Below are positions 1 to 64,000 of a stretch of DNA of 64,000 nt, in pieces. Both the position numbers and the translations under genes were made by a program. Position 1 is the first letter of the stretch. Each line of letters starts with the position of its first letter. Origin of the DNA: Oricola cellulosilytica. Its GTDB lineage: Bacteria; Pseudomonadota; Alphaproteobacteria; Rhizobiales; Rhizobiaceae. Location: NCBI RefSeq assembly GCF_019966575.1, contig NZ_JAINFK010000003.1, forward strand, positions 62,001 to 126,000, written 5' to 3'. The notes beneath the pieces are model-generated. The model saw only the letters and a program-made list of their open reading frames with translations, ran no database searches and was not told where the DNA came from.

Positions 1-1030
1 TGACCCGGTGGGCGAGACCCTCCGGCTCGAAAATCAGAAACAGAATAATGGCCGCGCCGACCGACATTTCCTTGATGTAGGCCTGCCCCGAAGCCAGACC
101 GGCGAGAGCATTGGGGAAGATGTCCAGCATTCCTCCGGTAAACGCTTCCATGAACTGCGGCAGCAGGACGATGAAGGCCGTGCCGAGAATGGTGCCCATG
201 ACCGATCCGAGCCCGCCGATGATGATCATGGCGAGAAACTGGATCGACAGCAGGATGGTAAACCCCTCGGCCGAGACGTAACCGAGATAGTGGCCGAACA
301 GCGCCCCGCCGAGCCCGGCGAAGAAGGACGAAATGCCGAAGGCGAGAATCCGGTACTTGGTCAGGTTAATGCCCATGATCTCGGCTGAGAGGTAATGGTC
401 GCGGACCGCGACCAGCGCCCGCCCGTCGCGGCTGCGTTTCAGATTGGCGACGGCAAAAAGCGAAATGAGGGTCCAGAACAGGACGAGGTAGTAATAGCGC
501 TCGTCGCTGTCGAGCGGAAAGCCGAAGATGGTGACCGTCTCGGCGAGCGAGCCGGAAGAGCCGCCCGAAAACCAGTTCGCGCGAGCAAAGAAGTCCTGCA
601 GGATGAATTGCGAGGCAAGCGTCGCGATGGCCAGGTAGAGCCCCTTGATGCGCGCCGCCGGCAGGCCGAAGATCATGCCGACTGCCGTCGTCATCAAGCC
701 CGCGAGGGGGATCGTGAAGAACACTGGAATTCCGGTCGTCGAGTTCAGCCAGGCGGACGAAAAGGCGCCGAAACCGAAGAAGGCGGCATGTCCGAGGCTG
801 ATCTGCCCGGTCATGCCGACAAGGATGTTCAACCCGAGTGCGGCGATGCCGTAAATTCCGATCAGGATCATCAGGCTGACGATATAGCCGTCGACAAGCG
901 CCGGCGCGGCTCCAAGGAGCGCGATCGCGAGCATCGTCCAGATGGCGATCCAGCGCGTCTGCAGCAAAAACTGGTCCGCCTTGTAGGTGGTGCGGAAGTC
1001 GCCGCAGGGACGAAGCGAGGTGGTTGCCAT
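1..1030 (-). CDS. livM: Branched-chain amino acid-type ABC transporter permease LivM (3' end cut by window edge)
   Basis: Inner-membrane permease of a LivFGHMK-type uptake system. It is open from an ATG at 1028-1030 through the left edge: 343 codons without a stop, so only the last few residues are missing. The translation shows the LivM hallmark GMTGQISLGHAAFFGFGAF, later AARIKGLYLAIATLA, and many hydrophobic segments. Its ATG overlaps the livH stop (TGATG), so the two are translationally coupled. The binding protein and second ATPase (livK, livF) are not visible and may lie to the left. The ligand cannot be read from the permease. The linked acyl-CoA ligase gene suggests an organic or aromatic acid rather than an amino acid (inference). 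Confidence 0.93.
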   Translation of the reverse strand, partial: MATTSLRPCGDFRTTYKADQFLLQTRWIAIWTMLAIALLGAAPALVDGYIVSLMILIGIYGIAALGLNILVGMTGQISLGHAAFFGFGAFSSAWLNSTTGIPVFFTIPLAGLMTTAVGMIFGLPAARIKGLYLAIATLASQFILQDFFARANWFSGGSSGSLAETVTIFGFPLDSDERYYYLVLFWTLISLFAVANLKRSRDGRALVAVRDHYLSAEIMGINLTKYRILAFGISSFFAGLGGALFGHYLGYVSAEGFTILLSIQFLAMIIIGGLGSVMGTILGTAFIVLLPQFMEAFTGGMLDIFPNALAGLASGQAYIKEMSVGAAIILFLIFEPEGLAHRV

Positions 1031-1923
1031 CAGATCCTCTCGATGTCCTTGGTCCCGAACAGCCCGTACGGCTTGATCATCAGGATGATGATGAGGACGT
1101 AAAAGGGCGCGATCGTGAACAGGTTGCCCCAGTTCAGGAACTGGCCGTCGACGAACTCGGCGAAATTCTCTAGAAGGCCGATGATGATGCCGCCAATCAC
1201 CGCGCCGACGATCGAATCGAGCCCGCCCAAAATGACCGCCGGAAAGACCTTGATGCCAATGATCGCGAGCGACGAGGAAACCGAGTTCACCATGCCTATG
1301 ATGATGCCGGCGACCCCGGAGACGATGGCCGAGATCGCCCATGCAAGCGCGAAAACCTGCCGCACCGAAATGCCTAGGCTTTGCGCCGTCTGCTGGTTGA
1401 AAGCTGTCGCCCGCATGGCAAGGCCGTACTTGGAGAAGCGGAAAAACAGATAGAAGCCGCCCATGATCAGCACGGACATCACAAGGCTCATTAGATAGGC
1501 CGACTCGACGTTCAGGCCGGCGACATTGACCGACTCCGTTTCGAATACCTGCGGAAACCGCTCGGCCGAATTGCCGAAGATCCAGTTCATCAGCGCCTGC
1601 AGGAAAATCGAAAGGCCGATCGTCACCATGATGACGCTGACCACCGGCTCGCCGATCAGCGGCCGCAGGATGACGACCTGGATCATGATGCCGAACAAAG
1701 TCATGAACACCAGCGTGAACAGGAAGGCGACAATGAACGGCATTTGCATGTCGGTGATGAACCAGAGGCAGACCCACGCTCCGAGCACAAGGAACTCACC
1801 CTGGGCGAAGTTCACCACCTGCGTGGATTTATAGATCAACACGAAACACATCGCGACAACGCCGTAGAGCATTCCGACGATGAGGCCGTTTGCCAGCAAT
1901 TGAACGAGCAGTGACCAGTTCAT
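1030..1923 (-). CDS. livH: Branched-chain amino acid-type ABC transporter permease LivH
   Basis: Second inner-membrane permease of the same uptake system, 297 aa, a normal LivH length. The N-terminus has the family signature YKSTQVVNFAQGEFLVLGAW (residues about 31-50), followed by about eight hydrophobic segments and the conserved SGVAGIIIGM and FPAVILGGLDSIVGAVIGG stretches. It starts at ATG 1923, 14 bases after the stop of the acyl-CoA ligase gene, and its stop overlaps the livM start. With LivM it should form the heterodimeric translocation channel energised by the LivG homologue upstream in the operon. Confidence 0.94.
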   Translation of the reverse strand: MNWSLLVQLLANGLIVGMLYGVVAMCFVLIYKSTQVVNFAQGEFLVLGAWVCLWFITDMQMPFIVAFLFTLVFMTLFGIMIQVVILRPLIGEPVVSVIMVTIGLSIFLQALMNWIFGNSAERFPQVFETESVNVAGLNVESAYLMSLVMSVLIMGGFYLFFRFSKYGLAMRATAFNQQTAQSLGISVRQVFALAWAISAIVSGVAGIIIGMVNSVSSSLAIIGIKVFPAVILGGLDSIVGAVIGGIIIGLLENFAEFVDGQFLNWGNLFTIAPFYVLIIILMIKPYGLFGTKDIERI

Positions 1924-1937
1924 TCCTCTTCCGCCCC

Positions 1938-3881
1938 CTATTCCGCCGCCTTTAGCGCCGGCGTTTCGATTTCGGCGCCGACATTGCGCACTTTGATCGT
2001 CGTCCTGATCCGCTGCTGCGTTCCGTCCTGAAACGAGATCATCGTGTCGATCGCAATGTCTTCCTGGCCGGAATAGATGGTGTCGATGATGTCGCCGTAT
2101 TTCTCCGCAACGACGGCTCGCCGCACCTTGCGCGTCCGCGTCAGTTCGCCGTCGTCGGGATCGAGTTCCTTGTAGAGCAGCACGAATTTGCGCAAACGCT
2201 GCGCTTCCGGCAGCGTCTCGTTGATCGCCTCGATCTCGCGGTGGACGAGATCGTAAACCTCGCGTCGCGATGAAAGGTCAGTATAGGTGGTGAACGAAAT
2301 GCGGTTCTTCTCGGCCCATTTGGAAACGATCGAATACCGGATGCAGATCATCGCCGCGAGATAATCGCGCTTGTCGCCCAGGATGACGGCTTCGGCGATA
2401 AAGGGCGAAAACTTCAGCTTGTTCTCGATGAACTGGGGCGAGTAGCGCCGGTTGCCGGTCATCTCGGCAAGGTCGGCGATGCGGTCGATGACGACGAGAT
2501 GGCCCTTGTCGTTGTAGTATCCCGCGTCGCCGGTATACATCCAGCCGTCGCGGAGGTCGGCACCGGTCGCGGCCTCGTTCTTGTAGTAGCCCATGAACAT
2601 GTTGCCGTGAGCAGTCACGATCTCGCCGATGCCCTCAGCGTCAGGTGCCTCGATTCGAACCTTGATGTCCCCGGTGAACGGTACGCCGACCGTGTCGAAA
2701 TCGACATCGTCGGGGGTGTGAATCGTATAGGCGCCGAGCAGCTCAGTCTGGCCGTAGAGCTGGCGGAGTGGCACGCCCATCGCGAGAAAGAACTTGAACG
2801 TGTCCGGACCCAGCGCCGCACCGCCGGTTGCAGCCGAGCGCACATTCGTCAGTCCGATCCGGTCCTTCAATGCGTTGTACAGGAATAACTGCGCGGCCCG
2901 CGACGTCCTGCCCTTCTCGAACGCGCCGAGGCCCATGTTCATAAAGAAGTCGTAGAGTTTCTGCTTCAGCCAGGAAGAATCCATGATACGCGCGCGCACG
3001 TCTGCCGCGATCTGTTCCCAGACACGTGGCGCAAGAAGAATGAAGGTCGGGCCGATCTCGCGCATGTCGGCCATCATCGTTTCCTGATCCTCGACGAAAT
3101 TCACCTTCATCCGGGAGATCAGCGCCTGACCGAACACATAGATCTGCTCCATGATCCACGGCAGTTGCAGCACGGAAACATATTCGTCGTCCGGCCCCTT
3201 CGGGTCGGCCGAAAGATAGTCATGGCTGTGATCGATGATGCTGCGCGCGCTAAGGACGGCGAGCTTGGGATGCGAGGTCGTGCCGGACGTGGTGCACAGG
3301 ATCGCCGGCGCCTCGCCGTCCGTCTCCTCGACCATGCGGTCATAGCTCCCGGCGTCTGCCGCGAGCAACTCGTCCCCCTTGGCGCGCAAATCTTCCAGCG
3401 ACATGAGCCTTGGGTCGTCATATTTGCGCATGCCGCGCGGATCCTCGAAGATGATCCGCTCCACCGACGAGATGCCGTCCCCGAGCAGGAGGAACTTGTC
3501 GACCTGCTCCTCGTCCTCGGCAAAGATGAAACGAGCCTCCGAATAATTGACCAGATAGGCGAGTTCCGCCTCCATCAGATCCCGGTACAAACCGAGAGAG
3601 AGAGCTCCGCATGCGTGCGCCGCAATCTCGGCCGCAACCCAGTCGGGGCGGTTGTCGCCGATCAGGCCGATAATATCTCCCTTGCGGATACCAAGCGCGG
3701 TCAGGCCCAGGGCGATGCGGCGCACATTGGCATTGTAATCCGACCAGGTCTGGCTCACCCAGATCCCGAACGTTTTTTCACGCAAGGCGGTTTCGCTGCC
3801 GAAATGCCGCGCATTATGCGCCAGAATGCGCGGAAACGTCTTTAGGCCCTTGTTGTCCCTTGAGATCTCGGACCGGGTCAT
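1938..3881 (-). CDS. AMP-dependent acyl-CoA synthetase/ligase, long-chain type
   Basis: ANL-superfamily ligase (647 aa) predicted to activate a carboxylic acid to its CoA thioester through an acyl-adenylate. The phosphate-binding motif TTSGTTSHPKLAVLS lies near residues 196-210, and GWMYTGDAGYYNDKGHLVVI marks the hinge region. Length and layout resemble long-chain (FAA1-like) synthetases more than benzoate- or phenylacetate-CoA ligases. It sits inside the liv-type operon between livG and livH; its ATG overlaps the livG stop (TAATG). Such ligases recur inside liv-type operons, which suggests the transported acid is trapped as a CoA ester on entry (inference). The substrate is unknown. Confidence 0.9.
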   Translation of the reverse strand: MTRSEISRDNKGLKTFPRILAHNARHFGSETALREKTFGIWVSQTWSDYNANVRRIALGLTALGIRKGDIIGLIGDNRPDWVAAEIAAHACGALSLGLYRDLMEAELAYLVNYSEARFIFAEDEEQVDKFLLLGDGISSVERIIFEDPRGMRKYDDPRLMSLEDLRAKGDELLAADAGSYDRMVEETDGEAPAILCTTSGTTSHPKLAVLSARSIIDHSHDYLSADPKGPDDEYVSVLQLPWIMEQIYVFGQALISRMKVNFVEDQETMMADMREIGPTFILLAPRVWEQIAADVRARIMDSSWLKQKLYDFFMNMGLGAFEKGRTSRAAQLFLYNALKDRIGLTNVRSAATGGAALGPDTFKFFLAMGVPLRQLYGQTELLGAYTIHTPDDVDFDTVGVPFTGDIKVRIEAPDAEGIGEIVTAHGNMFMGYYKNEAATGADLRDGWMYTGDAGYYNDKGHLVVIDRIADLAEMTGNRRYSPQFIENKLKFSPFIAEAVILGDKRDYLAAMICIRYSIVSKWAEKNRISFTTYTDLSSRREVYDLVHREIEAINETLPEAQRLRKFVLLYKELDPDDGELTRTRKVRRAVVAEKYGDIIDTIYSGQEDIAIDTMISFQDGTQQRIRTTIKVRNVGAEIETPALKAAE

Positions 3882-4657
3882 TAGGCCGCCTCGCCCAAAT
3901 CGGCGCCGAGATAGGCCCGTTTGACGTGTTCGTTCGCCATGACCTCGTCCGGGAGACCGTCGACGACCTTGGCACCGAAATCGAGCACCATCACGCGATG
4001 CGAGATATCCATGACCACACCCATGTCATGCTCGATCATAACCACCGTCATCCCCCATTCCTCGTTGAGGTCGACGACATAGCGGGCCATGTCTTCCTTC
4101 TCTTCCATGTTCATGCCGGCCATCGGCTCGTCGAGCAGCACCAGATGCGGGCGCAGAGCGACGGCGCGAGCCAGTTCGACACGTTTTCGAAGGCCATACG
4201 ACAACGTACCCGCGACGGCATTTCGGATATGCTGAATCTCGAGAAAGTCGATGATATCCTCGACCACGCGGCGGTGCTCGAGCTCTTCGTGCTGTGCGCC
4301 CCCGAACCAATACGCCATACCGGTCAGAAAATTGTTCTTCATCAGGTGATGCCGACCAACAAGAATGTTGTCGAGCACCGTCATGTGGTCGAAGAGTGCG
4401 AGGTTCTGGAACGTGCGCCCGATGCCGAGATCGGGCCGATGGTTGGGTTTGAGGCCGCTGAGACTCCTGCCCTTGAAGCGGATATCGCCCGAATCCGGTG
4501 TGTAACGTCCCGATATGCAATTGAGCATGGAGGTCTTGCCGGCACCGTTCGGTCCGATGATCGAGAAAAGCTCTGCCTCATCGACGGAAAAGGAGACGTC
4601 CTTCAGCGCCTGAATCCCGCCGAAGGAAAGCGATACGTTCTCCACCTCTAAAAGCAT
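3881..4657 (-). CDS. livG: Branched-chain amino acid-type ABC transporter ATP-binding protein LivG
   Basis: Cytoplasmic ATPase of the uptake system, 258 aa from the chosen ATG. It has Walker A GPNGAGKT, Q-loop GRTFQN, signature LSYGLRKRVELARAVA, Walker B LVLLDEP and the LivG-type ending GLPDEVMANEHVKRAYLG. An in-frame ATG at 4675 and earlier codons would lengthen it, but GGGAGG lies about 10 bases before 4657 and the protein then begins MLLEVENVSLSFGG as in the family. It is the first gene of the operon visible here and is divergent from the histidine kinase gene at 4856; the promoters of both must lie in the roughly 200 bases between. Confidence 0.93.
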   Translation of the reverse strand: MLLEVENVSLSFGGIQALKDVSFSVDEAELFSIIGPNGAGKTSMLNCISGRYTPDSGDIRFKGRSLSGLKPNHRPDLGIGRTFQNLALFDHMTVLDNILVGRHHLMKNNFLTGMAYWFGGAQHEELEHRRVVEDIIDFLEIQHIRNAVAGTLSYGLRKRVELARAVALRPHLVLLDEPMAGMNMEEKEDMARYVVDLNEEWGMTVVMIEHDMGVVMDISHRVMVLDFGAKVVDGLPDEVMANEHVKRAYLGADLGEAA

Positions 4658-4855
4658 GGCGGACCGGCCTCCCATTACCACGCACCCGGTTCGGACACGC
4701 GTCTCCTCGAGGAGGTGATTAGCCGCCGATCTTTGCGCCACGATTTCAGGAATGTTGCGAAATGTTTCAGCGTCAGCGGAGATCGGGCCGGTTGATTTCC
4801 CGCGGTGAAGGTTTCACTTTGACCCTTGGAGTGTGCGTGTGGGAGGAGGCGTCGC

Positions 4856-6889
4856 TTGCCGCAATTGACGAATGAATTGCTGCCCGATGTATCGCAGGTC
4901 GATGACCACGCTCTGGTCACGGCGGGGCTGGAACTGATCCAGCAGGGTCTCTCCATCTTCAACGCCGATATGCAGTTGATAAGCTGGAACCGCCGATTCC
5001 TCGAAATGTTTGAATTGCCTGGGGATTTCATTCGTCACGGCATCAGTTTCCACGACATCAATTACTATTTGGCAAGACGGGGCGAATTTGGCCCCGGCGA
5101 CCCGCGGGCCCTGACCGAAGAGCGCGTGGAGCGCGCACGGCGATTCGAGCCGCATTACTTCGAGCGCACCCGGCCAAACGGACGACGGATATCGGTCGAG
5201 GGCAACCCCCTCAAGCAGGGCGGCTGGATCGCGATCTACTCCGACATCACCGAGTCTCATCGGCAGGAGCAATTGCTGAGAGCCCGGAGCGACCTCCTTT
5301 CGGACAGACTGCTGCATCATTCCGGCAAGCTCGCCGAATCCAACCGTGAACTTGCCGCGGCAAACCGGGCCCTCACCGATACGAAAGCGGCGCTGCAAGC
5401 CTCCGAAGAGCGCATGCGCGTGATCACCCAGGCAATGCCGGCGCACATCGCCTATCTCGACCGCAACTATGTCTACCGGTTCACCAACAACCGGTTTGGT
5501 GACGTTATGGGCCTCGATCGCGAAGTGCTGACCGGCAAGAACCTTACAGATGTCTTTCCGCCGAACGTGTTTGAGACCGTTAAACCGCAACTCGAGCGCG
5601 CATTTTCGGGGCAAACGGTAACCACCGAATACGAGATAATCGGCCAGAACGGAACGCTGCATTCGATCCGCACCATCTTCACGCCGGAGATTTCCGACGA
5701 CGGAACCGTCGAGGGCGTGTTCGTGCTTTCGCTCAACGTCTCCGACGAGAAAGCGGCGACCGAACTTCTTGTACGTTCGAAAAGACTCGAAACGACTGCC
5801 CAACTCACGAGCGGGCTTGCGCACGATTTTTCCAACATTCTGACGGTCATCCTCGGCAACCTGTCGCGGTTGTCGAAAGTCGATCTGGGCGAAGGCCAGC
5901 GAAGTGATCTGGTGACCGCGGCCGAACGAGCGGCCAGGCGAGGCACCCGTATCATCGACAACCTGATGAACTTTCTCTTTCGCCAGAGGCTGCATGCCAA
6001 GGAGACGAATGTCAGCCGACTGCTTCGCGAACTGGCGCGTCTCTTTGCCGCCTCGATTGACGAGCGGCTAACACTTGATCTTCAGTTGCCCGCGACCGAT
6101 CTCGACGCATACATCGATGAAAGCGCCTTTCAGGACGCTGTCCTTAATATCCTTTTCAACGCCCGCGATGCGTTGGAAAGCGGAACGGGAACCGGGACGA
6201 TCACACTGACCCTTCAGCCAGCAGGGGGGAGCTTTGAGGTCTCGGTGGCCGACGAGGGCCCCGGCTTCTCGGAAGAAGCGCTGAAACAGGCGCAAGAGCC
6301 GTTCTTCACCACAAAGCCTCAAGGCAAGGGCAGCGGTCTTGGACTTGCGATGGTGCAGAATTTTGCCGAACAGTCCGCAGGTGCCGTCCGGATCGAGAAC
6401 CGGGCAGACGGGGGTGCGATCGTGACATTGTCGATCCCGGTGCGAACGCGCCGCGATGAAGGCGCCGCGGTTCCGGCCGGGGCTTACACGGAGGCAGGCG
6501 AACCGTTGAGTTTCGGCAGGGGCCGCCTCGTGCTGATCGCCGACGACGATCCGGAGATGCGCGTGCTGATGCGCGACTTTGCAGCAGAGGCAGGCTTTTC
6601 GGTCATCGAAGCCGAATGTGCGGGAGAAGCGCTGCAACTTCTGGAAAAAATTCCCGAAATCAAGGCCGTGGTTTCCGACATCACAATGCCGGGAGAAATC
6701 CTGGCGGCCGATCTGGACGAGCGGTTGCGCGGCGCGGTGCCGCTGGCATTCGTGACCGGCCTTCCAGCCGCTGATCCAACGGTCAAAGCCCTTGGCGGAC
6801 ATCACAGGATTCTGCGCAAACCGTTTACGAGGATCACGTTCACACGACTTCTGGCGCAACTGGTCGAAGATGAGAAGGAACCGGCATGA
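4856..6889 (+). CDS. PAS-domain hybrid sensor histidine kinase
   Basis: Soluble hybrid sensor kinase of about 677 aa with no convincing membrane segments, so it probably senses an internal signal. Order: PAS (PAS_7-like, residues about 15-130, with ISWNRRFLEMF and LPGDFIRHG), a short coiled stretch, second PAS (about 185-300), HisKA with the phosphorylated His in GLAHDFSNIL, HATPase with LNILFNARDAL, VADEGPGF and GSGLGLAMV, then a C-terminal receiver domain with Asp in VVSDITMPG and Lys in RKPF. I chose the TTG at 4856 because GGAGGAGG (4842-4849) sits 6 bases upstream; an in-frame TTG at 4826 has weaker support. Its stop overlaps the response-regulator start (ATGA), so the pair is co-translated. 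Confidence 0.9.
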   Translation: MPQLTNELLPDVSQVDDHALVTAGLELIQQGLSIFNADMQLISWNRRFLEMFELPGDFIRHGISFHDINYYLARRGEFGPGDPRALTEERVERARRFEPHYFERTRPNGRRISVEGNPLKQGGWIAIYSDITESHRQEQLLRARSDLLSDRLLHHSGKLAESNRELAAANRALTDTKAALQASEERMRVITQAMPAHIAYLDRNYVYRFTNNRFGDVMGLDREVLTGKNLTDVFPPNVFETVKPQLERAFSGQTVTTEYEIIGQNGTLHSIRTIFTPEISDDGTVEGVFVLSLNVSDEKAATELLVRSKRLETTAQLTSGLAHDFSNILTVILGNLSRLSKVDLGEGQRSDLVTAAERAARRGTRIIDNLMNFLFRQRLHAKETNVSRLLRELARLFAASIDERLTLDLQLPATDLDAYIDESAFQDAVLNILFNARDALESGTGTGTITLTLQPAGGSFEVSVADEGPGFSEEALKQAQEPFFTTKPQGKGSGLGLAMVQNFAEQSAGAVRIENRADGGAIVTLSIPVRTRRDEGAAVPAGAYTEAGEPLSFGRGRLVLIADDDPEMRVLMRDFAAEAGFSVIEAECAGEALQLLEKIPEIKAVVSDITMPGEILAADLDERLRGAVPLAFVTGLPAADPTVKALGGHHRILRKPFTRITFTRLLAQLVEDEKEPA

Positions 6890-7611
6890 CGCGCGGCGCA
6901 ATCCGCATCGCGATCATAGAGGACGATCCGGACATTGCGTCGATCCTCACCGAAACCATGCGCGAGCAGGAATTCGATAGCCGGCACTTTTCGCGTTGCC
7001 AGGATTTCCTCGACGCAATGCCGGATTATATGCCCGATATGTGCCTCGTCGACCTCGGGCTCCCCGACACGCACGGGCTGGACCTGGTCAGAAAACTCGA
7101 GGCCATTCCGTCTATCGCTACGATCATCATTTCCGGACGCGGTTCGCTGACTGACAAGATCGTGGGCCTTGAAATGGGAGCCGACGACTATGTCGCCAAG
7201 CCGTTCGAGCCTGCCGAGATCGTCGCGCGCGTCAGATCGGTTCTGCGCCGTGCGCAGCGAAGCGCATCGGCAGTGGCTGACCGAACCGGCCGGCGGCGCG
7301 TACGCTTCGCCGACTGGACGGTCGATTGCGACAACTTCATCCTGACTCATGTCAGCGGACGTTCGGAAACCCTGAGCCTTGCCGAAATGGCGGTCCTGAA
7401 GGTGTTCCTTGATTCACCAAACCGGTTGTTGTCCCGCCCACAAATCCTCGACACCCTGGAAGCCGACCCGGACAAGAACTTCGACCGCAGTGTCGATGTG
7501 CGAATATCGCGACTTCGCACCAAGCTGAACGAAGACCCGCAAAATCCGAAATTGATCAAGACTGTTTATGGCGCGGGCTATCTGTTCGTCGGCGACGTCG
7601 TCTGGGAATGA
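6886..7611 (+). CDS. OmpR/PhoB-family response regulator
   Basis: DNA-binding response regulator, 241 aa. The receiver domain (1-120) has the acidic pair EDD at 12-14, phospho-acceptor Asp56 in CLVDLGLPD, a Ser in IISGRG and Lys105 in YVAKPFEP. The C-terminal winged helix (about 135-238) carries FDRSVDVRISRLRTKL and IKTVYGAGYLF, typical of OmpR/PhoB proteins. It overlaps the hybrid kinase gene by 4 bases and is surely its partner. The kinase also has its own receiver, so the phosphate may pass through a relay or the internal receiver may act as a sink. The target genes are not known; ggt lies 78 bases downstream on the same strand. Confidence 0.94.
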   Translation: MTRGAIRIAIIEDDPDIASILTETMREQEFDSRHFSRCQDFLDAMPDYMPDMCLVDLGLPDTHGLDLVRKLEAIPSIATIIISGRGSLTDKIVGLEMGADDYVAKPFEPAEIVARVRSVLRRAQRSASAVADRTGRRRVRFADWTVDCDNFILTHVSGRSETLSLAEMAVLKVFLDSPNRLLSRPQILDTLEADPDKNFDRSVDVRISRLRTKLNEDPQNPKLIKTVYGAGYLFVGDVVWE

Positions 7612-7689
7612 TACCGCGCCCGTTGCGGACATGGCTACGTCGCACTGCGTCATCTCAGGCTTATAGACACATCGAAGAAGGAGACTTTC

Positions 7690-9486
7690 ATGCTTCGCAC
7701 CCGTAATTGTCTCACCGCCGCCGCACTGATTTTTTCCAGCGCATCGCTGATGGCACAGGAGGCCTCGGACGCCGTTGCTCCGGAAGCGGGCACCGGCGAA
7801 ACGACAATTGTGACATCGCCGGAAATCCGCGACGCCATACGAGCCAAACTGGCCGGCAAGCCGGTGGAGGCGAAAAAATGGATGGTGGCGGCGGCAAATC
7901 CGCTGGCCGCCGAAGCGGGTGCAAAGATCTTGCGCAACGAAGGCAGCGCAGCCGATGCCATGGTTGCAGTCCAGGCCGTTCTCGGTCTGGTCGAACCACA
8001 ATCCTCCGGCCTCGGCGGCGGCGCGTTTCTCGTCTGGTACGATGCCGCCTCCGGCAACATCACGACATTGGATGGCCGCGAAACCGCCCCCCTCGAAGCA
8101 ACGCCGACGCTGTTTCAGGACGAGAACGGCGAGCCATTGGCGTTTTTCGATGCGGTCGTGGGCGGACGCTCGGTCGGAACGCCGGGCACGCCCATGCTGA
8201 TGGTGGAAGCGCATAAGCGGTGGGGCAAGAGCGACTGGGCCGAACTCTTCGACGATGCGATCACGCTTGCTGATAAGGGCTTTCCCGTCTCAACCCGGCT
8301 CGCGAGTTTGATCGCAGACGATGCCGAGCGGCTTTCGCGCTTCGAGACCACGGCCAGTTACTTCCTGCCCGGCGGCGAGCCTTTAAAGGAAGGTGTGCGG
8401 CTGCAGAATCCCGACTATGCCGATACCCTGCGTGCTTTCGCGCGAGGAGGATCGAGCGCCTTCTATTCCGGCGCGATTGCCGAGGCGATCGTCAGGACGG
8501 TGAGAAACGCGCCCGGCAACCCGGGCGTTTTGTCGATGAAGGATTTAGAGACCTATGCGATCAAGGCGCGTCCTGCAGTGTGCGCCGACTTTCGCGGTCA
8601 CGACGTCTGCGGCATGGGGCCGCCCTCCTCCGGCGCGTTGACCGTCGGACAGATACTCGGTCTTGTTGACCGCTTCCCGCTCGACGCCATCGCGCCGGAC
8701 GATCCGCAAGCGTGGCGTCTGATTGGAGACGCGTCCCGCCTCGCCTTCGCCGATCGCGGCCGATACATGGCCGACAGCGATTTCGTTCCGGTACCGGTCA
8801 AGGGCCTTCTCGACGATGCCTACCTCGACGAACGCGCGCGGCTGCTGGATGGCGATGACGCTCTCCCCGAGGTCATGCCCGGCGAGCCGGCCTATGATCA
8901 CGCGCTAAATCTCGCAGACGATGTCTCCATCGAACTGCCCTCGACGAGTCACATCTCGATTGTCGATGCCGAAGGCAACGTCCTGTCCATGACGACGACG
9001 GTCGAGAACGGGTTCGGGTCACGGCTGATGACCAACGGCTTCCTGCTAAACAACGAGCTGACCGATTTTTCCTTCAAGACCCACAGCGACGGCTGGCCGA
9101 TCGCCAACCGGGTCGAGCCGGGCAAACGTCCCCGCTCGTCCATGTCGCCCACCATCGTGCTTCGCGACGGCAAGCCTGTGCTGGCCATCGGGGCACCTGG
9201 CGGAAGCCGCATCATCGGCTACGTCGCGCAAACGATCATCGCCCATCTGGCGTGGGGCATGGACATCCAGGAGGCGATCGACATGCCCCATCGCGTGAAC
9301 CGGTTCGGCACATACGACCTGGAGGAAGGCACCGATGCGGTCGAGATGCAGGACGCACTTGAAGAAATCGGATTCGAGGTCAATGTCCGGGATCTGAACT
9401 CCGGCCTGCACGGCATAGCGATCACCCCCGACGGCCTTCAAGGCGGCGCGGACCCGCGGCGCGAAGGGATCGCGCTCGGGGAATAA
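7690..9486 (+). CDS. ggt: Gamma-glutamyltransferase (glutathione hydrolase precursor)
   Basis: Periplasmic enzyme that cleaves or transfers the gamma-glutamyl group of glutathione and related peptides, matured by self-cleavage into two subunits. 598 aa, a usual length. The N-terminus MLRTRNCLTAAALIFSSASLMAQ is a signal peptide with cleavage near residue 22. QSSGLGGGAFLVWYD and LDGRETAP are GGT motifs. The catalytic Thr419 is in PSTSHISIVD, where the propeptide would be cut, followed by NNELTDFSF and the oxyanion/substrate loop SSMSPTIV. AGGAG precedes the ATG. It follows the response regulator by 78 bases and could be co-transcribed. It ends 19 bases before the convergent LysR gene. Confidence 0.94.
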   Translation: MLRTRNCLTAAALIFSSASLMAQEASDAVAPEAGTGETTIVTSPEIRDAIRAKLAGKPVEAKKWMVAAANPLAAEAGAKILRNEGSAADAMVAVQAVLGLVEPQSSGLGGGAFLVWYDAASGNITTLDGRETAPLEATPTLFQDENGEPLAFFDAVVGGRSVGTPGTPMLMVEAHKRWGKSDWAELFDDAITLADKGFPVSTRLASLIADDAERLSRFETTASYFLPGGEPLKEGVRLQNPDYADTLRAFARGGSSAFYSGAIAEAIVRTVRNAPGNPGVLSMKDLETYAIKARPAVCADFRGHDVCGMGPPSSGALTVGQILGLVDRFPLDAIAPDDPQAWRLIGDASRLAFADRGRYMADSDFVPVPVKGLLDDAYLDERARLLDGDDALPEVMPGEPAYDHALNLADDVSIELPSTSHISIVDAEGNVLSMTTTVENGFGSRLMTNGFLLNNELTDFSFKTHSDGWPIANRVEPGKRPRSSMSPTIVLRDGKPVLAIGAPGGSRIIGYVAQTIIAHLAWGMDIQEAIDMPHRVNRFGTYDLEEGTDAVEMQDALEEIGFEVNVRDLNSGLHGIAITPDGLQGGADPRREGIALGE

Positions 9487-9505
9487 CCGTCTCCGCCGCA
9501 ACGCG

Positions 9506-10381
9506 TCAGTGCAACTCGGCGCGCATATGCTGAACGATAGCCGAGGACACGGTTCTGATCCGTTCGACCTCGGCGTAGTCTTCATGCACCACGCTCCAGA
9601 AGGTGCGCGTGAATCCGATCTGGTCGGGAAGCACTTTGACGAGCGTGTCGTGTTTCTCGGCGATGAATTCATGCATGAAGGCAATGCCCGCCCCGCGCAA
9701 TACGGCGTTTGCCTGTACGTGGACGCTGGTCGAGGTGAGATGCGGTCGGAAACTCGGATCGACCAGCGGAATGTAGTCGAGTTCCTTGTGGGGTATGAGC
9801 TCGGGGACGTAGCCGATCCCACGCACCCGGTGCAGGTCCTCGATCTTGGTTATCGGGCCTGTGCGGACGAGGTAATCCCGCGAAGCGTAAAGACCAAGCT
9901 TGTAATCGCCGATTTTCTGAACCTTGAGGCGACCCTGGCGCGGGCGCGACACAGTTATGGCGATATCTGCCTCCCGCTTGGACAGCGAATAGGTTCGCAA
10001 GTCCGTCAGGAGCTGGATTTCGAGTTGCGGATGGGCGTCGCACAACCGATGAGCGGCATCGACCACAATCGCCGCGGCGACACCCTCTGGTACAGCCACG
10101 CGAACCGGCCCGGAAATATGACCTCGCTCGCCGCTGACAGCACCTTCCGCCATCGCGGCGCTTGCCTCCATGCGCTCCGCAACTTCGAGCAGTTCGCGGC
10201 CGGCCGACGTCAGTGCGTAACCGCCGGGAGACCGGTCGAACAATGTGGCGCCAAGCGCCTCCTCCAGCGCCCTGATGCGGCGCGACACGGTGGCATGGTC
10301 GACTGACAGAGCACGGCCCGCGGCCGTCAAGCGTCCGGTGCGTGCCACGGCTATGAAATAGCGGACATCATCCCAATTCAT
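9506..10381 (-). CDS. LysR-family transcriptional regulator, probable activator of the valine operon
   Basis: LysR-type regulator, 291 aa. The N-terminal winged helix-turn-helix (residues 1-60) has GRLTAAGRALSVDHATVSRRIRALEE, and the rest is the periplasmic-binding-like effector domain. It is divergent from mmsA, with 116 bases between the two starts, the classic arrangement for a LysR protein and its target operon. A perfect palindrome at 10405-10422, 24 bases before its own start, is the likely operator for both directions. The inducer is probably a valine-pathway intermediate such as 3-hydroxyisobutyrate or an acyl-CoA; this is inference from context only. Regulators of mmsAB in Pseudomonas (MmsR) belong to the AraC family, so this is a different solution. 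Confidence 0.92.
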   Translation of the reverse strand: MNWDDVRYFIAVARTGRLTAAGRALSVDHATVSRRIRALEEALGATLFDRSPGGYALTSAGRELLEVAERMEASAAMAEGAVSGERGHISGPVRVAVPEGVAAAIVVDAAHRLCDAHPQLEIQLLTDLRTYSLSKREADIAITVSRPRQGRLKVQKIGDYKLGLYASRDYLVRTGPITKIEDLHRVRGIGYVPELIPHKELDYIPLVDPSFRPHLTSTSVHVQANAVLRGAGIAFMHEFIAEKHDTLVKVLPDQIGFTRTFWSVVHEDYAEVERIRTVSSAIVQHMRAELH

Positions 10382-10404
10382 TTTCGCTCAACGTGCTCAT
10401 TCTC

Positions 10405-10422
10405 TTGTGCAAATATGCACAA
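10405..10422. promoter_or_regulatory. Palindromic operator candidate for the LysR regulator
   Basis: The sequence TTGTGCAAATATGCACAA has perfect 7-base arms around a 4-base AT spacer. It fits the T-N11-A dyad that LysR proteins bind and lies in the divergent promoter region between the LysR gene (start 10381) and mmsA (start 10498). No other dyad of this quality is seen in the interval. Confidence 0.7.
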
Positions 10423-10497
10423 TGAAACACGAAATTGCGACCCTTTCCAAGCGCCCGGCCGACGCTTTACTGTCCAGCCAATAGAGGAGATACGCTC

Positions 10498-11994
10498 ATG
10501 CGCACAATCGGGCATTTCATCGGCGGAGAAGCCGTAGCAGGATCCAGCGGTCGTGAATCGGACATTTTTCTGCCGATGACCGGCGAGGTTCAGGCGCGTG
10601 TTGCGCTCGCCAGCAAGCAGGAAGTGGACTCCGCAATCGAGAACGCGAAGGCCGCGCAGCCGCAATGGGCTGCGACCAACCCGCAGCGGCGCGCCCGCGT
10701 TCTGATGAAGTTCCTCGAACTAGTCCACCGCGATTACGACGATCTGGCGGAACTGCTGGCGCGCGAGCACGGCAAGACAGTTGCCGATGCACGCGGCGAC
10801 ATCCAGCGCGGCCTCGAAGTCGTGGAATTCGCAATCGGCGTGCCGCACCTGATGAAAGGCGAATATTCGGAAAGCGCTGGTCCCGGCATCGATCTGTACT
10901 CCATGCGCCAGCCGCTCGGTGTGGTGGCGGGCATTACGCCGTTCAATTTTCCCGCAATGATCCCGCTGTGGAAGGCCGCACCGGCCATCGCCTGCGGAAA
11001 CGCCTTCGTCCTGAAGCCGTCCGAGCGCGATCCGGGCGTACCGATGCGGCTCGCCGAACTTTTCCTCGAAGCGGGACTTCCGGCGGGCATCCTCAATGTC
11101 GTCAACGGTGACAAGGAAGCCGTCGACGCCATTCTCGATCATCCGGACATCCAGGCAATCGGCTTCGTCGGCTCGACACCGATCGCCGAATACATTTACG
11201 GTCGCGGCTGTTCGAACGGCAAGCGCGTGCAGTGCTTCGGCGGCGCCAAGAACCACATGATCATCATGCCCGACGCCGATCTGGACCAAGCTGCGGATGC
11301 GCTGGTCGGCGCGGGCTACGGCTCGGCCGGCGAGCGGTGCATGGCCATATCCGTCGCGGTTCCGGTTGGCGAGAAAACCGCCGATGCGCTGATGGAAAAA
11401 CTCGTTCCAAGGGTCGAGAGTCTGAAGATCGGTCCCTCGACTGACCCATCGGCCGATTTCGGCCCGCTCGTCACCAAGGAAGCGCTCGCCCGCGTCCGCT
11501 CATACGTCGAACTCGGTATCGAGGAAGGCGCGACGCTCGCCGTCGACGGCCGCGACTTCAGGATGCAGGGCTACGAGGACGGTTTCTACATGGGCGGCTG
11601 CCTTTTCGATCACGTGACGAAGGACATGCACATCTACAAGGAGGAGATTTTCGGGCCGGTGCTTTCCGTGGTCCGCGCAAACACTTACGAGGAAGCCCTC
11701 GACCTGCCGACGAGCCACGAATACGGAAACGGCGTGGCCATTTATACCCGCGACGGCGATACCGCGCGGGACTTCTCGGCGCGCGTGCAGGTCGGCATGG
11801 TGGGCGTCAATGTTCCCATCCCCGTGCCGCTAGCCTACCACACATTCGGTGGCTGGAAGCGGTCCGGCTTCGGAGACCTTAACCAGCACGGCCCGGACGC
11901 AATTCGCTTCTACACCAAGACGAAGACAGTGACCTCGCGCTGGCCATCGGGCATACGCCAGGGCGCGGATTTCGTCATCCCGACGATGAGCTGA
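10498..11994 (+). CDS. mmsA: CoA-acylating methylmalonate-semialdehyde dehydrogenase
   Basis: Converts methylmalonate semialdehyde (from valine) to propionyl-CoA with NAD and CoA, releasing CO2; cytoplasmic. 498 aa, matching the family. ALDH features: GVVAGITPFNFPAMIPLWKA (Rossmann entry), GFVGSTPIAEYI, catalytic Cys281 in GSAGERCMAISVAV, EEIFGPVLSVV, and the MMSDH-type ending FTGGWKRS-like TFGGWKRSGFGDLNQHG. I start at ATG 10498 because GAGGAG is centred 9 bases upstream; the reading frame stays open upstream but has no such site. First gene of a six-gene operon. Its product, propionyl-CoA, is consumed by the pcc/mutase genes at 26-34 kb. Confidence 0.96.
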   Translation: MRTIGHFIGGEAVAGSSGRESDIFLPMTGEVQARVALASKQEVDSAIENAKAAQPQWAATNPQRRARVLMKFLELVHRDYDDLAELLAREHGKTVADARGDIQRGLEVVEFAIGVPHLMKGEYSESAGPGIDLYSMRQPLGVVAGITPFNFPAMIPLWKAAPAIACGNAFVLKPSERDPGVPMRLAELFLEAGLPAGILNVVNGDKEAVDAILDHPDIQAIGFVGSTPIAEYIYGRGCSNGKRVQCFGGAKNHMIIMPDADLDQAADALVGAGYGSAGERCMAISVAVPVGEKTADALMEKLVPRVESLKIGPSTDPSADFGPLVTKEALARVRSYVELGIEEGATLAVDGRDFRMQGYEDGFYMGGCLFDHVTKDMHIYKEEIFGPVLSVVRANTYEEALDLPTSHEYGNGVAIYTRDGDTARDFSARVQVGMVGVNVPIPVPLAYHTFGGWKRSGFGDLNQHGPDAIRFYTKTKTVTSRWPSGIRQGADFVIPTMS

Positions 11995-12004
11995 GGCGCA
12001 AAGG

Positions 12005-13153
12005 ATGGACTTTTCGCTGACCGAGGAGCAGTCGGCCATTTACGACATGGCGAAAGCCTTCGCCGAAGAGCATATCGCGCCGCATGCCACCGAGTGGGAC
12101 CAGCAGCGGCACTTTCCGCTCGATGTGATCCGCCGGACGGCCGAACTCGGCATGGCCGGGATCTACGTCTCGGAAGAGCACGGCGGTTCGGGCCTGTCAC
12201 GGCTCGACGCGACGCTGATCTTTGAGGCCCTGTCACTCGCCTGCCCGGCGACGGCCGCCTTCCTGTCGATACACAACATGGTCGCCTCGATGATCGACCG
12301 TTTCGGCGGAGAAGAGATGCGCGCCGAAGTCATGCCTGCTCTCTGCACGATGCAGACGGTCGCAAGCTACTGCCTGACCGAGCCGGGATCCGGTTCCGAT
12401 GCGGCGGCGCTGCGGACGACCGCGAAACGCGACGGCAATCACTTCGTGCTGAACGGCACCAAGGCGTTCATTTCGGGCGGCGGCGCCTCCGACATCTATC
12501 TGGTCATGGCCCGCAGCGGCGACGAGGGGCCGAAAGGCATCTCGGCTTTCCTCGTGCCGAAGGACACGCCCGGCCTGTCCTTCGGGGCGAATGAGAAGAA
12601 GATGGGCTGGCACGTCCAGCCGACGGCGCAGGTGCAGTTCGACGAGTGCCGGATCCCGGCCTCCAACATGGTCGGCGAGGAAGGCCAGGGTTTCTCCTAC
12701 GCCATGGCAGGCCTCGACGGCGGGCGGCTCAACATCTCCGCCTGCGCGCTGGGCGGCGCGCAGGCCGCACTCCAGAAGGCGGCGGCCTACCTCCACGAGC
12801 GTTCCGCCTTCGGCAAGCCGCTCGCCGCAATGCAGGCGCTTCAATTCCGGCTGGCCGACATGGAAATCGAATTGCAGGCCGCGCGCGTCTTCCTGCGCCA
12901 GGCCGCCTTCAAGCTCGACAGCAAGGCCCCCGACGCGACCAAGCATTGCGCCATGGCCAAGCGCTTCGTCACCGACACCGCCTTCAAGGTGGCCAATGAA
13001 GCGTTGCAGCTTCATGGCGGTTACGGCTATCTCGCCGACTACGGAATCGAGAAGATTGTCCGCGACCTGCGCGTTCACCAGATCCTGGAAGGGACCAATG
13101 AGATCATGCGGCTGATCGTGGCGCGCCACTTGCTGGAGGAGTACCGGCCATGA
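12005..13153 (+). CDS. Acyl-CoA dehydrogenase, probable isobutyryl-CoA dehydrogenase
   Basis: FAD flavoenzyme of the acyl-CoA dehydrogenase family, 382 aa. Motifs are YCLTEPGSGSDAAALRTTA (flavin/substrate region), GMGWHVQPT-like KKMGWHVQPTAQVQFDECR, and the catalytic glutamate Glu362 in HQILEGTNEIMR. It lies 10 bases after mmsA, with GAGG 8 bases before the ATG, and its stop overlaps the next ATG. In a valine operon with mmsA, a 3-hydroxyisobutyryl-CoA hydrolase and mmsB, the natural step is isobutyryl-CoA to methacrylyl-CoA. Short branched-chain or isovaleryl-CoA activity cannot be excluded. Confidence 0.93.
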   Translation: MDFSLTEEQSAIYDMAKAFAEEHIAPHATEWDQQRHFPLDVIRRTAELGMAGIYVSEEHGGSGLSRLDATLIFEALSLACPATAAFLSIHNMVASMIDRFGGEEMRAEVMPALCTMQTVASYCLTEPGSGSDAAALRTTAKRDGNHFVLNGTKAFISGGGASDIYLVMARSGDEGPKGISAFLVPKDTPGLSFGANEKKMGWHVQPTAQVQFDECRIPASNMVGEEGQGFSYAMAGLDGGRLNISACALGGAQAALQKAAAYLHERSAFGKPLAAMQALQFRLADMEIELQAARVFLRQAAFKLDSKAPDATKHCAMAKRFVTDTAFKVANEALQLHGGYGYLADYGIEKIVRDLRVHQILEGTNEIMRLIVARHLLEEYRP

Positions 13154-14229
13154 GGATCGACACCGTCGCCGGAGACGAACTGATCGTCTGGCGTGAGGGA
13201 ACGGCAGGGCGCATCCGGCTCAATCGGCCGCGCGCCCTGAACGCGCTGACGCATAATATGTGCCTTGCGATCGAGGACGTCCTGCTGGCGTGGATCGACG
13301 ACGACCGCGTCAAATGCGTCATAATCGAAGGCGAGGGAGAAAAGGCGTTCTGCGCCGGCGGGGACGTCATGCCGATCTTTCAGCATGGCAAGGACCTCGC
13401 GCCCTTCTGGTTCAAGGAGTACCGGCTGAACCACCTGATCAAGCACTACCCGAAGCCCTATGTCGCGCTGGTCGACGGCTTCGACATGGGTGGCGGCGTC
13501 GGCGTGTCGTCACACGGCTCCCACGTGATCGTGACGGAAAACGCGCTCCTTGCGATGCCGGAAGTGTCGATCGGCTTCATCCCGGACGTCGGGGCCACCT
13601 GGATCCTGTCGCGCGCGCCGGGCGAAACCGGGCGTTACCTGGGCATGACGGCCGCCCGCATGCGCGCCGACGATGCGATCCTGACCGGATTTGCCACCCA
13701 TCGCGTTCCCCGCGACAATCTCGGCAAGGTCGCGAACGCGTTGGTCGGCGGCGCCGATCCGGACGATGTCTGCGGCCAGTTCGCGCAGGCGCCGGAGCCG
13801 GGTCACATCGCGGAACACCGCGACGCGATCGATGCGATCTTCTCGAAGGACACGGCGATCGGCTGCCGGGGCGCGCTGGAGGCCGAAGCGGAAAAAGGCG
13901 CCGAGTGGGCGGCAAAGGCGCTCGACGCGTTGAATTACGCCTGCCCGCTCTCGGTGGCCGCCATTCACGAGATCGCGCATCTGGCGCGGAGCTTTCCCGA
14001 CATCGAACAGTGCCTGGCGCTCGAATACCGCTTCGCCTGGAACATGATGGACGGTACGAATTTCCAGGAAGGGGTGCGCGCGCTTTTGGTCGACAAGGAC
14101 CGCAAACCGAAATGGACACCGGCGAGGCTGGAAGACGTGACGAGCGAGATGATAGCGGCGAGTTTTGCGCCCCTGCCGCCCGGTGAGGAGTGGTCGCTGG
14201 CCGCAGCCGGAGGGAGGGCCGTCGCATGA
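13150..14229 (+). CDS. 3-hydroxyisobutyryl-CoA hydrolase (enoyl-CoA hydratase/isomerase fold)
   Basis: Crotonase-fold thioesterase that releases 3-hydroxyisobutyrate from its CoA ester, preventing build-up of reactive methacrylyl-CoA. At 359 aa it is longer than ordinary enoyl-CoA hydratases (about 260) and matches the HIBCH group. EKAFCAGGDVMPIFQHGKD and VDGFDMGGGVGVSSHGSH form the oxyanion/active site, and MPEVSIGFIPDVGATWILSR carries the HIBCH-type glutamate and aspartate. It overlaps both neighbours by ATGA junctions. The operon has no obvious separate methacrylyl-CoA hydratase, so a general hydratase from elsewhere may supply that step. Confidence 0.93.
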   Translation: MRIDTVAGDELIVWREGTAGRIRLNRPRALNALTHNMCLAIEDVLLAWIDDDRVKCVIIEGEGEKAFCAGGDVMPIFQHGKDLAPFWFKEYRLNHLIKHYPKPYVALVDGFDMGGGVGVSSHGSHVIVTENALLAMPEVSIGFIPDVGATWILSRAPGETGRYLGMTAARMRADDAILTGFATHRVPRDNLGKVANALVGGADPDDVCGQFAQAPEPGHIAEHRDAIDAIFSKDTAIGCRGALEAEAEKGAEWAAKALDALNYACPLSVAAIHEIAHLARSFPDIEQCLALEYRFAWNMMDGTNFQEGVRALLVDKDRKPKWTPARLEDVTSEMIAASFAPLPPGEEWSLAAAGGRAVA

Positions 14230-15113
14230 ATATCGGTTTCATCGGGCTTGGAAACATGGGGCTGCCGATGGCGAAGAATCTTGCCGCGGCGGGACACCGA
14301 GTGACGGGTTTCGATGTCGTCCCCGCGGCGCGTGAAGCAGCGACCGAGGCCGGCATAGCAATCGCTGCCGGCAATTCGGAAGCCGCGACGGATGCCGACG
14401 TCGTCATCACCATGCTTCCGAACGGAGCGATCGCCAAGGCGGTCGCGTCAGAAGTCCTTCCCGCGATGAGCAAAGGCGCGCTGTTGATCGATTGCTCAAC
14501 GGTCGACGTCAACTCTGCACGCGAAATTGACGCCTTGGCGTCCGAGCAAGGCGTGCTGTGCCTCGATGCACCGGTCTCTGGCGGCGTGGGCGGCGCGGAG
14601 GCCGGTACGCTGACTTTCATGGTCGGCGGATCGGGTGGCGCCTTTGCCAAGGGCGCGCCGTTCTTCGACATCATGGGCAAGAAGGCCGTGCATTGCGGCG
14701 AAGGGGGAGCCGGCCAGGCCGCCAAGATATGCAACAACATGCTGCTCGGCATCTCGATGATCGGCGCCTGCGAAGCCTTTGCGCTGGCTAAAAAGCTCGG
14801 CCTGTCGCAGGAACGGCTCTTCGACGTGATATCGACCTCGTCGGGTTCCTGTTGGTCGGTGAACACCTATTGTCCGGTGCCGGGTGTCGGCCCGAAGAGC
14901 CCCGCCGACAACGACTACCGGCCGGGTTTTGCCGCCGCGCTGATGCTGAAGGACCTCGGCCTGTCGCAGCAGGCGGCCGATGCGGCGGACGCACCGACGC
15001 CGCTCGGCAGGCATGCCGCCGACCTCTACTCCGCCATGAACGACGCCGGTATGGGCGGCGACGATTTTTCGGCGATGATCCGCTTTCTCGGCACGATGGA
15101 ACGCAAGTCATGA
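14226..15113 (+). CDS. mmsB: 3-hydroxyisobutyrate dehydrogenase
   Basis: NAD-dependent oxidation of 3-hydroxyisobutyrate to methylmalonate semialdehyde, the substrate of MmsA. 295 aa from ATG 14226, which overlaps the previous stop; an in-frame upstream extension exists but would overlap that gene more. The N-terminal Rossmann motif is FIGLGNMGLPMAKNL. The substrate-binding segment is DAPVSGGVGGAEAGTLTFM, and the catalytic lysine is in GAGQAAKICNNM. These define the 3-hydroxyisobutyrate/beta-hydroxyacid dehydrogenase family. Fourth gene of the valine operon. Confidence 0.95.
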   Translation: MNIGFIGLGNMGLPMAKNLAAAGHRVTGFDVVPAAREAATEAGIAIAAGNSEAATDADVVITMLPNGAIAKAVASEVLPAMSKGALLIDCSTVDVNSAREIDALASEQGVLCLDAPVSGGVGGAEAGTLTFMVGGSGGAFAKGAPFFDIMGKKAVHCGEGGAGQAAKICNNMLLGISMIGACEAFALAKKLGLSQERLFDVISTSSGSCWSVNTYCPVPGVGPKSPADNDYRPGFAAALMLKDLGLSQQAADAADAPTPLGRHAADLYSAMNDAGMGGDDFSAMIRFLGTMERKS

Positions 15114-16291
15114 GCGACCCGGTTGTCATTGTCGGCGCGGCGCGCACGTCCATGGGTTCGATGCTCGGCGATTTCACCGGCGTCACCGCCAACGAACTCG
15201 GCGGCGTGGCGATCCGCGCCGCTGTCGAGCGCAGCGGCGTTGCGCCCGAGGACATCGACGAACTGCTGATGGGCAATGTGCTGGGCGCCGGCCAAGGCCA
15301 GGCACCCGCCCGCCAGGCCGGATTCCACGCCGGTCTGCCGAAGGACGTGCCCGCCGTGACGCTGAACAAGATGTGCGGCTCCGGTATGAAGGCGGTGATG
15401 ATGGCGCACGACCAGTTGAAGGCAGGCAACGGCACGGTTGTCGTCGCCGGCGGCATGGAATCGATGACCAACGCTCCGCACCTCTTGATTGGGGCGCGCG
15501 CCGGCGTGCGCATGGGCCACACAACGGTGATCGACCACATGATGCGCGACGGGCTCGAGGACGCCTACGACACCGGCCACGCCATGGGCACTTTCGCCGA
15601 GGATTGCGCCGAGAAGTACCAGTTCACCCGGCAAGCCCAGGATGCGTATGCCCTGGAATCGCTGGCCCGAGCCCAGGAAGCGACGGCTTCCGGCGGCTTC
15701 GCGGACGAGATCGCCCCGGTCACCGTGAAGACACGGAACGGCGAAACCGTAGTCGCCGAGGACGAACTGCCGAAACAGGCCCGCCCGGACAAGATTCCAC
15801 ATCTGAAGCCGGCATTCCGCGAGGGCGGAACTGTGACAGCCGCCAATTCCTCATCGATTTCCGACGGCGCGGCCGCACTGGTGCTGATGCGCGAGAGCGA
15901 TGCGAAGGCGCAGGGCGCGCCGATCCGCGCCCGCATACTCGGTCACGCCAGCCACGCGCAGGAACCGAACTGGTTCACCACTGCTCCGGTTCCGGCCATG
16001 CGGAAACTGATGGAGCGCCTCGACTGGCAGATTTCCGATGTCGATCTCTGGGAAATCAACGAGGCGTTCGCGGTCGTGCCCATGGCGGCGATGGCCGAAC
16101 TCGGCATGGACCGCGACCGACTGAATGTTCATGGCGGGGCCTGCGCCCTCGGCCATCCGATCGGCGCCTCCGGCGCACGCATTCTGGCCACCCTGTTGCA
16201 TGCGATGGAAAAACACGGCAAGCGGACGGGCATCGCCTCGCTGTGCATCGGCGGCGGCGAAGGCACCGCCGTTGCAATCGAAAGGATCTGA
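15110..16291 (+). CDS. Acetyl-CoA acetyltransferase (thiolase)
   Basis: Thiolase of 393 aa. The acylated cysteine is in LNKMCGSGMKAVMM (about residue 89), the histidine in GACALGHPIGASGAR, and the second cysteine in CIGGGEGTAVAIE. The start ATG at 15110 overlaps the mmsB stop. In this operon it may cleave 2-methylacetoacetyl-CoA from isoleucine (giving acetyl-CoA and propionyl-CoA) or acetoacetyl-CoA from leucine. The SDR gene next to it would provide the preceding 3-hydroxyacyl-CoA oxidation, so an isoleucine branch grafted onto the valine operon is a reasonable reading (inference). Confidence 0.93.
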   Translation: MSDPVVIVGAARTSMGSMLGDFTGVTANELGGVAIRAAVERSGVAPEDIDELLMGNVLGAGQGQAPARQAGFHAGLPKDVPAVTLNKMCGSGMKAVMMAHDQLKAGNGTVVVAGGMESMTNAPHLLIGARAGVRMGHTTVIDHMMRDGLEDAYDTGHAMGTFAEDCAEKYQFTRQAQDAYALESLARAQEATASGGFADEIAPVTVKTRNGETVVAEDELPKQARPDKIPHLKPAFREGGTVTAANSSSISDGAAALVLMRESDAKAQGAPIRARILGHASHAQEPNWFTTAPVPAMRKLMERLDWQISDVDLWEINEAFAVVPMAAMAELGMDRDRLNVHGGACALGHPIGASGARILATLLHAMEKHGKRTGIASLCIGGGEGTAVAIERI

Positions 16292-16293
16292 CC

Positions 16294-17058
16294 TTGAAAC
16301 TCGACTCCTCCATCAGCGCCGTTGTCACCGGCGGCGCATCGGGTCTCGGCGCGGCCACCGCCAAGGCGCTCGCCGACAAGGGCTGCATGGTCGCACTGTT
16401 CGACATGAACGAGGAGGCTGGCAAGGCGAAAGCCGCCGAACTCGGGGCGGTGTTCGTCAAGGTCGATGTTTCGGACCCGGAAAGCGTGGCGCGCGGTTTC
16501 GAGCATGCCCGCCAGATCAACGGCCCAGAACAAATCCTGGTCAATTGCGCAGGCATCGCGCCCGCCGCCAAGACCGTGTCGCGCGGCCTGCCCCACGATC
16601 CCGCACTCTTCATGAAGGCGATTTCGGTCAATCTCGGAGGAACCTTCAACTGCGCTTCGACCGCCGCAGCCGGCATGGCGGCAACGGACCCGCGCGGTGG
16701 CAGCGAGCGCGGCGTCATCATCAACACAGCTTCGGTTGCCGCCTATGACGGCCAGATCGGCCAGATTGCCTATTCGGCGTCCAAGGGCGGCGTTGTCGGC
16801 ATGACCCTGCCGATGGCCCGCGACCTCGCCCAGCACGGAATTCGCGTGATGACGATCGCGCCGGGCATCATGAAGACGCCGATGCTGGAAGGGATGCCGC
16901 AGGACGTGCAGGATGCGCTCGGCGCGCAAGTGCCGTTCCCGGCACGTCTCGGCGAACCGGCCGAATATGCCGCGCTGGCGATCCACATCTGCGAGAACCA
17001 GATGCTGAACGGCGAGGTCATCCGTCTCGACGGCGCCATCCGCATGGCGCCGCGCTAG
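16294..17058 (+). CDS. Short-chain dehydrogenase, 3-hydroxyacyl-CoA dehydrogenase (HSD10-like)
   Basis: Classical SDR, 254 aa, from a TTG at 16294, two bases after the thiolase stop, where the family N-terminus LDSSISAVVTGGASGLGAA begins. NAD-binding TGGASGLG and the catalytic Tyr-Lys pair in YSASKGG are present. The C-terminus GEVIRLDGAIRMAPR and the segment FNCASTAAAGMAA resemble human type 10 17-beta-hydroxysteroid dehydrogenase/2-methyl-3-hydroxybutyryl-CoA dehydrogenase. That activity would feed the adjoining thiolase in isoleucine breakdown. Last gene of the operon; a small convergent ORF ends 7 bases away. Confidence 0.9.
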   Translation: MKLDSSISAVVTGGASGLGAATAKALADKGCMVALFDMNEEAGKAKAAELGAVFVKVDVSDPESVARGFEHARQINGPEQILVNCAGIAPAAKTVSRGLPHDPALFMKAISVNLGGTFNCASTAAAGMAATDPRGGSERGVIINTASVAAYDGQIGQIAYSASKGGVVGMTLPMARDLAQHGIRVMTIAPGIMKTPMLEGMPQDVQDALGAQVPFPARLGEPAEYAALAIHICENQMLNGEVIRLDGAIRMAPR

Positions 17059-17064
17059 CATTTT

Positions 17065-17376
17065 CTAGAAGCCGGAGCGGTAGGGGGGAGGAACCGGCGA
17101 GCCGGCCGCGACCGCATCCCGGGCACGCGACATCGCATTTCCGCTGACGATCATCAGTGCGAGATCTGTGACGTCGATCCTTGCAAGCGGCTGACTGGAC
17201 GCGCCGACTTCCTGTACCCGAAGCGCGATCCTGTGGCTGAGAGCGTCGTCCTCGAGCCTGAGCAGCATTTCCTCGACACGTGCTTCCGCGTCCGTGACCC
17301 CGGCGGTTTTCCGGGCCGGCAGACCTGACGATATCGCTGCAACTGTATTCAACGCGGTTCTCCCCTGCCCGCACAT
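17065..17376 (-). CDS. Hypothetical protein, 103 aa
   Basis: Not recognised. A short ORF in a gap that is otherwise empty, convergent with the valine operon. The translation is balanced in composition (ALNTVAAISSGL near residues 8-19, EARVEEMLLRLEDDALSHR near 31-49, ARIDVTDLALMIVSGNAM near 63-80), looks partly helical, and has no signal peptide. The Shine-Dalgarno region before the ATG is weak, so the start, and even whether it is translated, is uncertain. Confidence 0.45.
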   Translation of the reverse strand: MCGQGRTALNTVAAISSGLPARKTAGVTDAEARVEEMLLRLEDDALSHRIALRVQEVGASSQPLARIDVTDLALMIVSGNAMSRARDAVAAGSPVPPPYRSGF

Positions 17377-17474
17377 TCTGCATCGAGGGAGTGAAGACCG
17401 CGCTCAGGACATTAGCGGCATTTTTCTCAAATTGCGTATGTTTCCACGCGTGAGAGGCGGCCGCGAGGATCAGA

Positions 17475-17651
17475 TCAGAGTTGCGAACAGTGCGCCCCGC
17501 CCGGAGCCTGGCCCGATCCCAGCGCCACCGGCGCGGGCGCCTGAAAGGGATCGATCGCGGGAGAGCCCGCCACGTCGGCGAAGACGAAAGCGACCAGCGC
17601 AAGGAGCGTGCCGAAGGCAACGACAAGCCTGTTCGGATGCGCCGGAGTCAC
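17475..17651 (-). CDS. Small membrane-anchored peptide (58 aa) coupled to YeeE/YedE
   Basis: The YeeE stop and a GTG start share four bases (GTGA) at 17648-17651, and the new frame runs 59 codons to 17475. The peptide begins MTPAHPNRLVVAFGTLLALV and has one hydrophobic segment (about residues 9-25) with FVFADVAG following. The tail is rich in Pro, Ala and Gly and has a Cys four residues from the end (HCSQL). It looks like an N-terminally anchored or exported small protein. Translational coupling to the sulfur transporter suggests a shared job, perhaps handling a sulfane or redox group with the lone Cys, but no function is known to me. Confidence 0.6.
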   Translation of the reverse strand: MTPAHPNRLVVAFGTLLALVAFVFADVAGSPAIDPFQAPAPVALGSGQAPGGAHCSQL

Positions 17652-18781
17652 GCCGCCCTCCCGATTGCCTGCCGCGACTCGGCGAGGCGCAACAGGATCG
17701 GCCGCAATCGAATGCCATAAAACGATCCGGCGAATGCTGCCGCGAACCAGACCCAGCCATGCAGGCTGCCTGTAGAAATGCCGCTGAAAAACGCCCCGAC
17801 ATTGCAACCGAACGCAAGCCGCGCGCTGTAGCCGAGCAGCAATCCAGCGATGACGATCGAGGCCCACCCGGAAGCCGCGAAGTTCGTGACCTGCTTCGCC
17901 AAGACGGGACGCCAGCGCATCGCCACCAGCGCACCGACGACAATGCCGAAATTGGTCAGCGATGTGAAATCGGTCAGAACGCTCTGGTTCAGCCTGCCGG
18001 TATTGGTCGGGTTGGACCAGAACACATTGGCGGCCACATCCATGCCGCCGGCCTGCGCCGCCTTCGCGCCCCACAGGCCGAGGCCATAGACGATGCCCCA
18101 GGGCTGGCCGGCAATCACCAGATTGAGGACGGCCAGCACGGCGAGCAGAACGGCGGCGACCCAGAGCCGCCCGGGCGGCAAGCGTTTTCCCGGGTCGGAG
18201 CGCCGGAAGAAGATGACGGCAATTGCCAGCAGGCCGGCAAGCGTCGCGGCCAGCCCGCCATTCGAGCCGGCGAGGTCCTGGATGGTGAGAACCGGCAAGC
18301 TGCCGAGCGACGTCCACCAGTCCAGATGCAGGGTGCCGGCAAAACTGCCGATGATGAAGCCCACCAGCGCGACGGCGCCGGCAAGATTGCCGCTGCCGGC
18401 ATTGACCAGCGTGCCCGATCCGCACCCCATCACGATCTGCATCGCCGCGCCAAAGACGAACGCACCGCCGATCATGGCAAGGCCGATCGGCGCGTGCGCG
18501 CCCGCCAGTTCGCCCGGGGCGAAATCGAGAAGCGGGATGGCGATCAGCGCCGTCAGGCCGATCGCGACAAGCTGAGCGATGACGCCGCGCCCGTCACGCT
18601 CGGTAACCGCCAAGCGCCAAGGACCGGCGAAGCCGAAGCGCAACCCCTCGAGCACCAGCCCGAATCCGACGCCCACCAGCAGAAGCAGGGCGGAGCGCGG
18701 GCCGGCCGTCGAAAAAACGGCTCCCGCCAAGAGCAGCGGGAGCACGAGTAGCACCAGGCGCGTCGTCAGCACGGAAATCAC
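17648..18781 (-). CDS. YeeE/YedE-family sulfur (thiosulfate-type) transporter, fused two-domain form
   Basis: Integral membrane protein of 377 aa with about ten hydrophobic segments and two homologous halves, each with the family Cys motif: MGCGSGTLVNAGSGNLAGA (Cys120) and FGCNVGAFFSGISTGSLHGW (Cys326). YeeE/YedE proteins carry thiosulfate or related sulfur compounds across the inner membrane through such cysteines. It lies 28 bases downstream of a secreted sulfurtransferase gene on the same strand. Start: GTG 18781, or GTG 18772, which has better spacing from GAGG. The two genes probably import or process sulfane sulfur together. Confidence 0.92.
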   Translation of the reverse strand: MISVLTTRLVLLVLPLLLAGAVFSTAGPRSALLLLVGVGFGLVLEGLRFGFAGPWRLAVTERDGRGVIAQLVAIGLTALIAIPLLDFAPGELAGAHAPIGLAMIGGAFVFGAAMQIVMGCGSGTLVNAGSGNLAGAVALVGFIIGSFAGTLHLDWWTSLGSLPVLTIQDLAGSNGGLAATLAGLLAIAVIFFRRSDPGKRLPPGRLWVAAVLLAVLAVLNLVIAGQPWGIVYGLGLWGAKAAQAGGMDVAANVFWSNPTNTGRLNQSVLTDFTSLTNFGIVVGALVAMRWRPVLAKQVTNFAASGWASIVIAGLLLGYSARLAFGCNVGAFFSGISTGSLHGWVWFAAAFAGSFYGIRLRPILLRLAESRQAIGRAA

Positions 18782-18809
18782 CCTCGTTTCAGAAGCCTGG
18801 AGTCAGTTC

Positions 18810-19748
18810 CTAGAGCAGGTCGGAAGCCCACTTCTTGGTCGAGAGCCAGTAATATTTCACCGTGCCGGGCTTGTTGTCCACCGGACGTGCGGTCTGCGTC
18901 CATTCCGCCATGCTTTCCGCGTAAAGCTTGGTGTCTTCGACACCAGCGAGTTCGCTGAGGGCAAACCAGTTGATGGCGGCCCAGTGCCCGGTATTGCAGA
19001 AGGACACCGTCACCGGCGCGTCCTCCTGCCCGTAACTGTTCGCGATCTCGCGGGCCTTGCCGGGACCCACCATCCTGTCGCCGTCGAACCAGACGTCATA
19101 GGTCAGGTTGCCCGCGCCCCTGATCGTGCCGGGCCGGGCGATCGTCCACACATTGCCCTCGAAGAACCCATTCGGGCGAGCGTCGATCAGGCGGGCATCG
19201 CCGCTTTCGACCAGCTGCTCGACCTCTGTCGTCGAAACGCGCCACTGGTCGCTCCACTGCGCGTCGAAATCGCTCGGCTGAACCGTCGTGGTCTCGGTCG
19301 TGGTCGGCAGCTTGGCGTCGACCCACGCCTTCAGGCCGCCGTTCAGCAGCGCGAGATCCTCGACGCCGAGCGACTTCAGCGTCCAGTAGACGCGCGCAGC
19401 GGTGCCCATGTCGGTCTGGTCCTTGCCCTCATTGACGACGACCACCGGCGTATCGGCGTTGATGCCGAGGCTCCGGACAAGCTTCTCGAAGGTGTCGACG
19501 TCGCGCAGCGCGCCGGGGTTCTCGGCCGGACCGCGCCAGTCGGCGTATTTGCTGTAGACCGTCCCGGCGATATGCGGATGCGCAGCCTCGCCGCTGATCT
19601 GAATGACACGGACGTCGTCGTTCTGCTCAAGGATTTGCAAAAGCTCTGCTGGTTCGAGCAGCGGTTCCCAGCCCTGCGGCGCGGCGTAGGCCGCAGCCGA
19701 GGTAAGCGTCACGGCGCCGGCCGCCAAAAATGTGCCGATGGATTTCAT
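18810..19748 (-). CDS. Exported rhodanese-type sulfurtransferase
   Basis: Tandem-rhodanese protein of 312 aa with a signal peptide (MKSIGTFLAAGAVTLTSAAA, cleavage after YAA near residue 23), so it acts in the periplasm. The first rhodanese domain is degenerate. The second carries the catalytic Cys251 in SFCNTGHWA. DARPNGFFEG near the middle is a typical rhodanese strand. Start ATG 19748 has GGAGA 7 bases upstream; an upstream in-frame ATG gives an unlikely N-terminus. It precedes YeeE/YedE, so transfer of sulfane sulfur from thiosulfate or a thiol in the periplasm, followed by uptake, is the likely role. Confidence 0.9.
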   Translation of the reverse strand: MKSIGTFLAAGAVTLTSAAAYAAPQGWEPLLEPAELLQILEQNDDVRVIQISGEAAHPHIAGTVYSKYADWRGPAENPGALRDVDTFEKLVRSLGINADTPVVVVNEGKDQTDMGTAARVYWTLKSLGVEDLALLNGGLKAWVDAKLPTTTETTTVQPSDFDAQWSDQWRVSTTEVEQLVESGDARLIDARPNGFFEGNVWTIARPGTIRGAGNLTYDVWFDGDRMVGPGKAREIANSYGQEDAPVTVSFCNTGHWAAINWFALSELAGVEDTKLYAESMAEWTQTARPVDNKPGTVKYYWLSTKKWASDLL

Positions 19749-20013
19749 GGTTCGTCTCCTGGGCATGCAATAGCAGGGCTGCGCCCATGCGCGCCCTTCT
19801 CTGACCGATATTTGATCCTCATTGGGGCACAAATCAAAGGGTTTGCGGTCCGGACGGGCGCGATGTGCGGGAACGTCATGCCCTCCTTGCCCGATCTGCG
19901 GAACGCCAGCACCGGCGATGCCGCGAAATGCGGGCGGGGTTTGCCGAATTCGGACCGCGGGCAGAAATGGATTTTTATTTGGCTACAAATGCGACGGGAA
20001 CGGGCCGCCGCGC

Positions 20014-20946
20014 CTATCTCCACCCGCCCCTGCGGGTCTTGAAGAAATGATGGGCGCCGATACTCGCCATCTTCACCATCGACCCGGCCCATTTGGGGCG
20101 CACGTAATCGGCGAAATAATGCGTCGACGACCCGATCTCGGGAATGAACAACTCCCCCTTGGTGACCGCCTTCGCGATCCATTCGGCCTGCTTGCGGGCG
20201 CGCTCCGACTTGAGCCGCTCGGACGCTCCGTCGCAGGCAAAGGAGAACTGGCACCGGTTGCGCATTTCGGCGTTCTGGTAGACGACCCCGCAGGCCGAGT
20301 CCGGATAGGCAGGGTTGCGCACGCGGTTCAGGATGACCTGCGCCACGGCCGCCTGGCCCTTGACCGTCTCGCCCCTCGCCTCGAAATAGATTGCGGTTGT
20401 GATGCAGTGCTGCTGCTTTGCTGAAAGCGTCTCCGCGGGAAGCGGCCGGCGCATCCATTTGTGGTCGCCCTTGCGCACCGGCGGAGCGACCATCATTCCG
20501 TCAGTCGCCGAGAGCGGCTCGGCCGGCGCGAGAAGGATCCGGCCGGGCGCCGCCGGCGCCAGCGCGACCTGGAACGCGCCCGCGGTCTCGGCTGTCGCCA
20601 GAGCAGCAGGCACCGGCGCGAGACCGGCGAATCTTTGGCGCGGGCCGGCCAGGTCCGGGCCGACGGCCTCGATCGGCGCACGGCGGACCGCCCACCAGCG
20701 CGCGGACTTCTCGCCACCATTGACTCGTGATCTGACGATTTCGACAATCGGGGGAAGCATGGGCAGCGCCGCTGGCAGCCGTGCCGTCCTCTCCCCGGTC
20801 GCAGGCCCCGTCCAGTCCATCGCGCTCAATTGGGGCAAAGCGGCCTGCGTCGGCAGCGCCAGATTCGCGAAAATCGCGGTCACCATCAGTGCCGCGATCC
20901 GAACTCCCCGTCTAGCGTGGCTGTCTTCCCCTCGAGAAAGCCGCAC
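20014..20946 (-). CDS. SleB-type cell wall hydrolase
   Basis: Exported peptidoglycan hydrolase, 310 aa. The N-terminus has a signal-like segment VRIAALMVTAIFANLALPTQA. A long Pro/Ala-rich linker follows, and the C-terminal Hydrolase_2 (SleB) domain covers residues about 178-300, with the catalytic Glu in TTAIYFEARGE and QAAVAQVILNRVRNPAYP. GTG 20946 is taken as start because GGAGG lies 4 bases upstream. Rhizobiales carry several such proteins of unknown physiological role, probably in wall turnover. It stands alone: the sulfurtransferase gene downstream starts 266 bases away. Confidence 0.9.
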   Translation of the reverse strand: MRLSRGEDSHARRGVRIAALMVTAIFANLALPTQAALPQLSAMDWTGPATGERTARLPAALPMLPPIVEIVRSRVNGGEKSARWWAVRRAPIEAVGPDLAGPRQRFAGLAPVPAALATAETAGAFQVALAPAAPGRILLAPAEPLSATDGMMVAPPVRKGDHKWMRRPLPAETLSAKQQHCITTAIYFEARGETVKGQAAVAQVILNRVRNPAYPDSACGVVYQNAEMRNRCQFSFACDGASERLKSERARKQAEWIAKAVTKGELFIPEIGSSTHYFADYVRPKWAGSMVKMASIGAHHFFKTRRGGWR

Positions 20947-21087
20947 TCACCCTCCATTCCGTCGCCGGAAACAATTTGTTAACCCTAACCAACCCCTAAC
21001 ACCGGGCAAACACGACGTGTTGGGCGAGAATGTGGCAAACCTGCCAAAAGTGCACTCTCCACACGATTTGGGGACGGCGAAGCGGGC

Positions 21088-21474
21088 TCAAAGCCTGCTC
21101 TCGGCCTTAAAATCCGTGGCGCCAACACTGGAGGGAGGCTCGACATCGAGCAGCCGCATGGTCTCGAGGCAGGCCACGATGCACCCTTCCAGCGCGTCCA
21201 CCCGCCCGGCCCGCACGATCGCCGGACACATCGCGGTGACGTCCTTTCCGTCGAAACGCGGCTGGCACCATCCCGCCTTGCGGCAGACGGTGCGCGGACA
21301 GGTGCGGGAAAATTTCCACTCGCCGGCGGCCGCCGCCGTCAGCACCTTGAGATACCGGAGCGCGTTCTCCGTCGGCGGATCGCCGAAGAACGCGTCGTCG
21401 ATCTCGCGCCGCACGCGGAAGCTTGCGGGCAGGCGGATGTCGGGTGCCGGGAGTTTTCTTTTCTTGCGGGCCAT
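21088..21474 (-). CDS. Cysteine-rich hypothetical protein, 128 aa
   Basis: Not recognised. A basic N-terminus (MARKKRKLPAPDIRLP) leads into a region with six cysteines: Cys59, 64, 70 (CPRTVCRKAGWC), 83, 98 and 102. The spacing suggests a metal site or disulfides. With no signal peptide, a zinc or Fe-S site in the cytoplasm is more likely (inference). GAGGAGGAG 5 bases before the ATG is a strong ribosome site, so I take it as a real gene. Neighbours give no clue. Confidence 0.75.
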   Translation of the reverse strand: MARKKRKLPAPDIRLPASFRVRREIDDAFFGDPPTENALRYLKVLTAAAAGEWKFSRTCPRTVCRKAGWCQPRFDGKDVTAMCPAIVRAGRVDALEGCIVACLETMRLLDVEPPSSVGATDFKAESRL

Positions 21475-22103
21475 CGGGCTCCTCCTCGTGGTGTTGTTCG
21501 TACGCGGTATCGCTCAGCGCTTTCGGTCGGGACATGCCTCTCCGTTGCCACGCCCTGTCTCCAGTCTGGCCATTGAAACATTCATGGGAAGCGGGCGGTC
21601 GTCGTCACGCTTCTATGAATGGTTTGGTGCGATCGGATCGACCGCCCGCCGGCTGCTCACCCGCCTCCCGGCCACGGCTCGCGGTCCCGCAGGACCGGCC
21701 GAAAAGCTGAAGGCTAGGGCCCGGCCGTAAGCTCTTGCCAGGCGTGAACCGCACGCCCCAGCCGGCACCGCATCCCTCCGCCTGGCCATCCGGTCCATGA
21801 ACCCGGCTTCCCGTGGAGGAACGTGCCACAAGTATGCGGGAGGTTTCGGAGGTGTTGATGGGAAACCGGCGGAAAAAATAAAATAACGAGACGGGACAAC
21901 AGGTTAGAGAAAACCGGACAAAAAACTTATCAACGTCCCGGAATCCTTCGAGGGAATGCCAAGGAACGTCCAAGCCACTCTGCTCTCTGCTCGAACGCCC
22001 CCCGGCGAAAATTGTTGCCGGTCGACTGAGCTTGATCAAACCGCCGTGCCGGCAGAGCCGGTATAGAGGCAGCCGGAAATCAACGGATCTGACTTAAGGC
22101 GGC
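21475..22103. other. Intergenic stretch with no convincing gene
   Basis: 629 bases between the Cys-rich gene (minus) and the P-type ATPase (plus). Open frames exist on both strands, but their translations are low-complexity Arg/Pro/Ser and have no good ribosome site. From about 21840 to 21940 the strand becomes A-rich, the only low-GC patch nearby, and may hold the ATPase promoter. A TTGATCAA palindrome at 22032-22039 is not a full FNR box. Confidence 0.6.
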
Positions 22104-24803
22104 ATGGGCCCGATGGATCAGGAATTTTACGCGATCGAGATCGACGAGGCGCTGGAAAAGCTCGACGCCGTCCCGGCCGGGCTTTCAGACGAGCAGGCAT
22201 CGGCCCGCCTGGCGGAACACGGCCCGAACCGCATGCCCGCCCCGCCGGAACGCAGCCTCGCGCTGCGGTTCCTTTCGCACTTTCACAATATCCTCATCTA
22301 TGTGCTGCTCGGATCGGCACTCATCACGTTGGCGCTCGGGCATCTGGTCGACACTGCCGTCATTATCGCCGTGGTCGTGGCCAATGCGGTCATCGGCTTC
22401 GTCCAGGAAGGCAAGGCCGAAAGGGCGATGGAATCGATACGCGGCATGCTGGCGCCGCGGGCGGCGGTCCTGCGCGGCGGCGAGCGCCGGACGGTCGACG
22501 GCGCCAAACTGGTTCCCGGCGACGTGGTGCTGATCGAGGCCGGCGACAGGGTCCCGGCCGACCTTCGGCTGATCCGGGCCCACGGCCTGCAGATCGAGGA
22601 AGCGATCCTGACGGGCGAATCCGTACCGGCTCAAAAGTCCCTCGCCCCGGTTTCCGCCGGCGCGCCGCTCGGCGACCGCTCCTGCATGGCGTTCAGCGGC
22701 ACGCTGGTCACCAGCGGCCAGGGACGCGGCGTGGTCACGGCAACCGGCGCGAAATCCGAGATCGGCCGGATCAGCGGCATGCTGGCGACGGTCGAAGTGC
22801 TGACAACGCCCCTCGTCGCGCAGATGAACGTGTTCGCCAAATGGCTGACCGTGCTGATCCTGTTGGTTGCGGCGGTCCTGCTGGTGTTCGGATATTACGT
22901 CGGGCATCACGATTTCGCGGAAATGTTCATGGCCGTTGTCGGCCTGTCGGTCGCCGCGATCCCCGAGGGCCTGCCCGCCGTGCTGACGATCACGCTGGCC
23001 GTCGGCGTGCAGGCGATGGCGCGCCGCAACGCGATCGTGCGGCGACTGCCGGCGATCGAGACCTTGGGGTCCGTGTCCGTGATCTGTACGGACAAGACCG
23101 GCACGCTGACCCGCAACGAGATGATGGTTGCATCGGTGGCGGTGTCCGGACACGTCTTCTCGCTGGAGGGCAACGGCTACGAGCCGGAAGGCGCGGTAAA
23201 GCTCGCCGAGGTCCCGGTCCGCGCGCTCGATCACATCCATCTCGCCGAACTCGCGCGCGCCGCCGCTTCCTGCAACGACGCCTCGCTGCATCGTCGCGAC
23301 GGCCATTGGACCATCGAGGGCGATCCGATGGAAGGCGCGTTGCTGGCCCTGGCGGCAAAGGTCGGCGTCGACGTGCAGCGCGAGCTTTCGGCCCGCACGC
23401 GCACCGACACGATTCCCTTCGATGCCCGGCACCGCTTCATGGCGACGTTGCACCACGATCATCCCGGCCACGCCGACATCTTCGTCAAGGGCGCGCCGGA
23501 GAAGGTTGTCGGCATGTGCAAGGGGCAACGAAACAGGAGCGGCGAACAGGAGCCGCTTGATGAAGGTTACTGGCACGAGGCGGCCGATGTCATGGCCGCA
23601 CGGGGCCAGCGCGTGCTGGCGATCGCAACCCGCGAGGTGGACCACACGCAGACCGACCTCAAACCGGAGGATGTCGAGGGAACGCTGACCATGATCGGTC
23701 TGGTCGGCCTCATCGATCCGCCGCGCGCCGAGGCCATCGCCGCCGTTGCTGAGTGCCGCGAGGCGGGCATTCGCGTCAAGATGATCACGGGCGACCACGG
23801 CCGCACCGCCGCGGCGATCGGCCGGATGATAGGTCTGGAAAATCCGGACCGCATCCTGGCCGGCACCGATCTGGACCGGCTAGACGAAGCCGACCTGGCC
23901 TCCGCCGTAACCGCCACCGACATATTCGCGCGCACCAACCCGGAGCATAAGTTGCGGCTCGTCAAGGCGCTGCAGTCGCAGGGGCTGACCGTTGCGATGA
24001 CGGGCGACGGCGTCAACGACGCGCCGGCGCTGAAGCGGGCCGACGCCGGCATCGCCATGGGCCGCAAGGGCAGCGAGGCCGCAAAGGAGGCCGCCGAGCT
24101 CGTCCTTGCCGACGACAACTTCGCTTCCATCGCCGCCGCCGTGCGCGAGGGCCGCACCGTCTACGACAACATCCGCAAGGTGATAAGCTGGACGCTGCCG
24201 ACCAATGCCGGCGAAGCCATGACGATCATCGTCGCCCTGCTGTTCGGCATGACCCTGCCGGTGACGCCGATCCAGATCCTGTGGATCAACCTCGTCACAG
24301 CGGTGACGCTGGGCATCGCGCTGGCCTTCGAGCCGACCGAGGAAAACACCATGCGCCGGCCGCCCCGCCCCCGCGATGAACCGCTGCTGAACGGCGAACT
24401 CGCCTGGCACATCGTCCTGGTTTCGGTGCTTTTTCTCGGCGGCGTGTTCGGCATCCACGCCTACGCCATCGACCGGGGATATCCGGTCGAGCTGGCTCGT
24501 ACCATGGCGATGAACACGCTTGTCGTCATGGAGATCTTCCACCTGTTCTTCATCCGCAACATCTACGGCACATCACTGACCTGGAAGGCGGTGCGCGGCA
24601 CCCGCGTCGTCTGGATCACGGTGGCAATCGTCGTGGCGGCGCAATTTCTGGTCACCTATCTGCCACCGCTCCAAGCGGTCTTCGCCACAAAGAGCGTTCC
24701 GTTCCTTGACGGGGTGCTGATCGTCGCGACCGGCGTCGCGCTGTTTGCGATCATCGAGGTGGAGAAGCAGCTTCGGCTGAGCGTGAGGCGGCGGGGGCGG
24801 TGA
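22104..24803 (+). CDS. P-type (P2-like) cation-transporting ATPase
   Basis: Ten-helix P-type ATPase of 899 aa. TGES (actuator), phosphorylated Asp330 in ICTDKTGTLTRNEM and MTGDGVNDAPALKRAD are intact. M4 has VAAIPEGLPAVLTI, as in Ca2+ and Na+ pumps, and M5 has NAGEAMT. In M6 the stretch is WINLVTAVTLGIALAF, with Ala where SERCA has the calcium-binding Asp800. It therefore belongs with bacterial PMA1-like pumps of uncertain ion, and calcium should not be assumed. Start ATG 22104 has AAGG just upstream; ATG 22113 is an alternative. It is followed by two small membrane genes on the same strand. Confidence 0.92.
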   Translation: MGPMDQEFYAIEIDEALEKLDAVPAGLSDEQASARLAEHGPNRMPAPPERSLALRFLSHFHNILIYVLLGSALITLALGHLVDTAVIIAVVVANAVIGFVQEGKAERAMESIRGMLAPRAAVLRGGERRTVDGAKLVPGDVVLIEAGDRVPADLRLIRAHGLQIEEAILTGESVPAQKSLAPVSAGAPLGDRSCMAFSGTLVTSGQGRGVVTATGAKSEIGRISGMLATVEVLTTPLVAQMNVFAKWLTVLILLVAAVLLVFGYYVGHHDFAEMFMAVVGLSVAAIPEGLPAVLTITLAVGVQAMARRNAIVRRLPAIETLGSVSVICTDKTGTLTRNEMMVASVAVSGHVFSLEGNGYEPEGAVKLAEVPVRALDHIHLAELARAAASCNDASLHRRDGHWTIEGDPMEGALLALAAKVGVDVQRELSARTRTDTIPFDARHRFMATLHHDHPGHADIFVKGAPEKVVGMCKGQRNRSGEQEPLDEGYWHEAADVMAARGQRVLAIATREVDHTQTDLKPEDVEGTLTMIGLVGLIDPPRAEAIAAVAECREAGIRVKMITGDHGRTAAAIGRMIGLENPDRILAGTDLDRLDEADLASAVTATDIFARTNPEHKLRLVKALQSQGLTVAMTGDGVNDAPALKRADAGIAMGRKGSEAAKEAAELVLADDNFASIAAAVREGRTVYDNIRKVISWTLPTNAGEAMTIIVALLFGMTLPVTPIQILWINLVTAVTLGIALAFEPTEENTMRRPPRPRDEPLLNGELAWHIVLVSVLFLGGVFGIHAYAIDRGYPVELARTMAMNTLVVMEIFHLFFIRNIYGTSLTWKAVRGTRVVWITVAIVVAAQFLVTYLPPLQAVFATKSVPFLDGVLIVATGVALFAIIEVEKQLRLSVRRRGR

Positions 24804-24903
24804 ATGCCGCACGCCCGCGCACGCAGCCTCCCGCGATGCCAAAATTCACGGGATTGGCAAATCGCGGCAAGTTCTGCATGGTCGGCGCAACCAAGGGGAA
24901 AAG

Positions 24904-25272
24904 ATGTCAGACGTCCTTTACCGCGCCAATCCGCCCATGTTCCGCAACGGACCGATTTCGTTCATCGTCTGCGTGCTGCTGATTCCCGCCTTCGGGCTGG
25001 GCATCATCCTGCTTCTGGGCTGGTATATTCAGAGCAAATCGAAGCTGCTCGAGATCACGGAGTCCAGGCTCCGCTTCGAGCAGGGAATACTCAACAAGAA
25101 ATACACGGAGATCAGCAATTCGAGCGTGCGCAGCGTTCAGATGTCGCAATCCTTCTTTCAAAGGATGTTCGGCACGGGCGATCTCGCCATTTTCACTGCC
25201 GGGGACAGCCCCGAGATCGTCGTCAAGGGCATGCCGGATCCGGACGAGATCCGCACGCTGCTGAGCGGTTAG
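24904..25272 (+). CDS. Bacterial PH-domain membrane protein (YdbS/bPH2-like)
   Basis: 122 aa. A two-pass hydrophobic hairpin or long helix (about residues 16-40, ISFIVCVLLIPAFGLGIILL) is followed by a bacterial pleckstrin-homology-like domain with LLEITESRLRFEQGILNKK and RSVQMSQSFFQRMFGTGDL, the typical bPH2 strands. It probably lies in the inner membrane with the PH domain in the cytoplasm. AAGGGGA precedes the ATG. Located 100 bases after the P-type ATPase and 7 bases before another small membrane gene. The role of bPH proteins is mostly unknown; they often accompany envelope stress genes. Confidence 0.82.
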   Translation: MSDVLYRANPPMFRNGPISFIVCVLLIPAFGLGIILLLGWYIQSKSKLLEITESRLRFEQGILNKKYTEISNSSVRSVQMSQSFFQRMFGTGDLAIFTAGDSPEIVVKGMPDPDEIRTLLSG

Positions 25273-25279
25273 GCCGCCG

Positions 25280-25552
25280 ATGACACCGTTCAGAAAAGGG
25301 CTCCTTGCGGCGATGGCCGCCGCGATATTGCTGATCGTCGGCGCGATGGCGGTGACGTCGCTCGGCGACTATCTCAACGAGGGGCTGGGGCTGAGAACCG
25401 CGGCGATGCTGTCGTTCGGGCTGACCGTCGCGGTGCTGGTAGTGCTGCTGATCGCGGCGGGCGACGGCCTGATCGGTGAGATCCAGTTCGTGCTGCCGGC
25501 GTTCTTCCTGTTCTTCTGCTTCAATTTCCTGCTGATCGCCTGGGTGTTTTAG
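25280..25552 (+). CDS. Small membrane protein, 90 aa
   Basis: Family not recognised. Three hydrophobic segments (about 7-26, 43-62 and 68-89) fill almost the whole chain, joined by short loops (SLGDYLNEGLGLRT and AAGDGLIGEIQF). A positively charged start (MTPFRKG) suggests the N-terminus is inside. It sits 7 bases after the PH-domain gene and is surely in its operon, so it may be a membrane partner of that protein. Confidence 0.72.
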   Translation: MTPFRKGLLAAMAAAILLIVGAMAVTSLGDYLNEGLGLRTAAMLSFGLTVAVLVVLLIAAGDGLIGEIQFVLPAFFLFFCFNFLLIAWVF

Positions 25553-25564
25553 GGCGGTGCGAGC

Positions 25565-25705
25565 TCACCTGTTCCGCCGCACCCCCTCCACCTGCGCCAG
25601 CACCGCATTCGCCGCCTCCAACACATTCGAGCCCGGGCCGGAGATTTCGGCGACACCGGCGGCGCGGAGTTCGGCAGAGTCCTGCTTGGGGATGACGCCG
25701 CCGCA
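25565..25705 (-). pseudogene. Diverged copy of the methylmalonyl-CoA mutase 3' end (remnant)
   Basis: On the minus strand the 46 codons before the stop at 25565 read as the extreme C-terminus of a B12-dependent mutase. They start at [20 protein letters not shown] and end in VEGVRRNR. They match the last 46 residues of the intact mutase at 26318-28453 at 41 of 46 positions. Hand alignment gives 22 mismatches in 141 bases and no gaps. Upstream of the CGG motif the similarity stops abruptly and there is no mutase body. It is therefore a tail fragment lying 3' of the cupin gene, in the same orientation as the real mutase. Confidence 0.85.
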
Positions 25706-25770
25706 CGCGAAGGCCGCTTTCAAACCGACCGGTGAGAGCGTATTGTCACGGGAAATTTCGGAGGCCAGCC

Positions 25771-26277
25771 ATGTCTGACGTCGCGCGTGATGAGGTTGTC
25801 CCACGGGGCTATTTCCGCGGCCCGGGCGAAGCGGAGCTGCGATGGTCGGGAGAGACCCGCACGCATTTCCTCGCGACCGGCGAGACGACGGGCGGCGCCT
25901 TCTGCCTGATCGACGAAACGGCCAGGCGCGGCGAGACCGTGCCGTTGCACCGGCATCCGCGCGACCTCGAATCCATCTACGTCGTCGATGGCGAATTGAG
26001 CCTTTTCCTGAACCATGCCCCGGCCCGGCGGGCGGCCGCCGGGGCGTTCGCCCATTTCCCCGCAGGTTCGATCCACGGCTTCAGGGTCGAATCCGGGACG
26101 GCGCGCTACCTGCTCTACACGACGCCGCACCACGGCGAGTTCTACCGGGCGATCTCGCGCCCGCCGGGCCCGGGCGGGACGCCGGCCACCGAGCCGATCG
26201 ACGACGCGATGATCGATGAGGCCTGCCGGAGGTTCGACATCGAACTGATCGGGCCGCTACCCGACGCGGAGACCTGA
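25771..26277 (+). CDS. Cupin-domain protein
   Basis: 168 aa single-domain cupin. Motif 1 is ETVPLHRHPRDLESIYVVDGE (metal ligands His, His, Glu; residues about 51-71) and motif 2 is AHFPAGSIHGFRVES (His). Such proteins are quercetin-dioxygenase-like enzymes or small-molecule binders; no substrate can be assigned. GGAGG lies 6 bases before ATG 25771, which decides the start against an upstream in-frame ATG at 25732. It points opposite to the genes of the mutase operon and lies between the intact mutase 3' end and a diverged copy of that 3' end, suggesting it arrived by insertion or rearrangement. Confidence 0.85.
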   Translation: MSDVARDEVVPRGYFRGPGEAELRWSGETRTHFLATGETTGGAFCLIDETARRGETVPLHRHPRDLESIYVVDGELSLFLNHAPARRAAAGAFAHFPAGSIHGFRVESGTARYLLYTTPHHGEFYRAISRPPGPGGTPATEPIDDAMIDEACRRFDIELIGPLPDAET

Positions 26278-26317
26278 ACGGCGGATACCGGGTGCGCGGG
26301 GTGCGGGATTTTCTCCT

Positions 26318-28449
<2,132 letters not shown>

Positions 28450-28453
<4 letters not shown>

Positions 28454-30558
28454 CTCTCGAACTCCATGATCACGGCGTCGACGGCGAGGCTGTCGCCGAC
28501 CTCGACCGGAATGCTGGCGACCGTGCCGGCCTTCTCGGCGCGGAGCACGTTTTCCATCTTCATCGCCTCGATCATAGCAAGCGCCTGACCCTCCTGCACC
28601 TCATCGCCCTCCTTGACATGGAGCGCGACGACCAGGCCCGGCATCGGGCACAGCAGCAGGTTCGACGTGTCCGGCGCAACTTTCTCGGGCATCAGTGCTG
28701 CGAGTTTCGCGACATGCGGCGGCAGGACCGAGACCTTCAGATCGGCTCCGCGATGGCGAATGCGCCACCCGCCGGGGGCGGGACTCGCCTTGAGGGCCGC
28801 GATCTCCCGCCACTGACCCTCATCGCCCTCGACGGCAAAGATGTGCGCCAGCCGGTCGCCCGGCCGCCAGGCGATCCGGTAGGCGCGCGCGGCATCCTCG
28901 TCGGCGAATGACAGCCACACCGGGCTTCCCCACTCGCCGCCATCCGGCGTGGTCAGGTCATCGAGATCGTGGAAGCCGGCGGTTGCCTCGTGATCGACGG
29001 TGATGTCGAAGCATTCGCCGGCAGACCTCACCACCAGCGGCGCGTCGGCGGGCCGGATTTTCCTCCCCGCATCCATCCGCCCCGAAATGAAGGAGGCGCG
29101 GCGATCCGTGATCCACTGCATCATCGCGGCACCGGATGCGACCAGCCTGAGCGCCTCGTCCTCCAGTTCGGCGCCGGCGAAACCGTCGGGATATTCCTCG
29201 GCGATGAAGGCGGTGGTGATGTCGCCCGATCGGAAGCGCCGATGGTCCATCACCGCGGACAGGAACGGCAGATTGTGGCCGATCCCCTCAACCTCGAACG
29301 CGTCGAGCGCATCGCGCATCGCCTCCACCGCGTCAACGCGGGTCCGCCCCCACGTGCACAGCTTCGCGATCATCGGGTCGTAGAACATCGAGATCTCGCC
29401 GCCCTCGGTAACTCCGGTATCGTTGCGGATGATCGTGCCGTCCCCGCGTTCGCCTTCGGCGGGCGGCCGGTAGCGCGTCAGCCGGCCGATGGAGGGCAGG
29501 AAATTGCGGTACGGATCCTCGGCATAGAGGCGGCTTTCGACCGCCCAGCCATCCAGCGTGACGTCATCCTGCATCAGCGACAGGCGTTCCCCGGCGGCGA
29601 CGCGGATCATTTCCTCGACCAGATCAACGCCGGTGATGAGTTCCGTGACGGGGTGCTCGACCTGCAGCCGCGTGTTCATTTCCAAGAAGTAGAAATTGCG
29701 CTCTGCGTCGACGATGAACTCGACCGTGCCGGCGCTGGCGTAGCCGACCGCTTTTGCGAGCGCGACGGCCTGTTCGCCCATGGCGCGGCGGGTCTCCTCG
29801 TCGAGGAAGGGCGACGGCGCCTCTTCAATGACCTTCTGGTTGCGCCGCTGGATCGAGCATTCGCGCTCGCCCAGATAGATCGCGTTGCCGTGGCTGTCGG
29901 CGAGCACCTGGATCTCGATATGGCGCGGCTCGGTGACGAATTTCTCGATGAAAATGCGGTCGTCGCCGAAGGAGGACGCGGCCTCGGACTTCGAGCGCGC
30001 GAACCCCTCGCGCGCCTCTTCGTCGGTCCAGGCGATGCGCATCCCCTTGCCGCCGCCCCCCGCCGACGCCTTGATCATCACCGGGTAGCCGATGCCGGAG
30101 GCAATCTCGACGGCATGCTCGGCATCGTCGATCAGCCCCATATATCCGGGAACCGTCGAGACACCGGCCTCGTCGGCGATCTTCTTCGAGGTGATCTTGT
30201 CGCCCATCGCCTCGATGGCCTTAACCGGCGGGCCGATGAAGGTGATGCCCTCGGCCTTGAGCCGCTCGGCGAATTCGGCCCGTTCAGAAAGAAATCCGTA
30301 GCCGGGATGGACCGCGTCGGCTCCCGTTTCCTTGCAGGCGGCAATGATCTTGTCGATGACAAGATAGCTTTGCGATGCCGGGGGCGGACCGATGGCGACG
30401 GCCTCGTCCGCCATCTCGACATGCAGCGCATCCTTGTCGGCCTCGGAATGGACGGCGACGGTGCCGATGCCGAGACGCTTGGCGGTCTTGAAAACGCGGC
30501 AGGCGATCTCGCCCCGGTTGGCGACGAGGATTTTCGAGAAGAGTTCAGTGCTGCTCAT
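28450..30558 (-). CDS. pccA: Propionyl-CoA carboxylase alpha subunit (biotin carboxylase + BCCP)
   Basis: 702 aa. N-terminal biotin carboxylase begins [20 protein letters not shown], with an ATP-grasp glycine loop in [12 protein letters not shown] and the carboxylase motif [19 protein letters not shown] central BT linker domain follows, and the C-terminal biotin carrier has biotinylated Lys667 in IEAMKMENV. The first Met of the longer frame is ignored because GGGAGG lies 8 bases before ATG 30558, where the family N-terminus begins. It works with PccB, encoded 2 kb upstream in the same direction and separated by a GST gene and an unknown. Confidence 0.95.
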
Positions 30559-30726
30559 GGGTGTTGCCTCCCTCTCCCCTTGAGGGCAGCCTGCCGGTTT
30601 CCGCGCCAGCCCCCCTCTCCGTCTCGCGAAGCCTGTCCTTGGGCTTGCGGCAGGCAAGACCCGAGGGCTCGACACCTCTCCCCAAGCGGTGGGGGCGAGG
30701 AAAAATGCTGCAGACGCCCCCCGCTT

Positions 30727-30752
30727 CCTCTCCCCTGCCCGCGGGGGAGAGG
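30727..30752. repeat. Palindromic intergenic repeat element
   Basis: A 9-base perfect inverted repeat, CCTCTCCCC and GGGGAGAGG, around an 8-base loop. It sits in a 263-base gap (30559-30821) rich in further CTCCCC/GGGGAG blocks, such as CCCTCTCCCCTTGAGGG upstream of it. This composition is typical of the dispersed palindromic repeats between rhizobial genes. It may also fold in the transcript ahead of pccA. Confidence 0.65.
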
Positions 30753-30821
30753 TGGCCCAGGCGCGAGCCCGGGTCGGAGAGGGAGACTCCGGCGGACAAT
30801 GACACGCGATTTCGGATCAAG

Positions 30822-31199
30822 CTAAACCTCCAGCACATCCTCGAACGCTTCGGGGAAATTCGCCCGCGCGACGTCCACGTCGATCATCAGCATCGCTTCG
30901 TAAGAAGCCGGGTCGAAAGGCTTCTCCGCCGGCACGACCTCCCGGTTGAACAGGAAGGACAGACGGCGAGCGTCCAGATTGCCGCGCTCGAACGGCTCAG
31001 GTCCGAACTGGTGCCACAGCGCGTGCAGGAAGGCGGTATCGGCAAGCTTCTCGGTCGGATCGCGGTCCGGCTGGCGCTTGCGCTCGACGATGGGCGAGAC
31101 GCCCTTCGGGTTGGCGCGGCGGATGGTGAACTGGTAGCCGGTGCCCGGCAGGCCGGACGGAAAACCGCGATGCTTGGTCATGTCGGGGAGCTTGGGCAT
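30822..31199 (-). CDS. Conserved-looking hypothetical protein, 125 aa
   Basis: Not recognised. Balanced composition and well-formed secondary-structure pattern: GFPSGLPGTGYQFTIRRANP (residues about 13-32), KLADTAFLHALWHQFGPEPF, and an acidic C-terminus with MLMIDVDVARANFPEAFEDV. No signal peptide or membrane segment. It lies between pccA and a YghU-type gene in the propionate gene group, bounded on both sides by palindromic repeats. The ribosome site before ATG 31199 is weak (GGGAAA); an in-frame ATG at 31181 is possible. Confidence 0.65.
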   Translation of the reverse strand: MPKLPDMTKHRGFPSGLPGTGYQFTIRRANPKGVSPIVERKRQPDRDPTEKLADTAFLHALWHQFGPEPFERGNLDARRLSFLFNREVVPAEKPFDPASYEAMLMIDVDVARANFPEAFEDVLEV

Positions 31200-31232
31200 C
31201 AGATTTTCCCGGAACGAATGTCGACCGCATGT

Positions 31233-31387
31233 CCCCCGCCTCCCCCTTGTGGGGAGGCCGGCGACTGGCGCGTGAAACGAGACAAAGCCGGGTGGGGGTA
31301 AAAACCTCCATCGCGGCGACTTGTTACCCCCACCGGATCAGCGGCGCTGCGCTTGCTTCTCCCGCCTCCCCACAGGGGGGAGGCAGG
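31233..31387. repeat. Nested palindromic repeat, RIME-like
   Basis: Three inverted repeats are arranged symmetrically: GCCTCCCC/GGGGAGGC at 31238-31258, an 11-base perfect pair GGTGGGGGTAA (31291-31301) and TTACCCCCACC (31324-31334), and again GCCTCCCC/GGGGAGGC at 31364-31384. The whole block of about 155 bases is thus bounded by two small hairpins with a larger dyad inside. This mosaic resembles rhizobial intergenic mosaic elements. Similar copies elsewhere in the genome would confirm it. Confidence 0.75.
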
Positions 31388-31422
31388 GCGCTCAGCCGCA
31401 TGCTCTATCGCGCGTCTGCCGA

Positions 31423-32343
31423 TCACTCCGCCGCCTCGCCGATCTTGTCCTGGGTCTTGGTCTCGAAATCGGACGCGTCGTGACGCTCACGCAACTGCTT
31501 CGCCGGATCGCCGTAAGTACGGTTTACCATCGATCCACGCCTTGCCCCTGGCCGCTCGGCGATCTGCTTCGACCAGCGCTGCACGTGCTCGTATTCATCC
31601 ACGGAAAGAAAGTCGCCGGCATCGTCATAGGCGGCCTTGGCGGCGAGCCGGCCATACCATGGCCAGATCGCCATGTCGGCGATCGTGTAGTCCTTGCCCG
31701 CCATGTATTCGTGATCCTTCAGATGCCGGTCGAGCACATCCATCTGGCGCTTGACCTCCATCGCATAGCGGTCGATGGCGTACTGGATCTTCATCGGCGC
31801 ATAGGCATAAAAATGCCCGAACCCGCCGCCGAGGAACGGCGCGGCCCCCATCTGCCAGAACAGCCAGTTCATCGTTTCCGTGCGGCCGCGCAAATCGGTG
31901 GGCACGAAGGCGCCGAATTTGTCCGCCAGATAAAGCAGGATCGAGCCGGATTCGAACAGCCTGAGCGGCCCTCCGCCACCCTTCGGCGCGTGGTCCATCA
32001 TCGCCGGAATCTTGGAGTTGGGGTTGATTGCGACGAAGCCGGAGCCGAACTGGTCGCCCTCCCCGATGTCGATCAGCCAGGCGTCGTATTCGGCACCCCT
32101 GTGCCCCGCCGCCAGCAACTCCTCCAGCATGATCGTCACCTTGACACCGTTCGGCGTGCCAAGCGAATAGAGTTGCAGCGGATGCTCTCCGACCGGCAAT
32201 TCCTTGCCATGGGTCGGACCGGCGATCGGCCGGTTAATCTTTGCGAAATTGCCGCCGCTTTCGGTTTCCCATTTCCAGACCTTCGGCGGCACGTAGCCTG
32301 CGGGAAGGTTGTTCTCGGGCGGGAAGTTGCTTTCGTCGGTCAT
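31423..32343 (-). CDS. yghU: Glutathione S-transferase-like disulfide-bond oxidoreductase (YghU family)
   Basis: 306 aa. The N-terminal extension VWKWETESGGNFAKINRPIA followed by GPTHGKELPVGEHPLQLYSL is the YghU hallmark. The thioredoxin-like half has LGTPNGVKVTIMLEELLAAG. The all-helical half has GAAPFLGGGFGHFYAYAP, and the end RHDASDFETKT is also characteristic. YghU enzymes use glutathione to reduce disulfides or peroxides rather than conjugate it. It lies in the propionate gene group between pccB (125 bases upstream) and the 125-aa unknown; it may be an unrelated lodger or detoxify reactive acyl-CoA by-products. Confidence 0.92.
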   Translation of the reverse strand: MTDESNFPPENNLPAGYVPPKVWKWETESGGNFAKINRPIAGPTHGKELPVGEHPLQLYSLGTPNGVKVTIMLEELLAAGHRGAEYDAWLIDIGEGDQFGSGFVAINPNSKIPAMMDHAPKGGGGPLRLFESGSILLYLADKFGAFVPTDLRGRTETMNWLFWQMGAAPFLGGGFGHFYAYAPMKIQYAIDRYAMEVKRQMDVLDRHLKDHEYMAGKDYTIADMAIWPWYGRLAAKAAYDDAGDFLSVDEYEHVQRWSKQIAERPGARRGSMVNRTYGDPAKQLRERHDASDFETKTQDKIGEAAE

Positions 32344-32467
32344 ACGGAATTGTCCTTGTCAGCGTGTGCGGTCACGCCGGGATATAGAGCGTAGTTGCGG
32401 GGCGATTGCAGGGAAGGAATTTGCGACTCACTGTCTGAAACCGAAGTATTATTTCGCCCTACCTCCC

Positions 32468-34000
32468 TCACAACGGAATGTTGTCGTGTTTCTTCGCCGG
32501 GCCGTCGACCTGCTTGCCCTTCAAGAGCTCGAACGCCCGCGCCACGCGGCGGCGGGTCGAATGCGGCATGATCACCTCGTCGATGAAGCCGCGCTGGGCG
32601 GCGATGAACGGGTTGGCGAAGCGATCCTCGTATTCCTTCGTGCGCGCGGCGATCTTTTCCGGATCGCCGAGTTCGGAGCGGTAGAGGATTTCGGTCGCGC
32701 CCTTGGCCCCCATCACCGCGATTTGCGCCGTCGGCCAGGCATAGTTGACGTCGGCGCGAATGTGCTTTGACGCCATCACGTCATAGGCCCCGCCATAGGC
32801 CTTGCGGGTGATGACGGTGACCTTCGGCACGGTCGCCTGCGCATAGGCGAACAGCAGCTTCGCGCCGTGCTTGATGATGCCGCCATATTCCTGGCTGGTG
32901 CCCGGCAGGAAGCCAGGCACATCGACGAAGGTGAGGATCGGGATGTTGAAGGCGTCGCAAAACCGCACGAACCGCCCTGCCTTCTTCGAGGAATCGATGT
33001 CGAGGCAGCCGGCGAGCACCATCGGCTGGTTGGCGACGACGCCGACGGTGGAGCCGTTCAGCCGGATGAAGCCCGTCAGGATATTCTTCGCGTGATCTTT
33101 CTGGATCTCAAAGAACGACCCCTCGTCGGCGACCTTGGTGACAACCTCGTGCATGTTGTAGGGCTGGTTGGCGTTGGCCGGCACCAGCGTGTCGAGGCTC
33201 GGCTCCAGCCGGTCGGCGGGATCGGCGGTCGGGATCGCCGGCGGCTTATCGCGGTGCGAGGCCGGCAGCAGGTCGAACAGGCGGCGCACCTCCAGCAGGG
33301 TCTCGACGTCGTTCTCGTAGGCCCCGTCGGCGACCGACGATTTGCGCGTATGGGTCGACGCGCCGCCCAGTTCCTCGGCCGTGACGATCTCGTTGGTGAC
33401 GGTCTTCACGACGTCCGGGCCGGTGACGAACATGTAGCTCGTGTCCTTCACCATGAAGATGAAGTCGGTCATCGCCGGCGAATAGACCGCACCGCCCGCG
33501 CACGGCCCCATGATCACGGAAATCTGCGGGATGACGCCCGACGCCTGCGCATTGCGCCAGAATACCTCGGCATAGCCGCCGAGCGAGGCGACACCCTCCT
33601 GGATGCGCGCGCCGCCGGAATCGTTCAGCCCGATGATCGGCACGCCGTTCTGCATGGCCAGATCCATCACCTTGCAGATCTTCTCCGCGTGCGTTTCCGA
33701 CAGCGAGCCGCCGAACACCGTGAAATCCTGGGAGAACACATAGGCGGGACGGCCATTGATCGTGCCCCAGCCGGTGACCACGCCGTCGCCGGGGATCTGT
33801 TGCTCGCCCATGCCGAAATCGGTGCAGCGGTGCGTCTTGTAGGTGTCGTATTCCTCGAACGAGCCCTCGTCGAGCAGTACGTCCAGCCGCTCGCGGGCGG
33901 TCAGCTTGCCCTTGGCGTGCTGGGCCTCGATGCGCTTGCGCCCGCCGCCGAGGCGCGCCTCCTCGCGATGCTGTTCGAGCTGTTCGAGAATTTCCTGCAC
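32468..34000 (-). CDS. pccB: Propionyl-CoA carboxylase beta subunit (carboxyltransferase)
   Basis: 510 aa, transferring CO2 from carboxybiotin to propionyl-CoA. [40 protein letters not shown] (acyl-CoA oxyanion site) and [17 protein letters not shown] lie in the N-half. [21 protein letters not shown] and [12 protein letters not shown] (carboxybiotin side) lie in the C-half. The start is a GTG at 34000 preceded by GGGAGGGG at suitable spacing. No regulator of the PccR type is next to it; the divergent neighbour is instead the N-oxygenase-like gene, 283 bases away. Confidence 0.96.
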
Positions 34001-34283
34001 CGCACGCCCCTCCCGTTTTCACTTCGCGTCCAGCGGCTTATTGGCAAAACCTGCGGTCGAAGGTCAATCGCGTCTTTCGCATTACGAAATCAGTCTAGAG
34101 GCTTTCGCGGGAGGAGGAAATGGGACCGGCGATCAGCGGACTATCTCCGCTTCTGCCTCTTGCGGCGGCGCCGGCATAAACGCCAATTGGGCGGTTTGGT
34201 TCCCGTAATTCCTCACGGAACCGGCTTCGCTTCTCATCCGTTCAAGGGCAGACCTCGACAGAGGGCCGACGGAGATTTCGAAG

Positions 34284-34949
34284 ATGACCGACACACTAGC
34301 AGGACGGCAGTTCCACTCGTTCGTCAAGAGCGCCGAATTCCCGTGCGTCGGCGCGAAATCCGCGCTTGCCCGCGATGCGCTGACGATGTTCGAGGCGGGC
34401 GCGATAGACAGCGCCGCATGTGACGTCGACATCTATCGGCAGCTATGCGCCTTCGGCGAGAGCCTCGACCCGGACAGCCCGGTGGTCCGGTCCTTCGTCG
34501 TCATCTTTTCGGGCCCCGATGACCTCGACGAGGAGACGTTCGAAAAGACCCTGTGGAACAGGCTGCAATGCCTGCACAATCTCGACGTGGTGGGCGGAAA
34601 GGACTGGAACGGGACGGTCGATCACGATCCGGAGTCGCCGCATTTTTCCTTCAGCCTCGGCGGCGAACCGTATTTCGTCATCGGGCTGCATCCGCAATCG
34701 TCGCGGCCGGCCCGGCGCTTCCGCCATCCGGCGCTGGTTTTCAACTCGCACAACCAGTTCGAGAAGCTTCGTGCCGACGGCCGCTTCGACAAGATGAAGG
34801 AGATCATCCGCAAGCGCGACGCCGAGCTTGCCGGCGGCGTGAACCCGATGCTCAGCGACTATGGCGACGCCTCGGAAGCGCGCCAGTACAGCGGCCGGGC
34901 AGTCGACGGCACGTGGAAATGCCCGTTCTCCTTCGTGGAGGCCGCATGA
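34284..34949 (+). CDS. YqcI/YcgG-family heme-dependent N-oxygenase-like protein (GntA-like)
   Basis: 221 aa. Family blocks are clear: EFPCVGAKSALAR (18-30), FSGPDDLDEETFEKTLW (75-91), IGLHPQSSRPARRF (133-146), LVFNSHNQFEKLR (151-163), and NPMLSDYGDASEARQYSGR (187-205). The best-known member, GntA, is a heme enzyme that N-hydroxylates a guanidino amino acid in guanitoxin biosynthesis; most members are uncharacterised. The ATG has GGAG 9 bases upstream, and the stop overlaps the next start (ATGA), so it is tightly coupled to a DUF1989 gene. No guanitoxin genes are nearby, so the substrate here is unknown. An N-oxidation of an amine or guanidine is the reasonable guess. Confidence 0.85.
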   Translation: MTDTLAGRQFHSFVKSAEFPCVGAKSALARDALTMFEAGAIDSAACDVDIYRQLCAFGESLDPDSPVVRSFVVIFSGPDDLDEETFEKTLWNRLQCLHNLDVVGGKDWNGTVDHDPESPHFSFSLGGEPYFVIGLHPQSSRPARRFRHPALVFNSHNQFEKLRADGRFDKMKEIIRKRDAELAGGVNPMLSDYGDASEARQYSGRAVDGTWKCPFSFVEAA

Positions 34950-35530
34950 TGGAGCGGATACCGCCGCGCAGCGGCACGGCGTTCGAATTGCGAAAGGGAC
35001 AGTTGCTCACCGTGGCCGATCCGGAAGGCGAACAGGTGTCGGACATGGTGGCGTTCCACATCGCCGACACGAGGGAATACATCTCCTCGGGACGGTCCAT
35101 CGATTACGCCGGGCGGCTGTTTCTGACGACCGATGACATCCTCTATTCCAACCGGTCCAACCCGATGCTCACCATTGTCGAGGACGAGGTGGGACGCCAC
35201 GACTTCACTCTGACGCCCTGTTCGCGGGACACCTTCCGCATCATCTATGGCGACGACGATCCCCATCACGGCTGCCAGGGCAACCTTGAACAGGCCCTGG
35301 CGCCTTGGGGGATCGGGAGCGACGACATACCCATCGCCTTCAACGTGTTCATGCATGTCGCCGTCGATTCCGAAAGCGGCCAGCTCACCGTTCTGCCGCC
35401 TAAAAGCAAGCCGGGCCAGAAGACTGTGTTCCGTGCCGAAATGGACCTCGTGGTGGCGCTGACCGCGTGTTCCGCCGGGCAGTCGAACAATTTCCGCTTC
35501 AAGCCGATCGACTACGCCATCAGCGGCTAG
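34946..35530 (+). CDS. DUF1989 (urea carboxylase-associated) family protein
   Basis: 194 aa. The family pattern is complete: GRLFLTTDDILYSNRSNPML (56-75), TIVEDEVGRHDFTLTPC (76-92), HHGCQGNLEQALAPWGIG (107-124), PIAFNVFMHV (129-138), and AEMDLVVALTACSAGQSN (164-181). Cys92, His107-His108, Cys110 and Cys175 are candidate metal ligands. Some DUF1989 proteins form carboxyguanidine deiminase in guanidine degradation. No urea or guanidine carboxylase is nearby; the gene is instead coupled by ATGA to the N-oxygenase-like gene. A role in hydrolysing or deiminating the N-oxidised product is attractive but is inference. Confidence 0.87.
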   Translation: MMERIPPRSGTAFELRKGQLLTVADPEGEQVSDMVAFHIADTREYISSGRSIDYAGRLFLTTDDILYSNRSNPMLTIVEDEVGRHDFTLTPCSRDTFRIIYGDDDPHHGCQGNLEQALAPWGIGSDDIPIAFNVFMHVAVDSESGQLTVLPPKSKPGQKTVFRAEMDLVVALTACSAGQSNNFRFKPIDYAISG

Positions 35531-35632
35531 CGTGCGCGGCAGTCGCACTCGTTGACCGCACCTATCCTCTCGACAGCTCGTCCCCCTCGACGAAAATACC
35601 TTTCCGGGGCGGACTGGCGGATGCTGGACTGC

Positions 35633-36010
35633 TCACGTGAAAATCGCGTACAGCTCCGCAACCCCTATCAGCCCGATCAATATCGCGGATATCGCCTTGA
35701 GCGCCTTGACGTTTCGCGCCTTGATCCCCTTTCCAAAGTTGGTCTGGGCCATCTCGGTATCCAGGTCGGCGATCAAGTTCCTGACGTCTTCCAATGCCGT
35801 ACTGCCGGCCAGAATGCCAAAAGCCGTCACGGAAATCACCAGCATGGTCAGCGGGGCGGAATAACCTTCCGGACCGAGTTCGATGATTGCGGCAAGCCCG
35901 ACAAAGGCGAAGATCGTCGTCCTCATGACGTCGAAATAGTGCGTCTGCCGCGCGAGCGACAACGTGCTGCGGATCTGAGAGTCCATTTGCCTGCCCCCAA
36001 GGGAATTCAT
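35633..36010 (-). CDS. Membrane protein of unknown function, 125 aa
   Basis: Family not recognised. Three hydrophobic segments: FVGLAAIIELG (about 36-46), APLTMLVISVTAFGILAG (52-69) and AISAILIGLIGVAELYAIF (106-124). An acidic amphipathic stretch ALEDVRNLIADLDTEMAQTN separates the last two. The start may be ATG 36010 (GGAAG upstream) or ATG 35986 (GGGGGCAGG upstream). It is convergent with the DUF1989 gene and 92 bases downstream of ccoS, so it may sit at the end of the ccoGHIS transcript by position only. Confidence 0.7.
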   Translation of the reverse strand: MNSLGGRQMDSQIRSTLSLARQTHYFDVMRTTIFAFVGLAAIIELGPEGYSAPLTMLVISVTAFGILAGSTALEDVRNLIADLDTEMAQTNFGKGIKARNVKALKAISAILIGLIGVAELYAIFT

Positions 36011-36101
36011 TTCCCGCTTCCGAGATTACCACGGCTTGCCAGGACAGTCCTGAGAAATTGCGGACGGTAGGCGATGCGCCGCGGCGCCTTCATCGACCGC
36101 C

Positions 36102-36260
36102 CTAAGCTTTCGGCCGCTCGTCCACCTCCTCGCCGAGGATGCGCTCGGCTGCGCCGTCGAGGTCGGAATACTGGCCGGAGCGGATCGACCACAGGAACGC
36201 GGCGAGGCCGAGTGCGCCAAGGCCGAGCGCCACCGGAATGAGATAGATCAGCACGTTCAT
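36102..36260 (-). CDS. ccoS: Cbb3-type cytochrome oxidase assembly protein CcoS (FixS)
   Basis: Small membrane protein of 52 aa. It starts MNVLIYLIPVALGLGALGLA, with one transmembrane helix, then FLWSIRSGQYSDLDGAAERI, the conserved CcoS block, and ends in VDERPKA. CcoS is needed for heme b and copper incorporation into cbb3 oxidase. The ATG overlaps the ccoI stop (ATGA), the usual last position in ccoGHIS. Confidence 0.93.
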   Translation of the reverse strand: MNVLIYLIPVALGLGALGLAAFLWSIRSGQYSDLDGAAERILGEEVDERPKA

Positions 36261-38551
36261 GCCAACGCCTCGCTTGTCTGGGGAACCTCCTGCGCGCCCT
36301 TGAAGCCCGGAAGCAACTTGCCGCCACGCGCCAGCCGCATCGAGTTGGCGATCACCACGATGGAGGAGCCCGACATGGCGAGCGCGGCGACCAGCGGCGT
36401 CACCAGTCCGGCGACGGCGAGCGGCACGGCGATGCAGTTGTAGATCAGCGCCAAGCCGAAATTCTGCCGCACCAGACGCCCCGCCCTGACGGCGACAGCG
36501 TGCGCAAAGGGAACCGCGTCCATGCTTTCGCGCGTGAACACGAAATCGGCGGCCATGCGGCCAATGTCGGAGGCTGACGCGGGGGCCATCGAGACATGAC
36601 CCGCCGCGAGCGCCGGCGCGTCGTTCAGCCCGTCGCCGACCATCAGCACCCTTCGGCCATCGGCATGCAGTTCCCTAATCCGCGCGATCTTGGCGGACGG
36701 CGTCGCACCGGAATGCCAATGATCGATGCCGCCAATTCGCGCGACGGTTTCCACCGCGGGCGCGGCGTCGCCGGACAGCAATTCGACCGGCATTCCGGCG
36801 TCCTTTAGTGCACGAACCGCCTCGGTCGCGCCGGCGCGCAAGGTTTCCGCGAGCGCGAAGGTGGCGAGCGCACCGCCCTCGACGGCAAACGCGATACCGG
36901 GGGCGACTGCGCCACCAGCCGTGCCGGACGCAATCTCCGCAACCCATCCGGCGCGCCCGAGCCGCACCTTCCGCCCGTTCCAGATGCCCTCGACGCCATG
37001 GCCTGGAGCCTCTCTTATCTCTGCAAGATCGGCGGCGTCGACATCGGCGAAAAAGGCGGCAATGGCGCGCGAGGCGGGGTGAATCGAGTGGGCGGCGAGC
37101 GCCTTGGCGCCGGGCGCATCATCCGGATCGATCGTGACATCGGATATTACCGGCGCGCCGGTGGTCAGCGTCCCCGTCTTGTCGAAGATCGCGGCATCGG
37201 CCTCCGCCAGACGCTCCAGCGCCGAGCCGTCCTTCATCAGGATGCCGTCGCCGAACAGCCGCGCCGCGCCGATCACGTGCACCACCGGAACGGCAAGGCC
37301 GAGCGCACAGGGGCAGGTAACGATAAGCACGGCGATCGCCGTGTAGAGCGAAGCGTGCCAGTCGCCGCCAGTGGCGATCATCCAGCCTGCGAAGGCAAAC
37401 AGCGCCAGCAGGTGGACGGCGGGGGCGTAGATTTGCGCCATGCGGTCGGCGATGCGTACGTAGCGCCCTCGCCCGTTCTCGGCGGCTTCCATCATCTGCA
37501 TCACCTCGGCGATGAAGGACTCTTCCGCCTTGCGGGTGACTGTGATGTCAAGCGGGCCGGTGAGGTTCAGCGTACCGGCTTCGACGCCGCTGTTGGCCGC
37601 CACCGCAACGGGCGCGCTTTCGCCGGTCACAAGTGACCGGTCGAGATCGCTCGCGCCTTTCAACACCGTCCCGTCGGCCGGTATGCGCTCACCTGCAGCG
37701 ACCCGGAGCGTCATCCCCGGCTCGATCTCGTCGACCGGGACGTAGGCGGGGCGGCCATCCGGCGCGATTACCGTTCCGCCGCGCGCGGTCATCTTCGACA
37801 GCCCGAGCACGGCGCTGCGCGCGTGATCGCGCATCAACTGGTCGAGATAGCGGCCTATCAGGAGGAAGAACAGCAACGTCACGGCCGCGTCGAAATAGGC
37901 TTCCGCACCCCCTGTCAGGCTCTCATACACGCTCATCACCAAGGCCAGGATGACTGCGAGCGAGATCGGCACGTCCATGTTGAGACGGCCCGCCGCGAGC
38001 GCCCGGGCGGCTGACGAGAAGAACACCTGGCCGGAATAGGTGACGACGGGAATGGCAATCAGGCCGGAGATCAGGTGGAAAAGGTCGCGCGTCGCGCCTT
38101 CCGCACCGGACCACACGCTGACCGACAACAGCATAATGTTGCCCGCCGCGAAGCCGGCGACGGCCATCGACTTGAGAAGACGGCTTGTCTGGCGGGCCTG
38201 CGGGCTGTCCTCAAGGTCGCCGAAATCGACTGGCGTCGCCCGGTAGCCGAGGGTATCGAGCGTCCTCAGCACCTCGGCGGGAGTCCGCTCTGCATTATCG
38301 AGAATGACGGTGACCCGCTTCAGCGAAAGGTTGACGCGCGCCGAGACGACACCCTCGAGGCCGGACAGACCGCGCTCGATAGCGGATATGCACTGCCCGC
38401 AATGGATATCGGGGGCCGAGAGTACGTAGCGCACCGACCCGTCATCCTCACGATGGCCGGAGCGCAGGACCTCCTCGATGCGGGCAAAGTCACCCGTACT
38501 AGCCGCGTCCACGACACCGTCGACCGCAATATCCGCGCCGCAGCATCCCAT
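36257..38551 (-). CDS. ccoI: Copper-exporting-type P1B ATPase for cbb3 oxidase assembly (CcoI/FixI)
   Basis: 764 aa from ATG 38551, one base after the ccoH stop; a longer frame exists but overlaps ccoH. A short Cys-rich N-terminus (MGCCGAD) is followed by an HMA domain with HCGQC (Cys51, Cys54). TGESAPV, the ion-binding membrane motif VTCPCALGLAVP, DKTGTLT and MVGDGLNDAPALAAGH make it a P1B copper ATPase. FixI-type pumps move copper with low rate and high affinity for insertion into CcoN rather than for resistance. Context in ccoGHIS makes the assignment firm. Confidence 0.95.
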   Translation of the reverse strand: MGCCGADIAVDGVVDAASTGDFARIEEVLRSGHREDDGSVRYVLSAPDIHCGQCISAIERGLSGLEGVVSARVNLSLKRVTVILDNAERTPAEVLRTLDTLGYRATPVDFGDLEDSPQARQTSRLLKSMAVAGFAAGNIMLLSVSVWSGAEGATRDLFHLISGLIAIPVVTYSGQVFFSSAARALAAGRLNMDVPISLAVILALVMSVYESLTGGAEAYFDAAVTLLFFLLIGRYLDQLMRDHARSAVLGLSKMTARGGTVIAPDGRPAYVPVDEIEPGMTLRVAAGERIPADGTVLKGASDLDRSLVTGESAPVAVAANSGVEAGTLNLTGPLDITVTRKAEESFIAEVMQMMEAAENGRGRYVRIADRMAQIYAPAVHLLALFAFAGWMIATGGDWHASLYTAIAVLIVTCPCALGLAVPVVHVIGAARLFGDGILMKDGSALERLAEADAAIFDKTGTLTTGAPVISDVTIDPDDAPGAKALAAHSIHPASRAIAAFFADVDAADLAEIREAPGHGVEGIWNGRKVRLGRAGWVAEIASGTAGGAVAPGIAFAVEGGALATFALAETLRAGATEAVRALKDAGMPVELLSGDAAPAVETVARIGGIDHWHSGATPSAKIARIRELHADGRRVLMVGDGLNDAPALAAGHVSMAPASASDIGRMAADFVFTRESMDAVPFAHAVAVRAGRLVRQNFGLALIYNCIAVPLAVAGLVTPLVAALAMSGSSIVVIANSMRLARGGKLLPGFKGAQEVPQTSEALA

Positions 38552-38552
38552 C

Positions 38553-39047
38553 CTAGAGCGTTTCCACCGTAAAACGGATTTCGCGGGTCCAGACCGTTCC
38601 ATCCGGCCCGGTTACGGTTAAATGAGCCGCCCAAAGCCCTGGCGTAAGCTCGACCGGGGCGGCGTAGTTTGCCCCGCCCTCGTCCAGAAGCGTAACGGTG
38701 AGGTCGTTGTTCTCGTGCGCCGGATGGCCAACCCTTGCCGTCACGATGGCATTGCGAATGGGCGCAGCCGCCGCATCGGTGAGATCGATGGACAGCGTAT
38801 TGTCGCCATAGCCGGCAACGGCTTTCCAGCCAAGCGCCTGCTGCGCGCGCTTTTCGGCCGTCACGGTGTTGAAGCGCTGGCTCTCGACATAGGAATTCTT
38901 GACAACGAGGCCGGTCCAGCTGGAGTTTGCGTAGAAGGCGAGCACCAAATTGACGCTGATGATGGTGCCGAAGAACAGGACCATCACGCCAATCATGTGC
39001 CAGCCGGTGAACTCGCGGACAGCGAAAATCTTCTCGATGGTTCTCAT
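38553..39047 (-). CDS. ccoH: Cbb3 oxidase assembly protein CcoH (FixH)
   Basis: 164 aa FixH-type protein. A single transmembrane anchor WHMIGVMVLFFGTIISVNLV (about residues 17-36) is followed by a periplasmic beta domain starting YANSSWTGLVVKNSYVESQ and ending with AHLTVTGPDGTVWTREIRF. FixH helps assemble or stabilise the cbb3 complex and works with the copper ATPase. ATG 39047 overlaps the ccoG stop; the stop lies one base before ccoI. Confidence 0.93.
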   Translation of the reverse strand: MRTIEKIFAVREFTGWHMIGVMVLFFGTIISVNLVLAFYANSSWTGLVVKNSYVESQRFNTVTAEKRAQQALGWKAVAGYGDNTLSIDLTDAAAAPIRNAIVTARVGHPAHENNDLTVTLLDEGGANYAAPVELTPGLWAAHLTVTGPDGTVWTREIRFTVETL

Positions 39048-40603
39048 AAATCCGGCGCCTCGAATATTGCGTTGTATGTGTCTGTCTCGAAGGACTGCTT
39101 GTCCTCGACGATGAGCCTAAAATGGGTCCGCCCCGGCTCAACCTGTTCCGGCGGCTGCGACACGAAAACCCGCAACGAACGGAGCTTGTCCGGCGCGACC
39201 TCGATGGCGAAGCTTACGCCGTCCGGCTGGCCGATGCCATTGATGCTCATGGTCGCGCCGGGCAGCCCTTCCAGCGACAAAAAGATTACGCGCGGCTCCG
39301 GGATCATGTTGAGCAGCTTGACCGTGTAGCCGTTGCGAATCGAGCCGTCGCTGAGTTGCACGAATACCGGATTGCGATCGTGCTGGACGTTGACCTCCAG
39401 CCGATCGCGGCCTAGCAGCGACAACAGCATCACGAGGCCGATCGCCGCCCACGCGGTGAAGTAGATCAGCGACCGCAGCCGGAAGACGATCTTCCAGTCG
39501 AAATGCCTGATGGCGTCGACCAAGCGGCCGGTGGCGTCACGCACCCGCGACGGCTCGATCTGCGCCGTCTGCGGGTTCACCGCAACAGCCATGTTATGGT
39601 TGTACTCGCGAAGCGTCGCGTAGGAGATCAGGCCGCGCTCGCGACCGGTCTTGTCCATCACGTTGTCACAGGCGTCGATGCACAGCGCGCACGTGATGCA
39701 TTCGAGTTGCTGTCCGTCGCGGATGTCGATCCCCATTGGACAGACGGCCACGCAGGCGTTGCAGTCGACGCAATCGCCGACCGGCTTGCCCTCCGCCGCC
39801 GCCTTCTTGGCATGCCGGGAGCGCGGCTCGCCGCGCCAGTCGTTATAGGTGACGACGAGTGAGTCCTCGTCCAGCATTGCCGCCTGAATGCGTGGCCATG
39901 GGCACATGTAGATGCAGACCTGTTCGCGCATAAGGCCGCCGAAAACATAGGTCGTGGCGGTCAGGATCGCGACGGTGGAATAGGCAATGAAGGCCGCCTC
40001 CCCGGTCAGGAAGTCCTGCAGCAATGTCGGTGCATCGGCGAAGTAGAAGATCCACGCGCCGCCCGTTGCCACGGAAATCAGCAGGAAGGATATGTGGGTC
40101 AGCGTCAGCTTGCGGATCTTGTCGAACGACCACGGCGCCTTTTCGAGACGAATGCGCGCATTGCGGTCGCCCTGCCAGAATTCTTCCACCGCGATGAAGA
40201 GGTCGGTCCAGACCGTCTGCGGGCAGGTGTAGCCGCACCAGGCGCGCCCGACGACCGAGGTGATCAGGAAAAGCCCGATACCGGCCATCACCAGAAGGCC
40301 GGCTACATAGATGAACTCCTGTGGCCATATCTCAATGAAGAAAAAGTAGAAGCGGCGGTTGGCCACATCGATCAGCACGGCCTGGTCGGGGGCGTGTTCG
40401 CCCCGGTCCCACCTGATCCACGGCGTCACGTAGTAGATGCCGAGCGTGACCAGCATGACGATCCATTTCAACCGCCGGAATGTGCCCTCCGCACGCTTGG
40501 GATGGATCGACTGCCGGGCCGCATAGAGTGGCTCGGACTTCTGCCTTGCCCCGGCGTTGATCGCCTGAACATTGATCGCACTTATCTCTGCGGGCTGATC
40601 CAA
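39044..40603 (-). CDS. ccoG: Polyferredoxin-like cbb3 oxidase accessory protein CcoG (FixG)
   Basis: 519 aa membrane-bound ferredoxin protein. KSEPLYAARQSIHPKRAEGT marks the family N-terminus. Membrane segments bear WCGYTCPQTVWTDLF. Two Fe-S motifs follow, CVDCNACVAVCPMGID and CITCALCIDACDNVM, and the C-terminus has an Ig-like periplasmic domain. CcoG proteins reduce Cu(II) to Cu(I) for the oxidase. The frame is open far upstream, but the TTG at 40603 has GGAG 6 bases upstream and gives the normal length. An FNR/FixK box lies 73 bases before this start. First gene of ccoGHIS. Confidence 0.93.
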   Translation of the reverse strand: MDQPAEISAINVQAINAGARQKSEPLYAARQSIHPKRAEGTFRRLKWIVMLVTLGIYYVTPWIRWDRGEHAPDQAVLIDVANRRFYFFFIEIWPQEFIYVAGLLVMAGIGLFLITSVVGRAWCGYTCPQTVWTDLFIAVEEFWQGDRNARIRLEKAPWSFDKIRKLTLTHISFLLISVATGGAWIFYFADAPTLLQDFLTGEAAFIAYSTVAILTATTYVFGGLMREQVCIYMCPWPRIQAAMLDEDSLVVTYNDWRGEPRSRHAKKAAAEGKPVGDCVDCNACVAVCPMGIDIRDGQQLECITCALCIDACDNVMDKTGRERGLISYATLREYNHNMAVAVNPQTAQIEPSRVRDATGRLVDAIRHFDWKIVFRLRSLIYFTAWAAIGLVMLLSLLGRDRLEVNVQHDRNPVFVQLSDGSIRNGYTVKLLNMIPEPRVIFLSLEGLPGATMSINGIGQPDGVSFAIEVAPDKLRSLRVFVSQPPEQVEPGRTHFRLIVEDKQSFETDTYNAIFEAPDL

Positions 40604-40675
40604 AACGTGCTCCGGTTCAGCGGACGCGCCGCTCTCACTGTCACGTCCTTTTCGCCTGCAACGCTCGCCCGATCC

Positions 40676-40689
40676 TTGACGCAGATCAA
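40676..40689. promoter_or_regulatory. FNR/FixK-type anaerobox
   Basis: TTGACGCAGATCAA matches the TTGAY-N4-RTCAA consensus with perfect 5-base arms apart from the accepted C/T at position 5. It lies almost midway between ccoG (73 bases) and the divergent DUF2270 gene (75 bases), so one dimer could serve both promoters. The likely binder is the Fnr-type protein encoded at 47009-47746. Confidence 0.85.
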
Positions 40690-40763
40690 GACGATTTTGA
40701 CGCGTGTGACGGTCCCGTGAGACAGTTCCCCCAGTGCGGACGAACGCCTTGCGGGAGGAACCC

Positions 40764-41447
40764 ATGACAACGACTATCGACCGGAGTGACGCCCGTGCAT
40801 TCACCAGTCCGGAGATGGGAGCCCTTGCCCATCTCTATCGCGGCGAGGTCTACCGCTCGACGATCTGGCGTACCCGGCTCGACACGACAACCAACTGGGC
40901 GGTGGTGACGCTCGGCATCGCGCTGTCGATCGCCTTTTCCTCTCCAAACGCTTCACCGCTGCCGCTGGTGCTGGTCGGTATCCTGATCCTGTTCTTCCTC
41001 CTTCTGGAAGCGCGCCGCTACCGCTACTTCAACGTCTGGCGAGCCCGCGCCCGCTGGATGGAGACGAACATGTACGCGCCGTTGCTGGAAGACGGCGACC
41101 TCAGGACCGATTCCGGCTGGACCCACACCCTTGCCGAGGACTACCGCCGCCCGGTCTATCACGTCGGTCTGATGACGGCGATCGGCCGTCGGATCCGGCG
41201 AAATTACCTCTGGATTCTGCTGATCCAGACGGTTGCCTATATCGGCAAATTGCTGGTTCATCCGAGCGGGGTCGTCTCGGTCGAGGAATTCGTCAGCCGC
41301 GCGGATATCGGCCCGGTTCCCGGAGTCCTGGTGCTCGTCACGGGGATTTTCTACGTGACCAGTTGGGCGGCGATCGCCATTTGGAGCGGCCGGCGCGACA
41401 GGGCGAAATTCCATTCGCGAGGGCCGGCGCCGACCTCCATGGGTTGA
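40764..41447 (+). CDS. DUF2270 integral membrane protein
   Basis: 227 aa. The start has GGGAGGAA 7 bases before ATG 40764. HLYRGEVYRSTIWRTRLDTT is the conserved DUF2270 N-terminal block. Four hydrophobic segments follow in two pairs (about 46-82 and 145-205) with FFLLLEARRYRYFNVWRARA and RIRRNYLWILLIQT between. Function is unknown. It is inserted between ccoGHIS and ccoNOQP and appears to share the FNR box with ccoG, so it should be induced at low oxygen. A role linked to the oxidase or the membrane under microaerobic growth is inference. Confidence 0.87.
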   Translation: MTTTIDRSDARAFTSPEMGALAHLYRGEVYRSTIWRTRLDTTTNWAVVTLGIALSIAFSSPNASPLPLVLVGILILFFLLLEARRYRYFNVWRARARWMETNMYAPLLEDGDLRTDSGWTHTLAEDYRRPVYHVGLMTAIGRRIRRNYLWILLIQTVAYIGKLLVHPSGVVSVEEFVSRADIGPVPGVLVLVTGIFYVTSWAAIAIWSGRRDRAKFHSRGPAPTSMG

Positions 41448-41474
41448 GGGGGCAGCGCACCGCCCCCAGAAGTG

Positions 41475-42353
41475 CTATTCACCACCGCCCAAGCCGTGAA
41501 CGTAGACGGCGAGTTGCTTGACAGCCGCCTCGCCGAGCCGTTCACCCCAGCCCGGCATCATGCCCATGCGGGGGTTCGATATTTGCGCGGCGATCTGCGC
41601 ATGGGTCCCGCCATAGAGCCAGATCGCATCCGACAGGTTCGGTCCGCCGAGTTCAGCGACTCCCTCCCCTGTATCGCCATGGCATGCCGCGCAGTTGTCG
41701 GCGTAGATCGCTTCGCCGTTCGCGGCCGCCGTTTCATCGAAGTCCTGATCGGAGAGTTTTCGCACATACCACGCAACATCCGAGATCTCGGCGCGCGTCA
41801 GGATTTCGTCGCCGCCGTATGCCGGCATGTCGTTGAACCGCGTGTCGGCGTCGGCGTCGTAGCGAATGCCGTGCATCAGGGTCGAGTAGATGTCGTCCAC
41901 CGTTCCGCCCCAGATCCAGTCATCGTCATTGAGGTTCGGGTAACCGGCACTGCCCGCCGCGCCCGAACCGTGGCACTGGACACAATAGACCTTGAACGCC
42001 GAGGCGCCGCCTGCGGTGGCGAACTGACGAAGGTTCTCGTCGGCTGCGATCTCGGAGACGGCGGCGCTCTGAATTGCGGAAATCTTGTCCTGATTGAGCA
42101 TCGCGGCCTGCGAGACTTCGTCAGCCAGGTCGGCCCGGCTTGACCAGCCGAGCACGCCTGCGGTCGCGTTGTCGATCAGCGGCCAAGCCGGATACGCAAT
42201 GGTATAGCCGATCGACCAGACGATCGTTGCGTAGAATGTCCACAGCCACCAGCGCGGCAGCGGGTTGTTGAGTTCCCTGATGCCATCCCATTCGTGACCC
42301 GTAGTCTCGACACCCGAGAGTTCATCAATTTCTTTCTTGTCATTATCGGCCAC
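41475..42353 (-). CDS. ccoP: Cbb3-type cytochrome c oxidase subunit III (CcoP/FixP)
   Basis: Membrane-anchored di-heme cytochrome c, 292 aa. The N-terminal helix is around LWTFYATIVWSIGYTIAYPA (about 37-56). Two heme c sites are CVQCH (124-128) and CAACH (221-225), with later Met ligands in FNDMPAYGG and MGMMPGWGE. It passes electrons to CcoO/CcoN. The start is GTG 42353, 3 bases after the ccoQ stop. Last gene of ccoNOQP; it converges on the DUF2270 gene with 27 bases between. Confidence 0.96.
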   Translation of the reverse strand: MADNDKKEIDELSGVETTGHEWDGIRELNNPLPRWWLWTFYATIVWSIGYTIAYPAWPLIDNATAGVLGWSSRADLADEVSQAAMLNQDKISAIQSAAVSEIAADENLRQFATAGGASAFKVYCVQCHGSGAAGSAGYPNLNDDDWIWGGTVDDIYSTLMHGIRYDADADTRFNDMPAYGGDEILTRAEISDVAWYVRKLSDQDFDETAAANGEAIYADNCAACHGDTGEGVAELGGPNLSDAIWLYGGTHAQIAAQISNPRMGMMPGWGERLGEAAVKQLAVYVHGLGGGE

Positions 42354-42356
42354 GGG

Positions 42357-42512
42357 TCAGTCCTCCTTGAACGGGATGCGGGCCGCATCTTCACTGTTTC
42401 TTCGGGCACCGGGACGCAGCGTCCACATCACCACCGCCACAAAGACGATGAACATGTAGAGAAGTCCCCAACTGTCGGCGAAAGTCCGCATGGACTGGTA
42501 TTCGAAATCCAT
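42357..42512 (-). CDS. ccoQ: Cbb3-type oxidase subunit IV (CcoQ/FixQ)
   Basis: 51 aa, read directly on the minus strand: MDFEYQSMRTFADSWGLLYM, then FIVFVAVVMWTLRPGARRNS, then an acidic end EDAARIPFKED. One transmembrane helix and the RPGARR stop-transfer segment are typical. CcoQ stabilises the core complex against oxygen. It fits the 9-base gap after ccoO and precedes ccoP by 3 bases. Confidence 0.94.
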   Translation of the reverse strand: MDFEYQSMRTFADSWGLLYMFIVFVAVVMWTLRPGARRNSEDAARIPFKED

Positions 42513-42521
42513 ATCCGTCTC

Positions 42522-43322
42522 CTACCGGTAGTTCTGTTCGGGTTCGTAGACCGAGAAATCGACCAGCGTTCCCATCATCTGGAGGTAGGCGACGAGCGCA
42601 TCCATCTCCGTCACACGCGCGGGGTCGCCATCGAAATCGCCAAGCACCGCCTTTGGATAGCGTTCCTCAACGCCGGATGTGTCGGCGTTGGGATCGGCCT
42701 GGGCGACAAGATCGGCCGTGGCGTTCTCGATCATCTCGTCCGTGTAGGGCACGCCAACGCGGCGGTTCGCAACCAGATGCGCCGAGTAATCGCCGGCCGA
42801 AACTTCCGTAGTCGCAAGAAAAGCATAGGACGGCATGATCGATTCCGGCACCACTGCCTGCGGATTGATCAGGTGCTCGACATGCCATTCGTTTGAGTAG
42901 CGGCCGCCGACACGGGCGAGATCCGGCCCGGTGCGTTTGGAACCCCATTGGAAAGGGTGGTCGTACATGCTCTCGGCGGCGAGCGAATAGTGGCCGTAGC
43001 GCTCCACCTCGTCGCGGAACGGACGGATCATCTGCGAGTGGCAGACATAGCAGCCTTCGCGGACGTAGATGTTCCGGCCCGCCAGTTCGAGCGGCGAATA
43101 GGGCCGCATTCCTTCCACCTTTTCAATCGTGTTCTCGAGATAGAAAAGCGGCGCGATCTCGACGACACCGCCGACCGATACGACTGCGAGCGACAGGGCG
43201 AGCAACAGCGTCACGTTCCGCTCGATCTTCCCGTGATTGGCAAGAATCGTACGCGAGACCGGGTCCGCCTTGAGTTCGGGCAGCGCGCCTTCCAGCGCCG
43301 GGTCTTGTTTCTTGTCGGACAT
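42522..43322 (-). CDS. ccoO: Cbb3-type cytochrome c oxidase subunit II (CcoO/FixO)
   Basis: Mono-heme cytochrome c subunit, 266 aa. An N-terminal membrane anchor [20 protein letters not shown] (about 39-58) is followed by [20 protein letters not shown] with heme site CYVCH (91-95) and [36 protein letters not shown] and Met in [10 protein letters not shown] (axial ligand) are conserved. It is slightly longer than many CcoO proteins because of the N-terminal extension. It starts 15 bases after ccoN. Confidence 0.96.
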
Positions 43323-43337
43323 CTTTTGGTCCTTCCC

Positions 43338-44966
43338 TTATTCGGCAGGCACGAGCGCCTCGGCCTCGGCGCCCATCGGCACCTCGGCACGAACGTCGCC
43401 GCGGATCGTTTTGTAGATATTGAAGGCCATGACCAGCGAGCCGGCGAGGTACAGGAGACCTCCCAGGACACGGAGCACGTAGTACGGGTACATGACGGCG
43501 ATCGACTCGGCGAAGGAATAGACCAGGTAGCCCTGCTCATCGTATTCGCGCCACATCAGGCCCTGCGTGATGCCAGAGACCCACATCACCGCCGCGTAGA
43601 CGACGATGCCGAGCGTGGCGAGCCAGAAGTGCCAGTTGACGAGCCGCAGGCTGTAGAGGCGCTGGCGCTGCCAAAGCTTCGGCACCAGGAAGTAGATCGC
43701 ACCGAACGAGATCATTCCGACCCAGCCAAGCGCGCCGGAGTGAACGTGTCCGATGGTCCAGTCCGTATAGTGGGAAAGCGAGTTGACGGCCTTGATCGAC
43801 ATCATCGGCCCCTCGAAGGTCGACATTCCGTAGAAGGCAATTGAGATCACCAGCATGCGCAGGATCGGATCGGTACGCAGCTTGTCCCAGGCGCCCGACA
43901 GCGTCATCAGGCCGTTGATCATGCCGCCCCATGACGGCATCCAGAGCATGATCGAGAACACCATGCCGAGCGTCTGTGCCCAGTCCGGCAGCGCGGTGTA
44001 ATGCAGGTGGTGCGGGCCAGCCCAGATGTAGAGGAAGATCAGCGCCCAGAAGTGGATGATCGACAGCCGATACGAATAGACCGGCCGGCCCGCCTGCTTC
44101 GGCACGAAGTAGTACATCATGCCGAGAAAGCCCGCCGTCAGGAAGAAACCGACAGCATTGTGGCCGTACCACCATTGCGTCAGCGCGTCCTGGACGCCGG
44201 CGAAGGCGGAGTAACTCTTCGCGCCTAGCAGCGACACCGGCATCGACAGATTGTTGACGACGTGCAGCATGGCGATGGTAACGATGAAGGCTAGATAAAA
44301 CCAGTTCGCCACGTAGATGTGCGGCTCCTTGCGCTTCACCAAGGTGCCGACGAACACCGCCAGATAGGCGACCCAGACGATTGTCAGCCAGATGTCGACA
44401 TACCACTCCGGCTCGGCATATTCGCGCCCCTCCGTTATGCCCAGCAGATAGCCCGTCGCCGCCATGACGATGAACAACTGGTAGCCCCAGAACACGAACC
44501 ATGCCAGATCACCGCCCCAGAGGCGCGCCCGGCAGGTGCGCTGCACGACGTAGAAGGAAGTCGCGAGCAGCGCGTTACCCCCGAACGCAAATACGACCGC
44601 CGAGGTATGCAGCGGACGGATGCGTCCAAAATTGAACCACGGCTCGATATTGAGGACCGGCCATGCAAGCTGCGACGCCGCAATCACCCCGACCAGAAAG
44701 CCGACGATACCCCAAAATAGCGTAATGACCGCGCCCCAGCGGACCACACCGTCAAGATAACCTCCGCTATCGTCGTCGAGAACGCGGGCCGCGGCCCCGG
44801 CAGGCGCGAACCGCATCTGCCGCAGCATGACGACAGTGGAAATCGCCAGCACGAAAAATAACACCCACGCGTGCGCTTCGAAGGCCGCGTCCTGCGCGAA
44901 GGCTGCGCCAAGCAGGGCGAGAAACGCTCCCACCCCGACCAGCACGGTTACAGTTTGATTGTTCAT
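43338..44966 (-). CDS. ccoN: Cbb3-type cytochrome c oxidase subunit I (CcoN/FixN)
   Basis: Catalytic heme-copper subunit, 542 aa with about 12 or more helices. [20 protein letters not shown] includes the low-spin heme ligand. [20 protein letters not shown] and [19 protein letters not shown] carry the CuB histidines. [19 protein letters not shown] carries further heme ligands. ATG 44966 with GAAGGGAAA upstream is the start; the longer frame lacks a site. First gene of ccoNOQP, with an FNR box 104 bases upstream in the region shared with the hemerythrin/hemN operon. High-affinity terminal oxidase for microaerobic growth. Confidence 0.97.
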
Positions 44967-45069
44967 GGGTTTTTCCCTTCGGACATGCGTCTTGGCCCCT
45001 CGGCAGCCGTCCACGCCGCCCGACCCAATCTGGCACGGTCGATATGTCAGATCGCGATGCGCAAATGCC

Positions 45070-45083
45070 TTGACCTGGATCAA
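45070..45083. promoter_or_regulatory. FNR/FixK-type anaerobox
   Basis: TTGACCTGGATCAA has the same arms as the box at 40676. It lies in the divergent region between ccoN (start 44966) and the hemerythrin gene (start 45141), 57 bases before the latter, and so could activate both operons at low oxygen. Confidence 0.87.
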
Positions 45084-45140
45084 TGCCGGTTCGAGCCGGC
45101 TAACGGATTGTTATTTCATAAGAAGACCGAGGCCGTCTGA

Positions 45141-45647
45141 ATGAAGACACCCACCCACCCCCCCGGACACAACGTGGTTCGAATGCACATCTCCGAAGCG
45201 AGCGGCGCCGTCGAGGCGTGCCGGCTACTTGTCAGGCACCACGACGAACAGATTGCGCTTTGCCGCCGTCTGGAGGATCTGGCCGATCAGTTGCCCGATG
45301 TCGTGGATACCCAGTCGTGCCTGCGGCTCGCCAAGCAGATCAATGCGATGATTCGCACAGCGCACGAGCATGAGGAGCGGACCTTGTTCCCCATGCTGCT
45401 TGCGGCGCATGACGATGACGAAAGGCTGGGCGCGACAATCGAGCGCTTGCGCTACGAGCACTGGGAGGACGAGAGCTATGCGGACGAGGTCAGCGACGGG
45501 CTGGAGCGCTTCGTCACCGATCGCGCTTCGTCGAATCCGGAAACGCTCGCCTACATGCTGCGCGGATTTTTCGAGGGCCTCCGCCGCCACATCGCGTTCG
45601 AGCGCGAGTACATCCTCCCGCTGCTGACGTCGGAGTCGCCCCAATGA
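45141..45647 (+). CDS. Hemerythrin-domain protein
   Basis: 168 aa four-helix hemerythrin HHE-type protein. Likely diiron ligands are in LVRHHDEQIALC, TAHEHEERTLFPML, YEHWEDESYADE and RRHIAFEREYILPLL (His/Glu at the expected helix positions). Such domains bind O2, NO or sense oxygen or iron. GAGG is 8 bases before the ATG. It is the first gene of a two-gene operon with hemN (ATGA overlap) under an FNR box, divergent from ccoN, so it is probably a microaerobic or nitrosative-stress protein protecting or supplying the oxidase or heme pathway. Confidence 0.9.
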   Translation: MKTPTHPPGHNVVRMHISEASGAVEACRLLVRHHDEQIALCRRLEDLADQLPDVVDTQSCLRLAKQINAMIRTAHEHEERTLFPMLLAAHDDDERLGATIERLRYEHWEDESYADEVSDGLERFVTDRASSNPETLAYMLRGFFEGLRRHIAFEREYILPLLTSESPQ

Positions 45648-46999
45648 CTCTGAACATCGATGCGATCCTCTCGAACCAGCGGGCCATTCCGCGTTACACC
45701 AGTTATCCGACCGCGCCCCATTTCGCCGATCAGGCGGGGCTCGCCATCGCGCACGAGCGACTGGCGACACTACCGGAAAACGGCCCGGTATCGCTCTATC
45801 TGCACGTGCCATATTGCGACCGCCTGTGCTGGTTCTGCGGGTGTCACACCAAACACACGCTGAAATACGAGCCGGTGCAGCGCTATGTCGAGGCTCTCGT
45901 CGCCGAGATCGCGCTGGCGCGCGAACGCGCGGGCAAGCGTCTCAGGGCCGGGCAAGTGCATTTCGGGGGCGGCTCCCCGAGCATGTTGCGGCTGCCGGAA
46001 TTCGACCGCCTGTCGACAGCCCTGCGCACCAGCTTCCTCATAGACGAGAAAACCGAAATCAGCGTGGAGATCGATCCGTCGGACGTGACGCCCGAAACGC
46101 TGGACGGGTTGAGGCTTCTCGGCGTCACCCGCGCCAGCATCGGCGTCCAGGATTTTGATGAGGCAGTCCAGAAGGCGATCAACCGTCCGCAGACCTACGG
46201 GCAAACTCGCGATGTTGTTGCGGAATTGCGCTCGACCGGGGTGGATTCACTCAATATCGACGCGCTTTACGGCCTGCCGTTGCAGACGCTAGAAAGGCTT
46301 GAGACTACCATCGGCAAAGTGCTTTCGCTCGGGCCGGACCGCATCGCGCTGTTCGGTTACGCGCATGTGCCCTGGCTGAAGAAGCACCAGACCATGATCC
46401 GCGAGCAAGATCTCCCCGGTACACGCGCACGTTTCGACCACGCGCGGCGCGCGGCCGAATTAATCTCCGCCGCCGGTTACGACCGGATCGGCATCGACCA
46501 CTTTGCAAAACCCGATGACGGTCTTGCCAAGGCCGCCCGTGCGGGCCGCCTTCACCGGAACTTTCAGGGCTACACGGCCGACCCCTGCCGGACCCTTGTC
46601 GGTCTCGGCGCATCCTCGATCAGCTTCTACGGCAACGCCTACGTCCAGAACATCGTTCCGACCTCGCAATACGAGACAGCGGTCCATGCCGGGACGCTGC
46701 CGGCGATGAGGGGAGTTCGGCTGACGCTGGACGATCAGATCCGCGCCTTCATGATCGAACGGTTGATGTGCGATTTCGCGCTTTCGTTTTCGCATATCGA
46801 GCGCCGCTTCGGCTCGGCCGCGCGGTCCTACATCGCAGAGGCGAGGCTGGCATGCGCGAACGATCGTTTCGGACTTTCCGAAGTTACCGGACACGGCGTG
46901 ACCATTCCCGATGAGGCGCGGCCCTTCGCGCGGATTGTGGCGAGCCGCTTCGACGCCTATCTCAGCGAGAGTTGGGTGCGTTACTCGAAAGCGGTTTAG
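45644..46999 (+). CDS. hemN: Oxygen-independent coproporphyrinogen III oxidase (HemN)
   Basis: Radical SAM enzyme of heme synthesis that works without O2, 451 aa, the length of true HemN. The N-terminal VSLYLHVPYCDRLCWFCGCH has the cluster cysteines Cys58, Cys62, Cys65 and the HemN-specific Cys67. VHFGGGSPSM, SVEIDPSDVTPETL and NIDALYGLP follow, as does the C-terminal HemN domain with MCDFALSFSHIERRFG. It overlaps the hemerythrin gene and supplies heme for the oxidase when oxygen is low. Ends 9 bases before the convergent fnr gene. Confidence 0.95.
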   Translation: MTLNIDAILSNQRAIPRYTSYPTAPHFADQAGLAIAHERLATLPENGPVSLYLHVPYCDRLCWFCGCHTKHTLKYEPVQRYVEALVAEIALARERAGKRLRAGQVHFGGGSPSMLRLPEFDRLSTALRTSFLIDEKTEISVEIDPSDVTPETLDGLRLLGVTRASIGVQDFDEAVQKAINRPQTYGQTRDVVAELRSTGVDSLNIDALYGLPLQTLERLETTIGKVLSLGPDRIALFGYAHVPWLKKHQTMIREQDLPGTRARFDHARRAAELISAAGYDRIGIDHFAKPDDGLAKAARAGRLHRNFQGYTADPCRTLVGLGASSISFYGNAYVQNIVPTSQYETAVHAGTLPAMRGVRLTLDDQIRAFMIERLMCDFALSFSHIERRFGSAARSYIAEARLACANDRFGLSEVTGHGVTIPDEARPFARIVASRFDAYLSESWVRYSKAV

Positions 47000-47008
47000 G
47001 AAAAGCTT

Positions 47009-47746
47009 CTAAGTCTCTCGTTCACAGGCAAAACGCAGCCGGTCCAAGTCGGGCACTATGACCGTACGGTTGTTCTCAACTTCGATCACGCCGGCCTTGC
47101 GCAGCTTCGTGATCTGACGGCTGACCGTCTCGATGGTCAGGCCAAGGAAATCCGCGATGTCGGAGCGTTTGAGTGGCAGTTCGAAACTTATCGGTCCGTC
47201 ACGCTCGTCGATTTCAGGGTCGACATGCGAAGCGATCAGAAACAGGAAGCTTGCAACCTTCTCACCGGCATTCTTGCGGCCCAATGTCAGCATCCACTCG
47301 CGCGCCTCGTCGAGCTCCTCGAGCGCCTGCGTATGCAGCCGGTGCTCGAGCTCAGGCGACTCGCCGATCAGTTCCTCAAGAGATTTCCTCGGGAAAGAAC
47401 ACACCTGAATGTCCGTTGCCGCGTCCGCGATTACGTGGCTTTCGCGGCGAAACGGACGACCGGTGAAATCCGGCGCAAACTGAAGGCCAACAATCTGCTG
47501 ACGGCCATCAGCCAGCAGTTTCGTCAGCTTCACCACGCCGCGCAGAATGTTGGAGTATCGCTCCACCTCCTGGTCGGCGGACTGCAGCTCCTGTCCACTC
47601 TTGTAGCTGTGCTGTTTGGTATGCTGGTTCAGCTTGACCAGCTGAGCAGGCGTCAGCGCCCCGCAGATGCCGCGATGGCGCGCTTCGCATGCGCGGCACA
47701 GGACAGGAATATCCGAATTGTGAATATCCTTCCGCGCATTGTTCAT
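47009..47746 (-). CDS. fnrN: Oxygen-sensing Crp/Fnr-family regulator (FnrN type)
   Basis: 245 aa from ATG 47746 (GGAAG upstream; ATG 47782 would add 12 basic residues). Fe-S ligands match Fnr: Cys17, Cys20 and Cys28 in CRACEARHRGIC, plus Cys116 in IQVCSFPR. The cNMP-like beta roll is followed by helix-turn-helix LGLTIETVSRQITKLRKAG with the E--SR residues that read TTGAT half-sites. The protein should be an active dimer only at low O2 and bind the boxes at 40676 and 45070. I see no box in its own promoter. Confidence 0.93.
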   Translation of the reverse strand: MNNARKDIHNSDIPVLCRACEARHRGICGALTPAQLVKLNQHTKQHSYKSGQELQSADQEVERYSNILRGVVKLTKLLADGRQQIVGLQFAPDFTGRPFRRESHVIADAATDIQVCSFPRKSLEELIGESPELEHRLHTQALEELDEAREWMLTLGRKNAGEKVASFLFLIASHVDPEIDERDGPISFELPLKRSDIADFLGLTIETVSRQITKLRKAGVIEVENNRTVIVPDLDRLRFACERET

Positions 47747-47882
47747 CTTGATCCGCTTCCCCGCCAATCTCCGGCACAACATATTCGCCTGAGACTATCT
47801 ATTACATGAGATCATATGTCGCGGTAAGCCGAAGCCCGGCGAAAAAAGCCCGGCTCCGTTAGACCATTAGGCTTACTCGCGC

Positions 47883-48665
47883 CTAGAGGGCGCCAGGACC
47901 GGGCGTCGCCCCGGGCGGGCACTTGCCGAGGATGATCATACCCAGGACCTCGTCCTTGGTTACATCCTCGGTGCGCGCCGTTCCGACCATCTGGCCGTTC
48001 TTCATGACCGCCACGCGGTCAGCCAGATCGAACACATCGTGAATGTCATGACTGATCAGGAAGATGCCGATGCCTTCGGCCTTCAGTTGCTTGATCAGTT
48101 CTCCGACCTGCGCCGTCTCTTGCGGCCCCAGTGCGGCCGTCGGCTCGTCCATGATCAGAATGCGGGCGTTGAAAAGGATCGCGCGTGCAATTGCCACCGA
48201 CTGGCGCTGACCGCCAGACAATTGCTTAACCGGGTCCTTGAAGCGCTGGAAACGCGGATTGAGCCGCCCCATCACTTCGCGCGATTTCGCCTCCATGGCG
48301 ACATCGTCGAGTGTTCCCCATGGCGTTTTCAGTTCGCGTCCGAGATAAAGATTGGCTGCAGTATCGACATTATCGGCCAGCGCGAGCGTCTGGTAGATTG
48401 TCTCGATGCCGTAGCCCTTGGCGTCGCGCGGGTTATGAATCGTGGCCGTCTTTCCGTCGATTCGGATTTCGCCATTGTCGCGTTTGTAGGCGCCGGAGAG
48501 AATCTTGATCAATGTGGATTTTCCGGCGCCGTTGTGGCCGAGAAGTCCGACCACCTCACCCGGAAAGAGATCGACCGACGCATTGTCGACGGCGTGAATT
48601 CCTCCGAAGGAGATCGACATGTTCTCCATCTCGACGAGCGGTGTCATTCCTGCGTGAACATTCAT
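47883..48665 (-). CDS. Sugar ABC transporter ATP-binding protein (single-domain, xylose/fructose type)
   Basis: ATPase of 260 aa. Walker [20 protein letters not shown], signature [15 protein letters not shown], Walker [13 protein letters not shown], and H-loop [10 protein letters not shown] are intact. True XylG and RbsA have two ATPase cassettes in about 500 aa. This one has only the first-type cassette, as in FrcA, so it should act as a homodimer. ATG 48665 has GGAGGAGCAGG upstream. Last gene of a binding-protein/permease/ATPase operon; its Ala/Pro/Gly-rich tail [11 protein letters not shown] is ordinary. Confidence 0.92.
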
Positions 48666-48679
48666 GGTCCTGCTCCTCC

Positions 48680-49993
48680 CTAAGCCTTCCCGCGCCGGTA
48701 AAGCGAATCCAGCCATACCGCGATCACAAGAACGATGCCGACGACGATATTCTGCAAGGGCGTGTCGAGGCCCATCAGCACCATGCCGGACTGCAGCGAT
48801 TGCATGACCACCGCACCGATCATCGCACCCGCAATGGTGCCGACACCCCCTGCAAGCGACGTTCCGCCGATCACCGCCGCCGCGATGGTCAGCAGCTCGT
48901 CCAGCGTGCCCTGCGCATTGGTTGCCGCATTCAGGCGCGCAGTGGAGATGGCGGCCGCGATGGCGCAAAGGACACCCATCAGGATGAAGATCTTCATCGT
49001 CACCCAGCGTGTCTTGATACCGGCGAGTTCAGCGGCTTCCGGGTTCCCCCCGAGCGCGAACACATAGCGTCCGAAGGTGGTGCGGGTGGCGATGAACGTC
49101 ATCACGATCCCGACCACGATGGCAACAAGAACCGGAATGGCTATGCCGTGCGCGATGAACAGCCCGCCATCAGGAATGGCAATGCTATTGGCCTCGGCAT
49201 AGCGCCGCACGATACCAACAGGCCAAGGATAGGAATTGGCCACCCATACGGCACCCAGGACCACCGCACAACCGACGGTGGCAAGAAAGGCCTCCGCCCA
49301 GATCGGCCGTTGTGGAAAATCGAACCGCTGGCGTTGACGCCGTCCCATGGCGATGATCGCGATGATTGCCACACACGCGATCAGCCCGATAATCCAGCTC
49401 CAGGTAGCGCCGATTGCGCCATTCGGTCCACCCCCGAACAACCGGAAATTTGCGTCCATCGGGGCGACGGTACGACCCGAGGTTACCCACCAGGCCGCGC
49501 CGCGCCAGACAAGCAGACCGCCGAGCGTCACGATGAAGGCAGGTACACCCATATAGGCAATGATGAAGCCGTGCAGCGCGCCAATGGCCGCCCCGACCAG
49601 GATTCCGGCCGCCAGTGCAATTACCCAGATCATCGGATTGCCGAAACCGAGCATTCCCGGCAGGATTTCGGCCTGAATGACCGCCATGATCATGCCGACA
49701 AAACCGAGGATGGAGCCGACGGAAAGGTCAATGTTGCGGGTGACGATGACCAGCACCATGCCGGTCGCCATCACGGCGACGGAGGCGGACTGGACCGACA
49801 GATTCCAGAGGTTCCTCGGTGTCAGGAACAATCCTCCGGAAAAAATGTGAAATGCGATCCAGATCAGCAGTAGCGCGCCGATCATGCCGAGCATGCGCGT
49901 GTCCAGCTCGGTTGCCTTTATGAAACGCTCGACCGGGCCAAGGTCGGACGCCCGCGCCTTGTCGGTGTTGGCCGTGGCTTCGCTCATTGCCAT
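48680..49993 (-). CDS. xylH: Sugar ABC transporter permease (XylH type)
   Basis: 437 aa inner-membrane permease with about ten or more helices. [20 protein letters not shown] is the family signature near residue 75. [20 protein letters not shown] and [20 protein letters not shown] are typical of sugar permeases, and the long middle region matches XylH rather than RbsC. Start ATG 49993 or ATG 49987; AGGGG spacing favours the latter slightly. It lies 14 bases before the ATPase gene and 92 bases after the binding-protein gene, with a stem-loop between. Confidence 0.93.
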
Positions 49994-50019
49994 CCCCTGC
50001 TCTGGTACCTTATCGAAAC

Positions 50020-50050
50020 GCCGCGGCCCGGGAACTCCTCGGCCGCGGCG
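50020..50050 (-). terminator. Intercistronic stem-loop after the binding-protein gene
   Basis: Arms CGCCGCGGCC (50020-50029) and GGCCGCGGCG (50041-50050) are perfectly complementary over 10 bases with an 11-base loop. On the coding strand the hairpin is followed by TTTCG, a weak U-run. It lies between xylF and xylH. Such hairpins commonly protect the binding-protein message or partly stop transcription so that more binding protein than permease is made. Confidence 0.7.
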
Positions 50051-50085
50051 CAATTACGGTCAAACTGGCCGTATGATCACTGCGA

Positions 50086-51126
50086 TCACTCGCAGGCGGA
50101 AACGCTTCCCGCAGATACACCCTGGCAGACCACGTCCTTTTCGACCCAGCCGGCGTCGATCACCGTGGCGAGCTTGTCCTGGGTCACCGGAACCGGCTTC
50201 AGGAACCTGGCCCAAAGTTCGGTGCCGCTCGGGCTGGTCCACTGCTCGGCGCCCTCGATGTCCGACATCGCCGTTCCTTCCGCGAGCTCACCCGCGATTT
50301 CGGCGGCCGCCTTGCCGAGTTCACGCGCGTCCTTCCAGACCGAAACAGTCTGCGTGCCAAGTGCCACGCGGTTGAGCGCTGCATGGTCGCCATCCTGGCC
50401 GGAGACCGGAACCGAACCGGCAAGCCCCTGTGCTTCCAGTGCCGCGACAACTCCGCCGGCAGTACCGTCATTGGATGCGACCACTGCGTCGACCTCGTTG
50501 TTGTTGGCGGTCAGGATCTGCTCCATGTTCCGTTGCGCGTTCTCGGGCTTCCAGCCATCGGTGTACGCTTCGCCGACGTTCTTGATTTTGCCCGAGTCCA
50601 TCGCTTCCTTCAGGACTTCCATCTGCCCCCCGAACAGGAAGTCGGCATTCGGATCGGCCGATGAACCCTTGATGAAGGCGTAGTTGCCTTCCGGCATTGC
50701 TTCCAGAACCGCGCGCGCCTGCATCCGGCCGACTTCGATGTTGTCGAAGGTCAGGTAGAAGGCGTCAGGATTGTCGATCAAGCGGTCGTAGCCCACCACC
50801 GGAATGCCCTCATTGACGGCATTCTCGACCGCGGGAGCGATCGCGCTGGCGTCCTGCGCCAGAATGATGAGCGCGTCGGCGCCCTGTGCAATCAGGCTCT
50901 CCACATCCGTAAGCTGCTTGGCGGCGGAAGATTGGGCGTCAGCCGAGATGTAGCTGTTTCCCGCTTCCTCGATTGCGGCTTTCATCGCGGCCTCATCGGT
51001 CTTCCAGCGCTCTTCCTGGAAATTCGACCAGGATACGCCGATGGTCTTGCCCTCGGCCCAAGCGGCGCCGGCCAGCGATGCAGTAAATACCGCGCCCGCC
51101 AGGAGCGCGCTCGCAAACTTTTTCAT
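50086..51126 (-). CDS. xylF: Xylose-type sugar ABC transporter substrate-binding protein
   Basis: Periplasmic binding protein, 346 aa. Signal peptide MKKFASALLAGAVFTASLAG with cleavage after AWA (residue about 24). KTIGVSWSNFQEERWKTDEA opens the mature protein. IILAQDASAIAPAVENAVNE, PVVGYDRLIDNPDAFYLTFD and NIEVGRMQA are XylF-like, and VDAVVASNDGTAGGVVAALE is in the second lobe. D-xylose is the most likely ligand, with related aldoses possible. First gene of the operon, divergent from a ROK repressor. Confidence 0.93.
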   Translation of the reverse strand: MKKFASALLAGAVFTASLAGAAWAEGKTIGVSWSNFQEERWKTDEAAMKAAIEEAGNSYISADAQSSAAKQLTDVESLIAQGADALIILAQDASAIAPAVENAVNEGIPVVGYDRLIDNPDAFYLTFDNIEVGRMQARAVLEAMPEGNYAFIKGSSADPNADFLFGGQMEVLKEAMDSGKIKNVGEAYTDGWKPENAQRNMEQILTANNNEVDAVVASNDGTAGGVVAALEAQGLAGSVPVSGQDGDHAALNRVALGTQTVSVWKDARELGKAAAEIAGELAEGTAMSDIEGAEQWTSPSGTELWARFLKPVPVTQDKLATVIDAGWVEKDVVCQGVSAGSVSACE

Positions 51127-51339
51127 GATATTCCTCCCGGTGCATCAAGATGCAACTGTCACAAAAGACCCGGCAATGCATTCCGGGTCCGTCCCTGAAA
51201 CTCTTTAATTCGAGCCTCAAAAAAAATCGTGACTCAAAAGCGCTTCCATGTCAACATGAATTACAATCGATTAAATCAAGTGCAACCAGCTTCGGTCAGT
51301 TGCGCTGCAGCCGGAACGTGAGGAGGCGGACCGGTAACC
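51127..51339. promoter_or_regulatory. Divergent xyl/ROK control region
   Basis: 213-base gap between xylF (minus) and the ROK gene (plus), AT-richer than its surroundings. It holds repeated CTCAAAA blocks near 51217 and 51234, and small dyads including CATGTCAACATG (51248-51259) and AATCGATT, the last two bases apart from poly-A stretches. These are candidate operators for the ROK repressor; I cannot say which one is used. Confidence 0.55.
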
Positions 51340-52563
51340 ATGACCATGGTTCTTCGATCCGATGACATGCGCAGGCGCAATCGCCTGACGATCATGCAAA
51401 TCGTCCGGAGACGGAAAGAGATCAGCCGCAGCGAGATCGCGCAGGCGGCGGCTTTGAGTCCGGCCACCGTCTCCACCATCACCAGTGATCTCATCAGTGA
51501 GGGCGTCCTGATTTCGCAAACTGGCGAGAACCCCGCCGGTACAGGGCGCGGACGGCCGAGCGTCGGCTTATCAATGAATCCGGAATTTCGCTATGCGGTG
51601 CTTCTGATCCTGAAGACCGGAGCGGTCAACGTGGCGATCGTCGACTACGCGGGTGCTGTCGTGGCGCAGCAGGATTTCCGACTTGAAATGACATCAATCA
51701 CCCAGCCGGAATTCCGAAGCAAGCTGACCGCCGAGATCCGGCAGACATGGTCGGCTTCGGGATTGGATCACGGATTGCTCGCCCGTATCTCCGTCGGCAT
51801 ACAGGGAGTGACCGGCTCGGGAGGGCGCCGGATGCTATGGTCGCCGATCACGCCCCTGACCGAGGTTCCCATAGGCGACTGGCTGCGCGACGAATTCGGC
51901 GTGCCGGTTCGCCTTGCCAACGACTGCGATCTGATAGCCAGAGCGTTGCATGTCCGCGAACCCGAAATCTACCACGAGAATTTTGCTGCGATCCTTCTCG
52001 CACACGGTGTCGGCATGGGCCTGTTTCTTCGCGGCCAGATCGTTAACGGAACGCGTTCCTCAGGGACGGAATTCGGCCACATGATGTACATGCCGGACGG
52101 CGCGCTGTGCCGCTGCGGCTCGCGCGGCTGCATCGAAGCCTACGCGGGCGATTACGCGTTGATACGCAGCTATTCCGGGCAGATCGATGACTGCCCCCCG
52201 CCCCCGCGAGTAGAGCCTGCGGAGGTCGACCGCGTTGCGGAGGCGGCGCGGTCCGGCGATGTTCGGGCCGTGAGGACTTTCGACGCCGCCGGGCGAGCGA
52301 TCGGTTCGGGTCTTGCGGGCATGTTCGCACTGGTCGATCCCTTCCGGATAGTGCTTGTCGGCCATGGCGCGGAAGCCTTCGATCTCATGGAGGACGCCAT
52401 TCGAAGAACCTTGAAGAATTGCAACGCCATGTCCGCCGAGGACATCCCAATCGACCTGTTTCCAGAAGAGTTGCCGCTCATTCTCGAAGGTTGCGGCATC
52501 GACGCGCTCACGGAGATCGATGCAGCGCAGGCTGATCAGGTCGGTGAGCCAGTGAGGACCTGA
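51340..52563 (+). CDS. ROK-family transcriptional repressor (XylR-like)
   Basis: 407 aa. The N-terminal winged helix (about 10-70) contains ISRSEIAQAAALSPATVST. The C-terminal ROK sugar-binding/kinase-like domain has RLANDCDLIARALH, LAHGVGMGLFLRGQI, and the zinc motif CRCGSRGCIEAYAG near residue 250. ROK proteins of this size next to sugar transporters are sugar-responsive repressors. Divergent position to xylF suggests it controls that operon, probably responding to xylose. AGGAGG is 13 bases before ATG 51340, and ATG 51346 is an alternative start. Confidence 0.93.
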   Translation: MTMVLRSDDMRRRNRLTIMQIVRRRKEISRSEIAQAAALSPATVSTITSDLISEGVLISQTGENPAGTGRGRPSVGLSMNPEFRYAVLLILKTGAVNVAIVDYAGAVVAQQDFRLEMTSITQPEFRSKLTAEIRQTWSASGLDHGLLARISVGIQGVTGSGGRRMLWSPITPLTEVPIGDWLRDEFGVPVRLANDCDLIARALHVREPEIYHENFAAILLAHGVGMGLFLRGQIVNGTRSSGTEFGHMMYMPDGALCRCGSRGCIEAYAGDYALIRSYSGQIDDCPPPPRVEPAEVDRVAEAARSGDVRAVRTFDAAGRAIGSGLAGMFALVDPFRIVLVGHGAEAFDLMEDAIRRTLKNCNAMSAEDIPIDLFPEELPLILEGCGIDALTEIDAAQADQVGEPVRT

Positions 52564-52573
52564 GGCCGTGCGG

Positions 52574-53983
52574 ATGGTGAAGAGATTTTCCGTGGTGCTG
52601 GTGTGTAGCCTCATCACCAGTACGACCGCCGCCGGTGAACCGGCATGGACTGAACGCGCCATTCTCGAGCATGTCGACCAGGAAAAACTTTCCGGCGCAT
52701 TGAGTAGCGAAGCGCTCCACGACCTGATTGCGCAAGGCGAAGTTCTGTTCAGCGCGAAGTTCACCGACCTCGATGGCGCCGGCCGGCCAATGGCGACGCA
52801 GGCGATCATCCCGACAAAACGCAAGCGGCCGACCGACAAGGAGTTCCACCGCACCGCCGGCCTCGACGCAAACTCATGCGCGAGCTGTCACAACCAGCCC
52901 GTCATCGGCGGTGCCGGCGACTTCACGGTCAATGTCTTCGTGTCCGAAGGCTTCGCCAACGCCGATTTCGACACAACCGATCCGCAATTCTCCAACGAGC
53001 GCAACACCAACCACCTGATGGGCGCGGGGCTGGTCGAACTGCTGGCGCGAGAGATGACCGCCGACCTGCACGCCATCCGGCGCGACGCGTTGCGCAAGGC
53101 TCGTGCGAATGGTGAGCCGGTGAGCGCGCGACTGGTCACGAAGGGCGTCGATTTCGGCGCGCTCACCGCGATGCCGGACGGAATCGTGGATCTGGAAGAG
53201 ATCAATGGGGTCGACACCGATCTGGTGATCCGTCCCTTCAGCCAGAAGGGCGTGATGACCTCGCTGCGCCAGTTCACGGTCAACGCCATGAACCACCATC
53301 ACGGCATGCAGGCCGCCGAGCGCTTCGGCGCGCGCTGGACCGGAGAGGATGATTTCGACGCCGACGGCAATCCCGTTGAACTGACCGAGGGCGACATCTC
53401 TGCGCTCGTCGCCTGGCAGGCGACCCTGCCCCCGCCGAAAGTCAGCGAACCAGCGGACAGTGCCTGGAAGGAAGCGGCGGCAACGGGGAGCATACTGTTC
53501 GACGAGATCGGCTGCGCGAACTGTCACCGCCGCGCCCTGCCGCTGAAAAGCCTGGTCTTCGCCGATCCCGGCCCGCTCGACGCGGCCGGCACGCTTCGCC
53601 AAGGCGAGGTTGCAGGCATTTCCTACGATCTTGGCCTGCTGGACTGGGCGGCGGCGCTGGAGAAGGATGAAGACGGCAATTACCTCGTGCCGCTGTTCGG
53701 CGATCTCAAACGGTACGTGATGGCGGACCGGCAGGTCGCCGCGCTCAGCAACGAACTGCTCGGCCAGCGTTTCGTCGAGCGCAACGTGTTCCAGACGACC
53801 GAATTGTGGGGCGTCGGATCAAGCGCTCCATACGGCCACCGCGGCGACTTCACGACGCTCGACGGTATCATCCGCGCCCATGGCGGCGATGCGCGGGCGG
53901 CCCGCGACGCCTATCTGGAACGCGCCGACGGGGAGCGCAGCGCGCTGATCGCCTTCCTCAAGACGCTGGAGATCAAGGAATGA
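52574..53983 (+). CDS. Exported di-heme oxidoreductase (thiol oxidoreductase-like, c-type)
   Basis: 469 aa. Signal peptide MVKRFSVVLVCSLITSTTAA (cleavage about residue 21). Two covalent heme sites: CASCH (102-106) and CANCH (314-318). The segment FHRTAGLDANSCASCHNQPV and the late FVERNVFQTTELWGVGSSAP/YGHRGDFTTLDGIIRAHGG match the di-heme oxidoreductase (DHOR, sometimes called thiol oxidoreductase) family, related to MauG/cytochrome c peroxidases. ATG 52574 has GAGG 8 bases upstream; GTG 52568 is too close. Substrate unknown. It begins 10 bases after the ROK gene and its stop overlaps the next start, so it is coupled to a CRTAC1 protein. Confidence 0.9.
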   Translation: MVKRFSVVLVCSLITSTTAAGEPAWTERAILEHVDQEKLSGALSSEALHDLIAQGEVLFSAKFTDLDGAGRPMATQAIIPTKRKRPTDKEFHRTAGLDANSCASCHNQPVIGGAGDFTVNVFVSEGFANADFDTTDPQFSNERNTNHLMGAGLVELLAREMTADLHAIRRDALRKARANGEPVSARLVTKGVDFGALTAMPDGIVDLEEINGVDTDLVIRPFSQKGVMTSLRQFTVNAMNHHHGMQAAERFGARWTGEDDFDADGNPVELTEGDISALVAWQATLPPPKVSEPADSAWKEAAATGSILFDEIGCANCHRRALPLKSLVFADPGPLDAAGTLRQGEVAGISYDLGLLDWAAALEKDEDGNYLVPLFGDLKRYVMADRQVAALSNELLGQRFVERNVFQTTELWGVGSSAPYGHRGDFTTLDGIIRAHGGDARAARDAYLERADGERSALIAFLKTLEIKE

Positions 53984-55617
53984 CCCGGTTCCAGAGGTTC
54001 GCGACCGTTCTCCTGGGTCTCGTCACCACTCCGGCGGCGGCGAACGGCTTCGACATGGACGTTCCGACGCTGGTTGAGCAGGCAGCCGATGCGGGTATCG
54101 ATCATCGTTACACGGGTCCTTGGGAATACTTCGTCGGGGGCGGTGCGGCAGCATTCGACTGCAATGGCGACCGGCTTCCCGATCTCGCCGTCGCCGGCGG
54201 AACCGAACCGGCCGCGATCTTTGTAAACCGAAGCGCAACCGCGGGCAAACTGCGGTTCGAGGAAAAGGCGGACGCGATCCCTGAACCGGTGCGCGAGCGC
54301 GTGACCGGCTTCTACCCGCTCGACATCGACAATGACGGGGTGCGCGACCTCGTTGCGCTGCGCGTCGGCGAGAACGTGATCCTGAAAGGCGGTCCGGACT
54401 GCACCTTCGAGGACGCGAGCCGCGCGTTCGCTTTCGACGGCGGCCGCGCCTGGACCACAGCGTTCGCGGCGACTTTCGAACCCGACCTCGCTTTCCCGTC
54501 ACTCGCGTTTGGCAATTACGTGGACCGTTCGGCGCCAGGTTCGCCCTGGGGCACCTGTCACGACAACGTGCTGATCCGCCCGTCCGGGACGGAGGGACCG
54601 GACTATTCCGAGCAGACCGTACTGACGCCCGGCTACTGCGCGCTGTCGATGCTGTTCACCGACTGGAACCGGTCCGGCGAGCCAGCGCTTCGCATCACCA
54701 ACGACCGGCAATATTACCGCGAGGGCGAGGAGCAGCTCTGGCGCGTTTCGCCGGGCCGCCCGCCGCGCCCCTACCGCTCCTCAGACGGCTGGCGCCGCGT
54801 GCAGATCTGGGGAATGGGCATCGCCGAGGCCGATCTCGACGCGGACGGCTATCCCGAATACGCGCTCACCTCGATGGGCGACACCAAGCTGCAGACGCTA
54901 GACGACGAGGCCGACCACGATCGGCCCGTCTATCGCGACATCGCCTATGACCGCAACGCCACGGCCCACCGCCCCTATGCCGGCGACGACCTGAAGCCCT
55001 CGACCGGGTGGCACGCCGAATTTTCCGATTTCAACAATGACGGCAGGCTCGATCTCTTCATCGCCAAGGGCAATGTCGAGCAGATGCCGGATTTCGCCGC
55101 CTACGATCCAGATAATTTGCTGCTCGGGCGATATGACGGCACATTCGACGAAGCTGGCGAAGCCGCCGGCATCGCCCTGCCCCGGCGCGGGCGCGGCGCG
55201 GCGGTCGCAGATTTCAATATGGACGGAATGCTGGACCTCGCTGTGGTCAACCGGGGCGAGCCGCTCAGCCTGTTCCGCAACACCGGCGGCGAGACCGCAT
55301 CAGGAACGCGCCCGATGGGCAACTGGCTGCAGATCGAACTCTCCCAGAAGGGCGCGAACCGCAACGCCGTCGGCGCGACGATCCTCGTCAAGTCGGGAAA
55401 CGAGACGCGCACGCGAAAAATCCAGATCGGCGGCGGCCACGCCTCGGGATCCGCGGGCTTCGTCCATGTCGGGACCGGCGTCGCCGAGCGCGCAGAGATC
55501 CGCATCCAGTGGCCGGACGGCGAATGGTCGGCCCCCTTCCGCGTCTTCGCCAACAATTTCGTCGTCATCGAGAAAGGCGCTGACGAGGCCATGTACTGGT
55601 ATCCCCCGGGGGAGTGA
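53980..55617 (+). CDS. CRTAC1-family exported protein (FG-GAP/VCBS repeats plus ASPIC/UnbV domain)
   Basis: 545 aa. Signal peptide MTRFQRFATVLLGLVTTPAA, then repeated calcium-type propeller loops such as DCNGDRLPDLAVAGG, DIDNDGVRDLVALR, DLDADGYPEYALTS, FNNDGRLDLFIAKG and DFNMDGMLDLAVVN. The C-terminal ASPIC/UnbV domain (about 435-525) has GANRNAVGATILVKSGN, QIGGGHASGSAGFVHVGTG and RIQWPDGEW. It overlaps the di-heme gene (ATGA) and is surely made with it. Probably a periplasmic or surface partner of the oxidoreductase; whether it binds, modifies or is modified by it is unknown. Confidence 0.9.
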   Translation: MTRFQRFATVLLGLVTTPAAANGFDMDVPTLVEQAADAGIDHRYTGPWEYFVGGGAAAFDCNGDRLPDLAVAGGTEPAAIFVNRSATAGKLRFEEKADAIPEPVRERVTGFYPLDIDNDGVRDLVALRVGENVILKGGPDCTFEDASRAFAFDGGRAWTTAFAATFEPDLAFPSLAFGNYVDRSAPGSPWGTCHDNVLIRPSGTEGPDYSEQTVLTPGYCALSMLFTDWNRSGEPALRITNDRQYYREGEEQLWRVSPGRPPRPYRSSDGWRRVQIWGMGIAEADLDADGYPEYALTSMGDTKLQTLDDEADHDRPVYRDIAYDRNATAHRPYAGDDLKPSTGWHAEFSDFNNDGRLDLFIAKGNVEQMPDFAAYDPDNLLLGRYDGTFDEAGEAAGIALPRRGRGAAVADFNMDGMLDLAVVNRGEPLSLFRNTGGETASGTRPMGNWLQIELSQKGANRNAVGATILVKSGNETRTRKIQIGGGHASGSAGFVHVGTGVAERAEIRIQWPDGEWSAPFRVFANNFVVIEKGADEAMYWYPPGE

Positions 55618-55658
55618 AAGGCGGGAACATCTGAGGACTTGAGCGCCCACCGCTTCCT

Positions 55659-56846
55659 CTACAGCCCCTTCTCGATGGCGTCGAGCAGCCGGAACCGCAG
55701 CTTGCCCCCGCCCCTCAGCGAGATAACGAAACGCACATCGCCACTGTCAGTGGTCCTGGCATAGCCTGCCAGCGTGCGGACGCCGTCGAAAGTGCCGGTC
55801 TTGTAGCGGGAACCGGCGCGAGTGCTGCGCATCAGGCCGGCATGCGGGGCAAACAGGTCCAGCACCTTGGCAAGCCCCCTCGCCGTGAAGCGGTTGTCGC
55901 GGCTGATGCCGGAGCCTTCAACCAGTTGGATGGCGTCCGTGAGTTCGTGTTCGGCAAGGAGTTCGGCGGCGACCTTGAGCGATTTTTCGAGGCTGGCCGG
56001 CCCGCCAAGGCGAGAGGCGCCGATTTCCAGGAAAACCTGGTTGGCGATGTAGTTGTTCGAGCCGATCAGCATCAGCCGCAGGATTTCCGACAGGTCGCGC
56101 GATTGGCGGTGAACATAGACCGGTTCCAGTCCGTCGGGAACGGAGCCGGTCGATATCTCGCCGCCGACGCTGCCGCCAGCCTTTTCGATGAATGCTGCGA
56201 TGAGCTCGCCGGCGTAGCGCACGCTCACGCTCGGATCTGCCTGCGCAAGGCTGATGCGGCCCCTGCCGTTGGGGCCGCGCGCCCGGAACTCGCTGATCGC
56301 GAGCGGCGTGATCGGCGTCTGCTCCTCTGCAGAGCGGACCGTCTTGCCACTCCTGACAGCATTGATGGTGTTGAAGTTCACCGCAAGCGCCACGTTCAGG
56401 GCGTCGTACGCCTCGTTGGTGTCTTCGATGCCGGGAATGCGGATGTCGGCAGGGTAGTAGCTCGCGTCGAGAACCATTCCGGTGAACGGCTCCGTGCCGG
56501 TTTCCGCGAAGAGCCTGGGCGCCAGCAGCGCCAGTTCCTCGGAGATCAGGAACGGATCGCCGCCCCCGCGCACATAAAGCACACGATCGTCATCGACGTA
56601 AAAGCGGGTTTGGAAGCGGTAGTCGCCGCCGAGAACCTCCATAGCCAGCCACGCGGTGACGATCTTGGCGACGGAGGCCGGAACGAAGGCTTCATCAGCG
56701 TTCTGGGCGACCAGCTCCTTGCCCTCCCCGTCGACCGCCAGCACCAATCCGTTGGGCGCGAGCGCCGCTACCCTCTGCTTTGCGTCGGCCAGGACGGGGG
56801 CGGCCAGCAGGAGCATGGCGCAGATCACGGAAAGTAGTCGAGACAA
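55659..56846 (-). CDS. dacB: D-alanyl-D-alanine carboxypeptidase/endopeptidase, PBP4 (DacB) type
   Basis: Penicillin-binding protein of family S13, about 395 aa. Motifs: SVAK (nucleophile Ser in PASVAKIVTAW), SNN in IGSNNYIANQVF, KTG in YKTGTFDGVRTLAGY. I begin at TTG 56846 (GGAG 8 bases upstream), which gives a clean signal peptide SRLLSVICAMLLLAAPVLADA. ATG 56885 would add 13 residues but has its purine run touching the start codon. It trims or cleaves cross-linked peptidoglycan in the periplasm. Convergent with the CRTAC1 gene, with 41 bases between. Confidence 0.9.
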   Translation of the reverse strand: MSRLLSVICAMLLLAAPVLADAKQRVAALAPNGLVLAVDGEGKELVAQNADEAFVPASVAKIVTAWLAMEVLGGDYRFQTRFYVDDDRVLYVRGGGDPFLISEELALLAPRLFAETGTEPFTGMVLDASYYPADIRIPGIEDTNEAYDALNVALAVNFNTINAVRSGKTVRSAEEQTPITPLAISEFRARGPNGRGRISLAQADPSVSVRYAGELIAAFIEKAGGSVGGEISTGSVPDGLEPVYVHRQSRDLSEILRLMLIGSNNYIANQVFLEIGASRLGGPASLEKSLKVAAELLAEHELTDAIQLVEGSGISRDNRFTARGLAKVLDLFAPHAGLMRSTRAGSRYKTGTFDGVRTLAGYARTTDSGDVRFVISLRGGGKLRFRLLDAIEKGL

Positions 56847-56968
56847 GACGGTAGCTCCGGAAGTTCCGTAGACGAAGAGACTCATCTCCCAACAGTAGTG
56901 GCCCTCGAGCGCCAAACAAGGTCGGCCGGAAAACTTCGGGCTGCGCGAGAACGGCACTGCGGCGCGCT

Positions 56969-58129
56969 CTACCCTCGCTCCACAACCTCCACCGCCAGGA
57001 TGGTCGGCAGGTGCCGGGCGATCTCGCTCCAGTTGTCGCCCTCGTCGGCCGAGGCGAAGACCGAGCCACTGTTGGTGCCGAAATAGACACCTGCGGGATC
57101 GCGCCGGTCACCGCCCATCGCCTGGCGCAGCACGGTGAAATAGCAGCTCTCCTGCGGCAAGCCTTCGCGCATGGCTTCCCAGTTCTGCCCGCCGTCACGC
57201 GACCGCCAGACGGCCGCCGCTGCGTCGGGCGGAAAGCGGCCCGCCATGTCGCCATTCAACGGAAGCGTCCAGATCGTTTCGGGATCGCGCGGGTGGACCC
57301 GGATCGGAAAACCGAAGGTCGACGGGAGCCCCGCCGTAATGTCGTCCCAGCTTCTCCCGCCATCGGCCGAGCGCCAGACGCCGTGATGATTCTGCTGGTA
57401 GAGCAGGTCGCCGTTGCCCGGCGCGCGCATCATGTTGTGGACGCAATGGCCGATCTCGCCGTCGCGCGGTGCAGCAGGATGATCGTGCTGGCCGCAGGTT
57501 TTGGCATTCGACAGCCGGTTGCGGCGCTCCCAGTTCTCGCCGCCGTCCTCCGTGGCGAACACGCCCGCCGACGAGATGCCGATCCATATCTTCTTCGCAT
57601 CGGAAGGATCGGTAACAATTGAGTGCAGCACAAGGCCTGCCGCCCCGGGGTTCCAGCTGTCGGCGGACGGATGGTTGTTCAGTCCCTCCAGGCGCTCCCA
57701 GCTCTTGCCGCCGTCCCCACTTGCAAGCAGATTGGCCGGCTTGGTGCCGGCGTAGAGCATGCCGTGCGCGTAGCCAAGCGACCATATCTGCGAGAACTGG
57801 TCCGTGAACGGCAACGGCTCCTCGGTCCAGCCGATCATCGCCGCCAAATCCGCGTCGTTGGCCGCCCATTCGTCCACCTGGCCCTTTGTCAGGCGCGTCA
57901 CTTCCCATGTTTCGCCGCCGTCGTCCGACCGCCAGATGCCGGCGCCGTTCCAGTCGCTGCCGCCGCCGGCCCAAAGCGTGCCGGTTTCGGGATCGCCGAT
58001 GATGTGGTTGATCGGCCAGCCGTCGCAGAAGGGGCCGCTGACCGCCCACCCATTCCGGTCCGCGCCGCCGGAGATCAGAAACGCCCCCTTCGTGGTTCCG
58101 ACCAGAACCGTGACGCTGCTCTCGCTCAT
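56969..58129 (-). CDS. WD40/YVTN/BNR-like repeat protein (sialidase-type beta-propeller fold)
   Basis: 386 aa with at least five BNR/Asp-box repeats: WRSDDGGETWE, ASGDGGKSWERL, ATEDGGENWERR, WRSADGGRSWDD, WRSRDGGQNWEA and ASADEGDNWSEI. No signal peptide and no sialidase catalytic residues are evident, so it is not a sialidase. The regular blades suggest a six-bladed propeller in the cytoplasm. Similar proteins are called glycosyl hydrolase or photosystem-stability-like in databases without a known activity. It starts 100 bases after hmgA on the same strand. Confidence 0.85.
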   Translation of the reverse strand: MSESSVTVLVGTTKGAFLISGGADRNGWAVSGPFCDGWPINHIIGDPETGTLWAGGGSDWNGAGIWRSDDGGETWEVTRLTKGQVDEWAANDADLAAMIGWTEEPLPFTDQFSQIWSLGYAHGMLYAGTKPANLLASGDGGKSWERLEGLNNHPSADSWNPGAAGLVLHSIVTDPSDAKKIWIGISSAGVFATEDGGENWERRNRLSNAKTCGQHDHPAAPRDGEIGHCVHNMMRAPGNGDLLYQQNHHGVWRSADGGRSWDDITAGLPSTFGFPIRVHPRDPETIWTLPLNGDMAGRFPPDAAAAVWRSRDGGQNWEAMREGLPQESCYFTVLRQAMGGDRRDPAGVYFGTNSGSVFASADEGDNWSEIARHLPTILAVEVVERG

Positions 58130-58228
58130 TTCATCCGCCCTAAGCTGAAGACGGCGGATGCTACCACGGGAATGCGCTGGAAGAATGCCTCTTCGCTGCT
58201 CCGGCGATCACATTTGTGCGGCGCAAGC

Positions 58229-59590
58229 CTACTTCTTCCCCTTTGTTCCGTCGAATTTCTTCTCCAGGCTCTCCCAGCAATCGATGTAGTCGTCCTGCAA
58301 AGGCGCTTCCTTCGCCGCGAATTCGGTCAGGTGCTGCGGGAAGCGCGTCTCGAACATGAAGCTCATCGTATTGTCGAGCTTGTCCGGTTTCAGATCGGCG
58401 TTCGACGCCTTCTCGAAGGCATGGCGGTCCGGCCCGTGCGGCAGCATCATGTTGTGCAGGCTCATGCCGCCCGGCACGAAGCCCTGCGGCTTGGCGTCGT
58501 ACTGGCCGTAGATGTTGCCCATCAGCTCGCTCATCACGTTCTTGTGGTACCAGGGCGGCCGGAACGTGTCTTCCGCCACCGACCAGCGCTCGCGGAACAG
58601 CACGAAGTCGATATTGGCAGTGCCCGCGACGCCGGACGGCGCCGTCAGCACGGTAAAGATCGACGGATCGGGATGGTCGAACAGGATCGCGCCAATCGGG
58701 CAGTAGTTGCGCATGTCGTATTTGCAGGGCGCGTAGTTGCCGTGCCAGGCAACGACGTCGAGCGGCGAATGGCCGATCTTAGTCTCGTGGAACTGCCCGC
58801 ACCATTTGATCGTCAAGGTCGAGGGCGCCTCGCGGTCCTCGAAATAGGCCACCGGCGTCTTGAAATCACGCCGGTTGGCCATGCAATTGGCCCCGATCGG
58901 GCCCCTCCCCGGCAATTCGAACTTCTGGCCGTAATTCTCGCAGACGAAGCCGCGCGCAGGCCCGTCAAGCACCTCGACCCGGTAGACGAGACCGCGCGGG
59001 ATGAGGGCGATCTCCTTCGGCTCCAGGTCGATGACGCCGAGTTCGGTGCAGAAGCGCAGTTTCCCCTCTTGCGGCACGATCAGCAATTCGCTGTCGGCGG
59101 AGTAGAAATAGGCGTCTTCCATGCTCGCAGTGACGAGATAGATGTGGCTCGCCATCCCGACCTGCGTGTTGACGTCGCCGGCCGTCGTCATCGTGCGCAT
59201 CCCGGTCAGCCATGTCAGCGCCTCCGCGCCCTGGGGCATTGGCACGGGGTCCCAGCGATATTGACCGAGCGAGATCACGTCGTCGACGGCATGGGGCGCG
59301 GTCTTCCAGTAGGGCAGCTCGATCTTCTCAAAGCGCGAAGTGTGCTTCACCGACGGGCGGATGCGGTAGCACCATGTCCGCTCGTTCTGGTGGCTCGGCG
59401 CGGTGAACGCCGTGCCGGAAAGCTGCTCCCCATAGAGCCCGTATTCGCATTTCTGCGGGCTGTTCACGCCCTTCGGCAGCGCGCCCGGCAGCGCCTCCGT
59501 CTCAAAGTCGTTTCCGAAGCCGGGCATATAGCCCGGTTCCGTCGCCTCCGACCGAGCGAACCGTTTTTCGGCCTTTACTTTCTCAAGCAT
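58229..59590 (-). CDS. hmgA: Homogentisate 1,2-dioxygenase
   Basis: Non-heme iron ring-opening enzyme of tyrosine/phenylalanine breakdown (homogentisate to maleylacetoacetate), 453 aa, usual length. [20 protein letters not shown] and [20 protein letters not shown] at the N-terminus are diagnostic. The iron site lies in [19 protein letters not shown] and [20 protein letters not shown]. The fumarylacetoacetase and maleylacetoacetate isomerase genes are not in the window, so hmgA is separate here from the usual trio. It fits with the paa genes 2 kb away as part of aromatic catabolism. Confidence 0.96.
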
Positions 59591-59736
59591 TGCAGCCTCC
59601 TCATCGCGTGCGATGGCTTCGCCGGAATCGTATTGGTTTCATTTGTAACTATCAATGATCCGCCTCGGCGGCGGCGCTTCGTCTTTGCCGCCCATTGGGT
59701 GTAGGGTCGCACCGCAAGTCAACGCAGGAGGCAAAA

Positions 59737-59952
59737 ATGGACCACGTCTATCCGATCACGGAAGTCTACGGATCGTCGACCGAGTCGATCGACGGCGCGA
59801 TCAGGAACGCCGTTGCCGCGGCCAACAAGAGCGTCCGCAACCTCGAATGGTTTGAGGTGACCGAAATTCGCGGACATGTCGGAGAGGACGGAAAGGTCGC
59901 CCACTTCCAGGTCGGTGTCAAATTGGGCTTCCGGCTCGAGCGCTCCTCCTGA
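59737..59952 (+). CDS. Dodecin-family flavin-binding protein
   Basis: 71 aa. MDHVYPITEVYGSSTESIDG, AIRNAVAAANKSVRNLEWFE, VTEIRGHVGEDGKVAHFQVG and VKLGFRLE follow the dodecin beta-alpha-beta-beta fold; Trp in LEWFEV and the Gln in HFQVGVKLGFR are the flavin-stacking and -binding residues. Dodecins form hollow 12-mers that store or buffer riboflavin/FMN. AGGAGG is 6 bases before the ATG. Divergent from hmgA; no obvious functional link. Confidence 0.92.
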   Translation: MDHVYPITEVYGSSTESIDGAIRNAVAAANKSVRNLEWFEVTEIRGHVGEDGKVAHFQVGVKLGFRLERSS

Positions 59953-60100
59953 CGGCATTGCCCGCACACGGACGAGCCGCGCGATCAGCGCCCAGCGGTG
60001 GCCTTGAGCCGCGCCCTTGATCTGAAACGTGCGGTCGGCGAAGTTTGCTGTGATCTCCGGCATCCGACCCCTTCGCCGGTCACACGACGAGGACCTGACA

Positions 60101-61237
60101 TTGCGCGTTTTTTCGATCGCCACGATTTCCCTGGCTCTCGTGGCGACCACGCTCTCGGCCTGCTCCACCACCGACTTCCGCCAGCGGGCAATCGACGAAC
60201 AGATTGATCCGGCCGAGCCGGGTGGCGGCCTGCGATTGACCTTCTTCGGCACGAGTTCGTTTCTCATTGATGACGGAACGACACAACTGCTGATCGACGG
60301 TTTCGTAACGCGCGAGAAGCACCGTTATTTTCGCAGGTTCGGGCCGTCCGAGCAGCAGATAAGGACGGTGATCGCCGAGCACCGAATCTGCAGGGCGCCG
60401 GGCGCGCCACGAAAAGCGGAAGACCCGGCGAGTTGCCGAAACGTCGCTCGGCGTGGACTTGAACTCGTCATCCCGACCCATGGTCACTACGACCACGCGC
60501 TCGACGCGCCCTATTTCGCCGCATGGAGCGGCGCAACGCTGGTCGCGGACCCGTCGATCTTGTCCGTAGTGAAGGCATCGCAGGCGTATCCGGGCTTCTC
60601 GCTTCCCCAGCGCGACTGGCTGAGCGTGAAAACAATCCCGCCCTTCGCGGACGGCGCGCAGACGGCACACCTTGCCGCCGGTGCCTTCTCCGTGACACTG
60701 ATCAAGACCCCGCACGGCAAGAACCCCACGACGCCCCTCCTCTCGGGGACGACATCCGCCGCTCTGAAGTTTCCCTCCAGCTTATGGGCCTTGAAAGAAG
60801 GAACGGCGTTTTCCGTGTTCGTCGCCCACCGTGGCAGGACAATGCTTTTCGTGCCGTCGGCCGGCGACATCGGCGATATCTTTCGCCAAGCGGGCACGAA
60901 GGCCGATATCATATTCCTCGGAATTGCCGGGCTGGGGTTCAAGCCGCCGAGAGCACGCTCGCGCTACTGGAACGACGTTGTCAGGACAGTCGGGGCGAAA
61001 CGGGTCATCCCGATCCACTGGGATGACGATCAGGTTCCTCTGAATGTCGCCGACGGAGACACGTTCAAGCCGGCATCGCCGAGGCGGTTCGACGCGACGC
61101 TGCGCATCTTCGACGAGCTTGCCCGAGAATGTGGCTTAGAGATCGCATTTCCCCCTCCAGCGAGAGCATTTGATCCGTTCAAGGATCTCGAAACTCGACT
61201 GATCACGGAAACGAAATTTCAGCCTCGCTGCGAATAA
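60101..61237 (+). CDS. MBL-fold metallo-hydrolase, predicted lipoprotein
   Basis: 378 aa from TTG 60101 (GAGGA 7 bases upstream). The N-terminus RVFSIATISLALVATTLSAC is a lipoprotein signal with lipobox LSAC, so the protein is probably membrane-anchored in the periplasm. LRLTFFGTSSFLIDDG, the zinc motif IPTHGHYDHALDAP, and TLIKTPHGKNPTTPL then VIPIHWDDD are metallo-beta-lactamase strands of the UlaG-like type. Substrate unknown. It stands between dodecin and the paa operon; an upstream start in the same frame is possible but would hide the lipobox. Confidence 0.85.
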   Translation: MRVFSIATISLALVATTLSACSTTDFRQRAIDEQIDPAEPGGGLRLTFFGTSSFLIDDGTTQLLIDGFVTREKHRYFRRFGPSEQQIRTVIAEHRICRAPGAPRKAEDPASCRNVARRGLELVIPTHGHYDHALDAPYFAAWSGATLVADPSILSVVKASQAYPGFSLPQRDWLSVKTIPPFADGAQTAHLAAGAFSVTLIKTPHGKNPTTPLLSGTTSAALKFPSSLWALKEGTAFSVFVAHRGRTMLFVPSAGDIGDIFRQAGTKADIIFLGIAGLGFKPPRARSRYWNDVVRTVGAKRVIPIHWDDDQVPLNVADGDTFKPASPRRFDATLRIFDELARECGLEIAFPPPARAFDPFKDLETRLITETKFQPRCE

Positions 61238-61250
61238 TCGGGGCATAATT

Positions 61251-61262
61251 GACCGAGCGGTC
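61251..61262. promoter_or_regulatory. Possible TetR (PaaR-like) operator ahead of paaG
   Basis: GACCGAGCGGTC is a dyad with 5-base arms and a 2-base centre, 54 bases before the paaG start. It has the ACCG..CGGT look of TetR-type operators. The regulator gene at 63893 in the same operon would be the natural ligand. Based on one copy only. Confidence 0.45.
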
Positions 61263-61315
61263 GGCTTTGTGCAAAGGATCGGTTCCGCCTCTTTGCGCGG
61301 ACAGGGAGGAAATCT

Positions 61316-62107
61316 GTGAGCGACACGGTCCTGATCGGGCGTCACGACGGTTGGGTGGAATTCACCCTCAACCGCCCCGGACGCCGCAATGCGTTCAACG
61401 AGGAAATGCATCTCGCGCTGCGCGCCGCGCTGGAGGAAGCGATCTCCGACGACGCCTGCCGCGCAATCCTGCTCACCGGCAGCGGCACGGGATTTTGCGC
61501 GGGCCAGGATCTCGGCGACCGCGACCGGAGAAAGATGTCCGGCCCGCCCGATTTGTCCGACACGCTGAACCGCTTCTACAATCCGCTGATCCGCATGATC
61601 CGCGCGGCGCCAAAACCCGTCATTTGCGCTGTAAATGGTGTGGCGGCGGGCGCGGGCGCCAATCTGGCTTTCGCCTGCGACATCGTTCTTGCCGCCGAAT
61701 CCGCTTCCTTCATCCAGGCATTTTCCAAGATCGGGCTGGTGCCGGACGCCGGCGGATCATGGATGCTGACGCGTCTGCTTGGAGAGGCCCGCGCCAAGGG
61801 GCTGGCGCTGACGGCGGAGCCCCTGCCCGCCGCGACTGCAGCCGAATGGGGGCTGATCTGGAAAGCGGTGCCGGACTCGCATCTCATGGATGAAGCGCGC
61901 GCCATGACGGAGAGCTTCGCCGCCGGGCCGACGGTCGGTTTCGCGCTGACCAAACAACTGATCCACGAGGCGGGGGCCAGCGGCTTCGACGCCCATCTCG
62001 ACCGCGAGGCGGAATTCCAGGGCCGCGCCGGGCGGACGCCGGACTACGCCGAAGGCGTCACCGCTTTCTTCGACAAGCGCAAGCCAATCTTTTCGGGCAA
62101 GGCGTAA
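61316..62107 (+). CDS. paaG: 2-(1,2-epoxy-1,2-dihydrophenyl)acetyl-CoA isomerase (PaaG)
   Basis: Crotonase-fold enzyme of phenylacetate catabolism that turns the ring-epoxide of phenylacetyl-CoA into an oxepin. 263 aa. GTGTGFCAGQDLGDRDRRKM and VNGVAAGAGANLAFACDIVL form the oxyanion holes, and FSKIGLVPDAGGSWMLTRLL has the catalytic acid of PaaG rather than a hydratase pair. The GTG start is preceded by GGGAGGAAA. Followed 8 bases later by paaI and then paaK, which settles the assignment. PaaF/PaaZ and the epoxidase genes are not here. Confidence 0.94.
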   Translation: MSDTVLIGRHDGWVEFTLNRPGRRNAFNEEMHLALRAALEEAISDDACRAILLTGSGTGFCAGQDLGDRDRRKMSGPPDLSDTLNRFYNPLIRMIRAAPKPVICAVNGVAAGAGANLAFACDIVLAAESASFIQAFSKIGLVPDAGGSWMLTRLLGEARAKGLALTAEPLPAATAAEWGLIWKAVPDSHLMDEARAMTESFAAGPTVGFALTKQLIHEAGASGFDAHLDREAEFQGRAGRTPDYAEGVTAFFDKRKPIFSGKA

Positions 62108-62115
62108 GGCGAAGC

Positions 62116-62577
62116 ATGGCGGCGAGCGATCAGGAACGCGCGGAGCGGAGCACAGCCGCGATGTGGGCGAGCGACAACGCGTCCAAGTGGTTCGGCATGA
62201 CCATCGAGAGCGTCGGCAAGGGCACGGCCACACTGACGCTGACCGTCGAGAAGCACCACACCAATGGCCACGACAACTGCCACGGCGGGGTGATCTTCGC
62301 GCTTGCAGACAGTGCGTTTGCCTTCGCCTGCAACAGCGGCAACGAGGCGACCGTCGCCCAGTCGAACAGCATCACCTATGTCGCCCCGGCCAGATCGGGA
62401 GACCGTCTCACAGCAACCGCCGTTGAGATCGTGCGGCGGGGCCGCTCCGGGACATACGATGTCACCGTGAGGCGCGAGGACGGTACGGTGATAGCACTGT
62501 TTCGCGGACTGGCGCGGGCCGTTGGCGGAACGCTCTACGATGAGGCGTCCCAGCAGGATGGAGAGACAGCATCATGA
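62116..62577 (+). CDS. paaI: Hydroxyphenylacetyl-CoA thioesterase (PaaI)
   Basis: Hot-dog-fold thioesterase, 153 aa, which rescues CoA from dead-end phenylacetate intermediates. The characteristic block is NGHDNCHGGVIFALADSAFA with the active Asp in ALAD. SNSITYVAPARSGDRLTATA follows, and the end GTVIALFRGLARAVGG is typical. Between paaG and paaK; its stop overlaps the paaK start (ATGA). Confidence 0.94.
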   Translation: MAASDQERAERSTAAMWASDNASKWFGMTIESVGKGTATLTLTVEKHHTNGHDNCHGGVIFALADSAFAFACNSGNEATVAQSNSITYVAPARSGDRLTATAVEIVRRGRSGTYDVTVRREDGTVIALFRGLARAVGGTLYDEASQQDGETAS

Positions 62578-63884
62578 AGGATATCGCGCCGGCCAAGAGC
62601 GAGCTTGAATCGATCGAGATCGCCTCGCGCGACGAGATCGCGTCGGTGCAATTGGAGCGGATGCGCTGGACGTTGCGCCACGCCTACGAGAACGTTCCCT
62701 TCTACCGCCAGAAATTCGACGGCGCGGGCGTTCACCCGGACGACCTGAAGGATCTTGCCGACCTTGCAAAGTTCCCGTTCACGACAAAGCCGGACCTGCG
62801 TGACAACTATCCGTTCGGAATGTTTGCGGTCCCGCGCGACCAAGTCCTGCGCATCCATGCATCGTCCGGCACGACGGGCAAGCCCACGGTCGTCGGATAT
62901 ACACATAAGGACATCGAAAACTGGGCGCATGTGGTGGCCCGGTCCATGCGCGCGGCAGGCACGCGGCCGGGCGATGTCGTTCACATCTCCTATGGCTATG
63001 GGCTCTTTACCGGCGGGCTCGGGGCCCATTACGGCGCCGAGAAGCTCGGATGTACGGTGGTGCCGGTATCGGGGGGCATGACGACCCGGCAGGTGACGCT
63101 GATTGAGGATTTAGGCGCATCGACCATCATGGTCACTCCCTCCTACATGCTGTCGATCCTCGACGAGTATCGGGCGCAGGGGCTCGACCCGCGAAGGAGC
63201 CCCTTGCAGGTCGGCATCTTCGGCGCCGAACCGTGGACCAACGCCATGCGGATCGAGATCGAACAGGCTTTCGATATGCATGCGGTGGACATATACGGCC
63301 TATCGGAAGTGATCGGGCCGGGCGTGGCCAACGAGTGTGTGGAGACCAAGGACGGACTGCACATTTGGGAAGATTTCTTCTATCCCGAGATCGTCGATCC
63401 GGAGACCGGGGCAGTGCTGCCCGATGGCGAGAAGGGCGAACTGGTGTTCACATCGCTCGCCAAGGAGGCGATGCCGATCATCCGCTATCGCACCCGCGAC
63501 CTTACACGCCTATTGCCGGGCACCGCGCGCACGATGAGGCGGATGGAGAAGATCACCGGCCGCTCCGACGACATGATGATCATTCGCGGCGTCAACGTGT
63601 TTCCAACGCAGATCGAAGAGCAAATCCTCAGGGTTCCGGCCTTGGCACCGCATTTCCAGATCGAACTGACCCGCGAAGGCCGGATGGACGAAATGACCGT
63701 CCATGTCGAAGCGACTGCAGGCCATGCCGACGAAGCCGCGCGGGCGGCCGCCGCAGCCGATCTTTCGGAACGGATAAAACAGGTGATCGGAATATCGTCC
63801 CGCATCGACGTGACCCCGCCCGAGCAGGTGGCCCGGAGCCAGGGCAAGGCCGTCCGCATCGTCGACAACCGTGCGAAAGGATAA
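62574..63884 (+). CDS. paaK: Phenylacetate-CoA ligase (PaaK)
   Basis: AMP-forming ligase activating phenylacetate to phenylacetyl-CoA, 436 aa, the compact length of PaaK. ATP motif IHASSGTTGKPTVVGYTHKD (about residues 91-110), VDIYGLSEVIGPGVANEC, GELVFTSLAKEAMPIIRYRT and GRSDDMMIIRGVNVFPTQIE give the hinge and C-terminal domain. It starts inside the paaI stop. It lies upstream of a TetR-type regulator gene. Confidence 0.96.
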   Translation: MKDIAPAKSELESIEIASRDEIASVQLERMRWTLRHAYENVPFYRQKFDGAGVHPDDLKDLADLAKFPFTTKPDLRDNYPFGMFAVPRDQVLRIHASSGTTGKPTVVGYTHKDIENWAHVVARSMRAAGTRPGDVVHISYGYGLFTGGLGAHYGAEKLGCTVVPVSGGMTTRQVTLIEDLGASTIMVTPSYMLSILDEYRAQGLDPRRSPLQVGIFGAEPWTNAMRIEIEQAFDMHAVDIYGLSEVIGPGVANECVETKDGLHIWEDFFYPEIVDPETGAVLPDGEKGELVFTSLAKEAMPIIRYRTRDLTRLLPGTARTMRRMEKITGRSDDMMIIRGVNVFPTQIEEQILRVPALAPHFQIELTREGRMDEMTVHVEATAGHADEAARAAAAADLSERIKQVIGISSRIDVTPPEQVARSQGKAVRIVDNRAKG

Positions 63885-63892
63885 CCGCCCCG

Positions 63893-64000
63893 TTGGCCCG
63901 CTCGATTGCCAGGAACCACGACGAGAAGCGCGCATCCCTGCTCAAGACGGCAGCGGCGTTCTTCGCGCGGCACGGCTACGACCGCGCCTCGATGAGCGAG
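63893..64000 (+). CDS. TetR-family regulator (N-terminus only, cut by window edge)
   Basis: 36 codons from TTG 63893 to the edge, beginning MARSIARNHDEKRASLLKTA and continuing AAFFARHGYDRASMSE. This is the first helix and start of the DNA-binding domain of a TetR regulator. It lies 8 bases after paaK in the same direction; AAAGGA is about 12 bases before the TTG. Probably the operon's own phenylacetate regulator. The rest of the gene is outside the window. Confidence 0.85.
   Translation, partial: MARSIARNHDEKRASLLKTAAAFFARHGYDRASMSE

Follow-up and report, generated by a model that had tools for sequence, protein, structure and literature searches.

A conserved YqcI/YcgG-DUF1989 gene pair, a candidate two-enzyme module of the bacterial general stress response

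The YqcI/YcgG (GntA-like) gene of Oricola cellulosilytica and the DUF1989 gene that follows it form a conserved gene unit. Since this pair is kept in many bacteria, often behind an apparent stress-type promoter, it appears to be an uncharacterised unit of stress metabolism rather than part of the toxin pathway after which databases name it. We estimate at roughly 60% the probability that the two enzymes work as one module within the general stress response.

The gene pair and its genomic context

The features of the pair are listed in Table 1, with positions referring to the window, i.e. the whole stretch of 64,000 nucleotides that was analysed. A first-pass annotation had described a two-gene cassette of a GntA-like and a DUF1989 protein with overlapping genes, and both the family matches and the ATGA overlap bear this out, as does the recurrence of the pair in relatives (see below). 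The overlap suggests that both proteins may be produced in a fixed ratio. A second ATG at position 34949 follows the one at 34946, and either could be the true start of the DUF1989 gene, the frame of which had been stretched upstream to a GTG at 34553 in the mechanical ORF list. A whole-genome search found one match to each of the two families in the 3.7-Mb genome; a single arginase-family gene lies elsewhere in it.

Table 1. Positions of the two genes, their overlap and the putative promoter in the window
Feature	Position	Strand	Description	Basis
YqcI/YcgG (GntA-like) gene	34284..34949	+	start ATG, 221 aa	PF08892, NF041366 matches
DUF1989 gene	34946..35530	+	start ATG, 194 aa	PF09347 match
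ATGA start/stop overlap of both genes	34946..34949	+		read in sequence
Putative EcfG (general stress response)-type promoter	34217..34242	+	GGAAC-N17-CGTT; ends 41 bases 5' of gntA-like start codon	

The ten window neighbours that were scanned encode a biotin carboxylase and a carboxyltransferase, which we read as a propionyl-CoA-carboxylase-like pair, a methylmalonyl-CoA mutase, a glutathione-dependent oxidoreductase and a FixH/FixG/P-type ATPase group, and none of them points to guanidine chemistry. Between the gene pair and the latter group, a protein of 125 residues without a Pfam or NCBIfam match is predicted on the minus strand (35633-36010). An Rfam scan of positions 33500-36200, up to an E-value of 1, identified neither a guanidine riboswitch nor any other RNA.

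Conservation and linkage

In the pooled set of relatives, 111 of 120 loci carry the pair in the same order, on the same strand and closely spaced, counting in a broken Hymenobacter frame; these loci are not all independent, and the set excludes L015 (same contig as L030), repeats from the own genome and L020-L023, which are distant hits from the family. The adjacency of YqcI/YcgG and DUF1989, for which a neighbourhood search had been suggested in the first-pass annotation, is hence not unique to this genome. The second start lies at most 20 bases from the first stop in 107 of the 111 loci, with a 4-base overlap in 55, when the start nearest to the stop is chosen in each locus. The pairwise identities of the two partners correlate (r 0.88, 6105 pairs), although common ancestry by itself would account for a large part of this value.

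Within the same taxonomic family, a relative of the YqcI/YcgG gene was found in 11 of 151 genomes, and in neither of the two other genomes of the same genus. DUF1989 lies directly downstream in six of the 11, namely the present genome and its five closest relatives (at least 49% identity); the five more distant relatives (at most 43% identity), of which one sits on a short contig, have no DUF1989 in that place. A broader search of genome_contigs yielded 444 oxygenase relatives, with DUF1989 directly downstream in 77 of the best 80. Among 398 genomes of Pseudomonadota, for which coordinates were compared by eye and the best few candidates per genome were scored, 110 have some DUF1989 and 22 have a GntA-type gene (23 copies). 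The profile of the cassette DUF1989 gives at least 229 bits in 22 genomes and 134 bits in the next one; these are the same 22 that hold the GntA-type gene, and in all of them DUF1989 lies directly downstream of the oxygenase on the same strand. On plasmids, all 14 best DUF1989 matches (at least 53% identity; the next has 37%), taken from the best 60 of 511 records, adjoin an oxygenase, and conversely a DUF1989 partner stands beside 14 of the 17 oxygenases of at least 38% identity (compared by eye). Plasmid hosts of the pair include Novosphingobium, Skermanella, Comamonas, Chryseobacterium and Deinococcus. This reciprocal co-occurrence in 22/22 genomes and 14/14 plasmid places, across classes and phyla and in changing surroundings, leaves a negligible probability for chance or hitch-hiking neighbours, a reading for which we found no supporting point.

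No conserved third gene was found in 97 loci, the largest other cluster comprising 13 of them. The sensitivity of this comparison is limited: the oxygenase was recovered as one cluster in 57/97 and DUF1989 in 47/97 loci, the ORF caller gave antisense shadows in 31 and 20 loci, and a gene present in a minority of loci would be missed. Viral spread was also considered and rejected, as 14 stretches from viral_contigs matched a pattern and none encoded a relative. On a Hymenobacter plasmid (L106, 6647-7135) the DUF1989 frame is split in two and the adjacent oxygenase frame is intact, and on a Chryseobacterium plasmid (L163) the pair lies between restriction genes and genes for DNA ligase D and cyanophycin synthetase.

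Within the loci examined, DUF1989 of this subtype always occurs with the oxygenase, and the oxygenase sometimes occurs without DUF1989. The oxygenase can evidently stand alone, since nine of the 120 loci have no DUF1989 (L019, L083, L095, L100, L131, two from Streptomyces, one from Rahnella and one from Pseudoalteromonas). Four of these, the Methylobacteriaceae-type L083, L095, L100 and L131, look like extra oxygenase copies because the subtype DUF1989 is encoded elsewhere in the same genomes (323-328 bits). The copies at L083, L095 and L100 (Methylorubrum/Methylobacterium) bear a strict EcfG-type motif. Oxygenases that lack DUF1989 are not gathered in a single outside group; the two Streptomyces and the Rahnella copies cluster together, and L019 falls beside Deinococcus. 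On the Rahnella plasmid (L165, 5941-11226) the oxygenase opens a different gene row, with an SDR, a 2Fe-2S protein, LysE, a tRNA-ligase-beta-like protein and a MOSC protein, which is perhaps another guanidine N-oxide pathway. No annotated DUF1989 was found near a YqcI/YcgG gene of Priestia, and in Bacillus subtilis ycgG and ycgI are presumably near each other.

The predicted oxygenase

The 221-residue protein matches PF08892 (YqcI_YcgG) with an E-value of 1.4e-59 and 201.9 bits (cut-off 27), and NF041366 (GntA) with 267 bits (cut-off 145), and it has the sandwich fold of AglA. In the profile alignment Cys21, a cysteine kept in 54 of 54 sequences, falls on the axial heme ligand Cys44 of AglA. 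The protein is probably a thiolate-heme guanidine N-oxygenase with Cys21 as the predicted axial ligand, even though the substrate residues of AglA are only partly kept, with Asn154 in place of Gln177 and His156 in place of Arg179. Characterised members of the family are described to hydroxylate guanidine nitrogens, and ChmN acts on free arginine with ferredoxin and a reductase (PMC10849742). AglA, GntA, ChmN, DcsA, Mhr24 and AmbT are heme guanidine N-oxygenases of the YqcI/YcgG family, with GrbE as a homologue, and the characterised members named in the literature consulted sit in natural-product clusters.

The pair might belong to guanitoxin or another specialised metabolism, with a true gntA and the pair as a relic, or one piece, of a dispersed cluster. 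The score above the NF041366 cut-off and the gntA label that NCBI gives to many relatives would fit this reading. Against it stand the window neighbours described above, with genes for acyl-CoA carboxylase, methylmalonyl-CoA mutase, FixG/FixH, a P-type ATPase and a glutathione-dependent oxidoreductase; the lack of a conserved third gene within the limited sensitivity of the 97 loci; and the occurrence in many non-cyanobacterial genera, often with a stress-type promoter. The first-pass annotation had seen no guanitoxin cluster in the window, and no gnt gene appears among the matches shown for the ten scanned neighbours. We consider this origin very improbable, and NF041366 seems to over-call guanitoxin genes. 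The label 'guanitoxin biosynthesis' is carried by gntA on 14 of 23 plasmid records (H2, H4, H6-H17), of which 11 adjoin the subtype DUF1989.

The DUF1989 protein

PF09347 (DUF1989) is the sole domain of the 194-residue protein (E-value 3.3e-56), which also has the corresponding fold. The residues named in the first-pass annotation are all present and largely conserved: Cys92 and Cys110 in 46/46 sequences, Cys175 in all 45 readable ones, and His107 in 42/46, being replaced by Val or Pro in the other four. Alignment maps the three-cysteine metal site onto that of Tdm, and we predict a zinc site formed by Cys92, Cys110 and Cys175 with Asp33 and His107. The predicted cofactor sites of both proteins, the lack of which had been set beforehand as speaking against the cassette, are thus in place, i.e. 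the heme-ligand cysteine of the oxygenase and the metal-site residues of DUF1989.

The protein ends in CSAxxSN, versus a mostly CPQ-type ending in the other DUF1989 proteins compared. Cassette DUF1989 proteins are not a strict clade: a quick tree, built from 28 cassette sequences and 14 others, places one divergent Rhodococcus sequence inside the cassette group (support 0.897); Asp53 also occurs in one of the 14 non-cassette proteins. Three DUF1989 proteins from haloarchaeal and Rhodococcus plasmids have 34-36% identity, and no annotated oxygenase was seen in the stretches shown, for which the gene table is incomplete. At L155, L157 and L161 other DUF1989 genes are adjacent to each other, one of them having lost metal-site residues, an arrangement reminiscent of CgdA/CgdB.

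In the literature, CgdA/CgdB are described as DUF1989 enzymes that act on carboxyguanidine as a deiminase (PMC11410670, PMC11271267), DUF1989 proteins are noted to be accompanied at times by cognates that lack activity (PMC11271267), and the DUF1989 domain of Tdm is described to act on an N-oxide. The second of these points leaves room for a DUF1989 protein that is a partner of the oxygenase, forming a complex or handling metal or heme, or that makes an N-N or other bond instead of hydrolysing; YqcI/YcgG enzymes have also been proposed to feed rearranging partners, such as ChmN for ChmM (PMC10849742). The metal-site cysteines are, however, kept in every readable cassette DUF1989, unlike in the degenerate neighbours at L155, L157 and L161, and we hold such a partner role to be unlikely.

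A role in nitrogen acquisition or detoxification, in which the pair would oxidise free guanidine (or agmatine etc.) and DUF1989 would deiminate the product, as an O2-driven substitute for the ATP-driven guanidine carboxylase/CgdAB route, draws on the carboxyguanidine activity of CgdA/CgdB. It could also be useful in this genome, where no urea or guanidine carboxylase reached the required score: genome-wide, the best TIGR02712 match has 556.5 bits against a cut-off of 1303.85 and covers only both ends of the model, in line with the absence of such a carboxylase in the first-pass annotation. This genome does not suit the classical pathway through guanidine carboxylase, because there is one DUF1989, no carboxylase over the cut-off and no riboswitch near the pair. 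The missing riboswitch or other Rfam match, the stress-type promoter, and the lack of a transporter or third gene conserved with the pair (97 loci, limited sensitivity) all argue against a guanidine-utilising role as well, and make it rather improbable.

Putative control by the general stress response

The EcfG-type promoter ahead of the pair had not been noticed in the first-pass annotation. Published EcfG promoter consensus sequences are GGAAC-N16-CGTT with a flexible -10 (PMC7083833), GGAAC-N17-20-GTT (PMC6599016) and GAAC-N16,17-C/GGTT (PMC4814048). A strict motif (CGTT, spacer 15-18), fixed before relatives were inspected, occurs in 25 of 96 upstream regions (up to 400 bases; including the window, one duplicate contig and distant family hits) versus 21 of 6072 background pieces. 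After inspection of sphingomonad upstream regions the -10 was widened to CGT, and this version is found in 61/85 regions, versus 83/16024 background windows and 11/557 regions that precede other ORFs; in the same sets, 22/85, 22/16024 and 4/557 have the strict motif. The motif lies 117-132 bases before the FPC codon in 52 of 62 positions.

In 104 alphaproteobacterial loci (two without a class in the title; L019, L015 and distant family hits left out; 39 from Sphingomonas; the related species are not independent), the motif is present in 24 with CGTT, in 64 with CGT and in 79 with CGT or NGTT, the widest version having no matched background (GGAAC-N15-18-GTT occurs in 73/6072 pieces of 400 bases). 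Outside the Alphaproteobacteria none of the three versions occurs in any of 14 loci, 11 of which have the pair. This contrast (79/104 versus 0/14) fits the statement that EcfG is exclusive to Alphaproteobacteria (PMC3892343). The widest motif is absent from 25 of the 104 loci, including Sphingopyxis (0/3), Novosphingobium (0/2) and Sphingobium (0/2).

The present genome alone shows no enrichment, with 133 strict motifs versus 121 for a reversed control, and the promoter assignment therefore rests on conservation across related species. In one locus the genome encodes PhyR, NepR, an HWE kinase and an ECF sigma factor; the latter can be taken for EcfG because of its place in the PhyR/NepR locus. 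A strict motif lies about 35 bases 5' of phyR. In Alphaproteobacteria, EcfG control of the pair is thus probable, as judged from sequence. A second strict EcfG-type motif (GGAAC-N16-CGTT) is located in the same intergenic region on the minus strand (34179-34203), facing the carboxyltransferase gene (32468-34000).

Proposed function

DcsA/DcsB provide a precedent for an oxygenase-plus-hydrolase couple. We propose that under stress EcfG would switch the pair on, and that the heme enzyme, supplied with electrons by a general reductase and using O2, would N-hydroxylate a small guanidino compound at its guanidino group, most likely L-arginine or a close derivative; that arginine itself is the substrate is a tentative suggestion, with the odds against it. 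The DUF1989 enzyme would then bind the N-hydroxyguanidine at zinc, followed by hydrolysis of the deiminase type, as in carboxyguanidine deiminase, or by an N-O rearrangement, as in TMAO demethylase. That DUF1989 acts on the product of the oxygenase appears reasonably likely; the identity of substrate and product and the sequence of the steps are inferred from the families. A bolder version, in which the pair is a stress-induced, NO-synthase-free route from an arginine guanidino nitrogen to a small reactive nitrogen species (NO, HNO, hydroxylamine or a hydroxyurea-like compound) that would protect the cell or restrain growth during stress, across several bacterial phyla, is speculative and doubtful.

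A search of freely accessible main texts found, among the papers listed, none joining YcgG and DUF1989 or the Pfam/InterPro numbers of both families, none with 'urea carboxylase-associated' together with heme and arginine, and none tying stress-response terms to YqcI or guanitoxin; an earlier description of the pair is conceivable. As the characterised YqcI/YcgG oxygenases in the literature consulted serve natural-product pathways, a widespread subtype linked to one DUF1989 subtype and apparently to the stress response would put guanidine N-oxidation in ordinary bacterial stress physiology. If so, an unassigned branch of DUF1989 would gain a function, and the database annotation by which bacteria from soil, leaves and the sea are taken to harbour a guanitoxin gene would be corrected.

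Comparison with known systems

Compared with AglA-type oxygenases, the present subtype has DUF1989 as its partner, often lies behind an apparent stress-type promoter, and has Asn and His at the positions of Gln177 and Arg179 of AglA. From guanitoxin GntA it differs in its setting, passing the NF041366 cut-off with no gnt family among the matches shown for the ten scanned neighbours.

The DUF1989 protein shares its family and a cysteine metal site with CgdA/CgdB (UAAP1/UAAP2), but scores far below the respective cut-offs (UAAP2 114.1 versus 284.7 bits, UAAP1 79.9 versus 205.95 bits), and CgdAB needs two DUF1989 subunits, whereas the present genome has one DUF1989 match. The TMAO demethylase Tdm is similar in that its C263/C279/C343, H276 and D198 correspond to C92/C110/C175, H107 and D33, and in that it acts on an N-O substrate. 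It differs in that the cassette protein lacks the GCV_T domain (194 residues versus a model of 763 positions; NF053776 72 versus 1100 bits) and does not keep the proposed Fe ligand D346. That the 50 matches listed for the cassette DUF1989 include no Tdm entry does not speak against the similarity. Finally, the main texts consulted do not name the gene pair as a target of the PhyR-NepR-EcfG regulon, with which it shares the promoter type and its distance, in a genome that has the core locus.
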